Assembly: GCA_014239435.1 (NCBI GenBank) | Contig: JAAZYX010000003.1 | Location: forward strand, 1 to 64,000 | DNA length: 64,000 nucleotides | Reading direction: 5' to 3' | From: Fidelibacterota bacterium | GTDB taxonomy: Bacteria; Fidelibacterota; Marinisomatia; Marinisomatales; TCS55 | In this document: in pieces, positions 1 to 64,000 of the stretch | Position numbering within the stretch: position 1 is the first letter of the stretch | Layout: each line of letters opens with the position of its first letter | The notes under the pieces: generated by a model | Seen by the model: the letters and a program-made list of their open reading frames with translations, nothing else | Databases searched by the model: none | What the model was told of the DNA's origin: nothing | Program-made: the position numbers and the translations under genes

Positions 1-283
1 CACCCGACTATGTGGGTGTCTCTTTTATTTCCAACGGTACACCCCCTAAAAGGTGTTTTGGGTTGAGATTTTAGGTTGAAAAACATAATCTCGTTTGGTT
101 GAGTTGAGGTGTGTGTGCGTTATATATATAAGGGCGTATTCAGACAACATCACCACACACAACTATTTGGGTAAAGGGTCAATATATGCTACGGATACGG
201 GGCGTGTACCCATGTGTGTACCACAAATCCGTGTACCCTTTTTGTATAAGTGAGGTATAACCCTGAATACTTCTGATAAAACA
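1..283. other. Non-coding stretch beside tRNA genes
   Basis: I see no convincing reading frame here. The stretch holds a small hairpin at the left edge (CACCC...GGGTG, 1-18), a TA-rich tract near 121-130, and four copies of the heptamer GTGTACC: 204-210, 216-222, 231-237 and an inverted copy at 36-42. It lies just beyond the 3' end of tRNA-Pro, where integrative elements often insert, but no integrase is visible. Confidence 0.5.
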
Positions 284-309
284 AAAGCCCCTCAATAAAG
301 AAGGGCTTT
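284..309 (-). terminator. Rho-independent terminator for the tRNA transcript
   Basis: AAAGCCC at 284-290 pairs with GGGCTTT at 303-309. Read on the minus strand the hairpin is followed by a T-rich run (TTTTGTTTT). It lies directly downstream of the two minus-strand tRNA genes. Confidence 0.7.
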
Positions 310-337
310 GTCTCGGTTCACAGAGATTCACCGTCTG

Positions 338-412
338 TCGGGGTGAGAGGATTCGAACCTCCGACCCCCTGCTCCCAAAGCAGGTGCGCTAACCGGGCTG
401 CGCTACACCCCG
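338..412 (-). tRNA. tRNA-Pro (TGG)
   Basis: The minus strand folds as a cloverleaf. The 7-bp acceptor stem pairs CGGGGTG with CACCCCG, with discriminator A at 338. The anticodon loop TTTGGGA gives anticodon TGG between paired CCTGC/GCAGG arms, and the T loop is TTCGAAT. CCA is not encoded. It is followed by the terminator at 284-309 and lies 52 bp from tRNA-His on the same strand, so the two are probably cotranscribed. Confidence 0.93.
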
Positions 413-464
413 AAATTATAATCTCTTTTTCAAAAAACCGTCACTCGTCACTCAAAACTAAAAG

Positions 465-539
465 GGTGAGCGATGGGACTTGAACCCACGGCCTCCTGGG
501 CCACAACCAGGTGCTCTAACCAGCTGAGCTACGCCCACC
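465..539 (-). tRNA. tRNA-His (GTG)
   Basis: The minus strand folds as a cloverleaf with acceptor GTGGGCG paired to CGCTCAC. The anticodon loop TTGTGGC gives anticodon GTG, flanked by CCTGG/CCAGG, and the T loop is TTCAAGT. An extra 5' G (position -1, base 539) faces a discriminator C, the identity signature of bacterial tRNA-His. It is upstream of tRNA-Pro in the same transcript. Confidence 0.94.
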
Positions 540-641
540 ATTCGACCCATTAAAGGGCGGGCGAAGTTAGCAGTTTATCCAATTCCGAAACAAGATTCAA
601 AAGCAATGAACTTATAGCAGTTAATAAGCGTAATTTTTCTC

Positions 642-2027
642 ATGCATCTTCTTTCAAGATACATCATTCGGCAGCTGACCATGCCGTTTATCTTTTCATT
701 GCTGGTGATTGTGTTTATCCTTTTCACCAATTTCTTCCTCAGAGCAATAGACCGTTTCCTCGGCAAAGGCCTGAACATCCTGACTATTATTGAATATCTC
801 TTTTTAAATCTCGCATGGATTGTGGCACTTGCCGTGCCGATGGCAGTTTTGATTGCGACGCTCATGACATTCGGACGGATGTCCGAAGATAATGAGATTA
901 CGGCCATGCGCACGTCCGGAATCAGCTATCTCAAGATTATTCGTCCCGCAATTTTCTTTGGCACCGTTGTCGCGCTGATGCTCATTTATTTCAACAATTA
1001 CATTTTGCCGGATATGAATTTCCGCGCGCGCCTCCTCTCCGGCGATATCTACCGCAAACGTCCGGACATGAATATCGATCCGGGACACTTCATTGATGAC
1101 ATTCCGGATTACAGTATGATCATTCGTGCTAAGGAAGGCGATTTAATGAAGGATGTCCGCATTTTCAGCAAGTCTCCGGTAGACGCACAAACCAGTATTT
1201 ATTCTGAATCGGGCACACTTCACACGGCCGAGAATACCATTGTGCTCACCTTGTTTGACGGCGAAATTCATGAAATTGACCTCGATGATTTTGGGAATTA
1301 TCGTCGAATAGCGTTTGAAAAACATATCATCAATATTCCGGCAGATGATCTAATACTAATGCGGCGAGATTCCGCGAGCCGACGCGATCGAGAAATGACA
1401 ATTCCAATGATGATCGGCAAACGGAATTCCTATCAAAAGAGGATCGATAAACTTCGCACTCGAATCGGCGCATCTTTTAATAAACTTACCGGGGACAGCC
1501 TTTCACCAAAATCGCTTGACATTGCGTTGAGCGAAGTCGGCATTTTTAAAACAGTTCTTGAAACAGATACTCTTTTCACTGCTGGTGATCTTAAATCCAA
1601 AAGACGTCAAGCCAATCGGCTCGAGCGGCAGCTGAAAAATGAATTCAATTTGATTTCGAGCTACTCGAGAAGTAAAAATAAATACAGCGTAGAAATCCAT
1701 AAAAAAATAACACTGCCAGTAGCATGTATTCTGTTTGCGCTGGTTGGCGGAGCGCTTGGCGTTCTGGTTCGGAAAGGAGGATTTGCCGTAGCCACAGGCC
1801 TCAGCTTTGGATTTTTTCTTATCTATTATATTTTCCTGATTGGCGGTGAGGAAATGGCAGACCGAAACATCATTACGCCGTTTTTGGGCATGTGGTCTCC
1901 CAATATATTTCTCGCTGTCGTCGCCGGATATTTAACTCTCTACACCGTCCGCGAACGGGCACCGCTTCAATTTAATTTTTCGCTGCTCGGACTTTTTCGA
2001 AAACGTGCTGCAGATGAATCCGTCTGA
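642..2027 (+). CDS. LptF/LptG-family lipopolysaccharide export permease
   Basis: A 461-residue YjgP/YjgQ (LptF/LptG) permease, the inner-membrane partner of the LptB ATPase that extracts LPS and passes it to the periplasmic bridge. Hydrophobic segments lie near residues 12-36, 50-80 and 99-122. A beta-rich periplasmic domain follows, then three C-terminal membrane segments from about 355 to 440. The amphipathic N-terminus (MHLLSRYIIRQL) is typical of the family. LptF and LptG cannot be told apart from one gene alone, so no symbol is given. It overlaps the start of the next gene (stop 2025-2027), suggesting translational coupling. No clear Shine-Dalgarno precedes the ATG. Confidence 0.88.
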   Translation: MHLLSRYIIRQLTMPFIFSLLVIVFILFTNFFLRAIDRFLGKGLNILTIIEYLFLNLAWIVALAVPMAVLIATLMTFGRMSEDNEITAMRTSGISYLKIIRPAIFFGTVVALMLIYFNNYILPDMNFRARLLSGDIYRKRPDMNIDPGHFIDDIPDYSMIIRAKEGDLMKDVRIFSKSPVDAQTSIYSESGTLHTAENTIVLTLFDGEIHEIDLDDFGNYRRIAFEKHIINIPADDLILMRRDSASRRDREMTIPMMIGKRNSYQKRIDKLRTRIGASFNKLTGDSLSPKSLDIALSEVGIFKTVLETDTLFTAGDLKSKRRQANRLERQLKNEFNLISSYSRSKNKYSVEIHKKITLPVACILFALVGGALGVLVRKGGFAVATGLSFGFFLIYYIFLIGGEEMADRNIITPFLGMWSPNIFLAVVAGYLTLYTVRERAPLQFNFSLLGLFRKRAADESV

Positions 2028-3315
2028 TCTCGCCGCTAAAAAGCGGGACGGGCAGGTACTCAGCCGATCAGAACTGAGTCCATTTCTCAGCGGTTATGCA
2101 AACGGATCCGTCGCCGATGAGGAAATGATTCCATTCCTCAGGGCCGTTCATACAAATGGAATGGCCGATGAGGAAATTATTATTTTTACAGAACTCATGA
2201 TTGATTCCGGCGAAAAGCTGGATTTTTCACACCTCAATTCTTTCCCTGCCGATAAACATTCTACCGGTGGCGTAGGTGATAAAGTATCCCTGGTGCTTGC
2301 GCCCATTCTTGCGACTTTAGGATTGGCCGTTCCTATGATAGCCGGCCGAAGCCTCGGCCACACCGGCGGAACTTTAGATAAACTGGAGTCGATTCCGGGG
2401 TTTCAAACACAGCTCAGTCTGAATGCCTTCAGGCATCAAGTGGAAACAGTTGGCGCCTGCATCATAGGGCAATCCAAAGAAATTTGTCCTGTGGATAAAC
2501 GCATGTACGCATTACGAGACGTAACCGGCACTATAGATTCCATTCCGCTGATTTGCGGTTCCATAATGAGCAAAAAAATTGCCGAAGGAATTCGCGGTCT
2601 TGTGTTAGATATTAAAGTCGGGAACGGTGCATTTATGAAATCGCTTCAGAATGCACAAGAGCTCGGATCCATGATGATCAAAATCGGAAATCATTTTGGT
2701 GTAAAAACCGAAATTGTGTACTCATCTATGAACCAGCCGCTGGGGGTATTTGCCGGAAACTGGTGCGAAGTAAAAGAATCGGTGGAGTGCCTGCGTGGAA
2801 ACGGTCCGGAAGATACAATGCAGGTTATCATGGAAACGGGTGCTGTTCTGCTTCTGCAATCTCAAGTGGTCTCTACGAAAGAAGAAGCCATTGACTATAT
2901 TTCTAAATCTATTCAATCCGGAACTGCCTACGAAAAATGGATCGAAATGGTAACGGCACAATCCGGTGATTCCTCTGTTTTCGATAGTTTGGAAAAACAG
3001 AATACTCCCGAATGCACATCAGAAATTCTTGCTGAATCTTCCGGGTTTATATCAGAAATGGATACCCTCAGAATCGGAAATGCCGGCATTCCATTGGGCA
3101 TGGGAAGAGCAAATAAAAATGATCAAGTAGATCCGACTTCCGGAATGGAATTCCTCGCAAAAATCGGAGATGAGGTTCAGGAAGGTGAGCCGCTGATACG
3201 TTTATTTAATTCGAACAGGAATGGAATGAATAATGCAAAACCGCTTTTAAATGGTACGGTCGTTATTTCGGAAGATGAGCCGAAACTGCATCAGCTCATT
3301 TTGGGGAAATCTTGA
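2014..3315 (+). CDS. deoA: Pyrimidine-nucleoside / thymidine phosphorylase
   Basis: A nucleoside phosphorylase of about 433 residues that cleaves thymidine or uridine with phosphate to give the base and (deoxy)ribose-1-phosphate. The glycine-rich phosphate-binding segment KHSTGGVGDKVSL and the following GRSLGHTGGTLDKLE signature are both present, as is DVTGTIDSIPLICGSIMSKK. The C-terminus carries the usual GDEVQEGEPL barrel-sandwich-like segment. The ATG at 2014 is preferred; a GTG at 2005 would add three residues. Either start lies inside the preceding permease gene. The length matches the bacterial PYNP family. Whether it prefers thymidine (DeoA) or any pyrimidine nucleoside (Pdp) cannot be decided from sequence. 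Confidence 0.9.
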   Translation: MNPSDLAAKKRDGQVLSRSELSPFLSGYANGSVADEEMIPFLRAVHTNGMADEEIIIFTELMIDSGEKLDFSHLNSFPADKHSTGGVGDKVSLVLAPILATLGLAVPMIAGRSLGHTGGTLDKLESIPGFQTQLSLNAFRHQVETVGACIIGQSKEICPVDKRMYALRDVTGTIDSIPLICGSIMSKKIAEGIRGLVLDIKVGNGAFMKSLQNAQELGSMMIKIGNHFGVKTEIVYSSMNQPLGVFAGNWCEVKESVECLRGNGPEDTMQVIMETGAVLLLQSQVVSTKEEAIDYISKSIQSGTAYEKWIEMVTAQSGDSSVFDSLEKQNTPECTSEILAESSGFISEMDTLRIGNAGIPLGMGRANKNDQVDPTSGMEFLAKIGDEVQEGEPLIRLFNSNRNGMNNAKPLLNGTVVISEDEPKLHQLILGKS

Positions 3316-3316
3316 T

Positions 3317-5437
3317 TTAGTACCCTCGGTGAATCTTACACGTTTGGGTCGGCTGAGTATTGTCAATAAAGACTTCCAGTGTAGATTCCACCGGACAAAA
3401 TTCCGTCGGCACCAGTTTGGAAATGGAACAAATCTTCATTTCAATTATGGATTCCGGACGTTCGAATCCCATCCGTTTATATCCTAGTGTATCATGCGCA
3501 TCGCGCATAAATCTCGCCCAAACGGGCAGTGCTGCTTTACTGCCGTCCTGCCCTTTGCCAAGGCTTACTCTGGCATCGTCCACTCCGGTCCACACGCCGG
3601 CAGTAATAAACGGAGAAAAGCCAACAAACCACGCGTCCGTCCAACCTTGAGTTGTGCCGGTCTTTCCGGCCGCGGGATGATAAAAATGATATTTCCACCG
3701 CGAGCTTCCTCCTGTCCCTCGGTCCATAACAGTCTGCATTAAATTTGTCATCATATACGCCGTTTCTGAACTCAGCACTTCATTCTTAATTGGCCTGTAT
3801 TCCTTCAAAACGCTTCCAAATCGGTCTTCAATTCTGGTAATAGCAAACGGCTCATTGTGTACGCCTTTATTCGAAAAGATAGCATAAGCGCCTACCATTT
3901 CCAGTAGATAGACTTCTGATGTTCCAAGAGCAATCGCATCCACGGCTCGTATGTCGGTGGATATTCCCATCCGCTGCGCTGTTTTTTTAACCTGTGGCGC
4001 CGGCGCCAATCCTTTTTGCACCATTCGGACAGATATCAGATTTAGGGATCGGCGTAATCCTTCGCGCATTGTGGTGAGTCCACCGGTTTTCCCGTCATAA
4101 TTTCTCGGTTTCCATTTCACCCATTCACCGTTAGCATTCTGGACATTCAGAACTACCGGCTGATTCTGAAGCTGCTCCGTTACCGTATATCCGTTTTCAA
4201 TCGCAGTTGCGTACACCATCGGCTTAAAAACAGAACCCGGTTGGCGCTTCGCCTGAATGGCACGGTTGAACTGGTCGGTATAATCCGGCCTTCCGCCTAC
4301 CATCGCTAAGATAGCGCCCGTCTTGGAATCAATCGCAACAAAAGCAGACTGAACCAAAAGCTGGGTCCGCAAATCCTTATAAAGCTCCGCCTTACCTTCC
4401 AACATCATTTTGACCGTATCCTCCGGAAAAATGGAAAGGTATCCAAGGGTTTCAAATTCCTCTTCATCATTGAACAAACGTTTGTTCAACGCAGATTGAT
4501 TCTTATTAGTAGACTGCATGATAGCCCGTTCGGCGATATCCTGAAGCCGGGAATCAACCGTGGTGTAAATTTTTAATCCGTCCCTGTAAATATTGATGCC
4601 AAGCGACTCATCTTCTTTTTCCAGAATTCTACGGACGTATTCGGTAAAATAAGGCGCTTTTCCTAGAGATTGCTCATTCAGCACGGTTTCCAATGTCATC
4701 GCCCGTGCTTCGGAATACATGGCGGGGGTGATCACTTTTTGGTCCAACATCAACCTTAGGACCGTATCGCGCCTTCGGATAGATCTATCGGGATAGCGAA
4801 CCGGCGTGTACCGCGCAGGCGCCGGAAGCACTCCAACCAAAATTGCGCTTTCGTCCAGTGTTAATTCTTTGGCTTCTTTTCCAAAGTACCGCTTCGCTGC
4901 GGCCTGTACGCCGTACGTCCCATGCCCAAAATGAACGCTGTTCAAATACATTTCAAGAATTTCGTCCTTTGTGTAAGTCCGTTCAATTTGAATTGCGGTG
5001 ATGATTTCTTTTAATTTTCGTGTGATGGTCTTCTTAAATCCAATGGTGTCGTAAAGGTTACGGGCGAGTTGCTGAGTTAGAGAGCTGAATCCCTGAGTAT
5101 AGCTCATAGAAAGTGTATTAATGACAATTGCGCGAAAAACATCTCGTAGCGAAATGCCCCAATGCGATCTAAATCGGCGGTCTTCAGACGCAATCACCGC
5201 ATCCTGCATATATTCCGGTATATCTTTCAAACTGACAAACACACGTTTTTCCAAAAAGAGTTCGTGCAAAACTTTGCCGTCAGAGGAATAAATCCGCGTA
5301 ACTAGATTGGGATCGTAATTCTCAAGCTGTTCGATGGAAGGCAAGTCCCGGGACAGAATAAGCAAATAAATGAGAATAACTGCCGCACAGCCAAAAAGAA
5401 AAATGGTGGATTTTTTAATGATTTGAGTCCAACTCAT
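3317..5437 (-). CDS. mrcA: Penicillin-binding protein 1A (bifunctional transglycosylase/transpeptidase)
   Basis: A 706-residue class A PBP that polymerises lipid II and crosslinks peptidoglycan on the periplasmic face. A membrane anchor lies at about residues 10-28. The GT51 domain has the catalytic Glu85 in VIASEDRRFRSHWG and the TQQLARNLY motif. The transpeptidase domain has the SxxK motif at Ser402 (GSVFKP), an SLN motif in LRRSLNLISVRM, and KTGT in AAGKTGTTQGWTDAWF. The length is slightly short of proteobacterial PBP1A, which has an extra OB domain. Its stop lies one base from the stop of the convergent phosphorylase gene, with no room for a separate terminator. Confidence 0.93.
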   Translation of the reverse strand: MSWTQIIKKSTIFLFGCAAVILIYLLILSRDLPSIEQLENYDPNLVTRIYSSDGKVLHELFLEKRVFVSLKDIPEYMQDAVIASEDRRFRSHWGISLRDVFRAIVINTLSMSYTQGFSSLTQQLARNLYDTIGFKKTITRKLKEIITAIQIERTYTKDEILEMYLNSVHFGHGTYGVQAAAKRYFGKEAKELTLDESAILVGVLPAPARYTPVRYPDRSIRRRDTVLRLMLDQKVITPAMYSEARAMTLETVLNEQSLGKAPYFTEYVRRILEKEDESLGINIYRDGLKIYTTVDSRLQDIAERAIMQSTNKNQSALNKRLFNDEEEFETLGYLSIFPEDTVKMMLEGKAELYKDLRTQLLVQSAFVAIDSKTGAILAMVGGRPDYTDQFNRAIQAKRQPGSVFKPMVYATAIENGYTVTEQLQNQPVVLNVQNANGEWVKWKPRNYDGKTGGLTTMREGLRRSLNLISVRMVQKGLAPAPQVKKTAQRMGISTDIRAVDAIALGTSEVYLLEMVGAYAIFSNKGVHNEPFAITRIEDRFGSVLKEYRPIKNEVLSSETAYMMTNLMQTVMDRGTGGSSRWKYHFYHPAAGKTGTTQGWTDAWFVGFSPFITAGVWTGVDDARVSLGKGQDGSKAALPVWARFMRDAHDTLGYKRMGFERPESIIEMKICSISKLVPTEFCPVESTLEVFIDNTQPTQTCKIHRGY

Positions 5438-5513
5438 ATAAATAATTTACAACAGCACAGTTGGTGTGCCTTGCTCAGAATAAATGATATAGCGTGAAAT
5501 ATTGTTCCGGAAT

Positions 5514-6911
5514 TTATGATTCGTCTTTAGGGTGAATCATATCTTCGGGGTTAACGAGTGTGTCGAATTCCTCTTTAGATAAATATCCGAGTGAAACGAC
5601 AGCATCTTTAAGTGAAGTATTTTCAGCGTGTGCCTTTTTGGCCGCTTCAGCTGCTTTTTCGTAACCGATGTGCGGATTCAGTGCGGTAACCAACATCAGT
5701 GAATCCCTTAAATTTTTGTCAATTCCCGCTTCATTCGCTTCAATTCCATCTACGCAATTTTTGGCAAACGAATCGCAGGAATCCGCAATAAGATTTATGG
5801 ATTGCAATATATTGTAGGCAATAACAGGACGATACACATTCAGTTCGAAATTTCCGCTCGCGCCGGCAATGGAAATGGTCACATCGTTTCCCATAACTTG
5901 CGTGCATACCATGGTCATCGCTTCGCATTGCGTCGGGTTTACCTTGCCCGGCATGATGGATGATCCCGGTTCGTTCGCCGGAAGATTCAATTCGCCAATC
6001 CCTCCCCGGGGACCGCTGGCTAGCCACCGGATGTCATTGGCAATTTTAAATAAACTTCCGGCAAGTGTTTTGAGCGCGGAAGAAAGTTCCACGATAGAAT
6101 CCTGCGCGCCGAGCGCTTCAAATTTGTTAGGTGCAGACCGAAATGGAAGACCGGTAATTCCGGCAATACTTTCCGTGGCTTTATCTGCAAATCCTCTGCG
6201 TGAATTGATGCCGGTACCGACTGCGGTTCCGCCCATGGCAAGTTCATAACAGTGATCCATTGCTTTTTCAATCCTCGATAATCCGTGCGCAAGCTGAGAT
6301 GCGTATCCCGAAAATTCCTGTCCAAGACTAAGCGGAGTAGCGTCTTGAAGATGGGTCCTACCGAGTTTAACAATTTTCGCAAACGAGGTTGCTTTTGCAT
6401 CCAATGATTCCATCAATACTTTCACAGCCGGCACCAAATGATGCGTAGCCGATTCAACAGCAGCGATATTGATTGCAGTCGGAAAAGTATCGTTTGTGGA
6501 TTGACTCATATTGACATGGTCATTGGGATGGACAGGATTTTTGCTGCCAAGCTCACCGCCCATCATTTCAATCGCGCGGTTGGAAATCACCTCATTCACA
6601 TTCATGTTTGTTTGGGTGCCGCTGCCCGTCTGCCAAACAACAAGAGGAAAATGGTCATTGAGTTTTCCTTCAATCACCTCGTCCGCAGCATTGCAGATTG
6701 CATCAGCAATTTCACCATTCAAATCACCATAAGATTGATTTACCGATGCGGCAGCTTTTTTAAGGATTGCGTATGCACGAATCAATTCAACAGGAATCTT
6801 TTCGCCACCGATCTTAAAATTGTCCAGCGATCGTTGTGTTTGTGCGCCGTAATATTTATCTGAAGGCACCTCAATTGTGCCCATACTGTCTTTTTCTTTG
6901 CGCGTGCTCAT
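5514..6911 (-). CDS. fumC: Fumarate hydratase, class II
   Basis: A 465-residue class II (iron-independent) fumarase that interconverts fumarate and L-malate in the TCA cycle. Diagnostic segments are [17 protein letters not shown], the [19 protein letters not shown] segment, the [15 protein letters not shown] active-site loop, and the superfamily signature [15 protein letters not shown]. The length matches FumC. It is followed downstream on the same strand by nothing closer than PBP1A (76 bp). The KorAB genes lie just upstream on the same strand with a 35-bp gap, so the three may form a TCA-cycle transcription unit. Confidence 0.95.
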
Positions 6912-6946
6912 ATCAGGATTAATTTAAAAAAACCGGAAAGTCAAAA

Positions 6947-7969
6947 TCACTCAACGACCCATGTATCACCTGCATTTAAAAGGGATTCAAGATTGCCTCT
7001 GCCCATTTTTTCTGTCGCAGTATTGATTTGGTCTAGGAGCATTTCATCGTACGAAGGTGCATCTACACTGTATAATACACCTATAGGCTCAGGAAAATCA
7101 TCGTTCGATGTAAAATTCGCCAAGGCAGATGCTAAAACAAAATCGGATTCGTCATGAACGAGTACATCATCCACAGACCACGAGTCACCAATTTCAATCA
7201 CCTCAGGAATATTGCCATCCATTCGAATTCCTTTTTCCTTTTCCGCGCCAAACAGCATCGGCTGTCCGTTTTCGAGCCACAACACAGTTTGTGCTTTGGT
7301 AGCCTTTTCGGTGTACTGGAAAAATGCACCGTCGTTAAAGATATTGCAATTTTGGTAAATTTCAAGAAATGTGCCGCCTTTATGGTTGTAGCACCGCTCA
7401 ATCATCGCCTGTAGGTGTTTGGTTTCTCTATCCAGCGTTCTGGCTACAAAGGTTGCGTCCGCGCCAAGCGCAAGCGCCGGCGGATTGAAGGGGCGGTCCA
7501 GCGAACCCATTGGTGTTGACTTTGTTACTTTTCCGAGCTCGGAGGTTGGTGAATACTGACCTTTGGTAAGCCCGTAAATGCGGTTATTGAATAGTAAAAT
7601 ATTGATGTCCATATTACGGCGAAGCAAATGAATGGTATGATTCCCGCCAATAGAAAGTCCATCACCGTCACCCGTCACCACCCAAACAGATAAATCAGGA
7701 TTTGCCAACTTTACTCCGGAAGCAATTGCAGTTGCCCGGCCGTGAATGGTATGAAATCCGAATGTGTCCATATAATATGGGAATCGGCTTGAGCATCCGA
7801 TGCCGGATACAAAAACAAAATCTTCCTTCTTCCTGCCAAAGGTAGGGAATGTCTTTTGCGCTTGCGCCAAAATTGCGTAATCACCGCATCCTGGACACCA
7901 ACGTACACCTTGATCAGAAGTATAATCCTGCCGGGTTTGTGCCGGCGCTGCCTGTTGTGTTTCTGCCAT
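6947..7969 (-). CDS. korB: 2-oxoglutarate:ferredoxin oxidoreductase, beta subunit
   Basis: The 340-residue TPP-binding beta subunit of a 2-oxoacid:ferredoxin oxidoreductase, which oxidatively decarboxylates 2-oxoglutarate to succinyl-CoA while reducing ferredoxin. The N-terminal RWCPGCGDYAIL and GIGCSSRFPYYMDT supply the cysteines expected to bind a 4Fe-4S cluster. GRATAIASGVKLANPD and GDGDGLSIGGNHTIH form the TPP/Mg site. NNRIYGLTKGQYSPTS is typical of KorB. It starts 2 bp after the stop of the alpha subunit, so the two are surely cotranscribed. The substrate is inferred from family resemblance; pyruvate-specific relatives differ in organisation. Confidence 0.9.
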   Translation of the reverse strand: MAETQQAAPAQTRQDYTSDQGVRWCPGCGDYAILAQAQKTFPTFGRKKEDFVFVSGIGCSSRFPYYMDTFGFHTIHGRATAIASGVKLANPDLSVWVVTGDGDGLSIGGNHTIHLLRRNMDINILLFNNRIYGLTKGQYSPTSELGKVTKSTPMGSLDRPFNPPALALGADATFVARTLDRETKHLQAMIERCYNHKGGTFLEIYQNCNIFNDGAFFQYTEKATKAQTVLWLENGQPMLFGAEKEKGIRMDGNIPEVIEIGDSWSVDDVLVHDESDFVLASALANFTSNDDFPEPIGVLYSVDAPSYDEMLLDQINTATEKMGRGNLESLLNAGDTWVVE

Positions 7970-7971
7970 AA

Positions 7972-9807
7972 TTATTTCACCAATTCTTTTACTGCGTTAA
8001 CAATTTCTCCGGCACCATACGGCCTACCTCTTACGAGATTCAGCCCTTTTGCATCCACGAGATATTCTGCGCGGATTATTTTAATAAGCTGACCGTAATT
8101 GATTTCCGGAATTAGAATTTCCTTAAACTTAATCAGGATTTCTCCCAAATCTTTAGGAAGCGGATTAATCCACCGAATGTGGCAATGCCCAACCTTTTGG
8201 CCGTCTGCAAGCAGACGTTCGGCAGCAGATTTTGCTGCGCCGTACGTTCCACCCCAGCTTAATATCAGCACATCTCCGCTAGATTCTCCAAAAACGGGAG
8301 TATCAGGAATTTCATTTACAATTCGGGCTGTTTTTTCCGCTCGCATGACTGTCATAGTGTGGTGATTCACGGGATCGTAACTCACATTCCCGGTAAGATC
8401 TTCCTTCTCCAACCCGCCAATGCGATGTTCAAGTCCGGCAGTCCCCGGAATTGCCCACGGCCTCCCAAGCGTTTTTTCGTCTCTTTCGTACGCTTTAAAG
8501 GATTCGCTATTTTCAGAAGATTCATAATTCGGTTGAAAGGTTTCCAGTGAATCAACGTCCGGTATTTTCCAGGGTTCCGAGCCGTTTGCGAGATATCCGT
8601 CCGTAAGCAGAATGACCGGCGTCATATATTTAACCGCAATCATGGCAGCTTCATATGCTGCATAAAAACAGTCGCCCGGAGTTTGCGCGGCAATCACCGG
8701 AAGAGGCGCATCTCCGTTCCTTCCGTACATCGCTTGAAAAAGATCAGACTGTTCTGTTTTGGTTGGAAGTCCGGTGCTCGGACCTCCTCTCTGTACATTT
8801 ACAATTACCAACGGAAGTTCTGCAATAACTGCCAGTCCGAGCGCCTCACCTTTCAGCGCAATTCCCGGACCGGAACTTGCCGTAACTGCTAGGCTTCCGG
8901 CAAAGGCGGCGCCGATGGCAGATGTAATACCGGCAATTTCATCTTCTGCCTGAAAAGTTTTGATACCGAAATTTCGCCAAACCGCAAGTTGATGCAGAAT
9001 ATCAGAAGCGGGTGTAATCGGGTAGCCGCCGTAAAATAATGGAATTCCGGATTTTTCTGCCGCTGTAGCCAGTCCGATGCAAGTAGCAAGGTTTCCCGTT
9101 ACATTTCTGTATTTCCCGGCCGGGAGATTTGCTTTATCCACTTTAAAGCGCGTGGTGAAAATTTCAGCTGTTTCTCCATAATTATATCCGGCGTTAAGAG
9201 CCTTCGTATTGGCTTCTACCAGCTCTGGACGTTTCCCAAATTTCTTCTCTAAAAATTTTAAGGTGGGTTCCAATGAACGATCAAACATCCAAAAACAAAC
9301 GCCAAGCGCGAAAAAATTCTTGGTGCGATCCACCAGTTTCGGAGAAAGGTCCAACCCTTCACAAGAATGCTTCACCATTTCACTCATTTTGATACTGTAA
9401 AGTGAGTAGCTTTCTAAACTTCCATTCTCGAGCGGATTTTCTTCATATCCAGCGAATTTCAGATTTTTCGCGGTGAAGGCATTTTCATTAACAATGAGGT
9501 ATCCGCCTTTAGGCAAATCCTGGAGGTGGACTTTAAGCGCCGCAGGATTCATGGCAATCAGGACATCTGGGTCGTCTCCCGGAGTATGAATATCTGTCGA
9601 ACTAAACTGAAGCTGAAAAGCACTAACGCCGGCAAGTGACCCAGCAGGAGCGCGGATCTCAGCGGGGAAGTCTGGCAGTGTGGCCAAATCATTCCCAAAC
9701 TGCGCAGAAGTTTCGGTAAAACGTGTGCCCGTAAGTTGCATTCCATCACCGGAATCACCAGCGAATCGTATGACGACACTTTCTTTTTGTTCAAAATCTT
9801 TTGACAT
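7972..9807 (-). CDS. korA: 2-oxoglutarate:ferredoxin oxidoreductase, fused gamma-alpha subunit
   Basis: A 611-residue alpha subunit in which the gamma domain (about residues 1-190, starting with VIRFAGDSGDGMQLTG) is fused ahead of the pyrimidine-binding alpha domain. The second domain begins near residue 230 with GNLATCIGLATAAEKSGI and continues through YPITPASDILHQLA, which is diagnostic of 2-oxoacid:acceptor oxidoreductases. QRGGPSTGLPTKTEQ is also typical. This gamma-alpha fusion is the usual form in KorAB enzymes. The gene is divergent from the unknown gene at 10013 across a 205-bp gap that presumably holds promoters for both. Confidence 0.92.
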   Translation of the reverse strand: MSKDFEQKESVVIRFAGDSGDGMQLTGTRFTETSAQFGNDLATLPDFPAEIRAPAGSLAGVSAFQLQFSSTDIHTPGDDPDVLIAMNPAALKVHLQDLPKGGYLIVNENAFTAKNLKFAGYEENPLENGSLESYSLYSIKMSEMVKHSCEGLDLSPKLVDRTKNFFALGVCFWMFDRSLEPTLKFLEKKFGKRPELVEANTKALNAGYNYGETAEIFTTRFKVDKANLPAGKYRNVTGNLATCIGLATAAEKSGIPLFYGGYPITPASDILHQLAVWRNFGIKTFQAEDEIAGITSAIGAAFAGSLAVTASSGPGIALKGEALGLAVIAELPLVIVNVQRGGPSTGLPTKTEQSDLFQAMYGRNGDAPLPVIAAQTPGDCFYAAYEAAMIAVKYMTPVILLTDGYLANGSEPWKIPDVDSLETFQPNYESSENSESFKAYERDEKTLGRPWAIPGTAGLEHRIGGLEKEDLTGNVSYDPVNHHTMTVMRAEKTARIVNEIPDTPVFGESSGDVLILSWGGTYGAAKSAAERLLADGQKVGHCHIRWINPLPKDLGEILIKFKEILIPEINYGQLIKIIRAEYLVDAKGLNLVRGRPYGAGEIVNAVKELVK

Positions 9808-10012
9808 AATTGGAATTTTCTTTTCGTTATAAATGGATGGCTAAGCGGATACCCTCTGCCCATTCGTAGGTTGCATTTTCGCCGGCTCTGTTTCTTTTCT
9901 GGACATGACCAAGTCAGCAATTTACCAAGTTCAAATCACTCTGCGCAACGGGTTCTCATATTATTTACAGCACATTGCTTTCTGATATCAGGATTGGTAA
10001 AATCAGGCTATT

Positions 10013-10816
10013 ATGTACGAACGAGACGATCCCGGCCAACTGCCTCTTTTCCCGGAACTGTCCTCCGGGCAGAGTTTGCCATCGCTTGCGACTCTTCCGG
10101 AATTTGGGATAGCACTCCAAAACCTGATTCGCATGAGCGATCTCGGTGCTTTTATTGAACTCAATATTCAGGGACTTGACAAACTCTATTCTGTAAATCT
10201 TCACGATCTTGAAATTCCTGAAGACTTTTTAAAAGATATGAAAGGATACACTCCGCTATCGGTAAAACTGTTTTCAAAAGACGCGCGGAATGAGATTCAT
10301 AAATTCACCTATGATATCAAATCCTTTTTTAATACAAAGAATTCGTTTAAGACATCATTCGGGTTTTTTCTCTTCCGCACCCACTTTGATGCATGGAAAA
10401 AAACGCTCACCCAGCGGCAGTATGATATTCAGTCTTATTTATCCGAAACATTAGGCAAAGGAAAATACGGTCAAAATTTCGTGGATTTTTTCCGGCAAGG
10501 CTACGAGCACTTAGAAGCGCATGCAGATATTACCGCGCCGTGGGAATTCAAAAAGCGTCCGTTACTAAAAGATATTGAAACGACTCGAAAAACTTTGAAC
10601 GAGCAGCAGCAAACTCTTTTTACGCTCAAGCCAACCGATATTGACTATCCGTTCAAAGTTATTGCATTGAAAACCGGGAGAGTCCCGCTCGTTCTGCACC
10701 AGTTTCAATCGCAAGTGCAGATTCATTCGATATTCAAAACCATTCATTTGGAATACCTTGCAGATACGGAAATTGATTCGCTGGATGACATTCGGCGGCT
10801 GACCGAAGGATTATAA
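10013..10816 (+). CDS. Hypothetical protein upstream of selD
   Basis: A 267-residue soluble protein I do not recognise. It has no signal peptide, membrane segment or metal-binding motif. The N-terminus is proline-rich (DDPGQLPLFPEL), which resembles a flexible tail or a short partner-binding motif. The rest is mixed alpha/beta with a basic helical centre. It ends 6 bp before the selD start codon, so the pair is almost certainly cotranscribed, which may point to a role in selenium metabolism. That link is guilt by association only. The codon use and reading frame look genuine over the full length. Confidence 0.7.
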   Translation: MYERDDPGQLPLFPELSSGQSLPSLATLPEFGIALQNLIRMSDLGAFIELNIQGLDKLYSVNLHDLEIPEDFLKDMKGYTPLSVKLFSKDARNEIHKFTYDIKSFFNTKNSFKTSFGFFLFRTHFDAWKKTLTQRQYDIQSYLSETLGKGKYGQNFVDFFRQGYEHLEAHADITAPWEFKKRPLLKDIETTRKTLNEQQQTLFTLKPTDIDYPFKVIALKTGRVPLVLHQFQSQVQIHSIFKTIHLEYLADTEIDSLDDIRRLTEGL

Positions 10817-10822
10817 TTACTT

Positions 10823-11875
10823 ATGACACATCAAGATCAAATAAGACTCACAACATTATCTCACGGCTCCGGCTGAGCGTGCAAGATAGGTCCGGGTGAC
10901 CTAGCTCAGGTTCTGGGCGATCTTGTCTTGGAAACGGATGATCGTGTGGTTGTCGGCTTTGATGGCGCCGACGATGCCGCCGTGGTGCGCCTTGATGATG
11001 GCCGGCTACTGGTGCAAACACTGGATTTTTTTACACCGATCGTAGACAATCCTTACGACTTCGGGCAGATCGCCGCGGCAAATTCTTTATCCGATATTTA
11101 CGCAATGGGCGGTACGCCTTTAACCGCATTAAACATTGTTGGATTTCCGATCAATGATCTTCCGAAAGAAACACTTACAGCCATTCTACAAGGTGGTGCG
11201 GACAAAGCCAAAGAAGCCGGGATTCCCATTGTCGGCGGACATTCCGTGGATGATAAAGAACCCAAGTACGGTATGGTTATCACAGGCGAAGTATCCGAGA
11301 AAAACCTTGTGCGGAATTCCACCGCTCGGCACGGAGATGCGCTGATGCTCACCAAACCGCTCGGCACCGGCATCATTGCGACGGCCATAAAAAAAGGGAA
11401 AGCCTCGGCTGAATCTATTTCTGCCGCGACGGAATCCATGTCAACATTGAACAAAGCAGGAGCAGAGGCGATGAAACAGGTAAATGTCCATGCCGCCACG
11501 GATGTTACGGGTTTCGGCTTGCTCGGACATTTGCTGGAAATGTGCCAAGCGAGTAATGTATCGGCAGAGGTGAATTTTGGATCTCTGGAATTCCTTCCCG
11601 GTGCTCGTGAGTTAGCAGAAGCAGGAATCATTCCCGGAGGGACCAAACGAAATTTAGATTATGTGAAAGAATCGGTAACATTCGATTCTGCCTTAAGTGA
11701 AACTGACCAGTTTATGGCAGCCGACGCTCAGACTTCTGGCGGACTCTTGGTTGCTTTACCGGAAAATGAAGTACAGGATTTCATCAGTGCTTTTGATTCC
11801 GATTATTTTTACACACCAATTCAGGTCGGTAGCATTACCGATTCTGAAGATTCTGTTATTAAACTGAACAGCTAA
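10823..11875 (+). CDS. selD: Selenide, water dikinase (selenophosphate synthase) with selenocysteine
   Basis: SelD makes selenophosphate from selenide and ATP for selenocysteine and selenouridine synthesis. The gene reads from ATG 10823 through an in-frame TGA at 10874-10876, codon 18, inside LTTLSHGSG-TGA-ACKIGP. That is exactly the position of the catalytic Cys/Sec in the family (SHGAGCGCKI in Cys forms). The codons on both sides of the TGA are homologous to SelD, so a start downstream of it, such as the TTG at 10928, would remove the active site. Further SelD segments are ANSLSDIYAMGGTPLTALN, GGHSVDDKEPKYGMVITGE and ATDVTGFGLLGHL. The total is 350 residues with Sec18. A hairpin follows the TGA. 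Confidence 0.93.
10874..10902 (+). promoter_or_regulatory. Bacterial SECIS element of selD
   Basis: Directly after the TGA codon, AGGTC (10888-10892) pairs with GACCT (10898-10902) around the loop CGGGT. The loop begins about 16 nt past the TGA, within the range of bacterial SECIS hairpins, and carries G residues in the apical loop. A wider, weaker pairing of CAAGAT (10882-10887) with ATCTTG (10920-10925) could extend the structure. Confidence 0.7.
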
Positions 11876-11995
11876 TTTTTAATACTACCACCCCTAGGAA
11901 TTCTACAGAAATATTTAATAAAAAAACCCACCTCATCATTATTCAAGAAATGCGAATTGGGGCGTTGGATCAAATTCGTAGTAAATTCTTAATTA

Positions 11996-12077
11996 TACCC
12001 GACAAATAAAGTCGCAAATAATTCTTGGGTGGTAATTTTAGAAATAGGTAAATTTACCCGATTAAAATAGTCGGGTA
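11996..12077 (+). promoter_or_regulatory. Operator region of the suf operon
   Basis: Two related inverted repeats precede the regulator gene. The proximal one has arms TACCCGA (12055-12061) and TCGGGTA (12071-12077) with 9 bp between, ending 5 bp before the ATG at 12083. The distal one begins TACCCGAC at 11996 and has paired CGAC/GTCG (12001-12014 region). Shared sequence and position suggest binding sites for the encoded Rrf2 protein, acting by autoregulation. Confidence 0.65.
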
Positions 12078-12082
12078 CAATT

Positions 12083-12484
12083 ATGCTAAAAATCACACGA
12101 AAAGTAGAATACGCTCTAATGGCGCTTCGCCACATGCAGGAAAAGGAAAAGGGCGCCGTAACCACTGCTTCGGATATTGCCGAGCGATACACTATTCCCA
12201 ATGAAATTCTCGCGAAAACCATGCAGCTCATGGCGCGGGAAAATATTGTGGAGGCGGTACAAGGCCCGCGAGGTGGATACCGTATTAAGGCGGATCTTGA
12301 AAAAATCAACCTTACAGAATTCTTTGAAACGCTCGAAGGTCCGTTGGGGCTGATGGACTGCTATTTCGATTCGGAATGCGTTCAGATAAACTGCTGTACT
12401 ATTCGGTCTCCGATCCAAAAGATAAATGACAATTTGCGAAATATGTTTTCAAACATGACCGTTCAGGAAATCACATCCGCATAA
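12083..12484 (+). CDS. Rrf2-family iron-sulfur regulator of the suf operon
   Basis: A 133-residue Rrf2/IscR/SufR-type winged-helix repressor. The N-terminal helix-turn-helix (residues 1-65) includes the Rrf2 hallmark VEAVQGPRGGYRI wing. Cysteines at 93, 99, 104 and 105 closely match the three cluster ligands of IscR (Cys92, 98, 104), so it probably carries an Fe-S cluster and senses cluster supply. It is the first gene of the suf operon and is preceded by two inverted repeats that may be its operators, so autoregulation with suf control is the simplest reading. SufR and IscR cannot be separated with certainty. Confidence 0.88.
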   Translation: MLKITRKVEYALMALRHMQEKEKGAVTTASDIAERYTIPNEILAKTMQLMARENIVEAVQGPRGGYRIKADLEKINLTEFFETLEGPLGLMDCYFDSECVQINCCTIRSPIQKINDNLRNMFSNMTVQEITSA

Positions 12485-12501
12485 TACAAAAGGAATGCAG
12501 C

Positions 12502-12882
12502 ATGGCTAAAATCACCAAAGAAGATATTATCAAAGTTTTAAAACAATGTTACGATCCCGAAATTCCCGTGGACCTCTGGAGTCTTGGATTGATCTATGAT
12601 ATAGAAATTCAGGAGAGTTACGAAGGCGATCAATCCGATATAAATATCGTTATGTCGCTCACGACACCGGGATGCGGAATGGGTCAGCAAATGGCAGATG
12701 ACATTCGTAACAAACTCGAAGCGAAAGACACGGTAAATCAGGCATTCGTCCGGGTTACGTTTGATCCTCCTTGGGAACCCGAAATGATGAGCAAGGAAGC
12801 TCGAGATAAACTGGGGTTCGCGCCGAGTCCATCTACCGGTCAAACGGGTAATCCGGCAACCATAACTACGGAGTGGGAATAA
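12502..12882 (+). CDS. DUF59/MIP18-family Fe-S assembly protein
   Basis: A 126-residue MIP18-family (DUF59) protein involved in iron-sulfur cluster maturation or delivery. The family core appears as QCYDPEIPVDLWSLGLIYDI, then TTPGCGMGQQMADDI with the conserved Cys, and DPPWEPEMMSKEARDKLG. It is a paralogue of the C-terminal half of the SufT-like gene at 17249 in the same operon, but lacks that gene's N-terminal domain. It starts 17 bp after the regulator and its stop overlaps the start of the A-type carrier gene by one base. Confidence 0.88.
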   Translation: MAKITKEDIIKVLKQCYDPEIPVDLWSLGLIYDIEIQESYEGDQSDINIVMSLTTPGCGMGQQMADDIRNKLEAKDTVNQAFVRVTFDPPWEPEMMSKEARDKLGFAPSPSTGQTGNPATITTEWE

Positions 12883-13250
12883 TGGAAAAAACTCAAGAAA
12901 AAATTTCTGAAGAATACGCATCAGCCGAAATATCGGTTACAGATAAAGCTGCCAAACGGCTGAAAGCAGTTATGGAGTCGGAAGAAAAATCCGGGCAGGC
13001 GCTTCGCTTATCCGTGACGGGCGGCGGATGCTCCGGGATGAGCTACAATATGTCATTTGAAGATGAGCAAAAGGAATTCGATAAAGTGTTCGTGAGCAAC
13101 GGTGTTACCATTTACTGCGATTTGAAAAGCTACTTATACCTCAAAGGTGTTGAGATTGATTTTTCCAGTGATATGCTTAGCGGCGGTTTTCAGATTAAAA
13201 ACCCAAATGCAGAAAGAACCTGCGGATGCGGGACGTCGTTTTCCGCATAA
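12882..13250 (+). CDS. sufA: A-type iron-sulfur carrier (SufA/HesB/IscA family)
   Basis: A 122-residue HesB/IscA-family scaffold or carrier that passes Fe-S clusters to apo-proteins. The three conserved cysteines are Cys50 (TGGGCSGMSY) and Cys114/Cys116 (ERTCGCGTSF). The ATG at 12882 overlaps the upstream TAA as TAATG and is preferred over an in-frame upstream GTG-type start at 12873. The gene sits between the DUF59 gene and sufB, consistent with SufA. A 61-bp gap before sufB has no clear terminator. Confidence 0.9.
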   Translation: MEKTQEKISEEYASAEISVTDKAAKRLKAVMESEEKSGQALRLSVTGGGCSGMSYNMSFEDEQKEFDKVFVSNGVTIYCDLKSYLYLKGVEIDFSSDMLSGGFQIKNPNAERTCGCGTSFSA

Positions 13251-13311
13251 CGGTAAAACGTAAATGAGTTAATTACCTTTTACATAATTATTAATCCATG
13301 AATTCAAAATA

Positions 13312-14760
13312 ATGTCCAAAGACCAAATCATCATAGACGAAGCCGTCAGCCGGGAATATAAATACGGTTTTACGACAGATATCGAGCAGGATACCCTTCC
13401 TCCCGGCTTGGATGAAAATGTTATCAGAAAAATTTCCGCCATTAAACAAGAGCCGGAATTTTTACTCGAATGGAGACTGAAAGCATTTCGCCATTGGCAG
13501 AAAATGGACGAACCGGATTGGGCAAAAGTGAAATACAATCCCATTGATTATCAGGCAATCAGTTATTATTCCGCGCCTAAGGATAAACCCAAATACGATA
13601 GCCTGGATGATGTGGACCCTGAACTGCTCGAAACATATAAAAAACTGGGGATTCCTCTGGAAGAGCAAAAGCAGCTTGCCGGCGTTGCGGTAGATGCTGT
13701 ATTCGATTCTGTTTCTGTTGCTACCACATTCAAATCTGAATTAAAAAAGCATGGCGTCATTTTCTGCCCATTTTCTGAGGCAGCGCAACATCATCCGGAA
13801 TTGATAAAAAAATATCTTGGATCCGTTGTGCCCTATTCCGATAATTTTTTTGCCTCTCTTAACTCCGCCGTCTTTTCGGATGGAAGTTTTGTTTACATCC
13901 CAAAAGGCGTCAAATGTCCCATGGAACTCAGCACTTACTTTCGCATCAATGCGTTAAACACAGGTCAATTTGAACGCACGCTCATTATCGCAGATGAGGG
14001 AAGTCAGGTGAGTTATCTTGAAGGATGTACTGCGCCGATGCGGGATGAAAACCAGCTACATGCTGCAGTTGTTGAACTGATTGCTCACAAGGATGCGACC
14101 ATTAAATATTCCACAGTTCAGAATTGGTATCCGGGTGATCCAGAAACCGGCAAAGGCGGCATTTACAATTTTGTGACTAAGCGCGGTTCCTGCCTAGAAG
14201 ACCATGCCAGAATCACATGGACTCAAGTAGAAACAGGATCAGCGATTACATGGAAATACCCGAGCGTTATTCTGAAGGGCGATAACACAGTTGGTGAATT
14301 TTATTCCGTTGCGATGGCCAATCATTTTCAGCAAGCGGATACCGGCACCAAGATGATTCATCTCGGCAAGAACACCAAAAGCACCATTATTTCGAAAGGT
14401 ATATCTGCTGGACAGGGACAAAACACCTATCGCGGTTCGGTAAAAATCATGAAGAATGCAGAGAATGCGCGAAATTATTCCCAGTGTGATTCGATATTGA
14501 TCGGAGATAAATGCGGAGCGCATACCTTTCCTTATATTGATGTGCGGAATCCGACGGCACAAATGGAACATGAAGCATCCACCTCCACAATCGGCGAAGA
14601 TCAACTATTTTATGCCAACCAGCGCGGCATTTCCACGGAAGATGCTGTATCTATGATTGTAAATGGATTTTGCAAGGAAGTCTTCCGTGAACTTCCGATG
14701 GAATTTGCCGTGGAGGCACAGAAACTGATGGAAGTGAGTCTGGAAGGAAGTGTTGGGTAA
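13312..14760 (+). CDS. sufB: Fe-S cluster scaffold SufB
   Basis: The 482-residue SufB core of the SufBC2D complex, on which Fe-S clusters are built from SufS-derived sulfur. Characteristic segments are the N-terminal [77 protein letters not shown] and [20 protein letters not shown]. These include the conserved cysteines and the C-terminal His/Glu region EHEAST. The length matches SufB (about 480). It is followed 15 bp later by sufC. Confidence 0.97.
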
Positions 14761-14775
14761 TGGGTAATTACGACT

Positions 14776-15525
14776 ATGCTTGAAATAAAAAACTTACACG
14801 TCAGCGTAGAGGACAAGGAAATTCTCAAAGGAATTGACCTTACTGTGAACGCCGGCGAGCTACATGCTATTATGGGTCGAAACGGCTCCGGAAAAAGCAC
14901 CCTTTCACAGGTTATCGCTGGTCGGGACACATACGAAATCACTCAAGGTGAAATACTCTACAACGGTGAAGACATTGAAAGCTGGCCCCCTGAACGCCGT
15001 GCATTGGAAGGCGTGTTTCTATCTTTTCAATATCCGGTTGTTATTCCCGGCGTCAACACCACTTATTTTATGAAAGCAGCATTAAATGCCAAACTAAAAC
15101 ATCTCGGTAAATCTGAATTGGACGCTATGGATTTCTTAGCGCTCATCCGCGAAAAACTGAAACAAGTCGGCATGGATGAAAACTATTTATCTCGGGCAGT
15201 AAACGATGGTTTCTCCGGCGGAGAAAAAAAACGGAATGAAATCCTCCAAATGCTGACGCTTGAGCCAACCTTATCCATTTTAGATGAAACAGATTCAGTG
15301 CTGGATATTGATGCGCTGAAAATTGTTGCTGAAGGTGTGAACAATTACCGAAATGATGAGCGGGCGATTGTGGTTATTACGCATTACCAGCGTATTCTTG
15401 AATACATGGATATTGATAAAATTCACGTTTTAATGGATGGGAAAATCATACGATCCGGCGGGAAGAATCTTGCTCGCGAATTAGAAGAAAAAGGATATTC
15501 ATGGCTCGAGGAAAAATCTGTATGA
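14776..15525 (+). CDS. sufC: SufC ATPase of the SufBCD complex
   Basis: A 249-residue ABC-type ATPase that binds SufB and SufD and powers cluster assembly. Walker A is GRNGSGKST (about residues 34-42), the signature is NDGFSGGEKKRNE, and Walker B is LSILDETD with its catalytic Glu intact. One oddity is the D-loop, which reads SVLD where SufC proteins normally have SGLD; the ATPase residues themselves are unaltered. The stop overlaps the sufD start by an ATGA arrangement. Confidence 0.96.
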   Translation: MLEIKNLHVSVEDKEILKGIDLTVNAGELHAIMGRNGSGKSTLSQVIAGRDTYEITQGEILYNGEDIESWPPERRALEGVFLSFQYPVVIPGVNTTYFMKAALNAKLKHLGKSELDAMDFLALIREKLKQVGMDENYLSRAVNDGFSGGEKKRNEILQMLTLEPTLSILDETDSVLDIDALKIVAEGVNNYRNDERAIVVITHYQRILEYMDIDKIHVLMDGKIIRSGGKNLARELEEKGYSWLEEKSV

Positions 15526-16802
15526 ATCCATTTCAATCTCAATTTGAATCCTTAATAGATCGCCGGAAAAATGAACCGGCAGAACTGAAAGCACTTCGGC
15601 TTCAAGGCTTGGAACGATTTAATGAACTTGGTCTGCCGAAGCCTTCCTGGGAATCGTGGCAATATTCTGATTTTTCTAAAATCGATTCAGCGCATTTCCG
15701 CCTTCCAACTGAAGACGATATGCCATCCACAAAAGAAGAGCGATTCCCAATTATAGGTGATTCCTATAACATTGTAATCCTCAATGGTTTTTACCAGAAA
15801 CAACTGTCTTCCCTGCCCGACACCATAAAAGTCCGGACTATACTGGAAATGTTTGGTAAAGAACCATCGCCTATTTTGCGCAATTTAATTTCGGAAGTGA
15901 ATCCGTTTCGAGCGCTGAATGCCGGTTTGATGAACTGCGGATTGGTGATGGATATCCCAGATGGAACCGTGATTAACAAACCGATTCATATCCTTTACCA
16001 AACCACGCATATTTCAGATTCGGTCATGACCAATCCTAGATTTTTGGTGCAAATCGGCGCTAATGCTGAAGCTACGCTGATTGAACATTATGCCGGGAAG
16101 AGCAATAACGAATATTTCCATAATATTGTGACGGAAATTTCTCTCGCTGAGAACGCTAATCTGAATCACATCCGTATCCAAGAGGATGGTTTTAACGCAA
16201 CCCACGTTGCTTCTACACGTTATTTATTGGATTCAAATGCAAGATTAAACGGTATGCATTTCGCATTGGGTTCAAAATTATACCGTCAGGATATTTCCGT
16301 AACCCTCAACGGTGAAGGTGCCGAAGGGATTTTAAATGGGCTCTGCTTATCAAACGAAAACCAACATTTGGATCATTTTGTCACGATTGATCATGATCAA
16401 GCTCGATGCGTAAGCCGTCAGCTATTCAAATACATTTTATCGGATGCATCCTCGGGCGCATTTAACGGACGAATTGTAGTCAAGCCAGATTCTCAAAAAA
16501 CGGATGCAATTCAAACCAATAAGAATCTGCTGCTCTCCGATGCCTCCTTGATGAATTCCAATCCGCAACTGGAAATATATGCAGATGACGTTAAGTGCGC
16601 CCACGGTTCCACTTCTGGACAAATGGATTCCGAAGCCATCTTTTATCTTCAAAGCCGCGGATTGAACCAGGACAAAGCTCGCTTGCTTCTCATCAATGGT
16701 TTCGCCGGTGAAGTGCTGCAAAAAATTCGAAATCAATCCGCTCGGGATTACCTAGAATCGTGCCTATATGAATGGCTTGATAATCAGAATTTCAGTGCTT
16801 GA
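15522..16802 (+). CDS. sufD: SufD component of the SufBCD complex
   Basis: A 426-residue SufD, the SufB paralogue that pairs with it in the SufBC2D scaffold. The start ATG at 15522 overlaps the sufC stop (ATGA), which is better than an upstream ATG 21 bases earlier inside sufC. SufD features are the N-terminal PSWESWQYSDFSK, NGLCLSNENQHLDHFVTIDH in the beta-helix core, and KCAHGSTSGQMDSEAIFYLQSRG near the C-terminus. The stop overlaps the sufU start (TGATG). Confidence 0.95.
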   Translation: MNPFQSQFESLIDRRKNEPAELKALRLQGLERFNELGLPKPSWESWQYSDFSKIDSAHFRLPTEDDMPSTKEERFPIIGDSYNIVILNGFYQKQLSSLPDTIKVRTILEMFGKEPSPILRNLISEVNPFRALNAGLMNCGLVMDIPDGTVINKPIHILYQTTHISDSVMTNPRFLVQIGANAEATLIEHYAGKSNNEYFHNIVTEISLAENANLNHIRIQEDGFNATHVASTRYLLDSNARLNGMHFALGSKLYRQDISVTLNGEGAEGILNGLCLSNENQHLDHFVTIDHDQARCVSRQLFKYILSDASSGAFNGRIVVKPDSQKTDAIQTNKNLLLSDASLMNSNPQLEIYADDVKCAHGSTSGQMDSEAIFYLQSRGLNQDKARLLLINGFAGEVLQKIRNQSARDYLESCLYEWLDNQNFSA

Positions 16803-17245
16803 TGCAGGACATAAGGGAACTCTATCAGGAAGTGATTTTAGATCACAACCAAAACCCGCGGAATTTCGGTCCACTGGAATCATCCAACTCAGATGCGGAA
16901 GGCGTTAATCCGCTCTGCGGCGATCATCTGAAGCTGCATGCAAATCTGGAAAATGACAGGATTAAAGACATTCATTTTGAAGGATCAGGGTGTGCAATTT
17001 TTAAAGCGTCTTCCTCCATCATGACAGAAACAACCAAAGGAAAAACAATGCTGGAAGCAGAAGCATTATTTCAACAGTTTCATGTGTTAGTAACAACAGG
17101 CGAGGGTGAAATTGAAGCCATGGGAAAAATGGCCGTTATGGCCGGAGTTTATCAATATCCGGCACGCGTGAAATGTGCGAGTCTTGCGTGGCATACATTG
17201 AAAAATATTCTGAACAAATCTACTGCAACTGTTACCACGGAATAA
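16799..17245 (+). CDS. sufU: SufU-type sulfur-transfer / scaffold protein
   Basis: A 148-residue SufU, which accepts sulfur from SufS in SUF systems lacking SufE. The zinc/cluster ligands are Cys40 and Asp42 (NPLCGD), Cys65 (GSGCAIFKAS) and Cys126 (RVKCASLAW). The N-terminal ILDHNQNPRNFGPLE is typical, as is an insertion relative to IscU. The presence of SufU with no SufE is a Firmicutes/Bacteroidota-like arrangement. It overlaps sufD by 4 bases and precedes sufT by 3 bp. Confidence 0.93.
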   Translation: MMQDIRELYQEVILDHNQNPRNFGPLESSNSDAEGVNPLCGDHLKLHANLENDRIKDIHFEGSGCAIFKASSSIMTETTKGKTMLEAEALFQQFHVLVTTGEGEIEAMGKMAVMAGVYQYPARVKCASLAWHTLKNILNKSTATVTTE

Positions 17246-17248
17246 AAT

Positions 17249-17803
17249 ATGTTTCACGATCAAAACGAATATATAACTCTCGAGCGCGATGTGGAAGCGA
17301 CTCAGATTCCGATGGGTACAAACGTCACTCTAACAGAAGGCGATCGAGGGCAAATCACCCAAGCGCTTGGCGGCAGTTATACAATTTTACTCCATGGGAA
17401 TTTGTATCGAATTGACGGAAAGGATGCTGATTCCATTGGCAAATCTGTGAAAATTGAAGCGGATGCCGAAAGTGAAATAACCAACGGTGTAGTGAATGAA
17501 GAAGCGGTTTGGGATGTTATGAAATCATGTTACGATCCCGAGATTCCGGTAAATATTGTAGAACTCGGATTGATCTATTCCTGTGAATTTTCGGAGATGG
17601 AAGAATCCGGAACTAAAGTGGATGTAAAAATGACCCTCACTGCCCCCGGCTGCGGGATGGGGCAAATTCTTGCCGAAGAAGTTCACCAGAAAATCATGGG
17701 AATATCCGGCGTGGCCGATGTGCATGTTGAATTGGTTTGGGAGCCGCCGTGGGATCAAGGCATGATGTCGGAATCGGCCCGTCTTCATCTCGGACTTTTA
17801 TGA
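17249..17803 (+). CDS. sufT: SufT family Fe-S assembly protein
   Basis: A 184-residue SufT. The N-terminal domain (about 1-75) has the SufT-typical LERDVEATQIPMGTNVTLTEG and a GGSYTILLHGNLYRIDGKD segment. The C-terminal DUF59 domain (about 82-184) has SCYDPEIPVNIVELGLIYS, TAPGCGMGQILAEEV and EPPWDQGMMSESARLHLG. SufT proteins support Fe-S protein maturation. The C-terminal half is paralogous to the DUF59 gene at 12502, so one operon holds two versions. The start of sufS overlaps its stop (ATGA). Confidence 0.9.
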   Translation: MFHDQNEYITLERDVEATQIPMGTNVTLTEGDRGQITQALGGSYTILLHGNLYRIDGKDADSIGKSVKIEADAESEITNGVVNEEAVWDVMKSCYDPEIPVNIVELGLIYSCEFSEMEESGTKVDVKMTLTAPGCGMGQILAEEVHQKIMGISGVADVHVELVWEPPWDQGMMSESARLHLGLL

Positions 17804-19011
17804 ACGCACAATTTAACCCGGAAACCATCCGGGAAGATTTTGCTATTTTTAGTACGAATCCGGAATTGATTTATTTGGACAGCGCCGCCACGAGTCAAAC
17901 GCCAAAACAGGTAACGGATTCCATTCTGAATTATTACGAAAATTTCAACGCCAATGTCCATCGTACCATTTATTCTATCGGGAATAAGGCGACCCAAGCC
18001 TTCGAATCTGCCCGAGAAAAAGTGGCCAAATTTATCCATGCCGAAAAATCAAAATCTGTCATTTTCACCAAGAGCGCGACAGAGGCCATTAACCTAGCAG
18101 CGGCTGCGTGGGGACGAAAACATCTTTCTGCCGGCGATGAAATCCTGATTACCGAAATGGAACATCATAGCAACATTGTGCCGTGGCAGTTGACAGCAGA
18201 AGTAACCGGCGCTGATTTAAAATACATTCCCATTACAGAGGACGGCGAACTCGAAAAATGGGAAAATCACATTTCAGATAAAACAAAAATCGTCGCAGTT
18301 ACGCATCAATCCAATGTATTTGGAACGGTAAACCCGATTAAAGAAATTGTAGAGAAAGCACATTCCGTTGGCGCTGTTGTTCTGGTGGATGCCGCCCAAA
18401 GTGTTCCTCATTCGCAGGTGGACGTCCAGGATTTGGGTTGCGACTTTTTCGCATTTTCCGGACATAAAATGCTGGGGCCAACCGGCGTGGGTGTACTATT
18501 CGGCAAGCCCGAACTATTAGAAGAAATGGATCCCTTTCTCGGTGGTGGAGAAATGATTAAAACGGTCAACATGGAAACCTCCACATGGAACGATATTCCG
18601 CATAAATTTGAAGCCGGCACACCCAACATCGCGCAAGCCATCGGACTCGGAACAGCAGTGGATTATCTCAACAACATGGGAATGGAAAACGTGCATGCTC
18701 ACGAACAAGATTTATTGCAATACGCCGTAGATATACTAAGCAATATTTCCGGAATTACACTTTATGGAAATCCGCAGAATCGCGGAGGTGTGGTAAGTTT
18801 TAATGTGGAAGATATTCACCCGCACGATGTCGCACAATTTTTGGATAATGACGGAATTGCGGTCCGCGCAGGACATCACTGTGCGCAGCCTATTATGAAA
18901 CGTCTTGGTGTATCGGCAACGTGCAGAGCAAGTGTGTATCTTTACAATACAAAAAACGAGATTGACCGGCTTGCATCCAGCTTGGAAAAGATCAAATCTG
19001 TCTTTGCATGA
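17800..19011 (+). CDS. sufS: Cysteine desulfurase SufS
   Basis: A 403-residue PLP-dependent cysteine desulfurase (class II, SufS/CsdB type) that releases sulfur from cysteine as a persulfide for SufU. The N-terminal YLDSAATSQTP, the PLP lysine Lys223 in FSGHKMLGPTGVG, and the catalytic Cys361 in RAGHHCAQPIMKRL are all present. The ATG at 17800 overlaps the sufT stop and is preferred over an in-frame start 63 bases upstream inside sufT. It is the last recognised suf gene. Confidence 0.96.
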   Translation: MNAQFNPETIREDFAIFSTNPELIYLDSAATSQTPKQVTDSILNYYENFNANVHRTIYSIGNKATQAFESAREKVAKFIHAEKSKSVIFTKSATEAINLAAAAWGRKHLSAGDEILITEMEHHSNIVPWQLTAEVTGADLKYIPITEDGELEKWENHISDKTKIVAVTHQSNVFGTVNPIKEIVEKAHSVGAVVLVDAAQSVPHSQVDVQDLGCDFFAFSGHKMLGPTGVGVLFGKPELLEEMDPFLGGGEMIKTVNMETSTWNDIPHKFEAGTPNIAQAIGLGTAVDYLNNMGMENVHAHEQDLLQYAVDILSNISGITLYGNPQNRGGVVSFNVEDIHPHDVAQFLDNDGIAVRAGHHCAQPIMKRLGVSATCRASVYLYNTKNEIDRLASSLEKIKSVFA

Positions 19012-19017
19012 AAATGA

Positions 19018-19130
19018 TTAACCGCAAAGTTCACAGAGTTTTTCGCAAAGGGCACAAAGAGTATTTTGTAAACCTTACCCTATTTTTTCCTTAGCATTCT
19101 CAGCAAATTCTTCGCGGTCTCTGCGGTTAA
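19018..19130. repeat. Dispersed CGCAGAG-type repeat, inverted arms
   Basis: The left arm (AACCGCAAAG, then CACAGAG, CGCAAAG and CACAAAGAG) and the right arm near 19109-19130 (CTTCGCGGTCTCTGCGGTTAA) are reverse complements of one motif. The related unit recurs at 19513-19531, 21343-21495, 49447-49470 and 50438-50465. The function is unknown and it lies in non-coding gaps only. Confidence 0.65.
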
Positions 19131-19239
19131 ATTTTTCATCTTCTATGCTGAGTAAAAAATTACCTGACCTTTTTCATTTCCCCTTAGCAGTATTAAACTT
19201 ATGCAGTATTCATTTTGATTAAACGACATGGAGCATCCA

Positions 19240-19512
19240 ATGGCTAAGAAAAAGGCTGAAGAAAAAACGTTAAACAAATATCTCATTACCCTTCGGTGGT
19301 ATGTTGAAACCGATGAAGAACTTGTATCCGGCGCAAAAGAATCGGATGATAAACTGTTAGACATTCTTCGCCACCGCACAGACGGGAAAGAATCCTGCAA
19401 ATCCTGCCCCACACGCAATCAGGAAGGCTACGCCATTTTGGACTACCATTATTTTATGGGCGATAAGCCTACGTATATGTCCGTGGATAAAATTGCGGAA
19501 AAAACGGACTAA
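19240..19512 (+). CDS. Small hypothetical protein after the suf operon
   Basis: A roughly 90-residue soluble protein (94 if the in-frame ATG at 19228 is used; MAKKK at 19240 is a plausible start). It begins with a basic N-terminus, has an acidic centre, and carries a single CxxC motif in ESCKSCPTRNQEG, which might bind metal. I do not recognise the family. It lies 228 bp after sufS, separated by an inverted-repeat element, so it may not be part of the suf operon. Confidence 0.6.
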   Translation: MAKKKAEEKTLNKYLITLRWYVETDEELVSGAKESDDKLLDILRHRTDGKESCKSCPTRNQEGYAILDYHYFMGDKPTYMSVDKIAEKTD

Positions 19513-19540
19513 CGCAAAGAAGCAAAGGATTTAGTTTATA

Positions 19541-19786
19541 ATGGTGACTATCAGTATGGAGGATTTTCTGGATGATGGAATTTTGAAGGAAAAATCATTT
19601 CGCAAACAGGTGGCTGAAACGGACTGGTCGCAATATAAGGGTGATCGCGTTCTGGTCAGAGGATGTGCAGAAGTGCCAATACCAACCTGGGCGTATTTGA
19701 TATTAACTGCACAATTAGCGCAATATGTTGACCGGATTTATTATGGCGAACTTCGGTCTGCAGTTAAAATTTTTACCAGAGAATAA
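19541..19786 (+). CDS. DUF2480-like small protein
   Basis: An 81-residue protein resembling the C-terminal part of the Bacteroidota family DUF2480. The segments are KEKSFRKQVAETDWSQYKGD, a Cys in VLVRGCAEVPIPTWAY, and a hydrophobic LILTAQLAQY. Family members are usually about 170 residues with an additional N-terminal region (DLEDF) partly represented here by ISMEDFLDDG. Genes of this type occur near SUF loci in other FCB genomes as far as I recall, but I cannot verify that here. The function is unknown. Confidence 0.55.
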   Translation: MVTISMEDFLDDGILKEKSFRKQVAETDWSQYKGDRVLVRGCAEVPIPTWAYLILTAQLAQYVDRIYYGELRSAVKIFTRE

Positions 19787-19857
19787 TCAATAACCATACG
19801 ACTGCGCAGAGCAATCCAAATTCTCTAATCGTTCAATGGTTCTTTGGCTGTTTAGAA

Positions 19858-20843
19858 TCATTGCATTCCATTACTGCTGTATATACGCCCTTCGTATAAA
19901 ACTCCTTCAGGATCTATTAGCCAGTTATAACCAATATCGCTAAATCCTTTTTCTTCTATATGTTTATTATTAATACGATTTATGTGGTCTGACCAAGGCT
20001 CACCATTTTCTAGATTCATATCTGTAACATGAAGATATAAGTGAGTGACATATCTATTAAATCGAAGAGGATCATCTTGATTAATTTCCAAGTTTTTTAT
20101 TGCTTCATCGTCATTTGCTCCCCACCTTGCTCTGGATATGAAGGGCGGGGTAGGAATATAGCAGTTATCCCAATAATGATTTTCTAATTGGGTTGATCTT
20201 TTTTTTTACGATTTATCTTATCAAATATCCGTTTGTGTTTTTTTCTATCTTCCTCCATTGCCTTATCCCTTTCAGCAGACAATCGTTTCTCTTCAGCCGA
20301 AAGTTCATCATAGGTATACATTGTAACTGTCATATTTTGTATTATTAATTGGTCTTGATTAGATTCATCTGAAACAACTTTTAACCTATAATATTTCGGG
20401 AAAGGTCCCTTCGCATTCTTACCTTCCCACCCTTCAGTCCCAAACCTAATCTGAGTATAATCTGCCTCGTGATGACTTATTTTAAACCTATTCCAATTGG
20501 ACCAATCGTCACCAGTTTCAGAGAAGGATATATAGATTTCGATAGAGTTATCTAATTCATCAAAGGTCATTTTTTCTTTAACGGTAAATACAATATTCAG
20601 CACATCTAAACGAAACGGTGATTTTAAAGGAATAGATATAATTTCCAGATTTCCATCTCCTTCATGATATAGTGCGCTGTCTGTAATTGTTATTCCGCTG
20701 GCAGGCTGAAAATGCTCAGAAAATTTTATCATGAACCTATGTTTTAAACTCTCAGATCCACTGTTGTTTCCATCCTGCCGGCTTTGTGTTTTTTCGCACG
20801 TCCAAAATCCCTGGCAAAACACAACATAAATTGCTCATTATAA
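19858..20843 (-). pseudogene. PGRP/amidase_2-like gene, frameshifted and truncated
   Basis: Two minus-strand frames form one gene. The upstream part (to 20184; GTG near 20822) encodes a beta-rich domain of about 200 residues with a KKK-ending acidic/basic tail. The second frame continues with FISRARWGANDDEA, YLHVTDMN and GFSDIGYNWLIDPEGVLYEGR, the hallmarks of a peptidoglycan-recognition amidase. The frames join at a run of nine A on the minus strand (about 20207-20215); a minus-1 slip there restores the frame. The C-terminal frame ends at 19858, well before the usual end of the domain. It could be a decayed gene, a sequencing error, or a slippage-expressed protein with a truncated end. Confidence 0.6.
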
Positions 20844-20907
20844 TCCTATTCAATTATGGATTCACATCGCTAATATTGTTATCGTATTCTAAAACAGGAA
20901 TTAACCA

Positions 20908-21336
20908 ATGTCGGACAGAGTAAGCTGGGAATCGTATTTCATGAACATTGCGCAGGAAGTGGCAAGCCGCTCTACGTGTGATCGCAAATTTGTGGGATCT
21001 GTCATCGTCCGCGACAAGAGAATTCTTTCAACCGGATACAACGGTAGCATCCGCGGACTTCCGCACTGCAACGAAGCGGGACACGAAATGGAAAATGACC
21101 ATTGCGTCCGTACCGTCCACGCCGAGGCGAATGCCATTGTGCAGTCAGCGGCTAACGGTGTACGGATTGAAGGCGCCGAGATTTTTGTAACAGCGTCGCC
21201 GTGCTACAACTGCTTTAAGATGATTGCCAATTCCGGGATTAAGAAAATTTATTTTGGTGAATTTTACAGAGACGAGCGCATCCGTGAGCATGCAGATGAG
21301 CTGGGTATTGAGCTCGTGCATCTTGATGGTTCCTAG
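20908..21336 (+). CDS. dCMP deaminase (ComEB-like)
   Basis: A 142-residue zinc-dependent deoxycytidylate deaminase that turns dCMP into dUMP, feeding the ThyX thymidylate synthase at 49467. The substrate-recognition region TCDRKFVGSVIVRDKRILSTGYNG is present, as are the zinc motifs HAEANAI and SPCYNC. The length fits the dCMP deaminase/ComEB family. The gene is divergent from the amidase remnant. A following 200-bp gap contains the CGCAGAG-type repeats and no other gene. Confidence 0.92.
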   Translation: MSDRVSWESYFMNIAQEVASRSTCDRKFVGSVIVRDKRILSTGYNGSIRGLPHCNEAGHEMENDHCVRTVHAEANAIVQSAANGVRIEGAEIFVTASPCYNCFKMIANSGIKKIYFGEFYRDERIREHADELGIELVHLDGS

Positions 21337-21342
21337 GGCTTT

Positions 21343-21495
21343 TTGCCGCAGAGTCGCAGAGAACACAGAGTTTATTTTGATGTTTCGTTGGCTATAAAAT
21401 AACCACAGAGGCACAGAGGCCCTGAGGAACAGATAGGTTTGAAGGTTGATTTCTTATCACAAAGACACCAAGGCACAAAAACACTAAAATCTTTC
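21343..21495. repeat. Cluster of CGCAGAG-type repeats
   Basis: Non-coding gap with three repeat units: GCCGCAGAG...CGCAGAG...CACAGAG (21343-21370), AACCACAGAGGCACAGAGG (21401-21419) and TATCACAAAGACACCAAGG (about 21458-21476). They resemble the element after sufS. No reading frame or promoter is evident. Confidence 0.6.
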
Positions 21496-21540
21496 GGGAC
21501 GTTTTCTGTGCGTCAAAGAAAAGTACCACCGGAAAACAAC

Positions 21541-23181
21541 TTATAAATTAACCCACGCCGGCCCGTCGCCGCCCTCCGGCGGAACCCAATCAATAATCTG
21601 GTAAGGATCCATGATGTCGCAGGTTTTGCAGTGCACGCAATTCGAAAAATTGATTTGCAGCCTTCGGTCTTCACCTTCGCCTGTCATTTCATACACATCT
21701 GCAGGGCAGAATTTTTCGCAAGGATTTCCGTACTCTTCCGCGCATTTTGTTTTACATATATCAGGATCACTCACGTGTAAGTGCGGAACTTGATCTTCCT
21801 CGTGTGATGTAGCGGAATGATACACATCCGTTACTTTATCAAATATATATTTTCCGTCGAATTCAAGATCGGCATACCGCTCCGCTGCAGCACCTTTCTG
21901 CATGAGTTCATGTCCATTGTGACTCGGAAGTTTGTTCTTTAAACCCCAACCTCTGCCGCCGGTAAACAGCCCAAGTCCGGAATTCATCAGTCCGGCCAAA
22001 AGCCCTCGGTCAAAACCTTGGTGAAAATTTCGCACTTTCCAAAGCTCATCCTTTAGCCAGCTTCCGTTCACCTTATCCGCAAACGAATTGAGGGAAGCAT
22101 CGCTGAAATCATTTGACGCAAATGCTTCGGCTATTGCTTCCGCCGCAAGCATTCCGGATTTCATAGCTAAGTGAATTCCCTTCAGCCGCTGGCCGTTCAT
22201 GAATCCTGCCGAGTCGCCAATCAGCATGGCGCCGTCCACGGTCAGCTTCGGAATTGAAAACCATCCGCCTTCCGGAAGCGACTTCGCGCCATAGGAAACC
22301 ATTTCTCCGCCTTCAATCAAAGACCGCACCCACGGATGCATTTTCAATCGCTGAAATTCGTGGTGCGGATCTATGCCGGGATTCTTGTAATCCAATCCAA
22401 TCACGAGACCAATATCCAAAATATCATTCTGCATACCGTAAATAAATCCGCCGCCGAAAATATCGTGTCCAAGCGGAAAATTCATTGTGTGAGCCACATA
22501 TCCCGGAGTGACCGTTCCCTGCGGCATTTGCCAAAGTTCTTTGATGCCGATCGCCCACACCTGTGGATTTTTCCCCTCCATTAAATCGAATTTTCGAATG
22601 AGCTGTTTGGTGAGGCTTCCGCGCGTTCCTTCGCCCAGCACTACAACTTTGGCATGAATATCCGCTCCCGGCTCAAACTGCGGTTTTTGTTCGCCGTGCT
22701 TGTCAATGCCGCGGTCGCCTGTGCGAACGCCGATAACCGTGTCAGCGTCATAAATCAGCTCAGTCCCAGGGAATCCGCAGAAAATATCAATCCCTTCATT
22801 CTCTGCCTGCTCACCAAGCCAACGGGTAAGTTTCCCGATGGATGTTACGTAGCAGCCATGGTGCCGCATCGAAGGCGGAACATAGGGAAAAGGCAGTTTC
22901 TTTTTTTCGGTAAGGTAATACATGCGCTCTTCCGACACTTCCGCCTCGACGGGAATATTAAGCTCTTTGTAATTCGGAAAGAGTTCAGCGATGGATCTGG
23001 GGTCAACGATTGCGCCGGATAAAGAATGCGCTCCGACTTCCGCTGCTTTTTCCAGGACGGCAACGCTTGCATCCTGTCCGGATTCCTTGAAAAGACGATT
23101 GAGTTTTATGGCGCCTGCAAGACTCGCCGGGCCTGCGCCCACAAACAAGACATCCAGTTCCAGGACTTCCCGTTCGGGCAT
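21541..23181 (-). CDS. Electron transfer flavoprotein-ubiquinone oxidoreductase
   Basis: The 546-residue ETF-QO, a membrane-associated flavoprotein with a 4Fe-4S cluster that moves electrons from ETF to quinone. The N-terminal FAD fold is LDVLFVGAGPASLAGAIKL. The AHSLSGAIVDPRSI and LIGDSAGFMNGQRLKGIH segments are typical. The C-terminal ferredoxin-like motif is present in NCVHCKTCDIMDPYQIIDWVPPEGG. It is downstream of etfB and etfA on the same strand and starts where the etfA stop ends, so the three form one operon. The acceptor is a quinone by family knowledge. Confidence 0.95.
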   Translation of the reverse strand: MPEREVLELDVLFVGAGPASLAGAIKLNRLFKESGQDASVAVLEKAAEVGAHSLSGAIVDPRSIAELFPNYKELNIPVEAEVSEERMYYLTEKKKLPFPYVPPSMRHHGCYVTSIGKLTRWLGEQAENEGIDIFCGFPGTELIYDADTVIGVRTGDRGIDKHGEQKPQFEPGADIHAKVVVLGEGTRGSLTKQLIRKFDLMEGKNPQVWAIGIKELWQMPQGTVTPGYVAHTMNFPLGHDIFGGGFIYGMQNDILDIGLVIGLDYKNPGIDPHHEFQRLKMHPWVRSLIEGGEMVSYGAKSLPEGGWFSIPKLTVDGAMLIGDSAGFMNGQRLKGIHLAMKSGMLAAEAIAEAFASNDFSDASLNSFADKVNGSWLKDELWKVRNFHQGFDRGLLAGLMNSGLGLFTGGRGWGLKNKLPSHNGHELMQKGAAAERYADLEFDGKYIFDKVTDVYHSATSHEEDQVPHLHVSDPDICKTKCAEEYGNPCEKFCPADVYEMTGEGEDRRLQINFSNCVHCKTCDIMDPYQIIDWVPPEGGDGPAWVNL

Positions 23182-24155
23182 CAGCTTTTGGCGTTGTTTA
23201 TGGCTTCGGTGAGTTTGGGGATAATTTCGAGAATGTCGCCTTCCACCCCAAAATCAGCGAGTTCGAAGATCGGCGCCCCGGGATCCTTATTAATCGCAAT
23301 CACATTTTTGGAACCCTTCATGCCGACCACGTGCTGAATCGCCCCGGAAATTCCAAGGGCAATGTAAAGTTTGGGTGCAACCGTTTGGCCGGAACTCCCT
23401 ATTTGCCGAAAAGGTTCGTACCATCCTGAGTCAACGATCGGCCGCGATGAAGCAATTTCTGCGCCAAGCGCATTTGCAAGATCCTCTACCATAGGCAGGT
23501 TTTCTTCCTTGCCAATTCCACGCCCAACAGCAACAATGATGTCAGCACTGGACAAATCCACACCGCCTTCCGATTCCTGAAAGGGTTCTTCTGAGGATGT
23601 TCTTACATCAGAATCTGACAGCGTTACATTCACTGATCTGACGGCTGCGGTTCCCGATTCTATGGCGTCTGATGAAAATGCGGCGGATTGAAAACTTACA
23701 ATACAGGGAGATGAAGATGCTGTAACATCTGCAGCAAGTTTGGCATGAAAAACCTGTTTTGTATATAAAGGAAAGCCGTTTTCAACTCGGACAGCAATGT
23801 TGTCGCTTAAAAACGGAATTCCCATTTTTGCGCTCACTCGCGGCATAAAATCACGTACTTGATAGGAATGACCTGCAAATACATATTGGGGCGATTCTGA
23901 TTCAATAATCTGAGCCAATGCAGCTGAATATCCATCGGCAGAATAGGTATTCAACTGATCTCCGGAAACGGTCAGCACTTCCGCAATGTCTAAACCGGAG
24001 GCTTGCGCGCCGAGAATTTCCGCCCCCTCACCGATCGCAATGGCACCCACGCTTTGCCCCAATTCGGATCCCAGTGACTGCGCAGCGGCGACCGCTTCAA
24101 GACTGATGCGGTGAATCTTTCCATTATTATTTTCGAGGTAAACTAAAATATCCAT
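23181..24155 (-). CDS. etfA: Electron transfer flavoprotein alpha subunit
   Basis: A 324-residue EtfA that carries FAD and accepts electrons from acyl-CoA dehydrogenases together with EtfB. The N-terminal MDILVYLENNNGKIHRISLEAV fold and the FAD-binding C-terminus are present: GSSGQTVAPKLYIALGISGAIQHVVGMKGSKNVIAINKDPGAP, quoted only by its key GSSGQTV and ISGAIQH parts. It begins 2 bp after etfB. ETF here probably serves the GCDH-like enzyme at 43098 among others. Confidence 0.95.
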   Translation of the reverse strand: MDILVYLENNNGKIHRISLEAVAAAQSLGSELGQSVGAIAIGEGAEILGAQASGLDIAEVLTVSGDQLNTYSADGYSAALAQIIESESPQYVFAGHSYQVRDFMPRVSAKMGIPFLSDNIAVRVENGFPLYTKQVFHAKLAADVTASSSPCIVSFQSAAFSSDAIESGTAAVRSVNVTLSDSDVRTSSEEPFQESEGGVDLSSADIIVAVGRGIGKEENLPMVEDLANALGAEIASSRPIVDSGWYEPFRQIGSSGQTVAPKLYIALGISGAIQHVVGMKGSKNVIAINKDPGAPIFELADFGVEGDILEIIPKLTEAINNAKS

Positions 24156-24157
24156 TT

Positions 24158-24928
24158 TTACAGCACTCTCAATTCCGATTTCAAAACTTCGACCAATCTC
24201 CCTACGGACTGATCCGCCTCACCAGAGATCATCTCAGTTCGTTTTTCGGCCTTCGGAATATGAAGATTGGTAAGCGACTGTTTTGAATCACCACCATTGA
24301 GATCCGATTTTTCAACCACTTTAATTTCTTTCTTCTTCGCTCCCATGATGCCTTTTAGCGATGGATAACGCACCTGGTTCAGCCCGGATTGAATCGCCAA
24401 ACTTGCCGGGAGCGGCAGGGTCACCCATTGGAACCAGCCAGCTTCTAACTCACGTTTTACTTTTATATTTCTGTCCTGAATCTCAGTTGCCATTACCAGT
24501 GTGGCGGTCGCCATTCCCAACATTTCACCGATTAAAACACCAGTCTGCCCCATGCCGAGATCATCGGATTGAAGTCCGGAAAGCACCAAATCAAACTCTT
24601 CTGACTTAACCGCTTCCGACAGCACTTTAGCAATCACCAGCGGATCGGTCTCACCGTGGTCATTTTCTTTTATATGAATCGCGCGGTCGGCACCTTTTGC
24701 AAGAGCTTCACGGATAATTTTCTGAACACGGTCCGGCCCCATGCACACGGCCACCACTTCCCCTCCGCCCGATCGTTCGTTAATCTGCATGGCTTCTTCC
24801 AGAGCGTAGGAATCGCTTTCGTTCATTTCATAAGCGACTACATTTTCATCAATCCAATCCCCGGCGGGATTCAGCCTTAGCGGAGAATCGGAACCCGGAA
24901 CTTGTTTAATCAATACAGCAATTTTCAT
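24158..24928 (-). CDS. etfB: Electron transfer flavoprotein beta subunit
   Basis: A 256-residue EtfB, first gene of the etfB-etfA-ETF-QO operon. The family segments are IAVLIKQVPGSDSPLRL, VVAVCMGPDRVQKIIREALAKGADRAIHI and the AMP/ETF signature region LVLSGLQSDDLGMGQTGVLIGEMLG. The C-terminus has the recognition loop RYPSLKGIMGAKKKEIKVV. The 86-bp gap upstream contains no other gene. Confidence 0.95.
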   Translation of the reverse strand: MKIAVLIKQVPGSDSPLRLNPAGDWIDENVVAYEMNESDSYALEEAMQINERSGGGEVVAVCMGPDRVQKIIREALAKGADRAIHIKENDHGETDPLVIAKVLSEAVKSEEFDLVLSGLQSDDLGMGQTGVLIGEMLGMATATLVMATEIQDRNIKVKRELEAGWFQWVTLPLPASLAIQSGLNQVRYPSLKGIMGAKKKEIKVVEKSDLNGGDSKQSLTNLHIPKAEKRTEMISGEADQSVGRLVEVLKSELRVL

Positions 24929-25014
24929 AATCTAACTTAAGGTTTTAGTGGGTAAATAGGACGCCGAAAGTAATCATACGCAGATTTGAAAATCAAATGA
25001 TTGATGATTAGAAA

Positions 25015-26511
25015 TCACGGATTCAACCAAACCGGCACATCTGTCGAAAGTCCAAATACCGGAATAATCACAAAATAGATGAGCAGAACAATAATGAGAA
25101 TGGCGAGCAGGTTCAACCCAAATCCGCATTTTGCCATAGTTGGGATGGACACATGACCGCTTGCAAGAATGCTTGCGTTGGGTCCCGTACCGGATGGAAG
25201 CATGAAGGCGCAAGATGCGGCTATGGTTGCCGGCACCATTAAAAGGAAGGGATGAAATCCGCCGGCTTTTGATAATCCGGCGAGGATAGGCAAAAACACA
25301 GCGGCGGTAGCGGCGTTTGAATTTATTTCTGTTAAAAAAATCATGCAGGCAACCACAATCAAAATCACTGCTAAAACAGAAATTCCACTTAAATCAAGAG
25401 AATCACCAATCCAAGAAACCAAACCGGATTCGCGAAAAGCGGCTGCAATGGCGAGTCCACCGCCAATAAGCATGGGAATACCCCATGGAATCGATTGGGC
25501 ATCTTTCCATTCTAACAAACGCCGCCTATCTGAGTTTGCCGCAGAAATCCCTGTCGGAATAATAAACAATGCTATTGCCGCAAGAAAAGCAACCGTTGCG
25601 TCCTTTGTGTAGGCAGCAATCCCAAGCGCATCTGACCATCCCGGAATAACCAAATCTCCTATGACAAGTGTTTTGCGAAAAATGAAACCGAGTGCATAAA
25701 ATACCCCGATAAGCGCCACACGTTTTTCCGCCACGGACATGGTACCGAGCGCCTCGTATTCTTCATTAATGATGTCTCCCGATCCGCTCAGTCCGCCTTC
25801 AATTTTGAAAAATTTGATGAGGTAAAACCAAGCAATCGGAATGAAGACGATCACAAAGGGAATCCCTATTTTGATCCAATCCATAAATACCACTTCCGGA
25901 GAGGTCGGAAATATTTCTTTCATTGTGCTTACAAACTGAAGATTCGGCGGTGTGCCGACCAACGTACCCGTTCCTCCGATACTTGCCGAATAAGCAATGG
26001 CAAGCATGAGCCCGGCGCCAAATCCCGGATCGGATACGCCGTGGGATTTTTCATGCTGAATAATAGCTAGCCCGATAGGAAGCATCATCAGTGTAGTAGA
26101 ATTGTTGGATGTCCACATAGATAGCAGTGCCGTCGCAATCATTAAGCTAAGGAGTATTTTTTGCCTGCTTGTTCCAATCAGCTTTATGGTACCGAGTGCG
26201 ATCCGCTTATGCAGATTATTTGCTTCAATTGCCCGAGCTACAAAAAATGCGCCTAAAATCAGCAAAACAATATGGTGCCCATATGCGCCGGCAATATGGT
26301 TTGCATTCAATATGCCGAGCATAGGAAAGAGAGCTATAGGAATCAATGCCGTCGCAAAAATGGGAATGGCCTCCGTAATCCAAAAGACTGCCATCAGCAT
26401 GGAAACCGCTGCAGCCCTCATTCCTGCAGGATCCATTCCATCCGGCGGGGGCAAAACCAGAAGCAGTACAAAAATAGTACTTCCGAGATAAAGCCCCAGT
26501 TTATTTCTCAT
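25015..26511 (-). CDS. DASS-family sodium/dicarboxylate (or sulfate) symporter
   Basis: A 498-residue SLC13-type (DASS) carrier with about a dozen hydrophobic segments spread through the sequence. It has the two substrate/sodium motifs of the family: TSNNSTTLMMLPIGL in the first half and EINSNAATAAVFLPIL in the second. The likely substrates are C4-dicarboxylates such as succinate or malate, though sulfate and citrate transporters share the fold. It is separate from the ETF operon by about 90 bp. The neighbourhood of TCA enzymes fits but does not prove dicarboxylate uptake. Confidence 0.9.
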   Translation of the reverse strand: MRNKLGLYLGSTIFVLLLVLPPPDGMDPAGMRAAAVSMLMAVFWITEAIPIFATALIPIALFPMLGILNANHIAGAYGHHIVLLILGAFFVARAIEANNLHKRIALGTIKLIGTSRQKILLSLMIATALLSMWTSNNSTTLMMLPIGLAIIQHEKSHGVSDPGFGAGLMLAIAYSASIGGTGTLVGTPPNLQFVSTMKEIFPTSPEVVFMDWIKIGIPFVIVFIPIAWFYLIKFFKIEGGLSGSGDIINEEYEALGTMSVAEKRVALIGVFYALGFIFRKTLVIGDLVIPGWSDALGIAAYTKDATVAFLAAIALFIIPTGISAANSDRRRLLEWKDAQSIPWGIPMLIGGGLAIAAAFRESGLVSWIGDSLDLSGISVLAVILIVVACMIFLTEINSNAATAAVFLPILAGLSKAGGFHPFLLMVPATIAASCAFMLPSGTGPNASILASGHVSIPTMAKCGFGLNLLAILIIVLLIYFVIIPVFGLSTDVPVWLNP

Positions 26512-26831
26512 GGGTTTGGTGTTATTTTTTGTATAAAACTCATAAAAGAATATCTTGAATTATATTCAAATATCTCAAAACTTACGGACGTATGGATCGC
26601 TTTATGGATATTATTTTGCCAAACGCTCTGTTTATTTTCGGTACTCTCGTATTGATGTGGGCATTGAAACGATGGCTGGAACGAAGAGATTGGAAATGAA
26701 ATTTTTTCTAAAAACCCCAATAAAAATAATGATTGTCCTTTGAAAGCATCTTGTATTATTTTCACCCGTTCTAAGACAGTTTCGGCATACCGTCGGAATT
26801 GCAGACAAACCTTAATCGGAGGATTACCAAC
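26512..26831. other. Gap between transporter and secreted protein, with one small possible gene
   Basis: This stretch between divergent genes holds only the possible 35-residue reading frame at 26592-26699. The last part (about 26750-26830) is the leader of the next gene with a good Shine-Dalgarno (GGAGG) about 10 bases before its ATG. No repeat, terminator or riboswitch is recognised. Confidence 0.4.
26592..26699 (+). CDS. Possible 35-residue single-membrane-segment protein
   Basis: The reading frame encodes MDRFMDIILPNALFIFGTLV..., one hydrophobic segment (about residues 7-25) followed by a basic tail ending RWLERRDWK. The pattern fits a small inner-membrane protein with a cytoplasmic positive end. 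There is no clear ribosome binding site and no homologue that I recognise, so this may be chance. It is divergent from the DASS transporter. Confidence 0.25.
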   Translation: MDRFMDIILPNALFIFGTLVLMWALKRWLERRDWK

Positions 26832-28688
26832 ATGAGGAAATCGCTAATAAATATTCTGGCTCTCGTCGTACTGTCAAGCTCATTCAGCTTTGCGCAGTTT
26901 CAAGACCCGGACCATTACTATTTGACAGATGTAAAAGTATTGTATAATAATTATCTCAGGGACTCAACCGCAAACCCAAGCTGGGCAGGCGGAAATGACA
27001 CTACCCTGAGCGCAGTTTGGGATTCCAATTATGTTACCAAGCTTCAGATGCATTGGCCGAATAAGGCCTATGCGTTGGCTGGGTCTGGAACTTCCCAGGA
27101 TATTGTCGCAGCAGATTCACTTGGGGAATTGTTTTACATAATTGAAACAGATGATTCGCTTTTAACCACTGCAAGTCTGGAAAATTATGGAGTAATGCTT
27201 CATATTCAATTAAACGCAGATGGGTCATCCTCTATTCCTCCCACAGGATATACGGCAACCTATCCCACGTTTCGGGACACGCTTTGTATCACGATTCCCA
27301 CCGTACCAACGGTGGATGATGCGCCGGTGCTCGATTGGACCGGTCCGGAGGAAATGACTGATTCTGACCTCTATGGCTGGGGTGTGTTAAACTCCGATGT
27401 GTTTGATTGGTTTGAGGCATTGACGTTCAACTCGACCACGGGTGAAATTGATTCAGTGAAACCCGCTAACTGGGGACTGGTAGAAGCATATTATGATGAT
27501 GCCGGTACAGCATATGATTCACTTAATTTCGAGTGGTATGCTATGGACGGACGCTGGCAGGATGGCGGCGGAGATGCTGGATATGATGATGACTCTACCA
27601 GCAATACATTTGGTGAATTGGACCGTATCCTTGGTGTAAGGCTAACCGGAGACACTTCCACAATCGCAGCAACTGCGGCCGCACTTACGCTTATGCAGAC
27701 ATACGGACTCGTGGATACATCCATTGAGGCTATCAATGTTTCAACTTCCTATCCGATGCTTGGCGGCAAAGGACAGGCAGCCGATGCAGATGGCGACGGT
27801 GACAATGATGATATTATTTTGCCACCTGCCTTAGGCGGTTCACTCACACACGCTTACTATTTTAATCCAACCGGAGATGACGGCGAGCTCTTCTCGGGCG
27901 ATGAAGCCTTTGCTTCTACTGGATATTATTTCACAAAGAACTTCTTGGATGCTGCCGGCGGATTTGGATACGCTTTTACCGTTGCCATGACTGTCGCACC
28001 AACAGCCGGTGACTCGGCGTGGTTTTGGGCAGGTGCAGACTCTGTTTACCGTGCTTTCGGCGTTGCAGATGCCTACGCCGCGATCTACGCTGCATCCACG
28101 GCTGGCACCATGAGTGGATTGGTTTCAAGTCTAGTTTTATACGGAGAAGCATACACAGACGCGGTAGCAACTATCGCCGCTGCCGGTCCGGTTTATACTC
28201 TTGGAACACTCGCTGCCGTTGGCGTAGATGTTAATGACTCCGATCACGATATGGATTTATACATAGGCGGAACCAATACCGACGGTCGTCTCATATTTGA
28301 GCTTGATGATAGTCCGGCGTGTTTCCCGATTTACCAAGCCAGATCAGTTGACGGTACATTCGTGAAATACAGTTTGCTTGAGGTGGATTCTGATCTCAGC
28401 AATGTTCCGATGAAGTTTGAGGTACACGATAACTACCCGAACCCGTTTAACCCTGTTACAACTATTCGCTTCGATTTAGCTGAAGCAAACCGGACAAAAG
28501 TAACAGTGTGGAATATTCTCGGACAGCATGTGAATACGCTGTATGTGGGCGACCTGCAGGCAGGATCCCATAAACTTCACTTTAACGGAATGGACCGCAG
28601 CGGTCAAGCGCTGGCCAGCGGTGTGTATTTCTACAAAGTGGAATCTGGACAATTCACTGCAACCAAGAAAATGATGATGCTGAAATAA
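26832..28688 (+). CDS. Secreted protein with C-terminal sorting domain
   Basis: A 618-residue secreted protein. The signal peptide is MRKSLINILALVVLSSSFSFAQ, after the ATG at 26832, which follows a good Shine-Dalgarno (GGAGG). The body is Asp/Thr-rich with no recognised catalytic domain; it contains a calcium-loop-like DADGDGDNDD near residue 320. The last 85 residues form a sorting domain of the type A C-terminal target family: NYPNPFNPVTTIRFDLAE, WNILGQHV and ASGVYFYKVESG. That domain directs proteins to the outer surface through type IX secretion or an analogous route in FCB bacteria. It lies 77 bp before the TonB receptor gene, so the two may be a functional pair. Confidence 0.85.
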   Translation: MRKSLINILALVVLSSSFSFAQFQDPDHYYLTDVKVLYNNYLRDSTANPSWAGGNDTTLSAVWDSNYVTKLQMHWPNKAYALAGSGTSQDIVAADSLGELFYIIETDDSLLTTASLENYGVMLHIQLNADGSSSIPPTGYTATYPTFRDTLCITIPTVPTVDDAPVLDWTGPEEMTDSDLYGWGVLNSDVFDWFEALTFNSTTGEIDSVKPANWGLVEAYYDDAGTAYDSLNFEWYAMDGRWQDGGGDAGYDDDSTSNTFGELDRILGVRLTGDTSTIAATAAALTLMQTYGLVDTSIEAINVSTSYPMLGGKGQAADADGDGDNDDIILPPALGGSLTHAYYFNPTGDDGELFSGDEAFASTGYYFTKNFLDAAGGFGYAFTVAMTVAPTAGDSAWFWAGADSVYRAFGVADAYAAIYAASTAGTMSGLVSSLVLYGEAYTDAVATIAAAGPVYTLGTLAAVGVDVNDSDHDMDLYIGGTNTDGRLIFELDDSPACFPIYQARSVDGTFVKYSLLEVDSDLSNVPMKFEVHDNYPNPFNPVTTIRFDLAEANRTKVTVWNILGQHVNTLYVGDLQAGSHKLHFNGMDRSGQALASGVYFYKVESGQFTATKKMMMLK

Positions 28689-28719
28689 TCCGCAGTCATC
28701 CACTTAGTTTATGTTGTAT

Positions 28720-28751
28720 CATCAGCTCCGTCAGAAATGGCGGGGCTGATG
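28720..28751 (+). terminator. Hairpin between the secreted protein and the TonB receptor
   Basis: CATCAGCTCCG (28720-28730) pairs with CGGGGCTGATG (28741-28751) around a 10-nt loop, with one G-U pair. There is no T-run, so it is a weak terminator or an mRNA-stability structure that may set different expression of the two genes. Confidence 0.45.
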
Positions 28752-28765
28752 TATATTAGGACCAT

Positions 28766-31700
28766 ATGAAACACCTGCTAACAACCTTCATCCTCGGGCT
28801 TTCCCTTCTTTCCGCCCAAAGTGGTTTTGTAAAAGGACTTGTAACAGATGCAGATCGAGATGAGGCTCTCATCGGCGCAAATGTTATAATCAAAGGATTG
28901 GGGATCGGCTCTGCGACAGATTTCAATGGAGAATATTTTCTCAATAATGTGCCACCGGGAGAACATACTTTAACCGTTTCTTATATAGGATATGAATCAA
29001 AAGAAGCATCCATTACAGTAGAAGCATCCTTAACAACTGTCATGAATATTGAGCTTCTTCCGGAAGCCATCGAAATGGAAACGTATGTTGTAACGGCGTC
29101 CCGGCGCAGGGAAAAAGTTCAGGATGCTCCTGCGGCAATTACCGTTGTTACCCAAAGAGAAATCCGCCGAGAAAGCAATACCAACCTTGGCGATTATCTG
29201 AAATCCATAAAAGGCGTAGACTTCACCCAATCCGGCGTTGACAGCTATAATATGTCTGCCCGCGGATTTAACAGTTCCCTGGCGTCTCGTTTACTAACCC
29301 TCGTTGACGGCCGTATTGCAGCCGTTCCATCCCTTCGTGTAATTGCATACAATGTGATTCCGGTTTCCTTTGAAGATGTAAAACAGTTTGAAGTTGTGCT
29401 GGGCCCATCTTCTGCGCTGTACGGGCCCAATGCACACAGCGGAGTTTTGAATATTATAACCTCCCCTCCGAAAGAATCGATTGGCACCTCCTTTAATATG
29501 CAGACCGGAATCCTTGCTCAGCGGAACGGTGAACCCCTTGTAAAAGCAACCGTACGACATGCCAGCGCTTATGGGAATTTTGGGATTAAAGTATCCGGTG
29601 TGGCAATGAAAGCGATGGATTGGGTACATTACAACAATGATGAATATCAAGGGCATGAACCCGGATTATTAGGCTGGTATTCGCTAACACGTGACGGAAT
29701 TGATAACAATAATAATAATGGTTCCGAACGTGACAATCCCCGATTCACTAAAGAATTTCTGGAAGAAATATCCGTAGGCGAAATTCCTAAAAATGGTATC
29801 GATGATAATAATAATGGTTTTATAGATGAAGATTTATCCATGTACACAGACGATAATGGAAATGGAATATGGGATTCGGGAGAATACGGATTCATGTTCG
29901 CTGACGGCATTAAAAATCGCCGGGCCATCGGAGTAGAAACCGGCAATCCGTTCGTAACGCAGGAAATGATAGATCTTGCTGTTGACGAAACCTACAATCG
30001 CCTTTGCGTGGACGGGGAAAATGTTTCAGTATATTCCGGAAACTGCACCGGTGTTGTCCTTTGGTTTTTGGATGATTCTGACTTAAACAGAGCCTACAAA
30101 GACGGGATAGACAACGATGGCGATGGCCTCATTGACGAAAGTATTGATACGGGGATTGATGAAGCGTCCGAACTATTTTTCGATGGATTTGATAATGATG
30201 GGGACGGCGAGATTGATGAAGATGATGAATACGATCCCAATAAATGGCTCGGTCGTTTTGAAGATTATTATGGAGTGGATGACACGCTTGACCTCAGTAC
30301 CAGAGGTTTTGGGTTTGGCGAATATACGTATAGCGGGAACGGGAATATCATTTTTGACACGAATAAAGACGGTGTATTTGGAGGCGAAGGTGATTTCCAA
30401 ATCCAATATGATCCCGAACGTCCAAGATGGATAAAGGACTCAAACAATGACGGGATTGATGATTTTCCGGATTTCCGTGTTGAAAATTACCGGTACGATA
30501 TCAGAACAGATTGGGATCCGCATTCCGAATTGAATGTCAGCCTTGCGCATGGCCTCGCCTTTGCTAGAAACATCAATCTCACCGGCATTGCCCGCTACCT
30601 AGCAGATGGATGGATTTATCGCTATTACCAAAGCCGAATTCGGTGGAAGAATTTTTTCCTTCAAACGTACATGAATAGCAGTTATGCCGGCGATCCCGGA
30701 GTGGATTTAAATGGAGACGGGATTTTTGATTCCGGGTCTCCTACGCGGAATCTCGCTACCGGAGGAACGATCTTTGATGAGTCCATTCAATTCAGCGCAC
30801 AGTTTCAGCACATGATTGAAGCATTCGACGGGGATTTTCGATTCGTATGGGGAGTGGATTATTTTATGACACGCCCGGACACTCGCGGTTCAATTTTAGC
30901 GGATAACAAAGGTACTGACCGCCGCGACAACAACGGAAACGGTGAGGCCGGCTCTCCAATAAGTTATTCGGATGATAATATAAATTATGTCTGGGATGCC
31001 GGCAGAGAACAATTCCTGGATTTTGATGTCATGAATTATGATTCCACTTTCCCCGGCGGTGATACCATTTATGTTGACGATGCGATCGGGGCTATCGCTG
31101 ACGGAATTGACAATGACGGTGACGGACTCATTGATGAAGGGATTGATGAGAAGGATGAGGACAACCGCTATGTCGTAAATGAACTTGGGGCTTATTATCA
31201 GATAAACTGGAAAATAAATGACAAAGTGGAACTCATTCAGGCTACACGATTTGACGCGCATGATCGGCTTACAGACTTAATCGAATTCAATAATCAAGAT
31301 AAAGATTATAACCCATTCAATTGGGCATTTAACTGGGACAAACAAGATGGAATTCAGATGTCCCCCAAAATTGGTTTTGCATACAAACCGATGGAAAATC
31401 AGAATTATCGCCTGACGTGGGCAAAAGCATTTAATACGCCTTCCAACCAAGCTCTTTTTCTGGATATTTTTGTAACTCGAGTTGCCACATTTCGAGTATT
31501 TGCCAAAGGCGCATACGGTGGATATAATTTCCCAAGGACTGCCTCTGGCGGAGTATATTGGAAAGACCCTTATGCCAGCGCTGGATCGGATTACGCTCCT
31601 GTAGATACATCAAATCATGTATTGTACTACCCTTCAGTTGATCCGCGATTCAATGGATATTTTCTCGATGAGCTTCCCAATCTTGGTTCCATAAAACCGG

Positions 31701-32443
31701 AAATTGTTCACACAACCGAGTTTGGATATAAAGGTCGGCTTTTGCAAAACCTATACGGCACATTGGATGTATATTTAAGCCACTACAATTCTTTTGTGAG
31801 TCCCGTAATGTTTATTACACCGCTGGTATTGGAAAGAGATGTTTTTCAGGATTACAATGAGGATGGAATCGGCGCAAACAATTATCCTGGAGCAATTACC
31901 GATCAAGCGGATTATGATGAAGCACTTCGAAGATGGCGGAGTTATATCGAAGGTGTAACTGCATTAGACACCACAGCCGGGCTGAATCCTCCTGTTGTTG
32001 TGGGATATGTAAATTATGGTGAAGTTGATATGGGCGGTCTTGATATGAGTCTGACATGGTTTCTCAACCGGGATTTATCATTCAACCTAAACTATTCATT
32101 TATGAGTATTACGGATTTCATCAACCCAATAACGGGTGGGAAAGACCCGATTAATGCTCCTAAAAACAAAGGCGGTTTCAAACTCCAGTATGATCCGAGA
32201 AACAAGAATTATACCTTATCTCTTAATGCAAGATATGTTGACTCATTTCCGTGGTCTTCGGGTATTTATTTTGGGCAGATTGGGCCTTATGTAATTGCAG
32301 ACATCCATGCACAATACAAACTCAATGAGAATCTAAAGATTTACTTTTCTGTTGCTAATCTATTCAATCAATATCATGTTGAAATCATAGGTGGGCCAAG
32401 ACTTGGTAGGATGGCATCTCTGAGAATTCAGGCTGCGCTATAA
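28766..32443 (+). CDS. TonB-dependent receptor with CarboxypepD_reg-like domain and calcium-loop insertions
   Basis: A 1225-residue outer-membrane receptor. A signal peptide (about 1-18) is followed by a carboxypeptidase-regulatory-like domain (about 20-105: VKGLVTDADRDEALIGANVII to IELLPEAIEMETYVVTASRR). Then comes a plug domain (about 115-235; ALYGPNAHSGVLNII) and a long barrel ending ADIHAQYKLNENLKIYFSVANLFNQYHVEI. Unusual for the family are repeated DxDxDG-like calcium loops in the extracellular part: DGIDNNNNNGSE near 310, DGIDNDGDGLIDE near 446 and again near 778, and DGFDNDGDGEIDEDDEYD near 470. The substrate is unknown. A bidirectional terminator follows at 32450-32472. Confidence 0.92.
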   Translation: MKHLLTTFILGLSLLSAQSGFVKGLVTDADRDEALIGANVIIKGLGIGSATDFNGEYFLNNVPPGEHTLTVSYIGYESKEASITVEASLTTVMNIELLPEAIEMETYVVTASRRREKVQDAPAAITVVTQREIRRESNTNLGDYLKSIKGVDFTQSGVDSYNMSARGFNSSLASRLLTLVDGRIAAVPSLRVIAYNVIPVSFEDVKQFEVVLGPSSALYGPNAHSGVLNIITSPPKESIGTSFNMQTGILAQRNGEPLVKATVRHASAYGNFGIKVSGVAMKAMDWVHYNNDEYQGHEPGLLGWYSLTRDGIDNNNNNGSERDNPRFTKEFLEEISVGEIPKNGIDDNNNGFIDEDLSMYTDDNGNGIWDSGEYGFMFADGIKNRRAIGVETGNPFVTQEMIDLAVDETYNRLCVDGENVSVYSGNCTGVVLWFLDDSDLNRAYKDGIDNDGDGLIDESIDTGIDEASELFFDGFDNDGDGEIDEDDEYDPNKWLGRFEDYYGVDDTLDLSTRGFGFGEYTYSGNGNIIFDTNKDGVFGGEGDFQIQYDPERPRWIKDSNNDGIDDFPDFRVENYRYDIRTDWDPHSELNVSLAHGLAFARNINLTGIARYLADGWIYRYYQSRIRWKNFFLQTYMNSSYAGDPGVDLNGDGIFDSGSPTRNLATGGTIFDESIQFSAQFQHMIEAFDGDFRFVWGVDYFMTRPDTRGSILADNKGTDRRDNNGNGEAGSPISYSDDNINYVWDAGREQFLDFDVMNYDSTFPGGDTIYVDDAIGAIADGIDNDGDGLIDEGIDEKDEDNRYVVNELGAYYQINWKINDKVELIQATRFDAHDRLTDLIEFNNQDKDYNPFNWAFNWDKQDGIQMSPKIGFAYKPMENQNYRLTWAKAFNTPSNQALFLDIFVTRVATFRVFAKGAYGGYNFPRTASGGVYWKDPYASAGSDYAPVDTSNHVLYYPSVDPRFNGYFLDELPNLGSIKPEIVHTTEFGYKGRLLQNLYGTLDVYLSHYNSFVSPVMFITPLVLERDVFQDYNEDGIGANNYPGAITDQADYDEALRRWRSYIEGVTALDTTAGLNPPVVVGYVNYGEVDMGGLDMSLTWFLNRDLSFNLNYSFMSITDFINPITGGKDPINAPKNKGGFKLQYDPRNKNYTLSLNARYVDSFPWSSGIYFGQIGPYVIADIHAQYKLNENLKIYFSVANLFNQYHVEIIGGPRLGRMASLRIQAAL

Positions 32444-32449
32444 AACAAA

Positions 32450-32472
32450 AAAGCCTCCGATTGGGAGGCTTT
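32450..32472. terminator. Bidirectional terminator between convergent genes
   Basis: AAAGCCTCC (32450-32458) pairs with GGAGGCTTT (32464-32472). On the minus strand it is followed by a run of T (TTTTTTGTTTT), a strong terminator for the DUF3467 operon. On the plus strand it closes the TonB receptor transcript. Confidence 0.8.
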
Positions 32473-32480
32473 AGCAAATA

Positions 32481-32804
32481 TTAATTCGGAAGAGACTCTT
32501 CCGGCGGTTTCACATCAAAATCGGTAAATCCCCCTTGTGCCGGTGAAGTCACTTCACCATACTTTGATTCAAATTTTTCGAGGTTGTCTTTCAAAGCTAA
32601 CAAAAAAGATTTAGCGTGAGGCGGGGCCATAATAATACGTGAATGCACTTTTGCTTTCGCAACACCGGGAAGCAGCCGAGTGAAATCCATTACAAATTCT
32701 GCGGGTGAATGGGTAACGACAACAAAATTGGAATATTCACCACCGCTAACATTTTCATCCAATTCGATATTGATCTGCTGAACCTTTTTTTTCTTATCGC
32801 TCAT
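32481..32804 (-). CDS. DUF3467 domain protein
   Basis: A 107-residue protein of the DUF3467 family: INIELDENVSGGEYSNFV, VTHSPAEFVMDFTRLLPG, and HAKSFLLALKDNLEKFE. The start MSDKKKKVQQIN at 32804 is chosen; the longer in-frame reading to 32945 runs through a highly basic stretch that overlaps the upstream gene. The function is unknown. Its last gene position in the operon 33895-32481 suggests cotranscription with the zinc-ribbon gene. Confidence 0.75.
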   Translation of the reverse strand: MSDKKKKVQQINIELDENVSGGEYSNFVVVTHSPAEFVMDFTRLLPGVAKAKVHSRIIMAPPHAKSFLLALKDNLEKFESKYGEVTSPAQGGFTDFDVKPPEESLPN

Positions 32805-32817
32805 GGGGTTTCCCTTT

Positions 32818-33222
32818 CTACTTCTTATCCTTGTACTTACGACTGTTAAATTCTTCCCAGTCTTCTTCAATCCCCTTGAACTCTTCGTAATCAACAACTT
32901 TCTTTTCCTTTTCCTGTTCACGGCTTTTCTGCTGCACCATTTCATTTTCGAAAAGACTGAAGGTTTCTTTCCTCTTTTCGAAATGGGCAGGATCTACATC
33001 TTCTTCATCAGCCGGATCGAGGCGCTCAATATCTTCACTGTAAACATCTGCGTCAAAGAAGTCAAGATCTTCAACGATTCCGTTCGTCATTAGGTACTCC
33101 AGAAAATCGAGATGTTTTCGGTCGCGCAAATCATTCTTGCAGGTTCTGCAAGTCAGCGACTCTTTCAGATCGATTTCCTCAAGAGTACTTTCGCAAATGG
33201 GGCAAATAATTCCTTCTAACAT
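32818..33222 (-). CDS. Zinc-ribbon-like hypothetical protein
   Basis: A 134-residue protein with two CxxC motifs at the N-terminus, in IICPICESTLEE and LTCRTCKNDLRD, which would form a zinc ribbon. The rest is highly acidic and then charged, probably helical or disordered (AEEEDVDPAHFEKRKETF and EDWEEFNSRKYKDKK regions). It has no signal or membrane segment and I do not recognise the family. It lies 13 bp upstream of the DUF3467 gene on the same strand. Confidence 0.65.
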   Translation of the reverse strand: MLEGIICPICESTLEEIDLKESLTCRTCKNDLRDRKHLDFLEYLMTNGIVEDLDFFDADVYSEDIERLDPADEEDVDPAHFEKRKETFSLFENEMVQQKSREQEKEKKVVDYEEFKGIEEDWEEFNSRKYKDKK

Positions 33223-33346
33223 ATCTAAAATATCCTAAAATTGCGCGAGAATATAATCGAAGCCATAGGTCTCGTCAATAGGTTTATTAAAGTTTTTTTA
33301 ATCTTTGCTACTTTTTATTTCTCCGACGACAAAGCGGTTATTGAAT

Positions 33347-33895
33347 TTATAAACCTAATAATTTTTGAATTCGAAGATAGCCCATTTCGATAAAATCTTC
33401 TTTATCACGCTCAATAAAAACATTAAAAAACGGTTCCTTTCCTTCCGATTGAAATCCAATTCTGAGGTGTGCCTCCGATGCGCCAATAAGCTGTGCTGTC
33501 AGCGGATGAAATCCAGGATTTAAATCAACAGCTGCATCAAAATTTCTGGATAATATTCGACGGACTGCAGAAGATTTTAACAACCCAAACCGGTTAACAT
33601 CGGTATTGGAATACCCTCGAAAATCATCCGCTAATTCCGTATCAAGATTATTCCGGTTTATCTCGTCTCCCACAACGCGAAGTGTAATATGCCCTGCTTG
33701 CCCGATGGAATTTTTTAATGCCCGAATGAATGCCACCGCAACTCTGCGTTGTTCTTCTGGGTTGGGAATTGCGATGAGTAAAGACGAAATTCCCGATTCA
33801 TCTTTAGAAATCGTTAGTTTTTTAGATGCCCTGTTCTGAGCCTGTTTTATGCTTGCCAGACGCAGCGCCATTCGAGTTTTAAGAGGCAGTTTCAT
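33347..33895 (-). CDS. Hypothetical protein, distantly glycosyltransferase-like (DUF6913-like)
   Basis: A 182-residue soluble protein with a basic N-terminal region (MKLPLKTRMALRLASIKQ) and a Rossmann-like layout. The segment AVDLNPGFHPLTAQLIGASEAHLRIGFQSEG resembles the N-terminal half of ADP-heptose-type glycosyltransferases and the Bacteroidota family DUF6913. The protein is too short to be a full glycosyltransferase, and the C-terminal half of that fold is missing. No catalytic residues can be assigned. It lies 124 bp upstream of the zinc-ribbon gene. Confidence 0.5.
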   Translation of the reverse strand: MKLPLKTRMALRLASIKQAQNRASKKLTISKDESGISSLLIAIPNPEEQRRVAVAFIRALKNSIGQAGHITLRVVGDEINRNNLDTELADDFRGYSNTDVNRFGLLKSSAVRRILSRNFDAAVDLNPGFHPLTAQLIGASEAHLRIGFQSEGKEPFFNVFIERDKEDFIEMGYLRIQKLLGL

Positions 33896-34000
33896 CCTCT
33901 AATATACCTTTCTCACAACAAGTAACCTGTGTAGTTTTCCCTTAATATGAACGAAATGAACATCGGAAAATAAAGTTTTTATTCATTCAAGACATAAAAA

Positions 34001-34738
34001 ATGAACATCAGCAAAAAATGGCTTTGGGGCGGATTCGGATGGGTGCTCGGCGGACCGATCGGCGGAATTCTGGGTTATACTCTTGCATCCATGTCAGAGG
34101 GAAGCGGTCAACAGAGCGGCTATAGGTATCAAACCGGAAGGCAGATGCCCAATACACAGCAGGGTGATTTTATCGTATCTCTTCTTGTCCTTTTGGCAGC
34201 TGTACTGAAAGCGGACAACGAGCTTTTAAAATCAGAACTCAATTATGTAAAACAGTTTCTGGTACAGCAGTTTTCAGCAAATCAGGCTCAGGAATACATG
34301 ACCCTATTCAAGGATATCCTGAAACAGGATTATCCTTTGAAGGATGTGTGCAGGCAAATTCAAAGGTCTATGGACCATCCGAGCCGATTGGAATTAATCC
34401 ATGTATTATTCGGACTTTCCAAAGCAGACGGCCATATTCATCTATCAGAAGTAGAGATGATAAACAGGATAGCAAATTACCTGAATGTGAATGCAAAAGA
34501 TTTTGCTTCGATTAAGGCTATGTTTATCGGCGATGTGGACAGCGCGTATACTATTCTGGAAATAACCCCTTCCGCAACGGAGACTGAAGTGAAAAAAGCG
34601 TACCGTAAAATGGCGACAAAATACCATCCGGATAAAGTGGGGCATTTGGGAAAAGACCTCATCAGTTTGGCGGAAGAAAAATTTAAAGCGGTGAATGACG
34701 CTTACCAGACCATAAAAAAAGAAAGGGGAATGAAATGA
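34001..34738 (+). CDS. TerB/J-domain co-chaperone (DjlA-like)
   Basis: A 245-residue protein. It starts with a glycine-rich, hydrophobic N-terminus (LWGGFGWVLGGPIGGILGYT) that may insert in the membrane. A TerB-like helical domain follows (about 48-168; ADNELLKSELNYVKQFL, SKADGHIHLSEVEMINRIA). The C-terminal J-domain (about 180-240) contains the HPD motif in KYHPDKV. DjlA-type proteins recruit DnaK to membrane-associated substrates. The gene's stop overlaps the start of the next small gene (ATGA). Confidence 0.85.
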   Translation: MNISKKWLWGGFGWVLGGPIGGILGYTLASMSEGSGQQSGYRYQTGRQMPNTQQGDFIVSLLVLLAAVLKADNELLKSELNYVKQFLVQQFSANQAQEYMTLFKDILKQDYPLKDVCRQIQRSMDHPSRLELIHVLFGLSKADGHIHLSEVEMINRIANYLNVNAKDFASIKAMFIGDVDSAYTILEITPSATETEVKKAYRKMATKYHPDKVGHLGKDLISLAEEKFKAVNDAYQTIKKERGMK

Positions 34739-34911
34739 ATTATTTTAAGAATAATCCGCATATACTTACTTGGATTTCCATGGGCGCACTCATCGCCATA
34801 ATTGGAAGACATATGGAACTGTCCTTGATAGAAATGGTGGTGTTTGGTGCCATATTTGGTCTGTATTCCGGGTCCCTCATTGTTACAGCTAAAATGGAAG
34901 CACAAAAATAA
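34735..34911 (+). CDS. Small two-segment membrane protein
   Basis: A 58-residue protein beginning MNYFKNNPHILTWISMGALI. Two hydrophobic segments lie at about 11-24 and 32-51, with a short tail ending KMEAQK. Its ATG overlaps the TGA of the J-domain gene (ATGA), and a purine-rich GAAAGGGGAA lies before it, so translation is likely coupled. I do not recognise the family. The coupling with a DjlA-like protein is the strongest sign that it is a real gene. Confidence 0.65.
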   Translation: MNYFKNNPHILTWISMGALIAIIGRHMELSLIEMVVFGAIFGLYSGSLIVTAKMEAQK

Positions 34912-34914
34912 TCC

Positions 34915-36402
34915 ATGACTGAAAAATCCGGCCAATTCCCGTACACCCGCGGAATCTATCCTAATATGTACAAAGAGCGTCTTTGGACTATGCGACAATA
35001 TGCAGGTTTTACGTCGGCAAAAGAATCCAACGAGCGGTACCGCTATTTGCTCGATCACGGCCAAACCGGTCTTTCGGTTGCTTTTGATCTGCCGACCCAA
35101 ATTGGTTACGACTCTGACCACAGCATGGCTTCGGGAGAAGTCGGCCGTGTGGGTGTTCCCATTTCCACCATTGAAGATATGGAAATGCTGCTGAAAGATA
35201 TTCCACTGGACAAGGTTTCCACCTCCATGACGATCAACGCAACGGCGCCGATATTATTGGCTCTTTATATCGCAGCTGCGGAAGCCCAAGGTATCGTCGC
35301 CGGCAAATTGCGCGGAACCATCCAAAATGATGTTTTAAAAGAATACATTGCCCGCGGAACCTATATTTATCCTCCAGATGCTTCTATGCGGTTGGTAACG
35401 GATATTTTCGACTTTTGCTCATCGCATGTTCCAAATTGGAATACCATTTCCATTTCCGGATATCACATTCGTGAAGCGGGATCCACGGCGGCGCAGGAAT
35501 TGGCATTTACCGTTGCAAACGGAATTGCCTACGTGCAGGCGGCAATCAATCGCGGATTGGATGTAAATACCTTTGGAAAACGATTGTCTTTCTTTTTCAA
35601 TGCGCATAATGATTTCCTGACAGAAATTGCAAAATTCAGGGCCGCGCGAAAACTGTGGGCCGCCATCATGAAGAATCGATTCCATGCGACAAATGAAAAA
35701 GCCATGATGTGCCGATTCCACACGCAGACAGGCGGTTCTACGCTTACTGCCCAACAGATTGATAACAATGTCGTCCGCACCACCATTCAGGCTTTTTCAG
35801 CCGTTTTGGGTGGAACGCAGTCGCTGCATACCAATTCGCGCGATGAAGCACTATCGCTCCCAACTGACGAAGCAGCCAAGTTGGCCCTTAGAACCCAGCA
35901 AATTATTGCCCATGAATCCGGAATTACGCAATTTGCAGATCCGCTCGGCGGCAGTGAGGTGATTGAAAAACTGACGTCCAACCTTGAAGAAGAAGCACTT
36001 GAGATTATCGCTAAAATAGATGAAATGGGCGGTGCGCTTTCGGCCATTGAAGCCGGTTGGATTCAGGATGAAATTGCACAAAGCGCCTACGAATATCAGA
36101 AAAAGGTGGATTCGAAAGAACAGGTAATTGTCGGCGTGAACCAATTTTCGGATGAGGATGAACCCGAGGTTGATATGCTGGAAATCAGCACCAAAGCGGA
36201 AGAAGAGCAAATAGCGAAGGTGAAAGCTTTTCGGGAAGCACGCGATTCTTCTGCCAGCGAGACGGCTTTGTCCCAACTAAAATCGAATGCCAAAGGGACG
36301 GACAACCTACTTCCCGCCATAATAGACTGCGTACGCAAGAAATGCACTTTGGGAGAAATCGCCGATTCTCTCAGAGAAATATTCGGCGAACACCAAGCCT
36401 GA
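34915..36402 (+). CDS. Acyl-CoA mutase large (catalytic) subunit, methylmalonyl-CoA mutase type
   Basis: A 495-residue TIM-barrel subunit of a B12-dependent acyl-CoA mutase. The family hallmarks are [53 protein letters not shown] and [17 protein letters not shown]. The C-terminal B12-binding domain is absent; it would be supplied by a separate small subunit that is not in this window. The carbon-skeleton substrate (methylmalonyl-CoA, isobutyryl-CoA or other) cannot be fixed from this subunit alone. It begins 3 bp after the small membrane protein and is followed at once by birA. Confidence 0.88.
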
Positions 36403-36404
36403 CC

Positions 36405-37169
36405 GTGATATTCACCCAACTCGTTCAAGCGAATCTTTCAACCAAAAAAATCGGAAGAAAGATTGAATATTATCAGATTCTCAATTCTACAAATAGCGAA
36501 GCTTGGGAATTGATTGATGACGGTGTAGAACACGGAACCGTCGTTATTACAGATAATCAAACAGCAGGAAAAGGCCGGGGATCAAATGCATGGACTTCTT
36601 CTCCAGACCGCAGCCTTACCTTTTCAACCATCCTGCTTCCCGACAGCATTCTCAATTTTTCGATGATTCCGCTAGCCGCCGGCATTGCGGTTGCCAAAGC
36701 AATGGAACCGTTTGAAATTCAGGCGGAACTCAAATGGCCGAATGATATCTTGATGGCCGGCAAAAAAGCAGGCGGCATTTTATGCGAATCAAAATATCGC
36801 GGCGGTGTACTAATAGCAATGGTCGTCGGCATCGGAATAAATGTGAATGAAGAAGCCGAAGATTTTTCGGAATCGTTATCAGACATTGCAACCTCTATGT
36901 TTATCGATTCGGGCGTACGGCAGCAGCGGGAACGAGTATTGGCGGAATGCCTTAATTCACTTGAAAATTGTTTTCTGGAACCAGATGAAACTGTCATCAG
37001 AAATTGGACGGAACTGTGCTGCCATATCGGAAAACAAATTTCTTTCTCAAGTGGCGGTAAAACGGTATCCGGAATATTTAAAGGGTTAGACGAAGCCGGG
37101 GTTGCGGTAGTTGAAGTAAACGGCGAACAGAAAATTTTCTCTCCGCCGGTGATTGCTATAGAAAATTAA
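36405..37169 (+). CDS. birA: Biotin--[acetyl-CoA-carboxylase] ligase
   Basis: A 254-residue biotin protein ligase that attaches biotin to carboxylase carrier domains. The biotin/ATP site is GKGRGSNAWTSSPDRSLTFS, and the ELKWPNDILMAGKKAGGIL segment with its catalytic lysine is typical. Residues start at GTG 36405, 2 bp after the mutase stop; the longer in-frame reading overlaps the mutase and has no better start. The N-terminal DNA-binding domain of E. coli BirA is absent, so this is the non-regulatory form. Its pairing with an acyl-CoA mutase fits propionyl-CoA/methylmalonyl-CoA metabolism, where biotin carboxylases act. Confidence 0.88.
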   Translation: MIFTQLVQANLSTKKIGRKIEYYQILNSTNSEAWELIDDGVEHGTVVITDNQTAGKGRGSNAWTSSPDRSLTFSTILLPDSILNFSMIPLAAGIAVAKAMEPFEIQAELKWPNDILMAGKKAGGILCESKYRGGVLIAMVVGIGINVNEEAEDFSESLSDIATSMFIDSGVRQQRERVLAECLNSLENCFLEPDETVIRNWTELCCHIGKQISFSSGGKTVSGIFKGLDEAGVAVVEVNGEQKIFSPPVIAIEN

Positions 37170-37185
37170 TTAAGGATAATGCCGA

Positions 37186-38352
37186 TCAATACCGGTGAAT
37201 CGGCGACACCTTAACTTCTACCTCAAATCCCGGGAAATTACTTTTTACCGAACCTATGATTTGTGCTTCGCATGCAACAATGTCGGTCTGTGTTATGCCC
37301 GGAATCAAATTTAAGCCGAATAAAATGACATGGTGCTCATCCGTGTCAACTACTCGAATATCATGCACATTCGTAATTCGATCTTCTGAATTACAATACG
37401 TACCCAAAAAATTTTGCAAATCATTTACAATCGGATGTTCAGGCTGAATCGGATCCATGTGAACCGTCGGCTCAACACCTAGATTTGCTTCGACTATTTC
37501 TTCTACTTTCTCGGATATATCGTGAGCGCGGGAAGGATTTTCATTCGCGTCAATTTCAACATGCATGCTTACAAATTTTTCGCGGCCGTAACTGTGAATC
37601 GTAATATCATGAACACCCAGCACACCATCAATAGGAATTACAATTCTGCGAATGTTTTCCAATTCGCCTTCGGTTGGAGGCTTGCCTAATAAATCATCAA
37701 TAGCACCACGCGCAATATGAAAACCGGTCCAAAGGATAAATCCGGCAACGACGAGCCCAGCCCAGCCGTCTACGGACACATATCCCATTTTACTGGCGAT
37801 AAGCGCAACAACTACCATCAAGGAAGAAAGCGCATCTGACCGGTGATGCCACGCGTCTGCATGAAGCGTTCCTGATGCAATTTTTTTAGAAAGGAATTCT
37901 CCGTAGCGTGCGGTGATTTCTTTAATAATGACCGTAAAACTAATAATGTAAATCATCCACCATTCAGGATTGATAGGAGTCGGAACCATGATTCTCTCAA
38001 ACGAAGCTTGCACAAATTCAATTCCTGCCACTCCAAGAAAAACAGCAATAATAAGAGTCGCAATATATTCGGCGCGGCCGTACCCGAAAGGATGGCTAGG
38101 ATCTGCCGGTTTTTTTGACTCGTGAAAAGCCCATACGACTACAACCGAACCAATAACATCCGCCAAGGTATGGAAGGCATCCGCGATAACACTTATAGCA
38201 CCCGCCATTATTCCGATGGTAAGTTTTATCCCGAACAAAATGGTATTTACTAAAACGGATATCCATCCCTGAAAAATACCAACTTTTGTTCTGTATTCAA
38301 TGGCGCGGTCTTTACTTTTTGGCACCCAATAATTTGTGAAGCGTTCAAACAT
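37186..38352 (-). CDS. Cation diffusion facilitator (CDF) metal transporter
   Basis: A 388-residue CDF exporter of Zn, Fe, Mn or similar divalent ions. About six hydrophobic segments occur in residues 1-215. Metal-site residues appear in SVIADAFHTLADVIGS and HADAWHHRSDALSS. A cytosolic domain from about 220 contains repeated ferredoxin-like segments, e.g. HDITIHSYGREKFVSMHVE. It is longer than the minimal CDF because that domain is duplicated: a second half follows at HIDPIQPEHPIVNDLQ. The metal is not predictable. Confidence 0.9.
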   Translation of the reverse strand: MFERFTNYWVPKSKDRAIEYRTKVGIFQGWISVLVNTILFGIKLTIGIMAGAISVIADAFHTLADVIGSVVVVWAFHESKKPADPSHPFGYGRAEYIATLIIAVFLGVAGIEFVQASFERIMVPTPINPEWWMIYIISFTVIIKEITARYGEFLSKKIASGTLHADAWHHRSDALSSLMVVVALIASKMGYVSVDGWAGLVVAGFILWTGFHIARGAIDDLLGKPPTEGELENIRRIVIPIDGVLGVHDITIHSYGREKFVSMHVEIDANENPSRAHDISEKVEEIVEANLGVEPTVHMDPIQPEHPIVNDLQNFLGTYCNSEDRITNVHDIRVVDTDEHHVILFGLNLIPGITQTDIVACEAQIIGSVKSNFPGFEVEVKVSPIHRY

Positions 38353-38356
38353 GGTT

Positions 38357-39313
38357 CTAAATCATCCCTTTAATATTGTGGAGTTTATTTACACCACCTT
38401 GCGCCAAAGCATATTCAAATGACCACTTGATGCAGGCAGAACCGATTTTTCCATCTTTTCGGATTGCAATATAGGCAATCTGAAAATCGGGATTCCCATT
38501 ATGTTTTTTGATAACCCGATTTAAGGCTTCTTCGCAGGCGGCGGTTGGGTCGTACCCTTGCCTCATGAGTTCCACGACGAGAAAACTTCCAGCGCTTTTA
38601 ATCACTTCTTCGCCTAATCCTGTAGCGGCAGCGCACCCAACTTCATTATCTACAAAAAGTCCGGCGCCGATAATAGGGCTATCCCCTACTCTGCCATGCA
38701 TTTTATAGGCCCATCCACTGGTGGTGCATGCACCGGCCAAGTCGCCATTTTTATCTTGAGCCAAGACAGAAATAGTATCGTGTGTCTCATGGGGTGTCAT
38801 TTCGCGGCGTTTCTTTTTCCACTTTTCCCATGCCACTTTAGATTCATCCGTGAGCAGGTTCATTTCTTCAAACCCTTGAGACACGGCAAACTGTCGCGCA
38901 CCTTCCCCAACAAGCATGACGTGTTTCGTATCTTCCATCACTTTTCGCGCAACGGAAACCGGATGTTTAATATTCTGGATAAAAGCGACTGACCCTGCAT
39001 TACCGGTGGAATCCATGATACAAGCATCTAAGGTTACATTGCCTTTTTCGTCGGGAAGACCGCCAAAACCAACGGATGTACTTTTCGGATCGGCTTCCGG
39101 AATTTTTGCGCCTGCTTCAACTGCATCCAATCCCATGCCGCCATTTTTTAGAGTATTCATTGCAGCATCGTTTGCAGGGAGTCCGTGAGACCATGTGGAC
39201 AGAATAAGTGGATCGTTTTTGTTCGTTTTAATTTTAGCCTCTCCAAACACGGCTGATGGTGCCGCCAAGCCTATGGCGCTGGTTTTTATAAAATCCCTAC
39301 GTTTCAAACCCAC
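38357..39313 (-). CDS. Glycosylasparaginase / N4-(beta-N-acetylglucosaminyl)-L-asparaginase family
   Basis: A 318-residue Ntn-hydrolase. A twin-arginine-like signal (MGLKRRDFIKTSAIGLAAPS) suggests export. Autocleavage before Thr180 in THDTISVLAQ would expose the nucleophile. The C-terminal subunit segments GACTTSGWAYKMHGRVGDSP and CAAATGLGEEVIKSAGSF are diagnostic. The protein would hydrolyse the glycosyl-asparagine bond or related aspartyl amides. It lies 4 bp from the CDF gene and overlaps the DUF1761 gene by 10 bases, so the three probably form one transcription unit. Confidence 0.9.
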   Translation of the reverse strand: MGLKRRDFIKTSAIGLAAPSAVFGEAKIKTNKNDPLILSTWSHGLPANDAAMNTLKNGGMGLDAVEAGAKIPEADPKSTSVGFGGLPDEKGNVTLDACIMDSTGNAGSVAFIQNIKHPVSVARKVMEDTKHVMLVGEGARQFAVSQGFEEMNLLTDESKVAWEKWKKKRREMTPHETHDTISVLAQDKNGDLAGACTTSGWAYKMHGRVGDSPIIGAGLFVDNEVGCAAATGLGEEVIKSAGSFLVVELMRQGYDPTAACEEALNRVIKKHNGNPDFQIAYIAIRKDGKIGSACIKWSFEYALAQGGVNKLHNIKGMI

Positions 39314-39747
39314 ACACCATTCATAGCTCCCATCATCATAAGCCCTACAAACTGATATCCTGTGGTGATGAAATAGAATTGCCAGGATTTTTGTTCATAG
39401 GCTACTGAATTCAATGAAAAGGTGGCAATGTAGCCCAACCAAAGCCAGAATCCGGCTGTGAGTCCAATGGCCAGATTGGACATGCCCGAATCCCCAAAAA
39501 CCACTTTCATAAAATCCACCATGTGAGCTGTAACGAAGGCCATGACCAACCCGCCGATAAATGAAATAACGAATGGTTTTGCACCGGGACCTTTTTCCTT
39601 CATTTCTTTCAATTTTTCATCAGAAAAACCCATGGCTTTTATCCATGGATTGGCAAACAGCGCCGGTGAATACCATAATCCGCCAATGACGAAAAAAATA
39701 ACAGCCGAAACGAGAACGGCCAGATAGTTGATTGTTGGTTCGTACAT
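39304..39747 (-). CDS. DUF1761 membrane protein
   Basis: A 147-residue protein of the DUF1761 family, with four predicted membrane segments (about 8-24, 55-75, 93-112 and 124-142). The N-terminal VIFFVIGGLWYSPALFANPW and the middle AIGLTAGFWLWLGYIATF are typical. The function is unknown. It overlaps the asparaginase gene by 10 bases. A Shine-Dalgarno (GGAGAC on the minus strand) precedes the ATG. Confidence 0.75.
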   Translation of the reverse strand: MYEPTINYLAVLVSAVIFFVIGGLWYSPALFANPWIKAMGFSDEKLKEMKEKGPGAKPFVISFIGGLVMAFVTAHMVDFMKVVFGDSGMSNLAIGLTAGFWLWLGYIATFSLNSVAYEQKSWQFYFITTGYQFVGLMMMGAMNGVWV

Positions 39748-39784
39748 GATGGTCTCCTTGAATTATTATATTGAAATTTATCAC

Positions 39785-39813
39785 GTAGAGATGTGGCGAT
39801 GCCACGTCTTTAC
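39785..39813. repeat. Short palindromic repeat (GTAGAGATGTGGC type)
   Basis: GTAGAGATGTGGC (39785-39797) pairs with GCCACGTCTTTAC (39801-39813) around a 3-nt loop with two G-U pairs. It resembles the widespread TAGAGACGTGGCATGCC-type palindromes dispersed in many bacterial genomes. Only one copy is in the window. Confidence 0.6.
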
Positions 39814-39817
39814 AATC

Positions 39818-39909
39818 AAATCAAAATGCTATTCTTTTTATTTTTTTTATTTTTAAATATTATATTAATCCATCCCATGAAGGGAAAAGTAAACCAAAAG
39901 GATAATCAA
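39818..39909 (+). promoter_or_regulatory. Shared leader sequence, copy A
   Basis: This leader begins with AAATCAAAATGCTATT (39818-39833) and an AT-rich tract, then ATATTA, then CCATCCCATGAAGGG (39870-39884) and an AAAAGGA Shine-Dalgarno. The same order recurs at 42083-42167 ahead of a different gene. The CCC...GGG pairs can form a short hairpin. It is probably a common promoter/5' UTR. Confidence 0.6.
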
Positions 39910-40278
39910 ATGAACCTTACTCTTCTATGCCGCATCTATGGCGGTATTTCATTCATCAACGCAGTATCATTTGTTTTTATGACTGAAACATTTCTGGAAA
40001 TGGCTGGCCTAACACCCAATCCCGGTTCAGTCGCAATCGCTCAAGCTCTCGGTGTATCCGCTGCCTTTATTGGTATTATAGTATGGCGAACGCCGGATAT
40101 TGCCGGTGATGCATTGGCATCGTATGGTCAATTGTTCGGAATCGGCCTCTTAATGTTTACCGGCGTCATTGGTTATCACGTTTCTATCGGCATTGCTTCC
40201 GGTCCGCCGGCTTACGGTAATTTGGGTGTCAATATTGTACTTGCTGCCCTGTTCTTCATGTACAGCAAGAAATCTTAA
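39910..40278 (+). CDS. Small membrane protein, tandem paralogue A
   Basis: A 122-residue protein with about four hydrophobic segments (10-30, 44-60, 74-92, 103-118). The start is the ATG at 39910 after AAAAGGATAATCAA; the longer frame from 39793 would run through an AT-rich leader repeat. It is homologous to the next gene: both start MNL-L--RI-G, share IIVW--PD--GD-LA in the middle and YHV, and end YSKK. The family is not recognised. Confidence 0.7.
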   Translation: MNLTLLCRIYGGISFINAVSFVFMTETFLEMAGLTPNPGSVAIAQALGVSAAFIGIIVWRTPDIAGDALASYGQLFGIGLLMFTGVIGYHVSIGIASGPPAYGNLGVNIVLAALFFMYSKKS

Positions 40279-40299
40279 TCAAACAAAAAGGATAATAAC

Positions 40300-40668
40300 A
40301 TGAATCTAAAACTCATATTCCGCATCTTTGCAGGCTTTGGTGCATTATTCGGCCTCATGGGATTTGCAATGCCTCAAGCCATGGCAGAAGGATATGGTAT
40401 GGCCTTTAATGATGACATTAAACTTGTTTTTCAGTTTACGGTCATGATCCAATTTATGATGGTCATCATCGTGTGGCAGTTGCCCGACTGGCTGGGCGAT
40501 AATCTGGCGAAAGCGGGATCCACCATGGTATTGGTGTCACTTTTACCGGTGGCCATGAACATATATCATGTGGTGACAGGTGCACTGCCTGCATCGGGTG
40601 CACAGATCGGTGAAAGTGTAATGTGGATTGTTTTTGCAGGACTGTTTTATACGTACAGTAAAAAGTAA
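40300..40668 (+). CDS. Small membrane protein, tandem paralogue B
   Basis: A 122-residue paralogue of the preceding gene, with a 21-bp spacer and a near-identical Shine-Dalgarno (AAAAAGGATAATAAC before the ATG). Four hydrophobic segments are visible. Shared residues include IIVWQLPDWLGDNLA against IIVWRTPDIAGDALA, then NIYHV and a YSKK terminus. The tandem copy probably arose by local duplication. The function is unknown; the pair could form a heteromeric membrane protein. Confidence 0.7.
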   Translation: MNLKLIFRIFAGFGALFGLMGFAMPQAMAEGYGMAFNDDIKLVFQFTVMIQFMMVIIVWQLPDWLGDNLAKAGSTMVLVSLLPVAMNIYHVVTGALPASGAQIGESVMWIVFAGLFYTYSKK

Positions 40669-40700
40669 TTCCGTTGTAACCTTCGCAAGGTTAAAACAAA

Positions 40701-40742
40701 TTACGAATCGTAGGCCGCCATCCCTGTTTCTTGTTGGCCGAT
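40701..40742. repeat. Copy 1 of the acyl-CoA-dehydrogenase 3' end
   Basis: The 42 bases repeat the 3' end of the gene at 43098 (43098-43139) with 38 of 42 identical in the same orientation. Read on the minus strand it still encodes IGQQETGMAAYDS and a stop. Three of the four differences are synonymous and one gives Met for Ile, which suggests a copied coding end rather than drift. Confidence 0.85.
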
Positions 40743-40762
40743 AGAACATATCATTCTATCCA

Positions 40763-40840
40763 TTGTAGCTCATGAGTTTATTAATTGTGGCTCATTTTTA
40801 TTGGATATTGAGCTATATTATCTCTATATTTGAGCTACAA
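40763..40840 (+). promoter_or_regulatory. Cluster of TTGTAGCTCA half-sites before the Fic gene
   Basis: Four related half-sites precede the Fic-domain gene: TTGTAGCTCA (40763-40772), TTGTGGCTCA (40785-40794), and the inverted TGAGCTATA (40809-40817) and TGAGCTACAA (40831-40840). Two plus-oriented copies face two inverted copies, giving a symmetric array ending 16 bp before the ATG at 40857. It is a probable operator for autoregulation by the gene's N-terminal winged helix. Confidence 0.6.
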
Positions 40841-40856
40841 TAAGCTAATCAGAATA

Positions 40857-41900
40857 ATGGCTTTAGATCAAAAGAAACAAAGCATCCTTGAATTTGTACA
40901 GGAAAATCCATCTTTTTCGTCCAGAGAAATCTATGATGGGAAAAACTGGAGCGTGTCTTACGCAACATTAAAACGGTATCTCACCCAACTCATTTCAGAA
41001 AACCTTATTGACCCAATTGGGCATGGTCGTGGACGGAAATATGTGATTTCACCGGTATATGAATTGCTCATATCCATAGATATTCAGTCCTATTTTGAAA
41101 GAGAAACAGATGAACGTGAAATTAAATCCAAATTTGATTTTGACCTGATCCGAAATGTATTGGTTAATACTAAAATCTTTAATGAAGATGAAATGGACCA
41201 TCTAAACGGCCTTCATGAACAATTTCGAAAAAATATTTCAAACTTGTCAAAATCAGCCTTCCAAAAAGAAATGGAAAGGTTGGCCATCGATTTGAGTTGG
41301 AAATCGTCCCAAATTGAAGGCAATACCTATTCTTTATTGGAGACAGAACGATTGCTGAAAGAAAAGGAAGCGGCAGAAGGAAAATCCAAAGATGAAGCCA
41401 CCATGTTGCTGAACCATAAGGCAGCCATTGATTTCATTGTTGAAAATCCCACCTATGTAGAGCCCCTTTCCATTGCATCCATTGAAGATATCCACAGTAT
41501 TTTGGTGGAAGGATTAAACATCGACCGCAATATTCGCAAAGGACGTGTAGGCATTTCTGGAACCAATTACACACCATTGGATAATGAGTTCCAGATCAAA
41601 AATGCGTTACAGGATATGTGTGCGCTAGTGAATGGCCGTGAAAACGTCTTTGAAAAAGGCTTATTGCTATTGATCCTAATTTCTTACATCCAGCCCTTTT
41701 TGGATGGAAATAAACGAACGGCTCGAATTATTGGTAATGCGATTTTTATTCAACACAAATATTGTCCCATTTCATTCCGAACCATTGATTCAATGGAATA
41801 TAAAAAAGCAATTTTGATTTTTTATGAACAGAATAATCTCACCACTTTCAAAGACATTTTCATGAATCAATATGAATTTGCAGTGAATACTTATTTTTAA
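40857..41900 (+). CDS. Fic-domain protein with N-terminal winged helix; Fic histidine replaced
   Basis: A 347-residue protein. Residues 1-65 form a winged helix-turn-helix (SSREIYDGKNWSVSYATLKRYL). The Fic domain follows. The inhibitory-helix-like motif is KSSQIEGNTYSLLE, and the active-site loop reads SYIQPFLDGNKRTAR. Canonical Fic proteins have HPFxxGN at that position; here the catalytic histidine is glutamine (Q279), while the GN-R part is kept. AMPylation is therefore doubtful, and a regulatory or toxin-antidote role is possible. The ATG at 40857 is chosen over a TTG at 40830. It lies between two copies of the acyl-CoA dehydrogenase 3' end. Confidence 0.85.
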   Translation: MALDQKKQSILEFVQENPSFSSREIYDGKNWSVSYATLKRYLTQLISENLIDPIGHGRGRKYVISPVYELLISIDIQSYFERETDEREIKSKFDFDLIRNVLVNTKIFNEDEMDHLNGLHEQFRKNISNLSKSAFQKEMERLAIDLSWKSSQIEGNTYSLLETERLLKEKEAAEGKSKDEATMLLNHKAAIDFIVENPTYVEPLSIASIEDIHSILVEGLNIDRNIRKGRVGISGTNYTPLDNEFQIKNALQDMCALVNGRENVFEKGLLLLILISYIQPFLDGNKRTARIIGNAIFIQHKYCPISFRTIDSMEYKKAILIFYEQNNLTTFKDIFMNQYEFAVNTYF

Positions 41901-41903
41901 TCG

Positions 41904-41945
41904 TTAGAAATCCTAAGCGGCTATTTCTGTTTCTTACTAGCCGAT
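41904..41945. repeat. Copy 2 of the acyl-CoA-dehydrogenase 3' end (degenerate)
   Basis: These 42 bases align with 43098-43139 at 33 of 42 positions in the same orientation; copy 1 matches at 38 of 42. The reading frame is broken by in-frame stops, so it is a decayed copy. It starts 4 bp after the Fic gene's stop, roughly midway between the other two copies. Confidence 0.75.
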
Positions 41946-41967
41946 AATTTGCCAACTTCTTACTCGT

Positions 41968-42066
41968 AAACCGCTGAAGCGGTTCAATCATTCTATCACT
42001 TCATAACCCACGACTTAAGTTGTGGTTTAATGAAATCATCCGATTAAAAACCACTTCAGTGGTTTT
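41968..42066. repeat. REP-like cluster of three palindromes
   Basis: Three adjacent palindromes are present: AACCGCTGAAGCGGTT (41969-41984), AACCCACGACTTAAGT then TGTGGTT (42005-42027), and AAAACCACTTCAGTGGTTTT (42047-42066). The same types of units occur as REP-like elements in FCB-group genomes and could also act as terminators of the Fic gene. No associated transposase is in the window. Confidence 0.65.
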
Positions 42067-42082
42067 CCTTTATTTCGCATTT

Positions 42083-42167
42083 AAATCAAAATGCTATTAT
42101 TATTATTTTGAAAAATTATATATTAGACCATCCCACAAAGGGATTAAAAAATCAAAAGGAGTTACAA
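42083..42167 (+). promoter_or_regulatory. Shared leader sequence, copy B
   Basis: This leader repeats the elements of 39818-39909: identical AAATCAAAATGCTATT (42083-42098), an AT tract, TATTAGA, CCATCCCACAAAGGG (42128-42142), then AAAAGGA and an ATG. The gene that follows is unrelated to those after copy A, which argues for a mobile or copied promoter leader. Confidence 0.6.
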
Positions 42168-42455
42168 ATGCTATTTCATGCAACCATTTCCCACAGTTAC
42201 CAAACCTGTCATGCACATGATGAAGAAAAAAAAGCGAAAGTGATGGTCGCCATTCAAAACGCAGATGAAATTGGATTAAATGTCCATGGGGTTTATGTGG
42301 ACCCACCGGGCCATGCATTTTATATGATTCTAGAAGCGGACACCATGGATCAAATTGTACAGTTTTTTGATCCCATGCTAGAATTGGGTGATGCTGATAT
42401 TCATCCCATATTGAGTATGGAAGCTGCTCTGGACGCAATTTCAAAAGGAGAATAA
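42168..42455 (+). CDS. DUF3303-like small protein
   Basis: A 95-residue protein resembling the DUF3303 family of dimeric alpha/beta-barrel proteins: MLFHATISHSYQTCHAHDE, GLNVHGVYVDPPGHAFYMIL and a C-terminal HPILSMEAALDAI. The start follows a strong Shine-Dalgarno (AAAAGGAGTTAC) in leader copy B; a longer in-frame reading from 42108 lies within the leader. The His-rich segments HSYQTCHAHDEE might bind metal. The function is unknown. Confidence 0.65.
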   Translation: MLFHATISHSYQTCHAHDEEKKAKVMVAIQNADEIGLNVHGVYVDPPGHAFYMILEADTMDQIVQFFDPMLELGDADIHPILSMEAALDAISKGE

Positions 42456-42456
42456 A

Positions 42457-42825
42457 ATGGAAACCAGTTTAGCATTGACGATCATCGGTGGTGTATTGAT
42501 ATTAGTCGGGATCGTAAAAAATGTAATCCCAAAACAATTTAACCAATTAATCATGGGCGAACTTGTGGAAAAAGCGATTAATCCTGCCGCTGCCATGCGA
42601 ACTGTCATTGGTGGTGGGTTTATTGCTGTTGGCGTTACTGCGCTTTATTGTAGAAACTTACCATCAGATGCTGCTCTTACGCTATTGACATCACTTCAAA
42701 TTGGAATGGCAGTCATTTTGGCTACGATTATTTTAGCTAAAGTACGTGGATTCATGGAAGATATTCCCATTCCACCCTTGGTTATTTTTCCAATTTTGAT
42801 TGCTATACCGTTTTTCGTTTCATAA
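42457..42825 (+). CDS. Small membrane protein
   Basis: A 122-residue protein with hydrophobic segments at about 4-22, 46-65, 72-92 and 104-121, so it probably spans the membrane four times. It starts 1 bp after the DUF3303-like gene, and an AAAGGAGA Shine-Dalgarno lies before its ATG. The family is not recognised. It has the same length as the tandem paralogues at 39910 and 40300 but no clear sequence identity to them. Confidence 0.65.
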   Translation: METSLALTIIGGVLILVGIVKNVIPKQFNQLIMGELVEKAINPAAAMRTVIGGGFIAVGVTALYCRNLPSDAALTLLTSLQIGMAVILATIILAKVRGFMEDIPIPPLVIFPILIAIPFFVS

Positions 42826-42842
42826 TAATAAAAGGAGAGTAG

Positions 42843-43034
42843 ATGCCATTTACAACAATAAGAGTAATCGAAAAAGTATTTACTGACGAACAAAAAACAC
42901 AAATGCTTGAAAATGTAACCGAAGCATTGATTGAAGTCTGTGGAGAGAAAACCAGACAAGGACAATGGGTAACCATTGAAGAAGTCAAAAAGGGAGACTG
43001 GTCAATTGGCGGTCAAATAGCCAATCCTAAATAA
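42843..43034 (+). CDS. Tautomerase-family (4-oxalocrotonate tautomerase-like) protein
   Basis: A 63-residue tautomerase-superfamily subunit. After loss of the initiator Met, the N-terminal Pro is the predicted catalytic base (MPFTTIRVIEKVFT). Family residues LENVTEALIEVCGE and WVTIEEVKKGDWSIGGQ are present. The enzyme would form a small oligomer and catalyse keto-enol or related chemistry; the substrate is unknown. It lies 17 bp after the small membrane protein and follows a GGAGAG ribosome binding site, so the three genes 42168-43034 look like an operon. Confidence 0.8.
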   Translation: MPFTTIRVIEKVFTDEQKTQMLENVTEALIEVCGEKTRQGQWVTIEEVKKGDWSIGGQIANPK

Positions 43035-43097
43035 TATAATAGTCTTAGAACATGAATGACACAGGGGATAGTTATGACTCTCCCCTACAATTAATAT

Positions 43098-44270
43098 TTA
43101 CGAATCGTAGGCCGCTATTCCTGTTTCTTGCTGACCGATTATGAGCGTATGCATTTCGTGGGTCCCTTCGTAGGTATAGACCGATTCAATATTGGCCATG
43201 TGGCGCATGATTGGATAATCTTCAGTAATCCCGTTTGCCCCAAGAATTCCCCGTGAAATACTGGCAATATCTCTCGCCAATTCACAATTATTTCGTTTCG
43301 CCATGGAGACTTGCTGAAAGGTCATTTTGCCTTCGTCTTTCAAGCGTCCCAATCGATACACTAAAAGTTGCGCTTCAGTGATTCGCGTTACCATATCCGC
43401 TAATTTTTTCTGTGTCAATTGATATCCGCCGATAGGCTTGGAAAATTGTTTCCGCTCTTTAGAATATTCCAATGCGGTATTGTAGCAATCCACGGCAGCG
43501 CCGACCATTCCCCAGGATATGCCGTAGCGTGCTTGAGTGAGACAGCCTAGCGGACCTTTCAGTCCTTCTACATTCGGCATCCTCGCCGAATCCGGAACGC
43601 GGACATTATCCATTACAAGTTCCGAAGTGACCGAAGCTCTCAGACTCAGTTTCCCGTGCTGTACCGGTGCAGAAAATCCATCCATTCCTTTTTCCAAAAG
43701 AAATCCACGGACGATCCCTTCTTCGTCTTTCGCCCAGATAACCGCAACATCGGCCACCGAACCATTGGTGATCCACATTTTATTTCCGGTAATTATCCAG
43801 TCATCACCATCTCTAACAGCTTTGGTTAGCATCCCACCAGGATTCGAGCCAAAGTTCGGCTCGGTGAGTCCAAAACAACCGATTTTCGTTCCGGCACCTA
43901 AACCGGGAAGCCATTTGGCTTTTTGTTCATCGGAGCCATAGGCGTGAATGGGATACATGACCAAGGCGCCTTGAACACTGGCGAAAGATCGCAGTCCTGA
44001 ATCGCCCCGTTCCAATTCGTGGAGAATAAGTCCGTAGGCCACATTGCTTACACCAGCACCACCGCTTTCTTCAGGTAACGATGATCCCATAAATCCAAGC
44101 TCGCCTAATTTGGGAACCAGTTCCATAGGGAAAGTTGAATTTTCATAATGCTCATTAATGACGGGCATAAATTCGCCTTTCACAAATTCGTATGCGGTTT
44201 TCTGAATCAGCAGTTCTTCTTCAGAAAGCAAATCGGTAATGTTGTAAAAATCGGGACCAAAATCTTTCAT
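43098..44270 (-). CDS. Acyl-CoA dehydrogenase, glutaryl-CoA-dehydrogenase-like
   Basis: A 390-residue FAD acyl-CoA dehydrogenase. The closest recognisable relatives are glutaryl-CoA dehydrogenases, which oxidise and decarboxylate glutaryl-CoA to crotonyl-CoA. Supporting segments are CFGLTEPNFGSNPGGMLTKA, RYGISWGMVGAAVDCYNTA, KRNNCELARDIASISRG and ILGANGITEDYPIMRH. The catalytic base is Glu368 in TYEGTHEMH. Electrons would pass to EtfAB. It follows the homocitrate-synthase-like gene by 52 bp on the same strand, and its 3' end is duplicated at 40701 and 41904. The substrate is inferred from the family. Confidence 0.88.
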   Translation of the reverse strand: MKDFGPDFYNITDLLSEEELLIQKTAYEFVKGEFMPVINEHYENSTFPMELVPKLGELGFMGSSLPEESGGAGVSNVAYGLILHELERGDSGLRSFASVQGALVMYPIHAYGSDEQKAKWLPGLGAGTKIGCFGLTEPNFGSNPGGMLTKAVRDGDDWIITGNKMWITNGSVADVAVIWAKDEEGIVRGFLLEKGMDGFSAPVQHGKLSLRASVTSELVMDNVRVPDSARMPNVEGLKGPLGCLTQARYGISWGMVGAAVDCYNTALEYSKERKQFSKPIGGYQLTQKKLADMVTRITEAQLLVYRLGRLKDEGKMTFQQVSMAKRNNCELARDIASISRGILGANGITEDYPIMRHMANIESVYTYEGTHEMHTLIIGQQETGIAAYDS

Positions 44271-44322
44271 AATAATTCCTAATGTTTAATAATGGTAAAG
44301 TTACGTGTTTTAATCAAGTCGG

Positions 44323-45447
44323 TTAAACAGTTCTCAATGTTTCAAACAAAGATTTTAATTCCCGGTTTGACCAATGTACTTTTTCAGGTTGCATTTTGAT
44401 TTCCCGCAGAATCGCAGAAAGCAGGGAGTTTGAAGCATCAATATTCATTTCAGCCAATGTATTTTTTAAAGCTGCCTTCCCTGTATATTTATCAATGACG
44501 AACTGCCGTGTGCGTCTCAATTTTTCAGGCGGGATGGCTTCGTAGGATTTGGGTTCTTTCACAACGGCTTTTACGTGCAATCCGGCTTTATGCGTAAATG
44601 CATTTTTTCCCACAATCGGACGATTGGCATTTGAACCGATTTGTGTAAAAGATTCAACCAAAGATGACAGGTCAGGCAATTGGCCCAATTCCCAGTCTCC
44701 GTTTACTTTATGCAGTTCTGTCAATGCAGTTACAACTTCTGCTAATGGCGGTAATCCACAACGCTCTCCAAGTCCGTTCACAGATACATCCACGCACTGT
44801 GCACCCGCTTCCAAGGCAGACAACGCGTTTGCCGTGGCCATACCGAAATCATTGTGGCAATGGACATGAATCGGCATATCAATTTCGGATGAAACCGCTG
44901 AAACCAATTCGCCGATTTTCTTTGGCGTCATGCAGCCAACGGTATCCGCAAGGCTAAATCGGTCTGCGCCGGATACCTGCACCAACTCTCCAACTTCAAT
45001 CAAAAATTTGATTTCGGTTCTTGTGGCATCTTCTGCGGTGAAACGAAGTTTGAGTCCCTTATCTTTTCCGTATTTAACAGCTGACTCAATTCGCTTCAAT
45101 GCTTCGGCTTTTGTCACATTGAATTTATGTTTCAGGCTTAATGTCGAGGTTCCGAAAAAGATACCCATCCATTCCACACCAATTTCCGATGCATCATTAA
45201 TATCAGATTTTGCTGCTCGTCCGTGTGCCATCTTTTTGGCGTTTAATTCAAGATCGTTCAGCGCTTCCACGGCCTCATACACATCCGGAGAAACTGCAGG
45301 ATGCCCGAGTTCTATAAAGTCCACGCCAAATGCATCAAGACGTTTAGCGAGTGCAATCTTTTGATCTATGTGAAAGGACACTCCCGGTGTTTGCTCTCCT
45401 TCGCGAAGTGTCGAATCCAGAATTTCTATTGTTCGGTTTGTCAGCAT
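44323..45447 (-). CDS. Homocitrate synthase / 2-isopropylmalate synthase-like acyltransferase
   Basis: A 374-residue member of the LeuA/homocitrate synthase family, which condenses acetyl-CoA with a 2-oxo acid. Motifs: ILDSTLREGEQTPGVSF, HCHNDFGMATANALSALEAG and NGLGERCGLPPLAEV, including the metal-binding His residues. The C-terminal regulatory domain of LeuA is absent, as in homocitrate synthases; KAGLHVKAVVKEPKSYEAI resembles them. The substrate (2-oxoglutarate or another oxo acid) is not certain. The start overlaps the FabD-like stop by 7 bases. Neighbours are a 2-oxoacid dehydrogenase E1 upstream and a glutaryl-CoA-dehydrogenase-like enzyme downstream. Confidence 0.82.
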   Translation of the reverse strand: MLTNRTIEILDSTLREGEQTPGVSFHIDQKIALAKRLDAFGVDFIELGHPAVSPDVYEAVEALNDLELNAKKMAHGRAAKSDINDASEIGVEWMGIFFGTSTLSLKHKFNVTKAEALKRIESAVKYGKDKGLKLRFTAEDATRTEIKFLIEVGELVQVSGADRFSLADTVGCMTPKKIGELVSAVSSEIDMPIHVHCHNDFGMATANALSALEAGAQCVDVSVNGLGERCGLPPLAEVVTALTELHKVNGDWELGQLPDLSSLVESFTQIGSNANRPIVGKNAFTHKAGLHVKAVVKEPKSYEAIPPEKLRRTRQFVIDKYTGKAALKNTLAEMNIDASNSLLSAILREIKMQPEKVHWSNRELKSLFETLRTV

Positions 45448-46454
45448 ACCAATTTTCTTTGATCTTCAATTCCCATGGAAATTAAAAAAGGATCAGATTT
45501 TTGCCTTTGGGAAAAAGAATTTTTCGAATCTATATCGAACCAACCATTTTTCACCAGAATTTGTCCAATGGCCCCGCCAAGCGTATTCCCGGGCCCGAGC
45601 AATACCAATTTATCGGGACAAAATTCTTTTAGCGCAACGGTTACGGCGGATGAAAAATGAAAAGCCTGACTGACTTGATGCCGAAGGGTATATTGATAAA
45701 GCTCGTTGGTATTTGTGCTGAACGGTGTCCAGATTTGACCTCGTCCATCCACAAGATGAATGGCAGGTTTTTCGAACATGGATTTCGGAAGCAGCGACAA
45801 AGCTTTTTCAGAAATATCGTCTAACATGGGCGTGTGAAATGCGGCGTGATACGGAATTTGAAATGGATATTGTTCGATTGTGGGCAGTGACTTGAGAAGC
45901 AAATCCAGCGCCTTCCGGTCTCCGCCGATTACAAGATACCCTCCCAAAGTAATGGAAATATATGCTCCTGCCTTTTCAATCGCTTTGAGAACCATATTTT
46001 TTTTACTGTAATCGATGATCCAATTTTCATCCGTAATCGGGTAGATAATTTGTCCGCCGATCATTCCGTCTTTCATCATGGATCCCATGGTATCAATGAG
46101 ATGATAGCCATTCTCAAATGAAAGTGAACCGCTGAGGGCTAATGCAATATACCATCCCATGGAATTCCCTGTAATAGCAACAATTTCATACTTTTCTCGA
46201 TCGATGGAAAGAAAGTCCGATAAACTGCATGCGTAGATAAGCGTAGATGCATTTTCACCTGCCATGTGGATTTTTGCTTTAAAAGGCTGAGAATCCAAAT
46301 CCGTAAGTGATGTCTGTCCGGCATTATGCCGTTTTTGGTCCATAAAAGAGATGTGGTCTTTTGCCGGCTTCCCGAATGATTTGAGATAACCTGAGGTTTC
46401 GCGAGTATAGGTTCCCCGCCCGGGACAAATCACAACGATGCGATCCTTAGCCAT
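45441..46454 (-). CDS. FabD-like acyl/malonyl transferase with GNSMG nucleophile elbow
   Basis: A 337-residue protein of the acyltransferase superfamily that includes malonyl-CoA:ACP transacylase (FabD). The nucleophile Ser98 sits in TGNSMG, where FabD has GHSxG, so the His before the Ser is replaced by Asn. A downstream His region, PYHAAFHTPML, matches the catalytic His area. The protein starts at IVVICPGRGTYTRETS and ends LGPGNTLGGAIG. It overlaps both neighbours (45441-45447 and 46447-46454), so it is tightly coupled to the E1 and homocitrate-synthase-like genes. Its acyl substrate is unknown. Confidence 0.75.
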   Translation of the reverse strand: MAKDRIVVICPGRGTYTRETSGYLKSFGKPAKDHISFMDQKRHNAGQTSLTDLDSQPFKAKIHMAGENASTLIYACSLSDFLSIDREKYEIVAITGNSMGWYIALALSGSLSFENGYHLIDTMGSMMKDGMIGGQIIYPITDENWIIDYSKKNMVLKAIEKAGAYISITLGGYLVIGGDRKALDLLLKSLPTIEQYPFQIPYHAAFHTPMLDDISEKALSLLPKSMFEKPAIHLVDGRGQIWTPFSTNTNELYQYTLRHQVSQAFHFSSAVTVALKEFCPDKLVLLGPGNTLGGAIGQILVKNGWFDIDSKNSFSQRQKSDPFLISMGIEDQRKLVC

Positions 46455-48660
46455 TCACCAACTCCAGCGCATGTTGAATAATCGATTCTTTACTCGGCAG
46501 TGTAATGGTCGCCGATTCACCCAAAGGAATAAAACTGTCTTCTGCAGCATGCAATTCGATCTGTAATGGTTTTTTACTCGTACGGATTAAATCAGCAAAA
46601 AGACCTTCTCCGTGACATCCGGTTTTCCGGCATTCATCCACAATCAGGACCTTTTCGCAAATTCCGATAGTTTTCAGAAGTGCCGGGATATTGATATCTG
46701 AAAGCCACCTCAAATCAATGATTTTGATCTTTTTCTTCAGCTTCTTTTCAATTTCTTTTTGCGCTTGAAGTGACAAATATAATCCATTGGCATACGTAAT
46801 AATTGTGAGCGATTTCCCTTTTCCATACACTCCAAACTCGCCCAAAGGGATTTCTTCTTTTGGATCGGGATATTCAAAATTCCACTGAGCATCTTTTGGC
46901 ATATGCAGATCTTTTTTCATATACAGCGCAATCGGTTCCACAAAAACTGTAATTCTACCATTTTCATGCGCTTCACGTACTGCAGTCCGGAGCATGCACG
47001 CGGCATCCAACCCATTGGAAGGACACGCAAGAATCACGCCGGGAATGTCGCGGAAAACAGCGAGAGAATTATCATTATGAAAGTGTCCGCCGAACCCTTT
47101 TTGGTATGCCAAACCGGGAATCCGCAGTACCATTGGATTTGTGAATTTCCCTTGCGAGAAAAAAGGAAGTGTAGCTGCCTCCCCACGAAGTTGATCTTCT
47201 GCATTATGGAAATACGCGAGGAATTGAATTTCCGGAATCGGGATAAATCCATTGTGAGCAAAGCCGACTGCAGAGCCGATAATGGATGTTTCATCAAGAG
47301 GACTGTTAAACACACGCCGAATTCCATATTGGTTGTACAAATCAGCCGTAACATGATAGACTCCGCCTTTTTGCGCCACATCTTCGCCAAAAACGAGCGT
47401 ATTGGGATAGCGAAGCATTATATCGGATAAAGCATAATTTATCAGTTTCCCCATGTGTTGCGGTTTTTGCATGCGATCAAATTCTTTTCCGAAAAGTTTT
47501 TTCCTTTCTTTTTGCTTTGGTATAGAAGGGGCAGATCGCTGTTCTGCATTGGCGGTAACCGAATCCATTACTCTTTGCGAAGTCTTCAACTTTGGCCGCA
47601 AAGCTGCAGCTTCGCAGATGTGTTTTACATTAGCTCTGGCAACTTCATATAATGTTACAATTTCCTCCGTTGATAAACAGTCGTTTTCAATCAGAATGCG
47701 GGCAGAATGCAAAAGCGGATCGTTGAATTCTGCTGTTTCAATATCTTGTTGAGTTCGGTATCCCGCTTCAATATCAGATCCGGCATGGCCCATCAGGCGA
47801 ACCGTTTTCATATGCAGGAATACAGGAGTCCGGTTTTTTCTGCAAAAAGATTCCGCTTCTTTAGCAGCACGAACCAAGTCTAGAAGATGTAAGCCGTCGC
47901 AGGATATATACTGAAATCCAGATTTTCCATTAAATGATTTTTCGATCCAATCTTCCGGAGTCGGCACAGAAATACCGAGCCCATTATCCTCACAGATGAA
48001 TATGATCGGTACATGGCCGCCCTTTTTCACAACCCATCCGGATGTATTGAATCCGCACAATGCGGCGGCGTGGTTGATGCTAGCATCACCAAAACTGCAG
48101 ATAATGATACTGTTATCTCCAAGAATGCGCTCCGAGATTTCTAGGTCACGCGCTCTATCAATCGAAAGCGCCGCGCCGACGGCTTTTGGAATGTGGCTGG
48201 CGATTGTACTGGTCTGCGGTGGCAGATTCAACTCTTTACTTCCAATAACCTTATGCCGTCCGCCGCTGATGGGATCTTCGGAAGATGCGGTAAATGAGAG
48301 TGCAAGATCATATAGCGGCGTGGTGCCGGGAACTTGTTTAGACCGCTCAATAAAAAATGCGCCGCTGCGGTAATGCAGAAACGCCATATCGGTGAAAGGA
48401 AACACCTTTCCGAAAACAGCATTCCCTTCGTGGCCGGAACTGCCGATGGTGTAGAAGCATTTTCCCTCATCTTTCATAAGCCTCGCTTTCAAATCCATAT
48501 GGCGGCTCAGGACTTGGGATTCAAATAAACTGATTAACTCAGATGATTGGATATGAGTTTGAGATACAGAAATGATCGATGATGCAGAGGGAAAATTCCC
48601 TGTTTTCACACGCGCTGTGAAATTGCTGTCAATGACTTCTGCTCTGTTAAAAATAGACAC
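46447..48660 (-). CDS. 2-oxoacid dehydrogenase E1, fused alpha-beta chains
   Basis: A 737-residue fusion of the alpha and beta chains of a TPP-dependent 2-oxoacid dehydrogenase E1 (branched-chain/pyruvate type). The alpha half (about 1-370) has the TPP motif region SFGDASINHAAALCGF and FICEDNGLGISVPTPEDW, as well as MGHAGSDIEAGYRTQ. The beta half (about 395-737) has TLVFGEDVAQKGGVYHVT, FNSPLDETSIIGSAVGFA and DIPGVILACPSNGLDAA. Fused E1 chains occur in some FCB bacteria. The E2 and E3 partners are not in the window. Substrate is unassigned: branched-chain 2-oxo acids, or 2-oxoadipate given the neighbours. Confidence 0.85.
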   Translation of the reverse strand: MSIFNRAEVIDSNFTARVKTGNFPSASSIISVSQTHIQSSELISLFESQVLSRHMDLKARLMKDEGKCFYTIGSSGHEGNAVFGKVFPFTDMAFLHYRSGAFFIERSKQVPGTTPLYDLALSFTASSEDPISGGRHKVIGSKELNLPPQTSTIASHIPKAVGAALSIDRARDLEISERILGDNSIIICSFGDASINHAAALCGFNTSGWVVKKGGHVPIIFICEDNGLGISVPTPEDWIEKSFNGKSGFQYISCDGLHLLDLVRAAKEAESFCRKNRTPVFLHMKTVRLMGHAGSDIEAGYRTQQDIETAEFNDPLLHSARILIENDCLSTEEIVTLYEVARANVKHICEAAALRPKLKTSQRVMDSVTANAEQRSAPSIPKQKERKKLFGKEFDRMQKPQHMGKLINYALSDIMLRYPNTLVFGEDVAQKGGVYHVTADLYNQYGIRRVFNSPLDETSIIGSAVGFAHNGFIPIPEIQFLAYFHNAEDQLRGEAATLPFFSQGKFTNPMVLRIPGLAYQKGFGGHFHNDNSLAVFRDIPGVILACPSNGLDAACMLRTAVREAHENGRITVFVEPIALYMKKDLHMPKDAQWNFEYPDPKEEIPLGEFGVYGKGKSLTIITYANGLYLSLQAQKEIEKKLKKKIKIIDLRWLSDINIPALLKTIGICEKVLIVDECRKTGCHGEGLFADLIRTSKKPLQIELHAAEDSFIPLGESATITLPSKESIIQHALELVNG

Positions 48661-48730
48661 AGTGTTTATGTGAGAGGGTAATTATGTGTTAATGAAAACT
48701 TGGGGCTTGAAAACATGAACACATTTACAC

Positions 48731-49411
48731 TTATATCAACCCATGATCCGCAAAAGAATACACTTCATTCCCGGAAATGATGAGATGATCGTGGATTGAA
48801 ATATCAACGGACAAGGCTGCCGCTTTCAGCTTTTTTGTGATGGAAATATCATCTTCACTCGGGTTTGGATTTCCGCTGGGATGGTTGTGGGCAAAAACCA
48901 ATGCAGCGGCATCATTATCCAATGCGCTCTTTACGACTTCGCGCGGATACACTGCTGATGTAGTGAGCGATCCTTCAAACAATTCTTCCATTTTAAGAAT
49001 TTGATTTCTCCCATTCAAATAAATGACCACAAACACTTCGCGGTTTCTGTCTCTGAGATTATGCTGAAGGTATTGAATCACTTCCTCTGACGAGCGGATA
49101 AAATCTTTAAGCAGTACTTTGTCGGATAAATATCGTCGAGCGACGGCTTGTGATATTTTTAACCCGAATACATTATTGTCCCCAATTCCGTTTATGCTTT
49201 TCAATTCAGCCGGTTCTGCTTCTAGGACCGCTTTTAACGAACCGAATTTTTTCAGTGCTTCCCGCGCAGTAGCTTTACAATCTTTTCTCGGAGTACCAAG
49301 AGTAAGAAGCAGTTCTATAATCTCATAATCATGGAATCCATCCAAGCCTGATTTAAGAAATTTCTCACGAAGACGCTGGCGGTGGCCTTCATTTTTTTGT
49401 TGCGTATTCAC
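48731..49411 (-). CDS. radC: RadC-family JAB/MPN protein
   Basis: A 226-residue RadC protein. The N-terminal part (about 1-90) is helical with a helix-hairpin-helix-like ELKSINGIGDNNVFGLK segment. The C-terminal MPN domain carries the metalloprotease-like motif HNHPSGNPNPSEDD at about residues 173-186. Although named for DNA repair, RadC function is unsettled. The gene lies 70 bp downstream of the E1 gene's start on the same strand, but points the same way and is probably separate. Confidence 0.9.
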   Translation of the reverse strand: MNTQQKNEGHRQRLREKFLKSGLDGFHDYEIIELLLTLGTPRKDCKATAREALKKFGSLKAVLEAEPAELKSINGIGDNNVFGLKISQAVARRYLSDKVLLKDFIRSSEEVIQYLQHNLRDRNREVFVVIYLNGRNQILKMEELFEGSLTTSAVYPREVVKSALDNDAAALVFAHNHPSGNPNPSEDDISITKKLKAAALSVDISIHDHLIISGNEVYSFADHGLI

Positions 49412-49446
49412 AGAGATTGCTAAGAATTTATATATTCAAACATTTT

Positions 49447-49470
49447 TTACTCTGCGTGCTCTGCGGTTAT
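49447..49470. repeat. CGCAGAG-type repeat unit
   Basis: ACTCTGCGTGCTCTGCGGTTA is the reverse complement of the TAACCGCAGAG...CGCAGAG unit seen after sufS and dCMP deaminase. It lies in the gap between radC and thyX. Confidence 0.55.
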
Positions 49471-50429
49471 TTTTTTAACCTCTTAAGCTTAATCTTGAAT
49501 TCCCGCATTTCACGGACATTGCCCGTTTCGATTTCACCGGAATCCCATTTCAGTCTAAAGTCAGATTCAATATCGCTTCCACCCTGCTTTTGATACAAAG
49601 GAAATAAATCCTCTTCTTTCCGCGGTTTGTTGTGGTGGAGTGTTGCCGTTATCTGATATGCCAAATCTTCACAAATGTCATCAATCACTCTTCCCGGAAG
49701 CCGTTTTTCCAACATTCCTTTTTCAATCTGCGAAAAGCGTAATCCACTCACCACATAATCCTGATATGCCTCCCACGCAAACGGTGCCACTTTTTTAATG
49801 GATTCCGCCATGGCATCGGAAAAAACACGGATTTCATATTGCGCGTGGCTATCTGAACGAAGTCCGACAAAATGCAAAAGATTGTGAAGATCATTTTTCC
49901 AATACCATTCGGTATAGAGGTTAACCGGAAGAATAGCTCGCGCAAGTTCTCTCGCCACACCGGCTTCATTCAGTTCGGCATACATGGCAAAACTTCTTTC
50001 GGAAATTTCCTTAAAATAATCCTGCACTTTTTGTTTCAATTCTTCAGGCACTTCGCCCATTCTTCCTTGTTTATTTAAGGCGCTTTGAAACTCAATATGC
50101 TCCGGATCGGGAGTGTAAAATTCGTCGCGTGCTTCGGAGTAACGAAGAGAATATTCGTTGATATTCGCAGTACGATGGCGGACCCATTGGCGAGCCACAA
50201 AGATCGGCATCTTGCAGTGGAATTTGAACTCCACCATTTCAAACGGTGTAGTGTGGCGGTGGCGCATGAGATACCGAATCAACCCACGGTCCTGCGAAAC
50301 CTTGGCCGTACCTTTTCCATAACTCACACGGGCAGCCTGAACGATGGCATCGTCCCCGCCCATGGAATCCACGAGCCGGACAAACCCTTTATCTAAACAT
50401 AGTATGGCGTCTTTGGGAATTTCAATCAT
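49467..50429 (-). CDS. thyX: Flavin-dependent thymidylate synthase ThyX
   Basis: A 320-residue ThyX that methylates dUMP to dTMP with methylene-tetrahydrofolate and FAD. The ThyX motif appears in FVARQWVRHRTANINEYSLR, and RHRHTTPFEMVEFKF is typical. The protein is longer than the usual 220-270 residues: a C-terminal extension of some 50 residues (from about DIESDFRLKWDSGE) is charged. With the dCMP deaminase at 20908 it gives a ThyA-independent route to dTMP. Confidence 0.93.
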   Translation of the reverse strand: MIEIPKDAILCLDKGFVRLVDSMGGDDAIVQAARVSYGKGTAKVSQDRGLIRYLMRHRHTTPFEMVEFKFHCKMPIFVARQWVRHRTANINEYSLRYSEARDEFYTPDPEHIEFQSALNKQGRMGEVPEELKQKVQDYFKEISERSFAMYAELNEAGVARELARAILPVNLYTEWYWKNDLHNLLHFVGLRSDSHAQYEIRVFSDAMAESIKKVAPFAWEAYQDYVVSGLRFSQIEKGMLEKRLPGRVIDDICEDLAYQITATLHHNKPRKEEDLFPLYQKQGGSDIESDFRLKWDSGEIETGNVREMREFKIKLKRLKK

Positions 50430-50437
50430 TGTTTTTT

Positions 50438-50465
50438 CTACCGCAGAGATCGCAAAGAATCTAAG
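50438..50465. repeat. CGCAGAG-type repeat unit
   Basis: TACCGCAGAGATCGCAAAGAATC lies just upstream of the thyX start in the gap to cysQ. It matches the CCGCAGAG...CGCAAAG unit of the other copies. Confidence 0.5.
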
Positions 50466-50500
50466 AAAAATCCATCTTAGTAATCTTTATGACTTCGTAT

Positions 50501-51280
50501 TTAATTATTTTTTAACACCTCGAACGTTTTATCTACTGCTTTCACATCTCCGGCAATCAATCCCGGTTCTATCAAAGTCTTTTCCTGATTGAAAATAACA
50601 TCATTCCCCTTCAGGTCAATCAGTTTTCCACCGGCCTCGTTGATGATGCAGTTTCCGGCGCAGATGTCCCACTCATTCTTCGGACGAAGGGACGCAAATA
50701 TATCTGCTTTCCCGGCTGCGGTTAATCCCAGCTTATAAGCGACCGATCCAATCGCTTTCAATTCGCCGAAAGTTCCGTCATACGGGTCCCAGAGTCCGCG
50801 CCGAGTTTCTGATCGACTGTTCAAAATAACCATGTCCGCCACATTTTCTTTTGTGATGCAATGAATGGATTCGCCGTTTAGAAAAGCGCCTTCGCCTTTT
50901 GCGGCGGTGAATAATTCACCCGTAACAGGATTGTATAAAACGCCCACAATCGGTGCACCATTTTCCACCAGCGCAATGCTCACTACAAAGTTGGGGACAC
51001 CTTCGATAAATTCTTTGGTGCCGTCTAGTGGATCCACAACCCAAACGCGATCTTTATCCAAACGGTCAGGCGAATCCACAGTCTCTTCAGAAAGCCAGCC
51101 GTAATCCGGACAAGCTTCCGTAAGAATCTCTTTTATACGATTGTCAGCAGCATGGTCAGCGGTGGTGACGGGATTGTGATACCCCTTTTCTTTTATCTCG
51201 TAATCGGCCTTGTAATAATTCAAGATAACGGCGCCGGCATCAACAGCGGCTTCTTTGGCAAGATTTAAATCAGATATCAT
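50501..51280 (-). CDS. cysQ: 3'(2'),5'-bisphosphate nucleotidase CysQ
   Basis: A 259-residue member of the inositol-monophosphatase superfamily. The metal sites are GWLSEETVDSPDR and WVVDPLDGTKEFIEG, and a second half signature is NEWDICAGNCIINEAGGKLI. The DGTKEF variant matches CysQ, which hydrolyses phosphoadenosine phosphate (PAP) in sulfate assimilation. It could also act on inositol phosphates. It is upstream of thyX on the same strand with a 71-bp gap containing a repeat unit. Confidence 0.9.
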   Translation of the reverse strand: MISDLNLAKEAAVDAGAVILNYYKADYEIKEKGYHNPVTTADHAADNRIKEILTEACPDYGWLSEETVDSPDRLDKDRVWVVDPLDGTKEFIEGVPNFVVSIALVENGAPIVGVLYNPVTGELFTAAKGEGAFLNGESIHCITKENVADMVILNSRSETRRGLWDPYDGTFGELKAIGSVAYKLGLTAAGKADIFASLRPKNEWDICAGNCIINEAGGKLIDLKGNDVIFNQEKTLIEPGLIAGDVKAVDKTFEVLKNN

Positions 51281-51390
51281 ATGACAAAAGTTAGGTGGAA
51301 AAGAGTTAATTGAAATTGAATAAAACGTATTTATTTAATTACATAACAACGTTTTATTCCATCATCTTATTTAAATGATATTAAAAGTAC

Positions 51391-53691
51391 TTAAAAATTA
51401 TAAGATAAAAGAGCCCTAGATATCAGGGACGAGCTTTTGGATCCTTCCGCGTTTTTCATTCTGTATTCCAATAAAAATTTCAGGTTTAACGCATTTGCAA
51501 ATTCAGTCCGGATTCCTCCTTTAAAGCCTAGCCAATCGACATTGCTAGCACCGGTTCCTTTGGCATAATTCACACCGAGAGAAATATCTGATTTCAATTT
51601 TTTTAGTCTATAGTCTCCAATACATTTCAGCGCGATGAAATCCTGATTTGCTTTTTCGCCCGGCCCAATGCTGAAAACTGATGAATTAGTGGAAAGTCCA
51701 ATAATAGTCTTTAGTCCTGATGTGAAATTTGAGATAGCAGTTACATTGAATACGTTGGATTCTAAATCAGGCGATATAAACGAAGTATCTATTCGGTTCT
51801 GAAATTGGTCATTTTTTCCCAAGGACAAATAATTGACTGTAACAGTATTGTTGATATTACGGACGGAAAACGAGTGTACCAGATTGAGAGATAAATTCAA
51901 AGTTTCTGTATGCTCCCTGTTATCAGCATAGTGAACAATGCCTGAAATACTATCAATAGACAGTGTATCAAATGCGACTATATTATTGGTTCTATTAATG
52001 GTCTTTATATCAATGGATATGTTGGGGAGACCTTGACCGGGATAAATATTTGTGGTTAACCGAAGCGTATTCTGTTCTTTTGGTGTAATGACAGACGTAA
52101 GGATTTTATCATCCTGATGCTTGTACATAATGCCAAAAGTAAGGCGATTGGATAGAATCCGGATTTTATCCGAAACTATAAATTGCCTATTATTTTTTAC
52201 CAGATAAGGATTCCCAAAAGAATTGAATTCAGGACCAACTTGCCGGTATTCTAGCTGAAATAAATTCCCGTAAACATTTAATCCCATTTTCCCAGAAAGA
52301 GCGAGAGAAGGCATTCCCAGGATTGCATCCATAAAGGACACATTCGCACTATCATCAAATACCGCAGGATCGATTGGAACAAGAGGCAGCAGGTTTTGGT
52401 TGATAATGAGGAAATCACTGTAATCTTCCGGATCTATCGGAATACTGCTTAAGGAAAAAGAACCACCAATTTTATTGTCCACATCTCCGTCAATTAAAGT
52501 ATCCAACTCAGCTTTTGAAACTGGTCCGTCCCAAATATTGTTGTTCATTAAAGAAAATGCGGCTTCGCCTTCCATAAAAAATTTTCGATTTAAACCGGAC
52601 AATCCGGCATCAAGAGAAAGCACAAGATTATCTTTCGGATTTACGCCGACCCAGTTATCACCTTCATCAACATAAATATTATTCATCCTCAGCAAGTTGG
52701 AAGCAGTGTAGACTTTTCCGGAGTCAAGCCCAAAAGAAGATGTAGAACCTGCCCAAGTCACAAGGGCATCATCAATGTTTGAGTCAACGCTTGAAATTTT
52801 ATCCCGGGCATGCAAAACATTTATCCCAAGTTTGAATTTCTTCCCTGTTCCAAGTTGGATACGGCCCATCCACGCACGCTGCTGAAAAGTATAATTATTT
52901 CGTTTGAGGATAGCAAATTCCTGTCCTGTAGAATCGGTATGTGTTGTTAGGGAATATGCGTTGTCGGGGGTCAGTTTCCCCTGTATGGACCTGGTGAATT
53001 CTCCTTCTGCGTATTTTAGCGAAACAAACCCCAATTTTAAATGGGTGCTAATTCCGCGCATCCGCTTGCCATTAATAGTGAATTCGCTTAATGATGGATT
53101 AGAATCTCCAATTCTTACCTCCAGATATTTATCTATGGAAAAGTCCAGATTGTGGATATTTCTTGGCTGAGTAAATTCACTTTCATCTGATGTCAATTTT
53201 ATCTTCGATCGAATTTTTATTTTATCCCACACGGTTGCGTTAAAATTCATATTCAACTGGTTCACATTTAAGTTTTGTGTATCAATTTTATCGTAGTTAT
53301 TCCCTGCAGAAATCTTCCCATGAAAATCAATGGCGGAAGCTAGCACTGCCTTTGTAGATGGCGCAGGAATGGCAAATGACCATTCCCGCTCTACCGAATC
53401 ACTAACTGAAACACGGATGGTGTGCGTTCCCGGTCTCGGTTCAAATGCGATGTAACTGACATATTCTTCCTCTATCATAGCAAAAGCAGTCACATCTTCG
53501 TTATTAACAAATAATTTGATATTCTTCGGGTTGGCATTATCAATACTGAAAAGGGACGCAGCAACCAAGACTTCTCGTTGACCAAGTTCTAAAACTGCAC
53601 CCGGTTCCGGTGAATATATTTCAATGGTACCCTGCGCATGAAACACAGAAAAAAATAGCAGAAATGAAATTATTAATTTGGCTTTATTCAT
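51391..53691 (-). CDS. Large beta-rich outer-membrane-type protein
   Basis: A 766-residue secreted protein with a signal peptide (MNKAKLIISFLLFFSVFHAQ) at the ATG at 53691, which overlaps the FecR gene stop. The N-terminal domain (about 20-120; IEIYSPEPGAVLELGQREVL, HTIRVSVSDSVEREWSF) looks immunoglobulin-like. The rest is a long series of beta strands with aromatic alternation, ending LKFLLEYRMKNAEGS then RALLSYNF, the C-terminal Phe typical of outer-membrane barrels. I do not recognise the family. It is the third gene of an operon with the FecR-domain protein and the 403-residue protein. Confidence 0.75.
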   Translation of the reverse strand: MNKAKLIISFLLFFSVFHAQGTIEIYSPEPGAVLELGQREVLVAASLFSIDNANPKNIKLFVNNEDVTAFAMIEEEYVSYIAFEPRPGTHTIRVSVSDSVEREWSFAIPAPSTKAVLASAIDFHGKISAGNNYDKIDTQNLNVNQLNMNFNATVWDKIKIRSKIKLTSDESEFTQPRNIHNLDFSIDKYLEVRIGDSNPSLSEFTINGKRMRGISTHLKLGFVSLKYAEGEFTRSIQGKLTPDNAYSLTTHTDSTGQEFAILKRNNYTFQQRAWMGRIQLGTGKKFKLGINVLHARDKISSVDSNIDDALVTWAGSTSSFGLDSGKVYTASNLLRMNNIYVDEGDNWVGVNPKDNLVLSLDAGLSGLNRKFFMEGEAAFSLMNNNIWDGPVSKAELDTLIDGDVDNKIGGSFSLSSIPIDPEDYSDFLIINQNLLPLVPIDPAVFDDSANVSFMDAILGMPSLALSGKMGLNVYGNLFQLEYRQVGPEFNSFGNPYLVKNNRQFIVSDKIRILSNRLTFGIMYKHQDDKILTSVITPKEQNTLRLTTNIYPGQGLPNISIDIKTINRTNNIVAFDTLSIDSISGIVHYADNREHTETLNLSLNLVHSFSVRNINNTVTVNYLSLGKNDQFQNRIDTSFISPDLESNVFNVTAISNFTSGLKTIIGLSTNSSVFSIGPGEKANQDFIALKCIGDYRLKKLKSDISLGVNYAKGTGASNVDWLGFKGGIRTEFANALNLKFLLEYRMKNAEGSKSSSLISRALLSYNF

Positions 53692-54364
53692 ATTCAATAA
53701 TGGTTGTTTTAATATTCCCATCCTCATCTTCAAATTCTATTCTTATTTCGTTCGGGCCAAGTTCAACTTCTATTCCTTCTTCCTCTTCTTCTGCCTCCGC
53801 TAATACTTCTTCGTTCGCTTCCAACACTTCCATAGGTGCTTCAGGAATAGATTCTACCGTCTGACCTTGTGCAACTTCTACCGTCTGGCCCGTGCTTGTA
53901 TTTTCAATGGAAACAACTCCTTCTAGAACAGTAAATGAATCGCCGCCTTGAGCACTACTAATAAAAAATTCGGTACCTTTTACAGACGCCACCGATGTTG
54001 GCGTGGATACTTTGAACTCTTTCCCTTTTTGGTCGGACACATTCACTTTTAGTTTTCCATGCATTATGTCGAGATTTTTTGATAAACCATTTTCTAGCTT
54101 TGTACCACCTATTTTCAATTCTGTATTACTTCTGATTTTTATAATGGAGCGATCATCCAAATACACTAGAGACGCAAACCCATTGTCTCCGGTTTGAATC
54201 AAATCTTGATCGACTAAAGATTTCCCCGGTTTTAGAGCAACCGCCGCAGCAGTATCTCTTTTAAATGATACCGTCCCGACTGATTTCATGGTGATGGCGA
54301 TATTCCCCTTTGCGCATAAAAAGGATACCAAAAGTCCGGTAATAAATAGACCCCTTTTCATCAT
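53684..54364 (-). CDS. FecR-domain secreted protein
   Basis: A 226-residue exported protein (signal about 1-19, MKRGLFITGLLVSFLCAKG). The FecR domain (about 45-165) includes LVDQDLIQTGDNGFASLVYLD, SIIKIRSNTELKIGG, and STPTSVASVKGTEFFISS. A strongly acidic tail (EEEEEGIEVELGPNEIRIEFE) follows. There is no transmembrane anti-sigma segment, so this is the periplasmic/surface FecR-domain type rather than a FecR regulator. The ATG overlaps the previous gene's stop (ATGA). Confidence 0.85.
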   Translation of the reverse strand: MMKRGLFITGLLVSFLCAKGNIAITMKSVGTVSFKRDTAAAVALKPGKSLVDQDLIQTGDNGFASLVYLDDRSIIKIRSNTELKIGGTKLENGLSKNLDIMHGKLKVNVSDQKGKEFKVSTPTSVASVKGTEFFISSAQGGDSFTVLEGVVSIENTSTGQTVEVAQGQTVESIPEAPMEVLEANEEVLAEAEEEEEGIEVELGPNEIRIEFEDEDGNIKTTIIEYE

Positions 54365-55572
54365 TCTACCCTCGTTGATAAAATTTGAATTGGCCGATAA
54401 ACTTCATTGCCAGAACTGTCAATTTCAGAAATGCCTTGCGTGCTGAGTTCCTGCAAATCTGATATATCAATTGTATTTCCATTAAGAGAAATAATTCCAT
54501 TTGGTGTAAAACCATACAGCGTAGCGCCCTGGGTTAAAAGATTATTTACTACGTCATCTCCGATGAGGGTTTTAAGCGCAACAACCGTTGGGTCGCTACC
54601 TGAGCTTACATTCTCTTCCGAGCCTGCGCTTGAATCCATGAAATCTTTTACTTTAAAAACCAAAATATCACTATACACGGCTTCTTCTCCTGCGGTAGTT
54701 GGCATATCTTTTTTAATCTGCCATCCATAAATATGACCGGATTCTAAGTCTCCCGCATTCGTAACTGGATAATTGAACAATGTTAATCCTGACCCAACCT
54801 CTTCCCAGCCACTGCCCTGATCCAGTGGAAGCCGAGTTTGTGAATTAATAGCCTCTTCCACAGAAGAATGGTAATTGGGAATGAATTCTGCTACTCGGAT
54901 AGAAAATTCACATCCGCCCGGAATAAGGCAGGGATCAGATTCCCACTGAAACACGGGATAGGAAGTATAAATTTCATTTATGTTTGTATCCGCTAAAGTA
55001 CCGCCGGGAGAAATGAGCTGAAGGTAGTTTGCGGAAGCAATTTGAATAACTTCTTCATGTGTGACTGGATTCCCGTTTTCCGGAGTTGCCGTAACTACAA
55101 AAGTATATGAGCCAGGAGGAAGCTTCCCGGACTGAACAATTGCATTAAACATATTTCCAGCTTGGTCAAAATCAATTGCCGTAAATGAGAGATCCAATTC
55201 CACCGCATTCCCGCCTGTGTCGTAGATGGTTTTTGTATTCAGATTTAAATCCATGTTGCTGATATTGATTGGATCGTTTAATTGAATGGGAGTGTCTGTG
55301 GTTAGATTGATTAGGGATTCATTGTACACGCCGAGCACATCGGAATTAACAATGATCTGAAATGCTATATCCACAGGGATAGTATTCGTCTCTCCCTGAA
55401 CCTTCGATAGTGTGCTGTTAAAAATAGGCACAGAAGATTCTCCAGTATTCAGATCTACAATGGAAAGATAATACGAAACGTATGAAGTGAAGTTTACATC
55501 GAACTCTATTCTATCCTGAGGATGTACAATCGAACAGAGGATTGCGATTGAAACCCAAATGTTTTTTATCAT
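54361..55572 (-). CDS. Secreted hypothetical protein, first gene of FecR operon
   Basis: A 403-residue exported protein (signal about 1-18, MIKNIWVSIAILCSIVHPQ). It is Asn/Thr/Ser-rich and probably beta-structured, with a pair of Cys in DPCLIPGGCEF and an immunoglobulin-like PPGSYTFVVTATPENGN segment. There is no C-terminal sorting domain or lipobox. I do not recognise the family. It is the first gene of a tightly overlapping operon with the FecR-domain and outer-membrane-type genes, so it may act with them at the cell surface. Confidence 0.7.
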   Translation of the reverse strand: MIKNIWVSIAILCSIVHPQDRIEFDVNFTSYVSYYLSIVDLNTGESSVPIFNSTLSKVQGETNTIPVDIAFQIIVNSDVLGVYNESLINLTTDTPIQLNDPINISNMDLNLNTKTIYDTGGNAVELDLSFTAIDFDQAGNMFNAIVQSGKLPPGSYTFVVTATPENGNPVTHEEVIQIASANYLQLISPGGTLADTNINEIYTSYPVFQWESDPCLIPGGCEFSIRVAEFIPNYHSSVEEAINSQTRLPLDQGSGWEEVGSGLTLFNYPVTNAGDLESGHIYGWQIKKDMPTTAGEEAVYSDILVFKVKDFMDSSAGSEENVSSGSDPTVVALKTLIGDDVVNNLLTQGATLYGFTPNGIISLNGNTIDISDLQELSTQGISEIDSSGNEVYRPIQILSTRVE

Positions 55573-55648
55573 ATTGAAATCCTGTTTTTATGAGATACTG
55601 TAATTACTTTTAAATTTCCTGCTGATTGGATGGAAATCTAAAAACATC

Positions 55649-58600
55649 TTACACAGTTTCCTCCAATCTATTTACTGAAAAATACCGCGATTCCGGATGA
55701 GAAAAATACCATCCACTAACAGAAGCGGCTGGGTACATTGCGCGGGTTTCTGTTAGTGAAATTCCTGTATTTTCTTCAACATTCAGCAATGTCCAGATTT
55801 TATCTTTTTCGGTATGATCCGGGCAGGCAGGATACCCCGGCGCCGGTCGAATACCTTTGTATTTTTCTTTTATCAGCGATTCAGAATCCAACTCCTCATC
55901 CGAAGAATATCCCCAGAATTCTTTCCGCACCCGTTCGTGAAGCCTTTCCGCCAGCGCTTCGGCTAAGCGGTCTGCCAGCACTTTCGCCATGATGGAATTA
56001 TAATCATCATGATCATCTTCAAATTCCTTTACAATGGATTCTAGTCCGTGCCCGGCAGTCACCGCAAAGGTGCCGATGAAATCATCTTTTGGCGCTACAA
56101 AATCGGCTAAACTGTAGTTGGGTTTTGCGATGCCCTTATCAACAGTTTGCCTCGGAAATTTGAATTCCAACCCTTCTGTAAATACCGTTTCATCCTCGGA
56201 AAATGCAGGATGAATCCCTATAACTGCTTTTGCCGTGATCAGTTTTTCCGTTACAATCCGTTGCAGCAGATTCTGTCCATCAGCAAACAATTTTTGAGCT
56301 TCGATGCCGTATTTTTTATCTGAGAGAATTTTTGGATAAATCCCCTTTAATTCCCACGCATGAAAAAAGGGCGACCAGTCAATATAATTAACAAGTTCGT
56401 CCAGCGGATAATCCGCAAACACCTTTATTCCTGTTAGTTCAGGATCCGGCTTTGTGTATGTTTCCCAGTCTATAGTGTATTTTCTTTTTCGTGCATCTTC
56501 TAAGGACAACTCAGCTATTTTTGTTTTTCCTGCTCTTGTCAAACGAATTTTTTTAAAATCATCTCGAACGTCTTCAACAAATCCGTCTCTTACTTTTTCG
56601 TTCATTAATTTTCCAACTACACCCACCGCACGCGATGCATCAATTACGTGAATCGTTGGACCGGAATATTTTTCTTCAATCTTTACTGCTGTATGCTTAC
56701 GGCTTGTAGTGGCGCCGCCGATTAAAAGAGGCACTTCAAATTTCAGGCGTTCCATTTCTTCTGCAACATGAACCATTTCATCCAGACTTGGGGTAATCAA
56801 ACCGGAAAGGCCGATAATATCTGCATTTTCATTTCGTGCTGTAGATAAGATTTTATCAGACGGCACCATGACACCGAGATCAATAATGTCATATCCATTG
56901 CATCCCAGAACAACGCCGACAATATTTTTTCCAATATCGTGTACATCGCCTTTCACGGTTGCCATTATAATTTTTCCGTTTGATTGGCCCGTCAATCCCA
57001 ATTCGTCCTTTTCCTTTTCAATAAATGGCAAAAGGTGTGCAACTGCCTTTTTCATCACACGAGCAGATTTGACCACTTGCGGTAAAAACATTTTCCCGGA
57101 TCCAAACAAATCTCCGACTATATTCATTCCGTCCATGAGTGGACCTTCAATCACGTCAATCGGGCGTGGAAGATTCTGCCGAGCTGCTTCGGTATCCTCC
57201 ACAATATAATCAGTGATTCCTTCGACTAGGGCATAGCTCAGCCTTTTTTCAACAGGATTTAAACGCCAAGTCAAATCCTCTGTATCAGATTTTTTTATAC
57301 CTTTAAATTCTTCGGCGATTTCCACGAGTCGTTCGGTAGCGTCATTTCTGCGATTAAATAAAACATCCTCCACTCTTACCTTCAGCTTTGCCTCAATATC
57401 ATCGTACACGGTTAACTGCCCCGCATTAATAATTCCCATATCCATCCCAGCTTGAATGGCATGATAGAGAAAGGCAGAATGCATCGCTTCGCGAATGCCG
57501 TCATTTCCCCGAAATGAAAATGACAGATTGCTGACACCTCCACTGATATGAATTCCGGGAAGCGTTTCCTTCAGTGTTTTTGCGGCATTGATGAAATCCT
57601 TAGCGTATTCATTGTGCTCTTCAATCCCAGTGGCGATGGCAAAAATATTCGGATCAAAAATGATATCTTCCGCAGGTAATCCTACTTTTTCTGTTAAAAT
57701 ATGATAAGCACGAGTACAGATTTTTACTTTTCGATCGTAGGTATCCGCCTGACCTTTTTCATCAAACGCCATGACGACAACAGCTGCGCCGTATTTTTTA
57801 ATACACTTTGCCTGACGAATAAATTCTTCCTCACCTTCTTTCATGGAAATTGAATTCACGATACCTTTGCCTTGCAAATTTTTTAGTCCGGTTTCGAGAA
57901 CGGTCCACTTGGATGAATCCACCATAACCGGCACTTTGGCAATGTCAGGCTCGGAAGCAATTAACCTGAGAAAAGTCTCCATCACCTGCTCAGAATCGAG
58001 AAGGCCTTCATCCATATTTACGTCTATAATTTGAGCCCCATTCCGGATTTGCTGCCGTGCAATAGACAAGGCCTCTTCATAATTATCCTCTTTAATCAGC
58101 CGACGAAATTTTGCTGAACCGGTCACATTCGTTCGTTCACCTACATTCATAAAATTACTGTCCGGCCGTATGGTTACGGGCTCAAGTCCGCTTAGTTTAG
58201 TCAACGCCGTAATTTCGGGAATCGGTCTTGGTTCGATGCTTTTAACCGCTTCAGCGATTGCCTCAATATGTTTTGGAGTTGTACCGCAGCATCCGCCCAC
58301 AACATTCACCAGTCCGCTACCAGCAAATTCTTTTATGGTCTCTGCCATGGATTCCGGTGATTCATCATATTCGCCAAATTCATTCGGTAATCCAGCATTT
58401 GGATACACGAATACAGGAATATCAGCTATCGTAGACAACTCATCCAGCCATGGACGAATTTGTTCTGAGCCGAGCGCGCAATTAAGGCCAACCGCTGTCA
58501 AATCTGCATGACGGATTGAGTGCCAGAATGCTTCCACCGTTTGTCCGGACAGTGTGCGTCCGCTTGCATCGGTAATGGTACCTGATACTAAGATAGGAAT

Positions 58601-59194
58601 TTCAGAATTATTTTCCTCCAGCAATTCTCGGACTGCAAACAGGGCTGCTTTGCAGTTTAGGGTATCAAAGACAGTTTCAATAATGAAAAGGTCAACCTCA
58701 CCGTCTAATAGCCCATTTGCCTGCTCATAATAAGCTTCTTTCAGGATGTTGAAAGAAATGTTCCGAAATCCCGGATTATTAACATCAGGACTTAATGACG
58801 CTGTTCGGTTTGTCGGGCCAAGCGCTCCTGCAACAAACCGTGGTTTATCTGAATATTTCGAGGCAGCAAATTTAGCAATTTTTGCCGCTTCAAGATTTAT
58901 CTCGTACGCCAAATCTTCCATACCGTAATCCATCTGAGAAATTGAGTTGGCGCTGAACGTATTGGTTTCAACAATATCCGCGCCCGCATCAAAATATGCT
59001 GTATGGATTTCAGAGACTACATCCGGGCGGGTTAGGCACAAGAGGTCGTTATTCCCGCTTAAATCATTTTTATGCTTTTCGAATTGGTCGCCGCGAAAAT
59101 CGGCTTCCGTAAGATTGTAAGACTGAACCATGGTTCCCATCGCACCGTCAAATACCATAATTCTGTTTTGTAATATGTTTTTTAACTGGATCAT
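55649..59194 (-). CDS. metH: Cobalamin-dependent methionine synthase
   Basis: An 1181-residue MetH that methylates homocysteine from methyltetrahydrofolate through cobalamin. The domains are in the expected order. The homocysteine domain spans about 1-325, with zinc cysteines in [14 protein letters not shown]. The pterin domain spans about 345-610. The cap and B12 domain span about 640-870, with the B12 motif in [20 protein letters not shown]. The SAM activation domain spans about 885-1181, with [12 protein letters not shown]. The long form with an activation domain is complete. A SAM-II-like riboswitch and hairpin lie directly upstream. Confidence 0.96.
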
Positions 59195-59204
59195 AACAAA
59201 AAAA

Positions 59205-59223
59205 CCCCGGTGCTTATTCGGGG
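59205..59223 (-). terminator. Riboswitch expression-platform hairpin before metH
   Basis: CCCCG (59205-59209) pairs with CGGGG (59219-59223) around a 9-nt loop. On the minus strand it is followed by a T-run reaching almost to the metH ATG (59192-59194). It could act as a transcription terminator, and the GGGG could also be sequestered as the ribosome binding site. Confidence 0.65.
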
Positions 59224-59228
59224 CTTAC

Positions 59229-59284
59229 AGCCTTTTTAGCACCATTTTTTTACGTCGCGGCAATTGGGCATAAATCACGACCGC
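59229..59284 (-). promoter_or_regulatory. SAM-II-like riboswitch upstream of metH
   Basis: The minus strand reads GGTCGTGATTTATGCCC, then AATTGC, CGCGACG, AAAAAAATGG and GCTAAAAAGGC. This follows the order of the SAM-II (metA) aptamer: a first stem (GTCG/CGAC), the TGATTTA loop, ATTGC, and the GCTAAAAAGG segment whose GGC can pair with GCC to close the pseudoknot. Location before metH fits SAM control of methionine synthesis. A covariance search would settle it. Confidence 0.8.
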
Positions 59285-59603
59285 CGGTATTTTACACTTT
59301 TTTAGGAACAGAATTCAAGACATAAACGATTCATTCAATATTCCTTGGGTTGCTACTGTAAATCCCTTAGTTTACGGTTTGGATGTAAACGTATTGAGGA
59401 AGCGGACTAAACACTTAAGCTTTTTCTAAGGTTCACCGTTTTTTTGTCGAAAATAAAAATTCACAAAAACAAAGCCCTCCTCAACAACTGACGGTTTTTG
59501 GACAGACTGAACCGCCCCTTTCCCGGGGACTGTCCTTCGTCACTCACGTATACCATCCGCCCTAACAGAAAGCAATGTGTTTTGCGCATTGCAAGGAGCG
59601 AGC
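59285..59603. other. Divergent gap between the metH riboswitch and RNase G
   Basis: No reading frame is convincing here. A hairpin (GGACAG 59500-59505 with CTGTCC 59530-59535, enclosing CCCC/GGGG) lies in the RNase G leader. The stretch presumably holds promoters for metH (minus) and RNase G (plus). I see no repeat or known RNA other than the riboswitch at its left edge. Confidence 0.4.
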
Positions 59604-61190
59604 ATGAAAAAAGAAATTTATATAAACGAGAGCATGGGCGAAACCCGTATTGGCATTCTCGAAGACGACCGATTGGTTGAGGTGTATGTAGAAAAACATG
59701 ACCAACACCGAATGGTCGGCAATATTTACAAAGGTAAAGTTGAAAATGTCATTCCCGGAATGCAGGCAGCATTTGTGGATATCGGCTATGAGATAAATGC
59801 ATTTTTACCTTTTTCTGAGATCGAAAATACCGATTATTTAATCGAGGAAGAGGACGACGACGGCAAAAGGCAAAAGGACCGGAAAAATGCAAAAAACGGA
59901 AGAACCGGCCGAAAACGCAGACAAAAAGATGACGACAATATTCGCGTTGACCTTACTACTGGGCAGGATATTTATGTACAGGTCATCAAAGAACCCTTTG
60001 CAGGAAAGGGCCCACGGGTAACCACAGAGGTCGCTATTCCTGGAAGACTGCTCGTGTTGGTGCCAAACGGCAACTATATCGGAATTTCTAAAAAGATTTG
60101 GGATAAATACGAACGGAGACGTTTAAAAACCATTACCTCCCAATTAAAGGACAGAGGGTTTGGGTTAATTGTTCGAACAGTTGCAGAAGGGAAAAGTGAA
60201 GAACTTATCAGCAATGATTATGAAAACCTTATGGATGCCTGGAATAAAATGGAATCCAAATCCAAACGTACCAACGATTACGGAATTGTGTTCGAGGATA
60301 TGGAAACCGCATCCAGTGTCATCCGGGATTTACTTACATCCGATGTAAATAAAATAGTAATAGACTCAAAGAAATTATTCCGGAAGATTCAAAATTATCT
60401 GGAAGATGTTGCGCCGAACATGGCGTCGCGACTTGAACAATACAAAATTAAAGCACCTCTTTTTGAGAGTATGGGCATCGAATCTGAATTGGATAAACTT
60501 CTTCGGCCTAAAGTATGGCTAAAGAGCGGCGCTTATCTGATTATTGAACGAACCGAAGCAATGGTAGTGGTTGACGTAAACAGCGGCAGGTTTATCGGGA
60601 AAAAAGCACACGAGGAAAATTCCTTAAAAATCAATCTCGAAGCCACACGTGAAATTGCCCGCCAACTCCGATTGCGGGATCTCTCCGGCTTGATTGTGAT
60701 TGACTATATTGACATGCGAGAAGACTCCAACCGCAAAAAAATATATCACGAACTCCGAAAAGAATTGCGAAAAGACCGTGCCAAAGTAGCTGTCTGCCAG
60801 ATTTCTGAATTCGGATTGTTGGAAATGACCAGGCAGCGTATACGTGTAAGTTTACTGGACTCCATGAGCGAAGATTGTCCAACATGCAGAGGAGCAGGAA
60901 GAATCTTATCGAGAGAAACTCTTATGACAAGGATTGACCATTGGCTCAGGCGGTACAAAGGAAAATTTGAGGGAATTAAACTGAGATTGGAACTGCATCC
61001 TGAAATAGCGAATTATTTACTCGAAAAGAAGCGGAAAGTTCTGCGAGGATTAATGTGGCAAAATTTTGTCCACATTTCCATTGAAGATAACTCAGAAGTC
61101 GGTCGCGGCGAATTCAGGTTCATTTCTATAAAAACCGGCAAAGACCTCACCAAAGAGCTAGGGGTTGATAAGGTAAAATCTTCAGCATAA
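59604..61190 (+). CDS. rng: Ribonuclease G/E family endoribonuclease
   Basis: A 528-residue RNase G/E-family protein that processes and degrades RNA. The S1 domain lies at about 35-125 (GNIYKGKVENVIPGMQAAFV, AFLPFSEI). Catalytic-domain features are GPRVTTEVAIPGRLLVLVP, TEAMVVVDVNSGRFIG with the metal-binding Asp residues, and the zinc-link cysteines in CPTCRGAGRI. There is no long C-terminal scaffold as in RNase E. The ATG at 59604 follows an AAGGAGCGAG ribosome binding site; a longer frame from 59577 has none. It is followed by rplU and rpmA. Confidence 0.92.
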   Translation: MKKEIYINESMGETRIGILEDDRLVEVYVEKHDQHRMVGNIYKGKVENVIPGMQAAFVDIGYEINAFLPFSEIENTDYLIEEEDDDGKRQKDRKNAKNGRTGRKRRQKDDDNIRVDLTTGQDIYVQVIKEPFAGKGPRVTTEVAIPGRLLVLVPNGNYIGISKKIWDKYERRRLKTITSQLKDRGFGLIVRTVAEGKSEELISNDYENLMDAWNKMESKSKRTNDYGIVFEDMETASSVIRDLLTSDVNKIVIDSKKLFRKIQNYLEDVAPNMASRLEQYKIKAPLFESMGIESELDKLLRPKVWLKSGAYLIIERTEAMVVVDVNSGRFIGKKAHEENSLKINLEATREIARQLRLRDLSGLIVIDYIDMREDSNRKKIYHELRKELRKDRAKVAVCQISEFGLLEMTRQRIRVSLLDSMSEDCPTCRGAGRILSRETLMTRIDHWLRRYKGKFEGIKLRLELHPEIANYLLEKKRKVLRGLMWQNFVHISIEDNSEVGRGEFRFISIKTGKDLTKELGVDKVKSSA

Positions 61191-61216
61191 ATTCGCCGGC
61201 TAAATTGAGGCTAACT

Positions 61217-61600
61217 ATGTATGCAATCGTAAATATAGCAGGAAAGCAGATTCGGGTTGAAAAAGACGCCAAAGTAAAAGTCGCCAGCCTGAAAGGTGAT
61301 CCTGGAACAAAAGTAACATTTGATTCCGTTCTCTTAACAGATGACGGTAAAAACATTCAGACAGGCGAACCAACCGTAAAAGGTGCTTCAGTATCCGCAA
61401 GTATTCTTGAGCATGGCAGGGAAAAGAAAATCCTGATCTACAAGAAAAAACGGCGGAAAGGTTACAATCGTAAAAATGGCCATCGCCAAGGGTTTACCCT
61501 TTTGCAGATTGATAAAATTGAAACGTCATCTGCCAAGAAAAAAGTCAGCCCGAAGAAAAAAGCTAAACCTGAAAAAACCGAAAAAAAGGATAGTGAATAA
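61217..61600 (+). CDS. rplU: 50S ribosomal protein L21
   Basis: A 127-residue L21 of the large ribosomal subunit. The core is [18 protein letters not shown] to [20 protein letters not shown] (about 1-95). A lysine-rich tail of some 25 residues ([20 protein letters not shown]) extends beyond the usual end, as in several FCB bacteria. The ATG at 61217 follows a GAGG; the in-frame start at 61205 is less likely. It overlaps rpmA (TAATG). Confidence 0.96.
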
Positions 61601-61857
61601 TGGCACATAAAAAAGGAATGGGAAGCTCTAGAAACGGGCGTGATTCCAATGCAAAACATCTTGGCGTAAAAGTGGCTGACGGACAGTCCATCCTTGCCGG
61701 CGGCATTATCCTGAAACAGCGCGGAACACGATTCCATCCTGGATTAAATGTACGGCGCGCAGGTGACGATTCACTTTTTGCCATTGCCGACGGTGTTGTC
61801 AAATTCAGCACAAAAGGTCGAAGCAGAAAGCTCGTTAATGTGGTTGAATCTGACTAA
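61600..61857 (+). CDS. rpmA: 50S ribosomal protein L27
   Basis: An 85-residue L27 at the peptidyl-transferase centre. The N-terminus [20 protein letters not shown] is typical and has no Firmicutes-type cleavable leader. Core segments are [20 protein letters not shown] and [20 protein letters not shown]. It overlaps the rplU stop (TAATG). A terminator lies 26 bp after the stop. Confidence 0.97.
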
Positions 61858-61882
61858 GGACGGCACCCGTAAAATGAACCTT

Positions 61883-61912
61883 AAAACCCTGTCTCAAATG
61901 AGATGGGGTTTT
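61883..61912 (+). terminator. Terminator after rpmA
   Basis: AAAACCC and GTCTC pair with GAGAT and GGGGTTTT around a short AAAT loop, ending in a T-rich run. It closes the rng-rplU-rpmA unit and lies 38 bp before mdh. Confidence 0.85.
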
Positions 61913-61934
61913 TAATTTCTATACAATATCCTGA

Positions 61935-62885
<951 letters not shown>

Positions 62886-62994
62886 TCAATACTAATATCG
62901 GGGAACTCATTTTTTCAACGATCCAACTCCCGTAAAATCCGCTGACAACCTTTTTTCGCATGGCGAGTCAAACGCCCCGTGAAAACATTTCAAA

Positions 62995-63552
62995 TTGGAC
63001 GACAAAACCACACAACTAATCATCGATGCTCAGACTGGATATACAGAGTCTTTCCACCAGTTGGTAGCACTGCATGACGATCGTATTATGGCACTCGCAT
63101 TTCAACTTTCAAAGAATCAAAGCGACGCTGAAGATATTTATCAGGACGTCTTCGTGAAGGCGTGGAAAAGTATCAAATCCTTTAGGATGGAAAGTGAATT
63201 TTTTACGTGGCTGTACCGAATCACAGTAAACACGTTTCTGACGCATCAGAAAAAAATATCACGAATGAACATTCAAGATTCAGATTCTGACTCCGGATAT
63301 GATCCACTGGATTGGGCGGCAAATTACACCGATGAAAACAAGATTTCTGAAGAAATAAACTCTTCCGTTCAGGAAGCAGTCAAGGCTCTTCCAGAAAAAC
63401 AGAAAACAGCTTTTATCCTAAAACACATGCAGCATCTAAAAATTCGAGAAATAGCCCTTATTATGGACATTACAGAAGGCACAGTAAAAAAATATCTTTT
63501 CAGAGCTATGGAAAAAATGCGGATTCAACTCAAGGAATACAGATATGCATGA
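62995..63552 (+). CDS. ECF-type RNA polymerase sigma factor
   Basis: A 185-residue sigma-70 family ECF factor. Region 2 spans about 22-90 (HQLVALHDDRIMALAFQLS, DAEDIYQDVFVKAWKSIKSF). Region 4 spans about 125-180 (LPEKQKTAFILKHMQHLKIREIALIMDITEG, with the helix-turn-helix TVKKYLFRAMEKM). The start is TTG at 62995 in this reading; no better ATG is near, so the first residues are uncertain. The start of the next gene overlaps its stop, which is typical of an ECF sigma and anti-sigma pair. Confidence 0.88.
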   Translation: MDDKTTQLIIDAQTGYTESFHQLVALHDDRIMALAFQLSKNQSDAEDIYQDVFVKAWKSIKSFRMESEFFTWLYRITVNTFLTHQKKISRMNIQDSDSDSGYDPLDWAANYTDENKISEEINSSVQEAVKALPEKQKTAFILKHMQHLKIREIALIMDITEGTVKKYLFRAMEKMRIQLKEYRYA

Positions 63553-64000
63553 AGTCACTGATATTCTAAAGAATAAGGCCTATCTATTTGTCTCAGGTGA
63601 ACTGTCCGAAAAAGACAGACTGGCGTTTGAAAAAGAACTTGAGACCAATGCACCGCTTAGTGAAATGGTAGATGAAATATCCTCTTCTCTCAACCTCACA
63701 AAAACCGCTTTTACTGCTCAGCCGACAGATACATTTCTCCAAAGCCAACGCCTTATTCTTCGAAACACACTAGACTCCCTTGAACAGGAAAAATCACCTT
63801 CAGTGGCGTCGTGGTCTATCCGTGATATTTTAGCGCGATTCGCCGGAGCGCGCCAACCCGTATGGGCCATAGCAGCTTATGTAACCGTTGCATTCTTCAT
63901 AGGTCAATTCTATTTCAACCCTCCCTCAGATGGGTTGGCGCCGGCACATTCTGCCAATCCCGATATTATGGAATTAATTCAGGCCGGCGCTTTGCAACAA
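63545..64000 (+). CDS. Probable anti-sigma factor (partial, runs off the window)
   Basis: A reading frame from ATG 63545, overlapping the sigma factor stop by 8 bases, that continues to the window edge (at least 152 residues). The N-terminal part (about 1-45) is an anti-sigma-like cytosolic segment (MHEVTDILKNKAYLFVSG ELSEKDRLAFEKELE), quoted here in two pieces. A hydrophobic segment lies at about 104-122 (VWAIAAYVTVAFFIGQFYF), followed by a periplasmic tail. The layout fits a one-membrane-pass anti-sigma factor; no CHCC zinc motif is seen in the available part. Confidence 0.7.
   Translation, partial: MHEVTDILKNKAYLFVSGELSEKDRLAFEKELETNAPLSEMVDEISSSLNLTKTAFTAQPTDTFLQSQRLILRNTLDSLEQEKSPSVASWSIRDILARFAGARQPVWAIAAYVTVAFFIGQFYFNPPSDGLAPAHSANPDIMELIQAGALQQ

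Follow-up and report, generated by a model that had tools for sequence, protein, structure and literature searches.

A SAM-II riboswitch before metH in Candidatus Neomarinimicrobiota with a predicted terminator and a candidate antiterminator

SAM-II riboswitches and their terminator-type control are known already, and in alpha- and betaproteobacteria a SAM-II is commonly followed by a terminator (PMC2258182, PMC1273637). At the S. meliloti metZ SAM-II the terminator is predicted to form on SAM binding, giving an RNA of about 100 nt (PMC9373788), and a survey of Proteobacteria reports metY, hom, metA, metX, metC and metW as SAM-II targets, with metH absent (PMC4239095). Here we describe a SAM-II element on the minus strand of a 64,000-nucleotide stretch of DNA (the window), placed before a metH gene whose nearest relatives in named genomes are 71–83% identical and all belong to Ca. 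Neomarinimicrobiota (SAR406). Like the A. tumefaciens metA SAM-II (PMC1273637), the element combines a P1 hairpin with a P2 pseudoknot, carries the segments GAUUU, UUGC, UAAA and GCUAAA, and lies between a putative promoter just 5' of P1 and a predicted terminator 3', ahead of a methionine gene. It differs from the A. tumefaciens switch in its Neomarinimicrobiota host, its short P2, its metH target and its candidate antiterminator, in which GCUAAA would pair with loop and 3' arm of the terminator. As at S. meliloti metZ, the terminator is predicted to form on SAM binding, and we consider the element very probably a transcriptional OFF switch for metH.

The first-pass annotation had proposed a SAM-II layout before metH from the minus-strand sequence GTCGTGATTTATGCCCAATTGCCGCGACGTAAAAAAATGGTGCTAAAAAGG, and the covariance search it called for bears this out: a sensitive cmscan of 801 bp matched RF00521 (SAM-II) at 59215–59291 (minus strand) with 32.2 bits (E 2.6e-5). 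Searched against the window's own genome of 1.7 Mb, the same match has an E value of 1.3e-5 and the next RF00521 match one of 1.56, indicating a single SAM-II in this assembly (93% complete); the other weak matches (E 1.56 and worse) were taken as chance. Since its score falls below the RF00521 gathering score of 36, the window copy is missing from a default gathering-level Rfam scan of the window, which returned two tRNAs only; the ortholog in a genome of the same genus reaches 40.6 and passes the cut-off. Covariance models for related or alternative classes, namely the SAM-II long loop and SAM-V families (RF01726, RF01826; E up to 10) and SAM-I (RF00162), gave no match to the element. The P1-loop pattern occurs once in the window and not in shuffled sequences, the four pocket segments are all present in the element and also in its relatives, and the gene 3' of it belongs to methionine metabolism. 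The element is confirmed at the level of sequence as a SAM-II riboswitch, with predicted SAM binding. RF01726/SAM-V and the tandem SAM-II/SAM-V switch of Pelagibacter (PMC11508383) belong to the same family of SAM-binding folds; unlike the tandem, the window element is single.

A putative sigma-70 promoter (TTGAAT-18-TAAAAT, 59289–59318, minus strand) lies directly 5' of P1 and matches the consensus at 9 of 12 positions, a quality for which 1.2 sites are expected by chance in the scanned region; transcription from it would start near 59282. Across 96 metH leaders of the phylum a TA-A/T-rich −10 box is conserved 12–7 nt before P1, together with a T-rich −35 region around −37 to −34. The folded RNA places the P1 5' strand GTCGT at 59277–59281, paired with GCGAC at 59254–59258, a strand also supported by leader comparison. 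The five P1 pairs are intact in 94 of 95 leaders, with one mispair; four are invariant and the fifth occurs as T-G, G-C, T-A, A-T or C-G. The P2 5' strand GCCCAATTGC (59260–59269), in which CC and TTGC are conserved in relatives, is assigned from the sequence and the SAM-II model of PMC1273637 as the pseudoknot partner of GCTAAAAAGGC (59230–59240), the strand that contributes to the SAM pocket and that the RF00521 alignment likewise places here. The P2a C-G pairs are present in 93 and 85 of 95 leaders and are mostly invariant, and thus lend little covariation support to P2.

The hairpin, with arms AAGCCCCG and CGGGGTTT, and the T-run that had been noted ahead of the metH start are also present, and relatives likewise have a terminator before metH. 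In minus-strand order, GTCGTGATTTATGCCCAATTGCCGCGACGTAAAAAAATGGTGCTAAAAAGG is followed by AAGCCCCG-AATAAGCAC-CGGGGTTT, a T-run and the ATG at 59194–59192. The hairpin (59202–59226, minus strand) is a predicted intrinsic terminator of −10.9 kcal/mol by RNA folding, and its U-tract (59204–59198) ends 3 nt before the ATG; a simple terminator scan missed this hairpin, whose loop of 9 nt exceeds the 8 nt that the scan allows. The gene itself (55649–59194, minus strand) encodes a cobalamin-dependent methionine synthase of 1181 aa (TIGR02082, 1725.9 bits) with a complete set of Pfam domains: S-methyl_trans, Pterin_bind, B12-binding_2, B12-binding and Met_synt_B12.

A candidate antiterminator links the aptamer with this terminator. 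GGUGCU (GGTGCT, 59243–59238, minus strand) shares bases with the P2 3' strand and is the complement of AGCACC (59214–59209), a segment in the terminator loop that runs into the first base of the 3' arm. Across the phylum the mean score of this pairing is 14.7, compared with 8.3±0.2 when the loop letters are shuffled and 6.7±0.3 when the 5' strand is shuffled. In a covariation test of 83 sequences anchored only on GCU(AA):AGC, the flanking pairs −1/+1 and −2/+2 were standard in 71 and 72 sequences respectively, while 2000 random re-pairings gave means of 56 and 60 and maxima of 65 and 69; examples of the alternative pairings are GGUGCU/AGCACC, GUUGCU/AGCAAC, GAUGCU/AGCAUC and UGAGCU/AGCUCG. Because relatedness can mimic covariation, each column was also simulated on the metH tree, and in 5000 runs the observed count for the first pair was reached 0 times (3' column) or 57 times (5' column), and that for the second pair 16 or 44 times. 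The third flanking pair carried no covariation signal in either permutations or tree simulations, and the full GCU:loop match is absent in 13 of 96 leaders. Sequence and comparison together thus support the aptamer, the terminator, their linkage to metH and a conserved, covarying pairing, with the ligand-pocket strand N3-GCUAAA as a candidate antiterminator directed at terminator loop and 3' arm. Structurally, the antiterminator helix and the terminator appear to be mutually exclusive: the helices cross and share one base, and since the antiterminator helix runs right up to the 3' arm of the terminator and no loop is left to span the first helix, the two forms should be unable to coexist.

Folded in the absence of ligand and with pseudoknots excluded, the window leader adopts P1 plus the antiterminator, and the A-run of the linker additionally pairs with the U-tract. 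For the segment from linker to U-tract the antiterminator form is calculated at −15.1 kcal/mol and the terminator form at −11.4 kcal/mol. Among 91 leaders the antiterminator–terminator difference, again pseudoknot-free, has a median of −1.3 kcal/mol, i.e. near equality; in 55 of them the antiterminator equals or exceeds the terminator in stability, and in 82 it is at most 4 kcal/mol less stable. Such a near-balance, on equilibrium energies of ligand-free and pseudoknot-free folds, is what ligand control would need.

We propose that the transcript begins at the base of P1. When SAM is bound, loop and tail would form the P2 pseudoknot and capture GCUAAAAAGG, the downstream terminator would form, and RNA polymerase would halt shortly ahead of the metH AUG, releasing a transcript of about 80 nt. 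Without SAM, the free GGUGCU would pair with AGCACC, and this antiterminator would block the terminator so that metH is transcribed. Since the two structures exclude each other, SAM binding should free the terminator and turn metH off. SAM binding, termination and the direction of control are predicted here, and control of metH by SAM-induced termination is the most likely reading.

Translational control, in which SAM would hide the ribosome-binding region and the hairpin would be merely structural, has a precedent in the Sargasso Sea metX SAM-II (PMC10907184), and the end of the hairpin lies within a few nucleotides of the AUG, where it could also hinder initiation. P2 is, however, about 36 nt from the AUG and contains no Shine-Dalgarno motif, and such a mode would leave both the U-tract and the covarying antiterminator unexplained. 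Shine-Dalgarno-like motifs are moreover rare in the window, preceding the ATG of 9 of 44 ORFs of at least 150 aa compared with 5 of 44 control positions, which led us to discard masking of the ribosome-binding site as the principal mode. We regard purely translational control as unlikely; a mixed transcriptional and translational mode is possible. Still less probable is a constitutive terminator that closes the leader regardless of SAM: the S. meliloti metA leader does combine a SAM-II with a terminator for which no SAM response is predicted (PMC9373788), but at the present locus the complementarity of terminator loop and 3' arm to the SAM-pocket strand is far above that of shuffled controls, and it covaries. 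That the element is a chance resemblance or a decayed SAM-II relic, as its score below the Rfam cut-off might suggest, is highly improbable given its genome-wide E value, orthologs over the cut-off before the same gene, and the covariation and near-universal integrity of P1.

Within the phylum, RF00521 matches were found in 115 of 245 genomes (E ≤ 0.05), 53 of them over the family cut-off; 14 control genomes yielded none over the cut-off. Of 111 phylum matches examined, 97 adjoin metH directly upstream. In 96 of these 97 leaders P2 is succeeded by a hairpin and a U-tract, the remaining leader being masked by N, and the first ATG falls 3–10 nt past the hairpin arm in 78 of the 96. A comparison by hand of metH protein searches with RF00521 matches showed SAM-II in about 100 of the 105 genomes of families f1–f19 that have MetH; the five exceptions comprise four in which the match lacks the MetH N-terminus (G079, G120, G144, G154) and G044. 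Basal families have a different MetH (33–53% identical); not one of the few weak SAM-II matches read there precedes metH. Taken together, this distribution marks the arrangement as a trait of one large clade. Most genomes of genus g16 in family f9 (0.4–1.0 Mb) have neither metH nor SAM-II, which suggests a loss of the whole metH/SAM-II unit with genome reduction.

Alphaproteobacterial SAM-II leaders appear to solve the same problem with different strands. Among 24 leaders whose terminator could be parsed, its 5' arm shows a match to the P2 3' strand (12.9 versus 8.8±0.6 shuffled), and its loop shows none to GCUAAA (9.4 versus 8.8±0.4). The Neomarinimicrobiota metH leaders have the reverse emphasis, with 14.7 versus 8.3±0.2 for the loop and 7.1 versus 5.3±0.3 for the 5' arm. 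In alphaproteobacterial SAM-II the partner of the terminator 5' arm is the P2 3' strand; in the Neomarinimicrobiota leaders GCUAAA would pair with loop and 3' arm. Most other SAM-II copies in Bacteroidota have an alphaproteobacteria-like P2 tail, GCUAAAGCGUC, unlike the window. Two Bacteroidota copies, L241 and L240 (the latter ahead of a MetY-type gene), do have a terminator matching GCUAAA, which takes the GCUAAA-loop design beyond a single phylum. Nor is SAM-II before metH unique to Neomarinimicrobiota, as the start of a metH homolog lies within reach downstream of 3 of 13 Bacteroidota SAM-II matches (about 0.5 kb away at L236).

On balance we favour the view that a SAM-II platform became nearly fixed before metH in one large Neomarinimicrobiota clade, with the pocket strand serving as antiterminator to terminator loop and 3' arm, perhaps joined by pairing between the A-rich linker and the U-tract, and that this scheme arose separately from, or replaced, the alphaproteobacterial pairing of P2 with the 5' arm. 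The first-pass annotation had suggested that SAM-II with a terminator before metH would be a noteworthy variant. The terminator as such does not make it one, being already common after SAM-II in alpha- and betaproteobacteria (PMC2258182, PMC1273637, PMC9373788); what stands is the host phylum, the nearly fixed metH target and the antiterminator pairing, the last of which that annotation had not seen. Host phylum, clade-wide fixation at metH and pairing scheme appear to be unreported in the papers searched, and no paper on SAM riboswitches in Marinimicrobia/SAR406 was found in the openly accessible literature that the search covered. We regard the pairing scheme and its fixation in the clade as a variant that is real, if modest. 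With it, SAM-II reaches an ocean phylum that is abundant and for the most part uncultured, as a standing control of B12-dependent methionine synthesis. It also offers about 90 naturally occurring versions of a compact switch in which the ligand-binding strand is also the candidate antiterminator strand, making a little-studied mechanism of SAM-II termination directly testable.

Several further arrangements were observed alongside these leaders. Two Bacteroidota genomes carry two SAM-II-type aptamers about 115 nt apart (L230/L241 in G723 and L239 in G627), and in the G723 tandem double switch each aptamer has its own terminator. A Flavobacteriales MAG has a SAM-I riboswitch (L084, 4814–4923, 84 bits) directly before metH, i.e. 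the same gene under another class. Within Neomarinimicrobiota, additional SAM-II-like copies with a terminator were found at L184, L186, L187 and L192 (G153, G109, G105), at L147, L153 and L183 (G235, G231, G229), and at L154 and L181 (G167, G176), several of them with a second, RF01726/SAM-V-like aptamer about 110 nt further downstream. All of these SAM-II-like and SAM-V-like copies score below the Rfam gathering cut-offs, and an exact-pattern search of viral contigs found neither the aptamer nor the SAM-V-like type. The genes that follow them do not resemble methionine genes and include an antitoxin-like ORF as well as unknown and zinc-finger ORFs. Copies that are nearly identical turn up twice in G109 and also in genomes of other genera, which suggests that they ride a mobile element.
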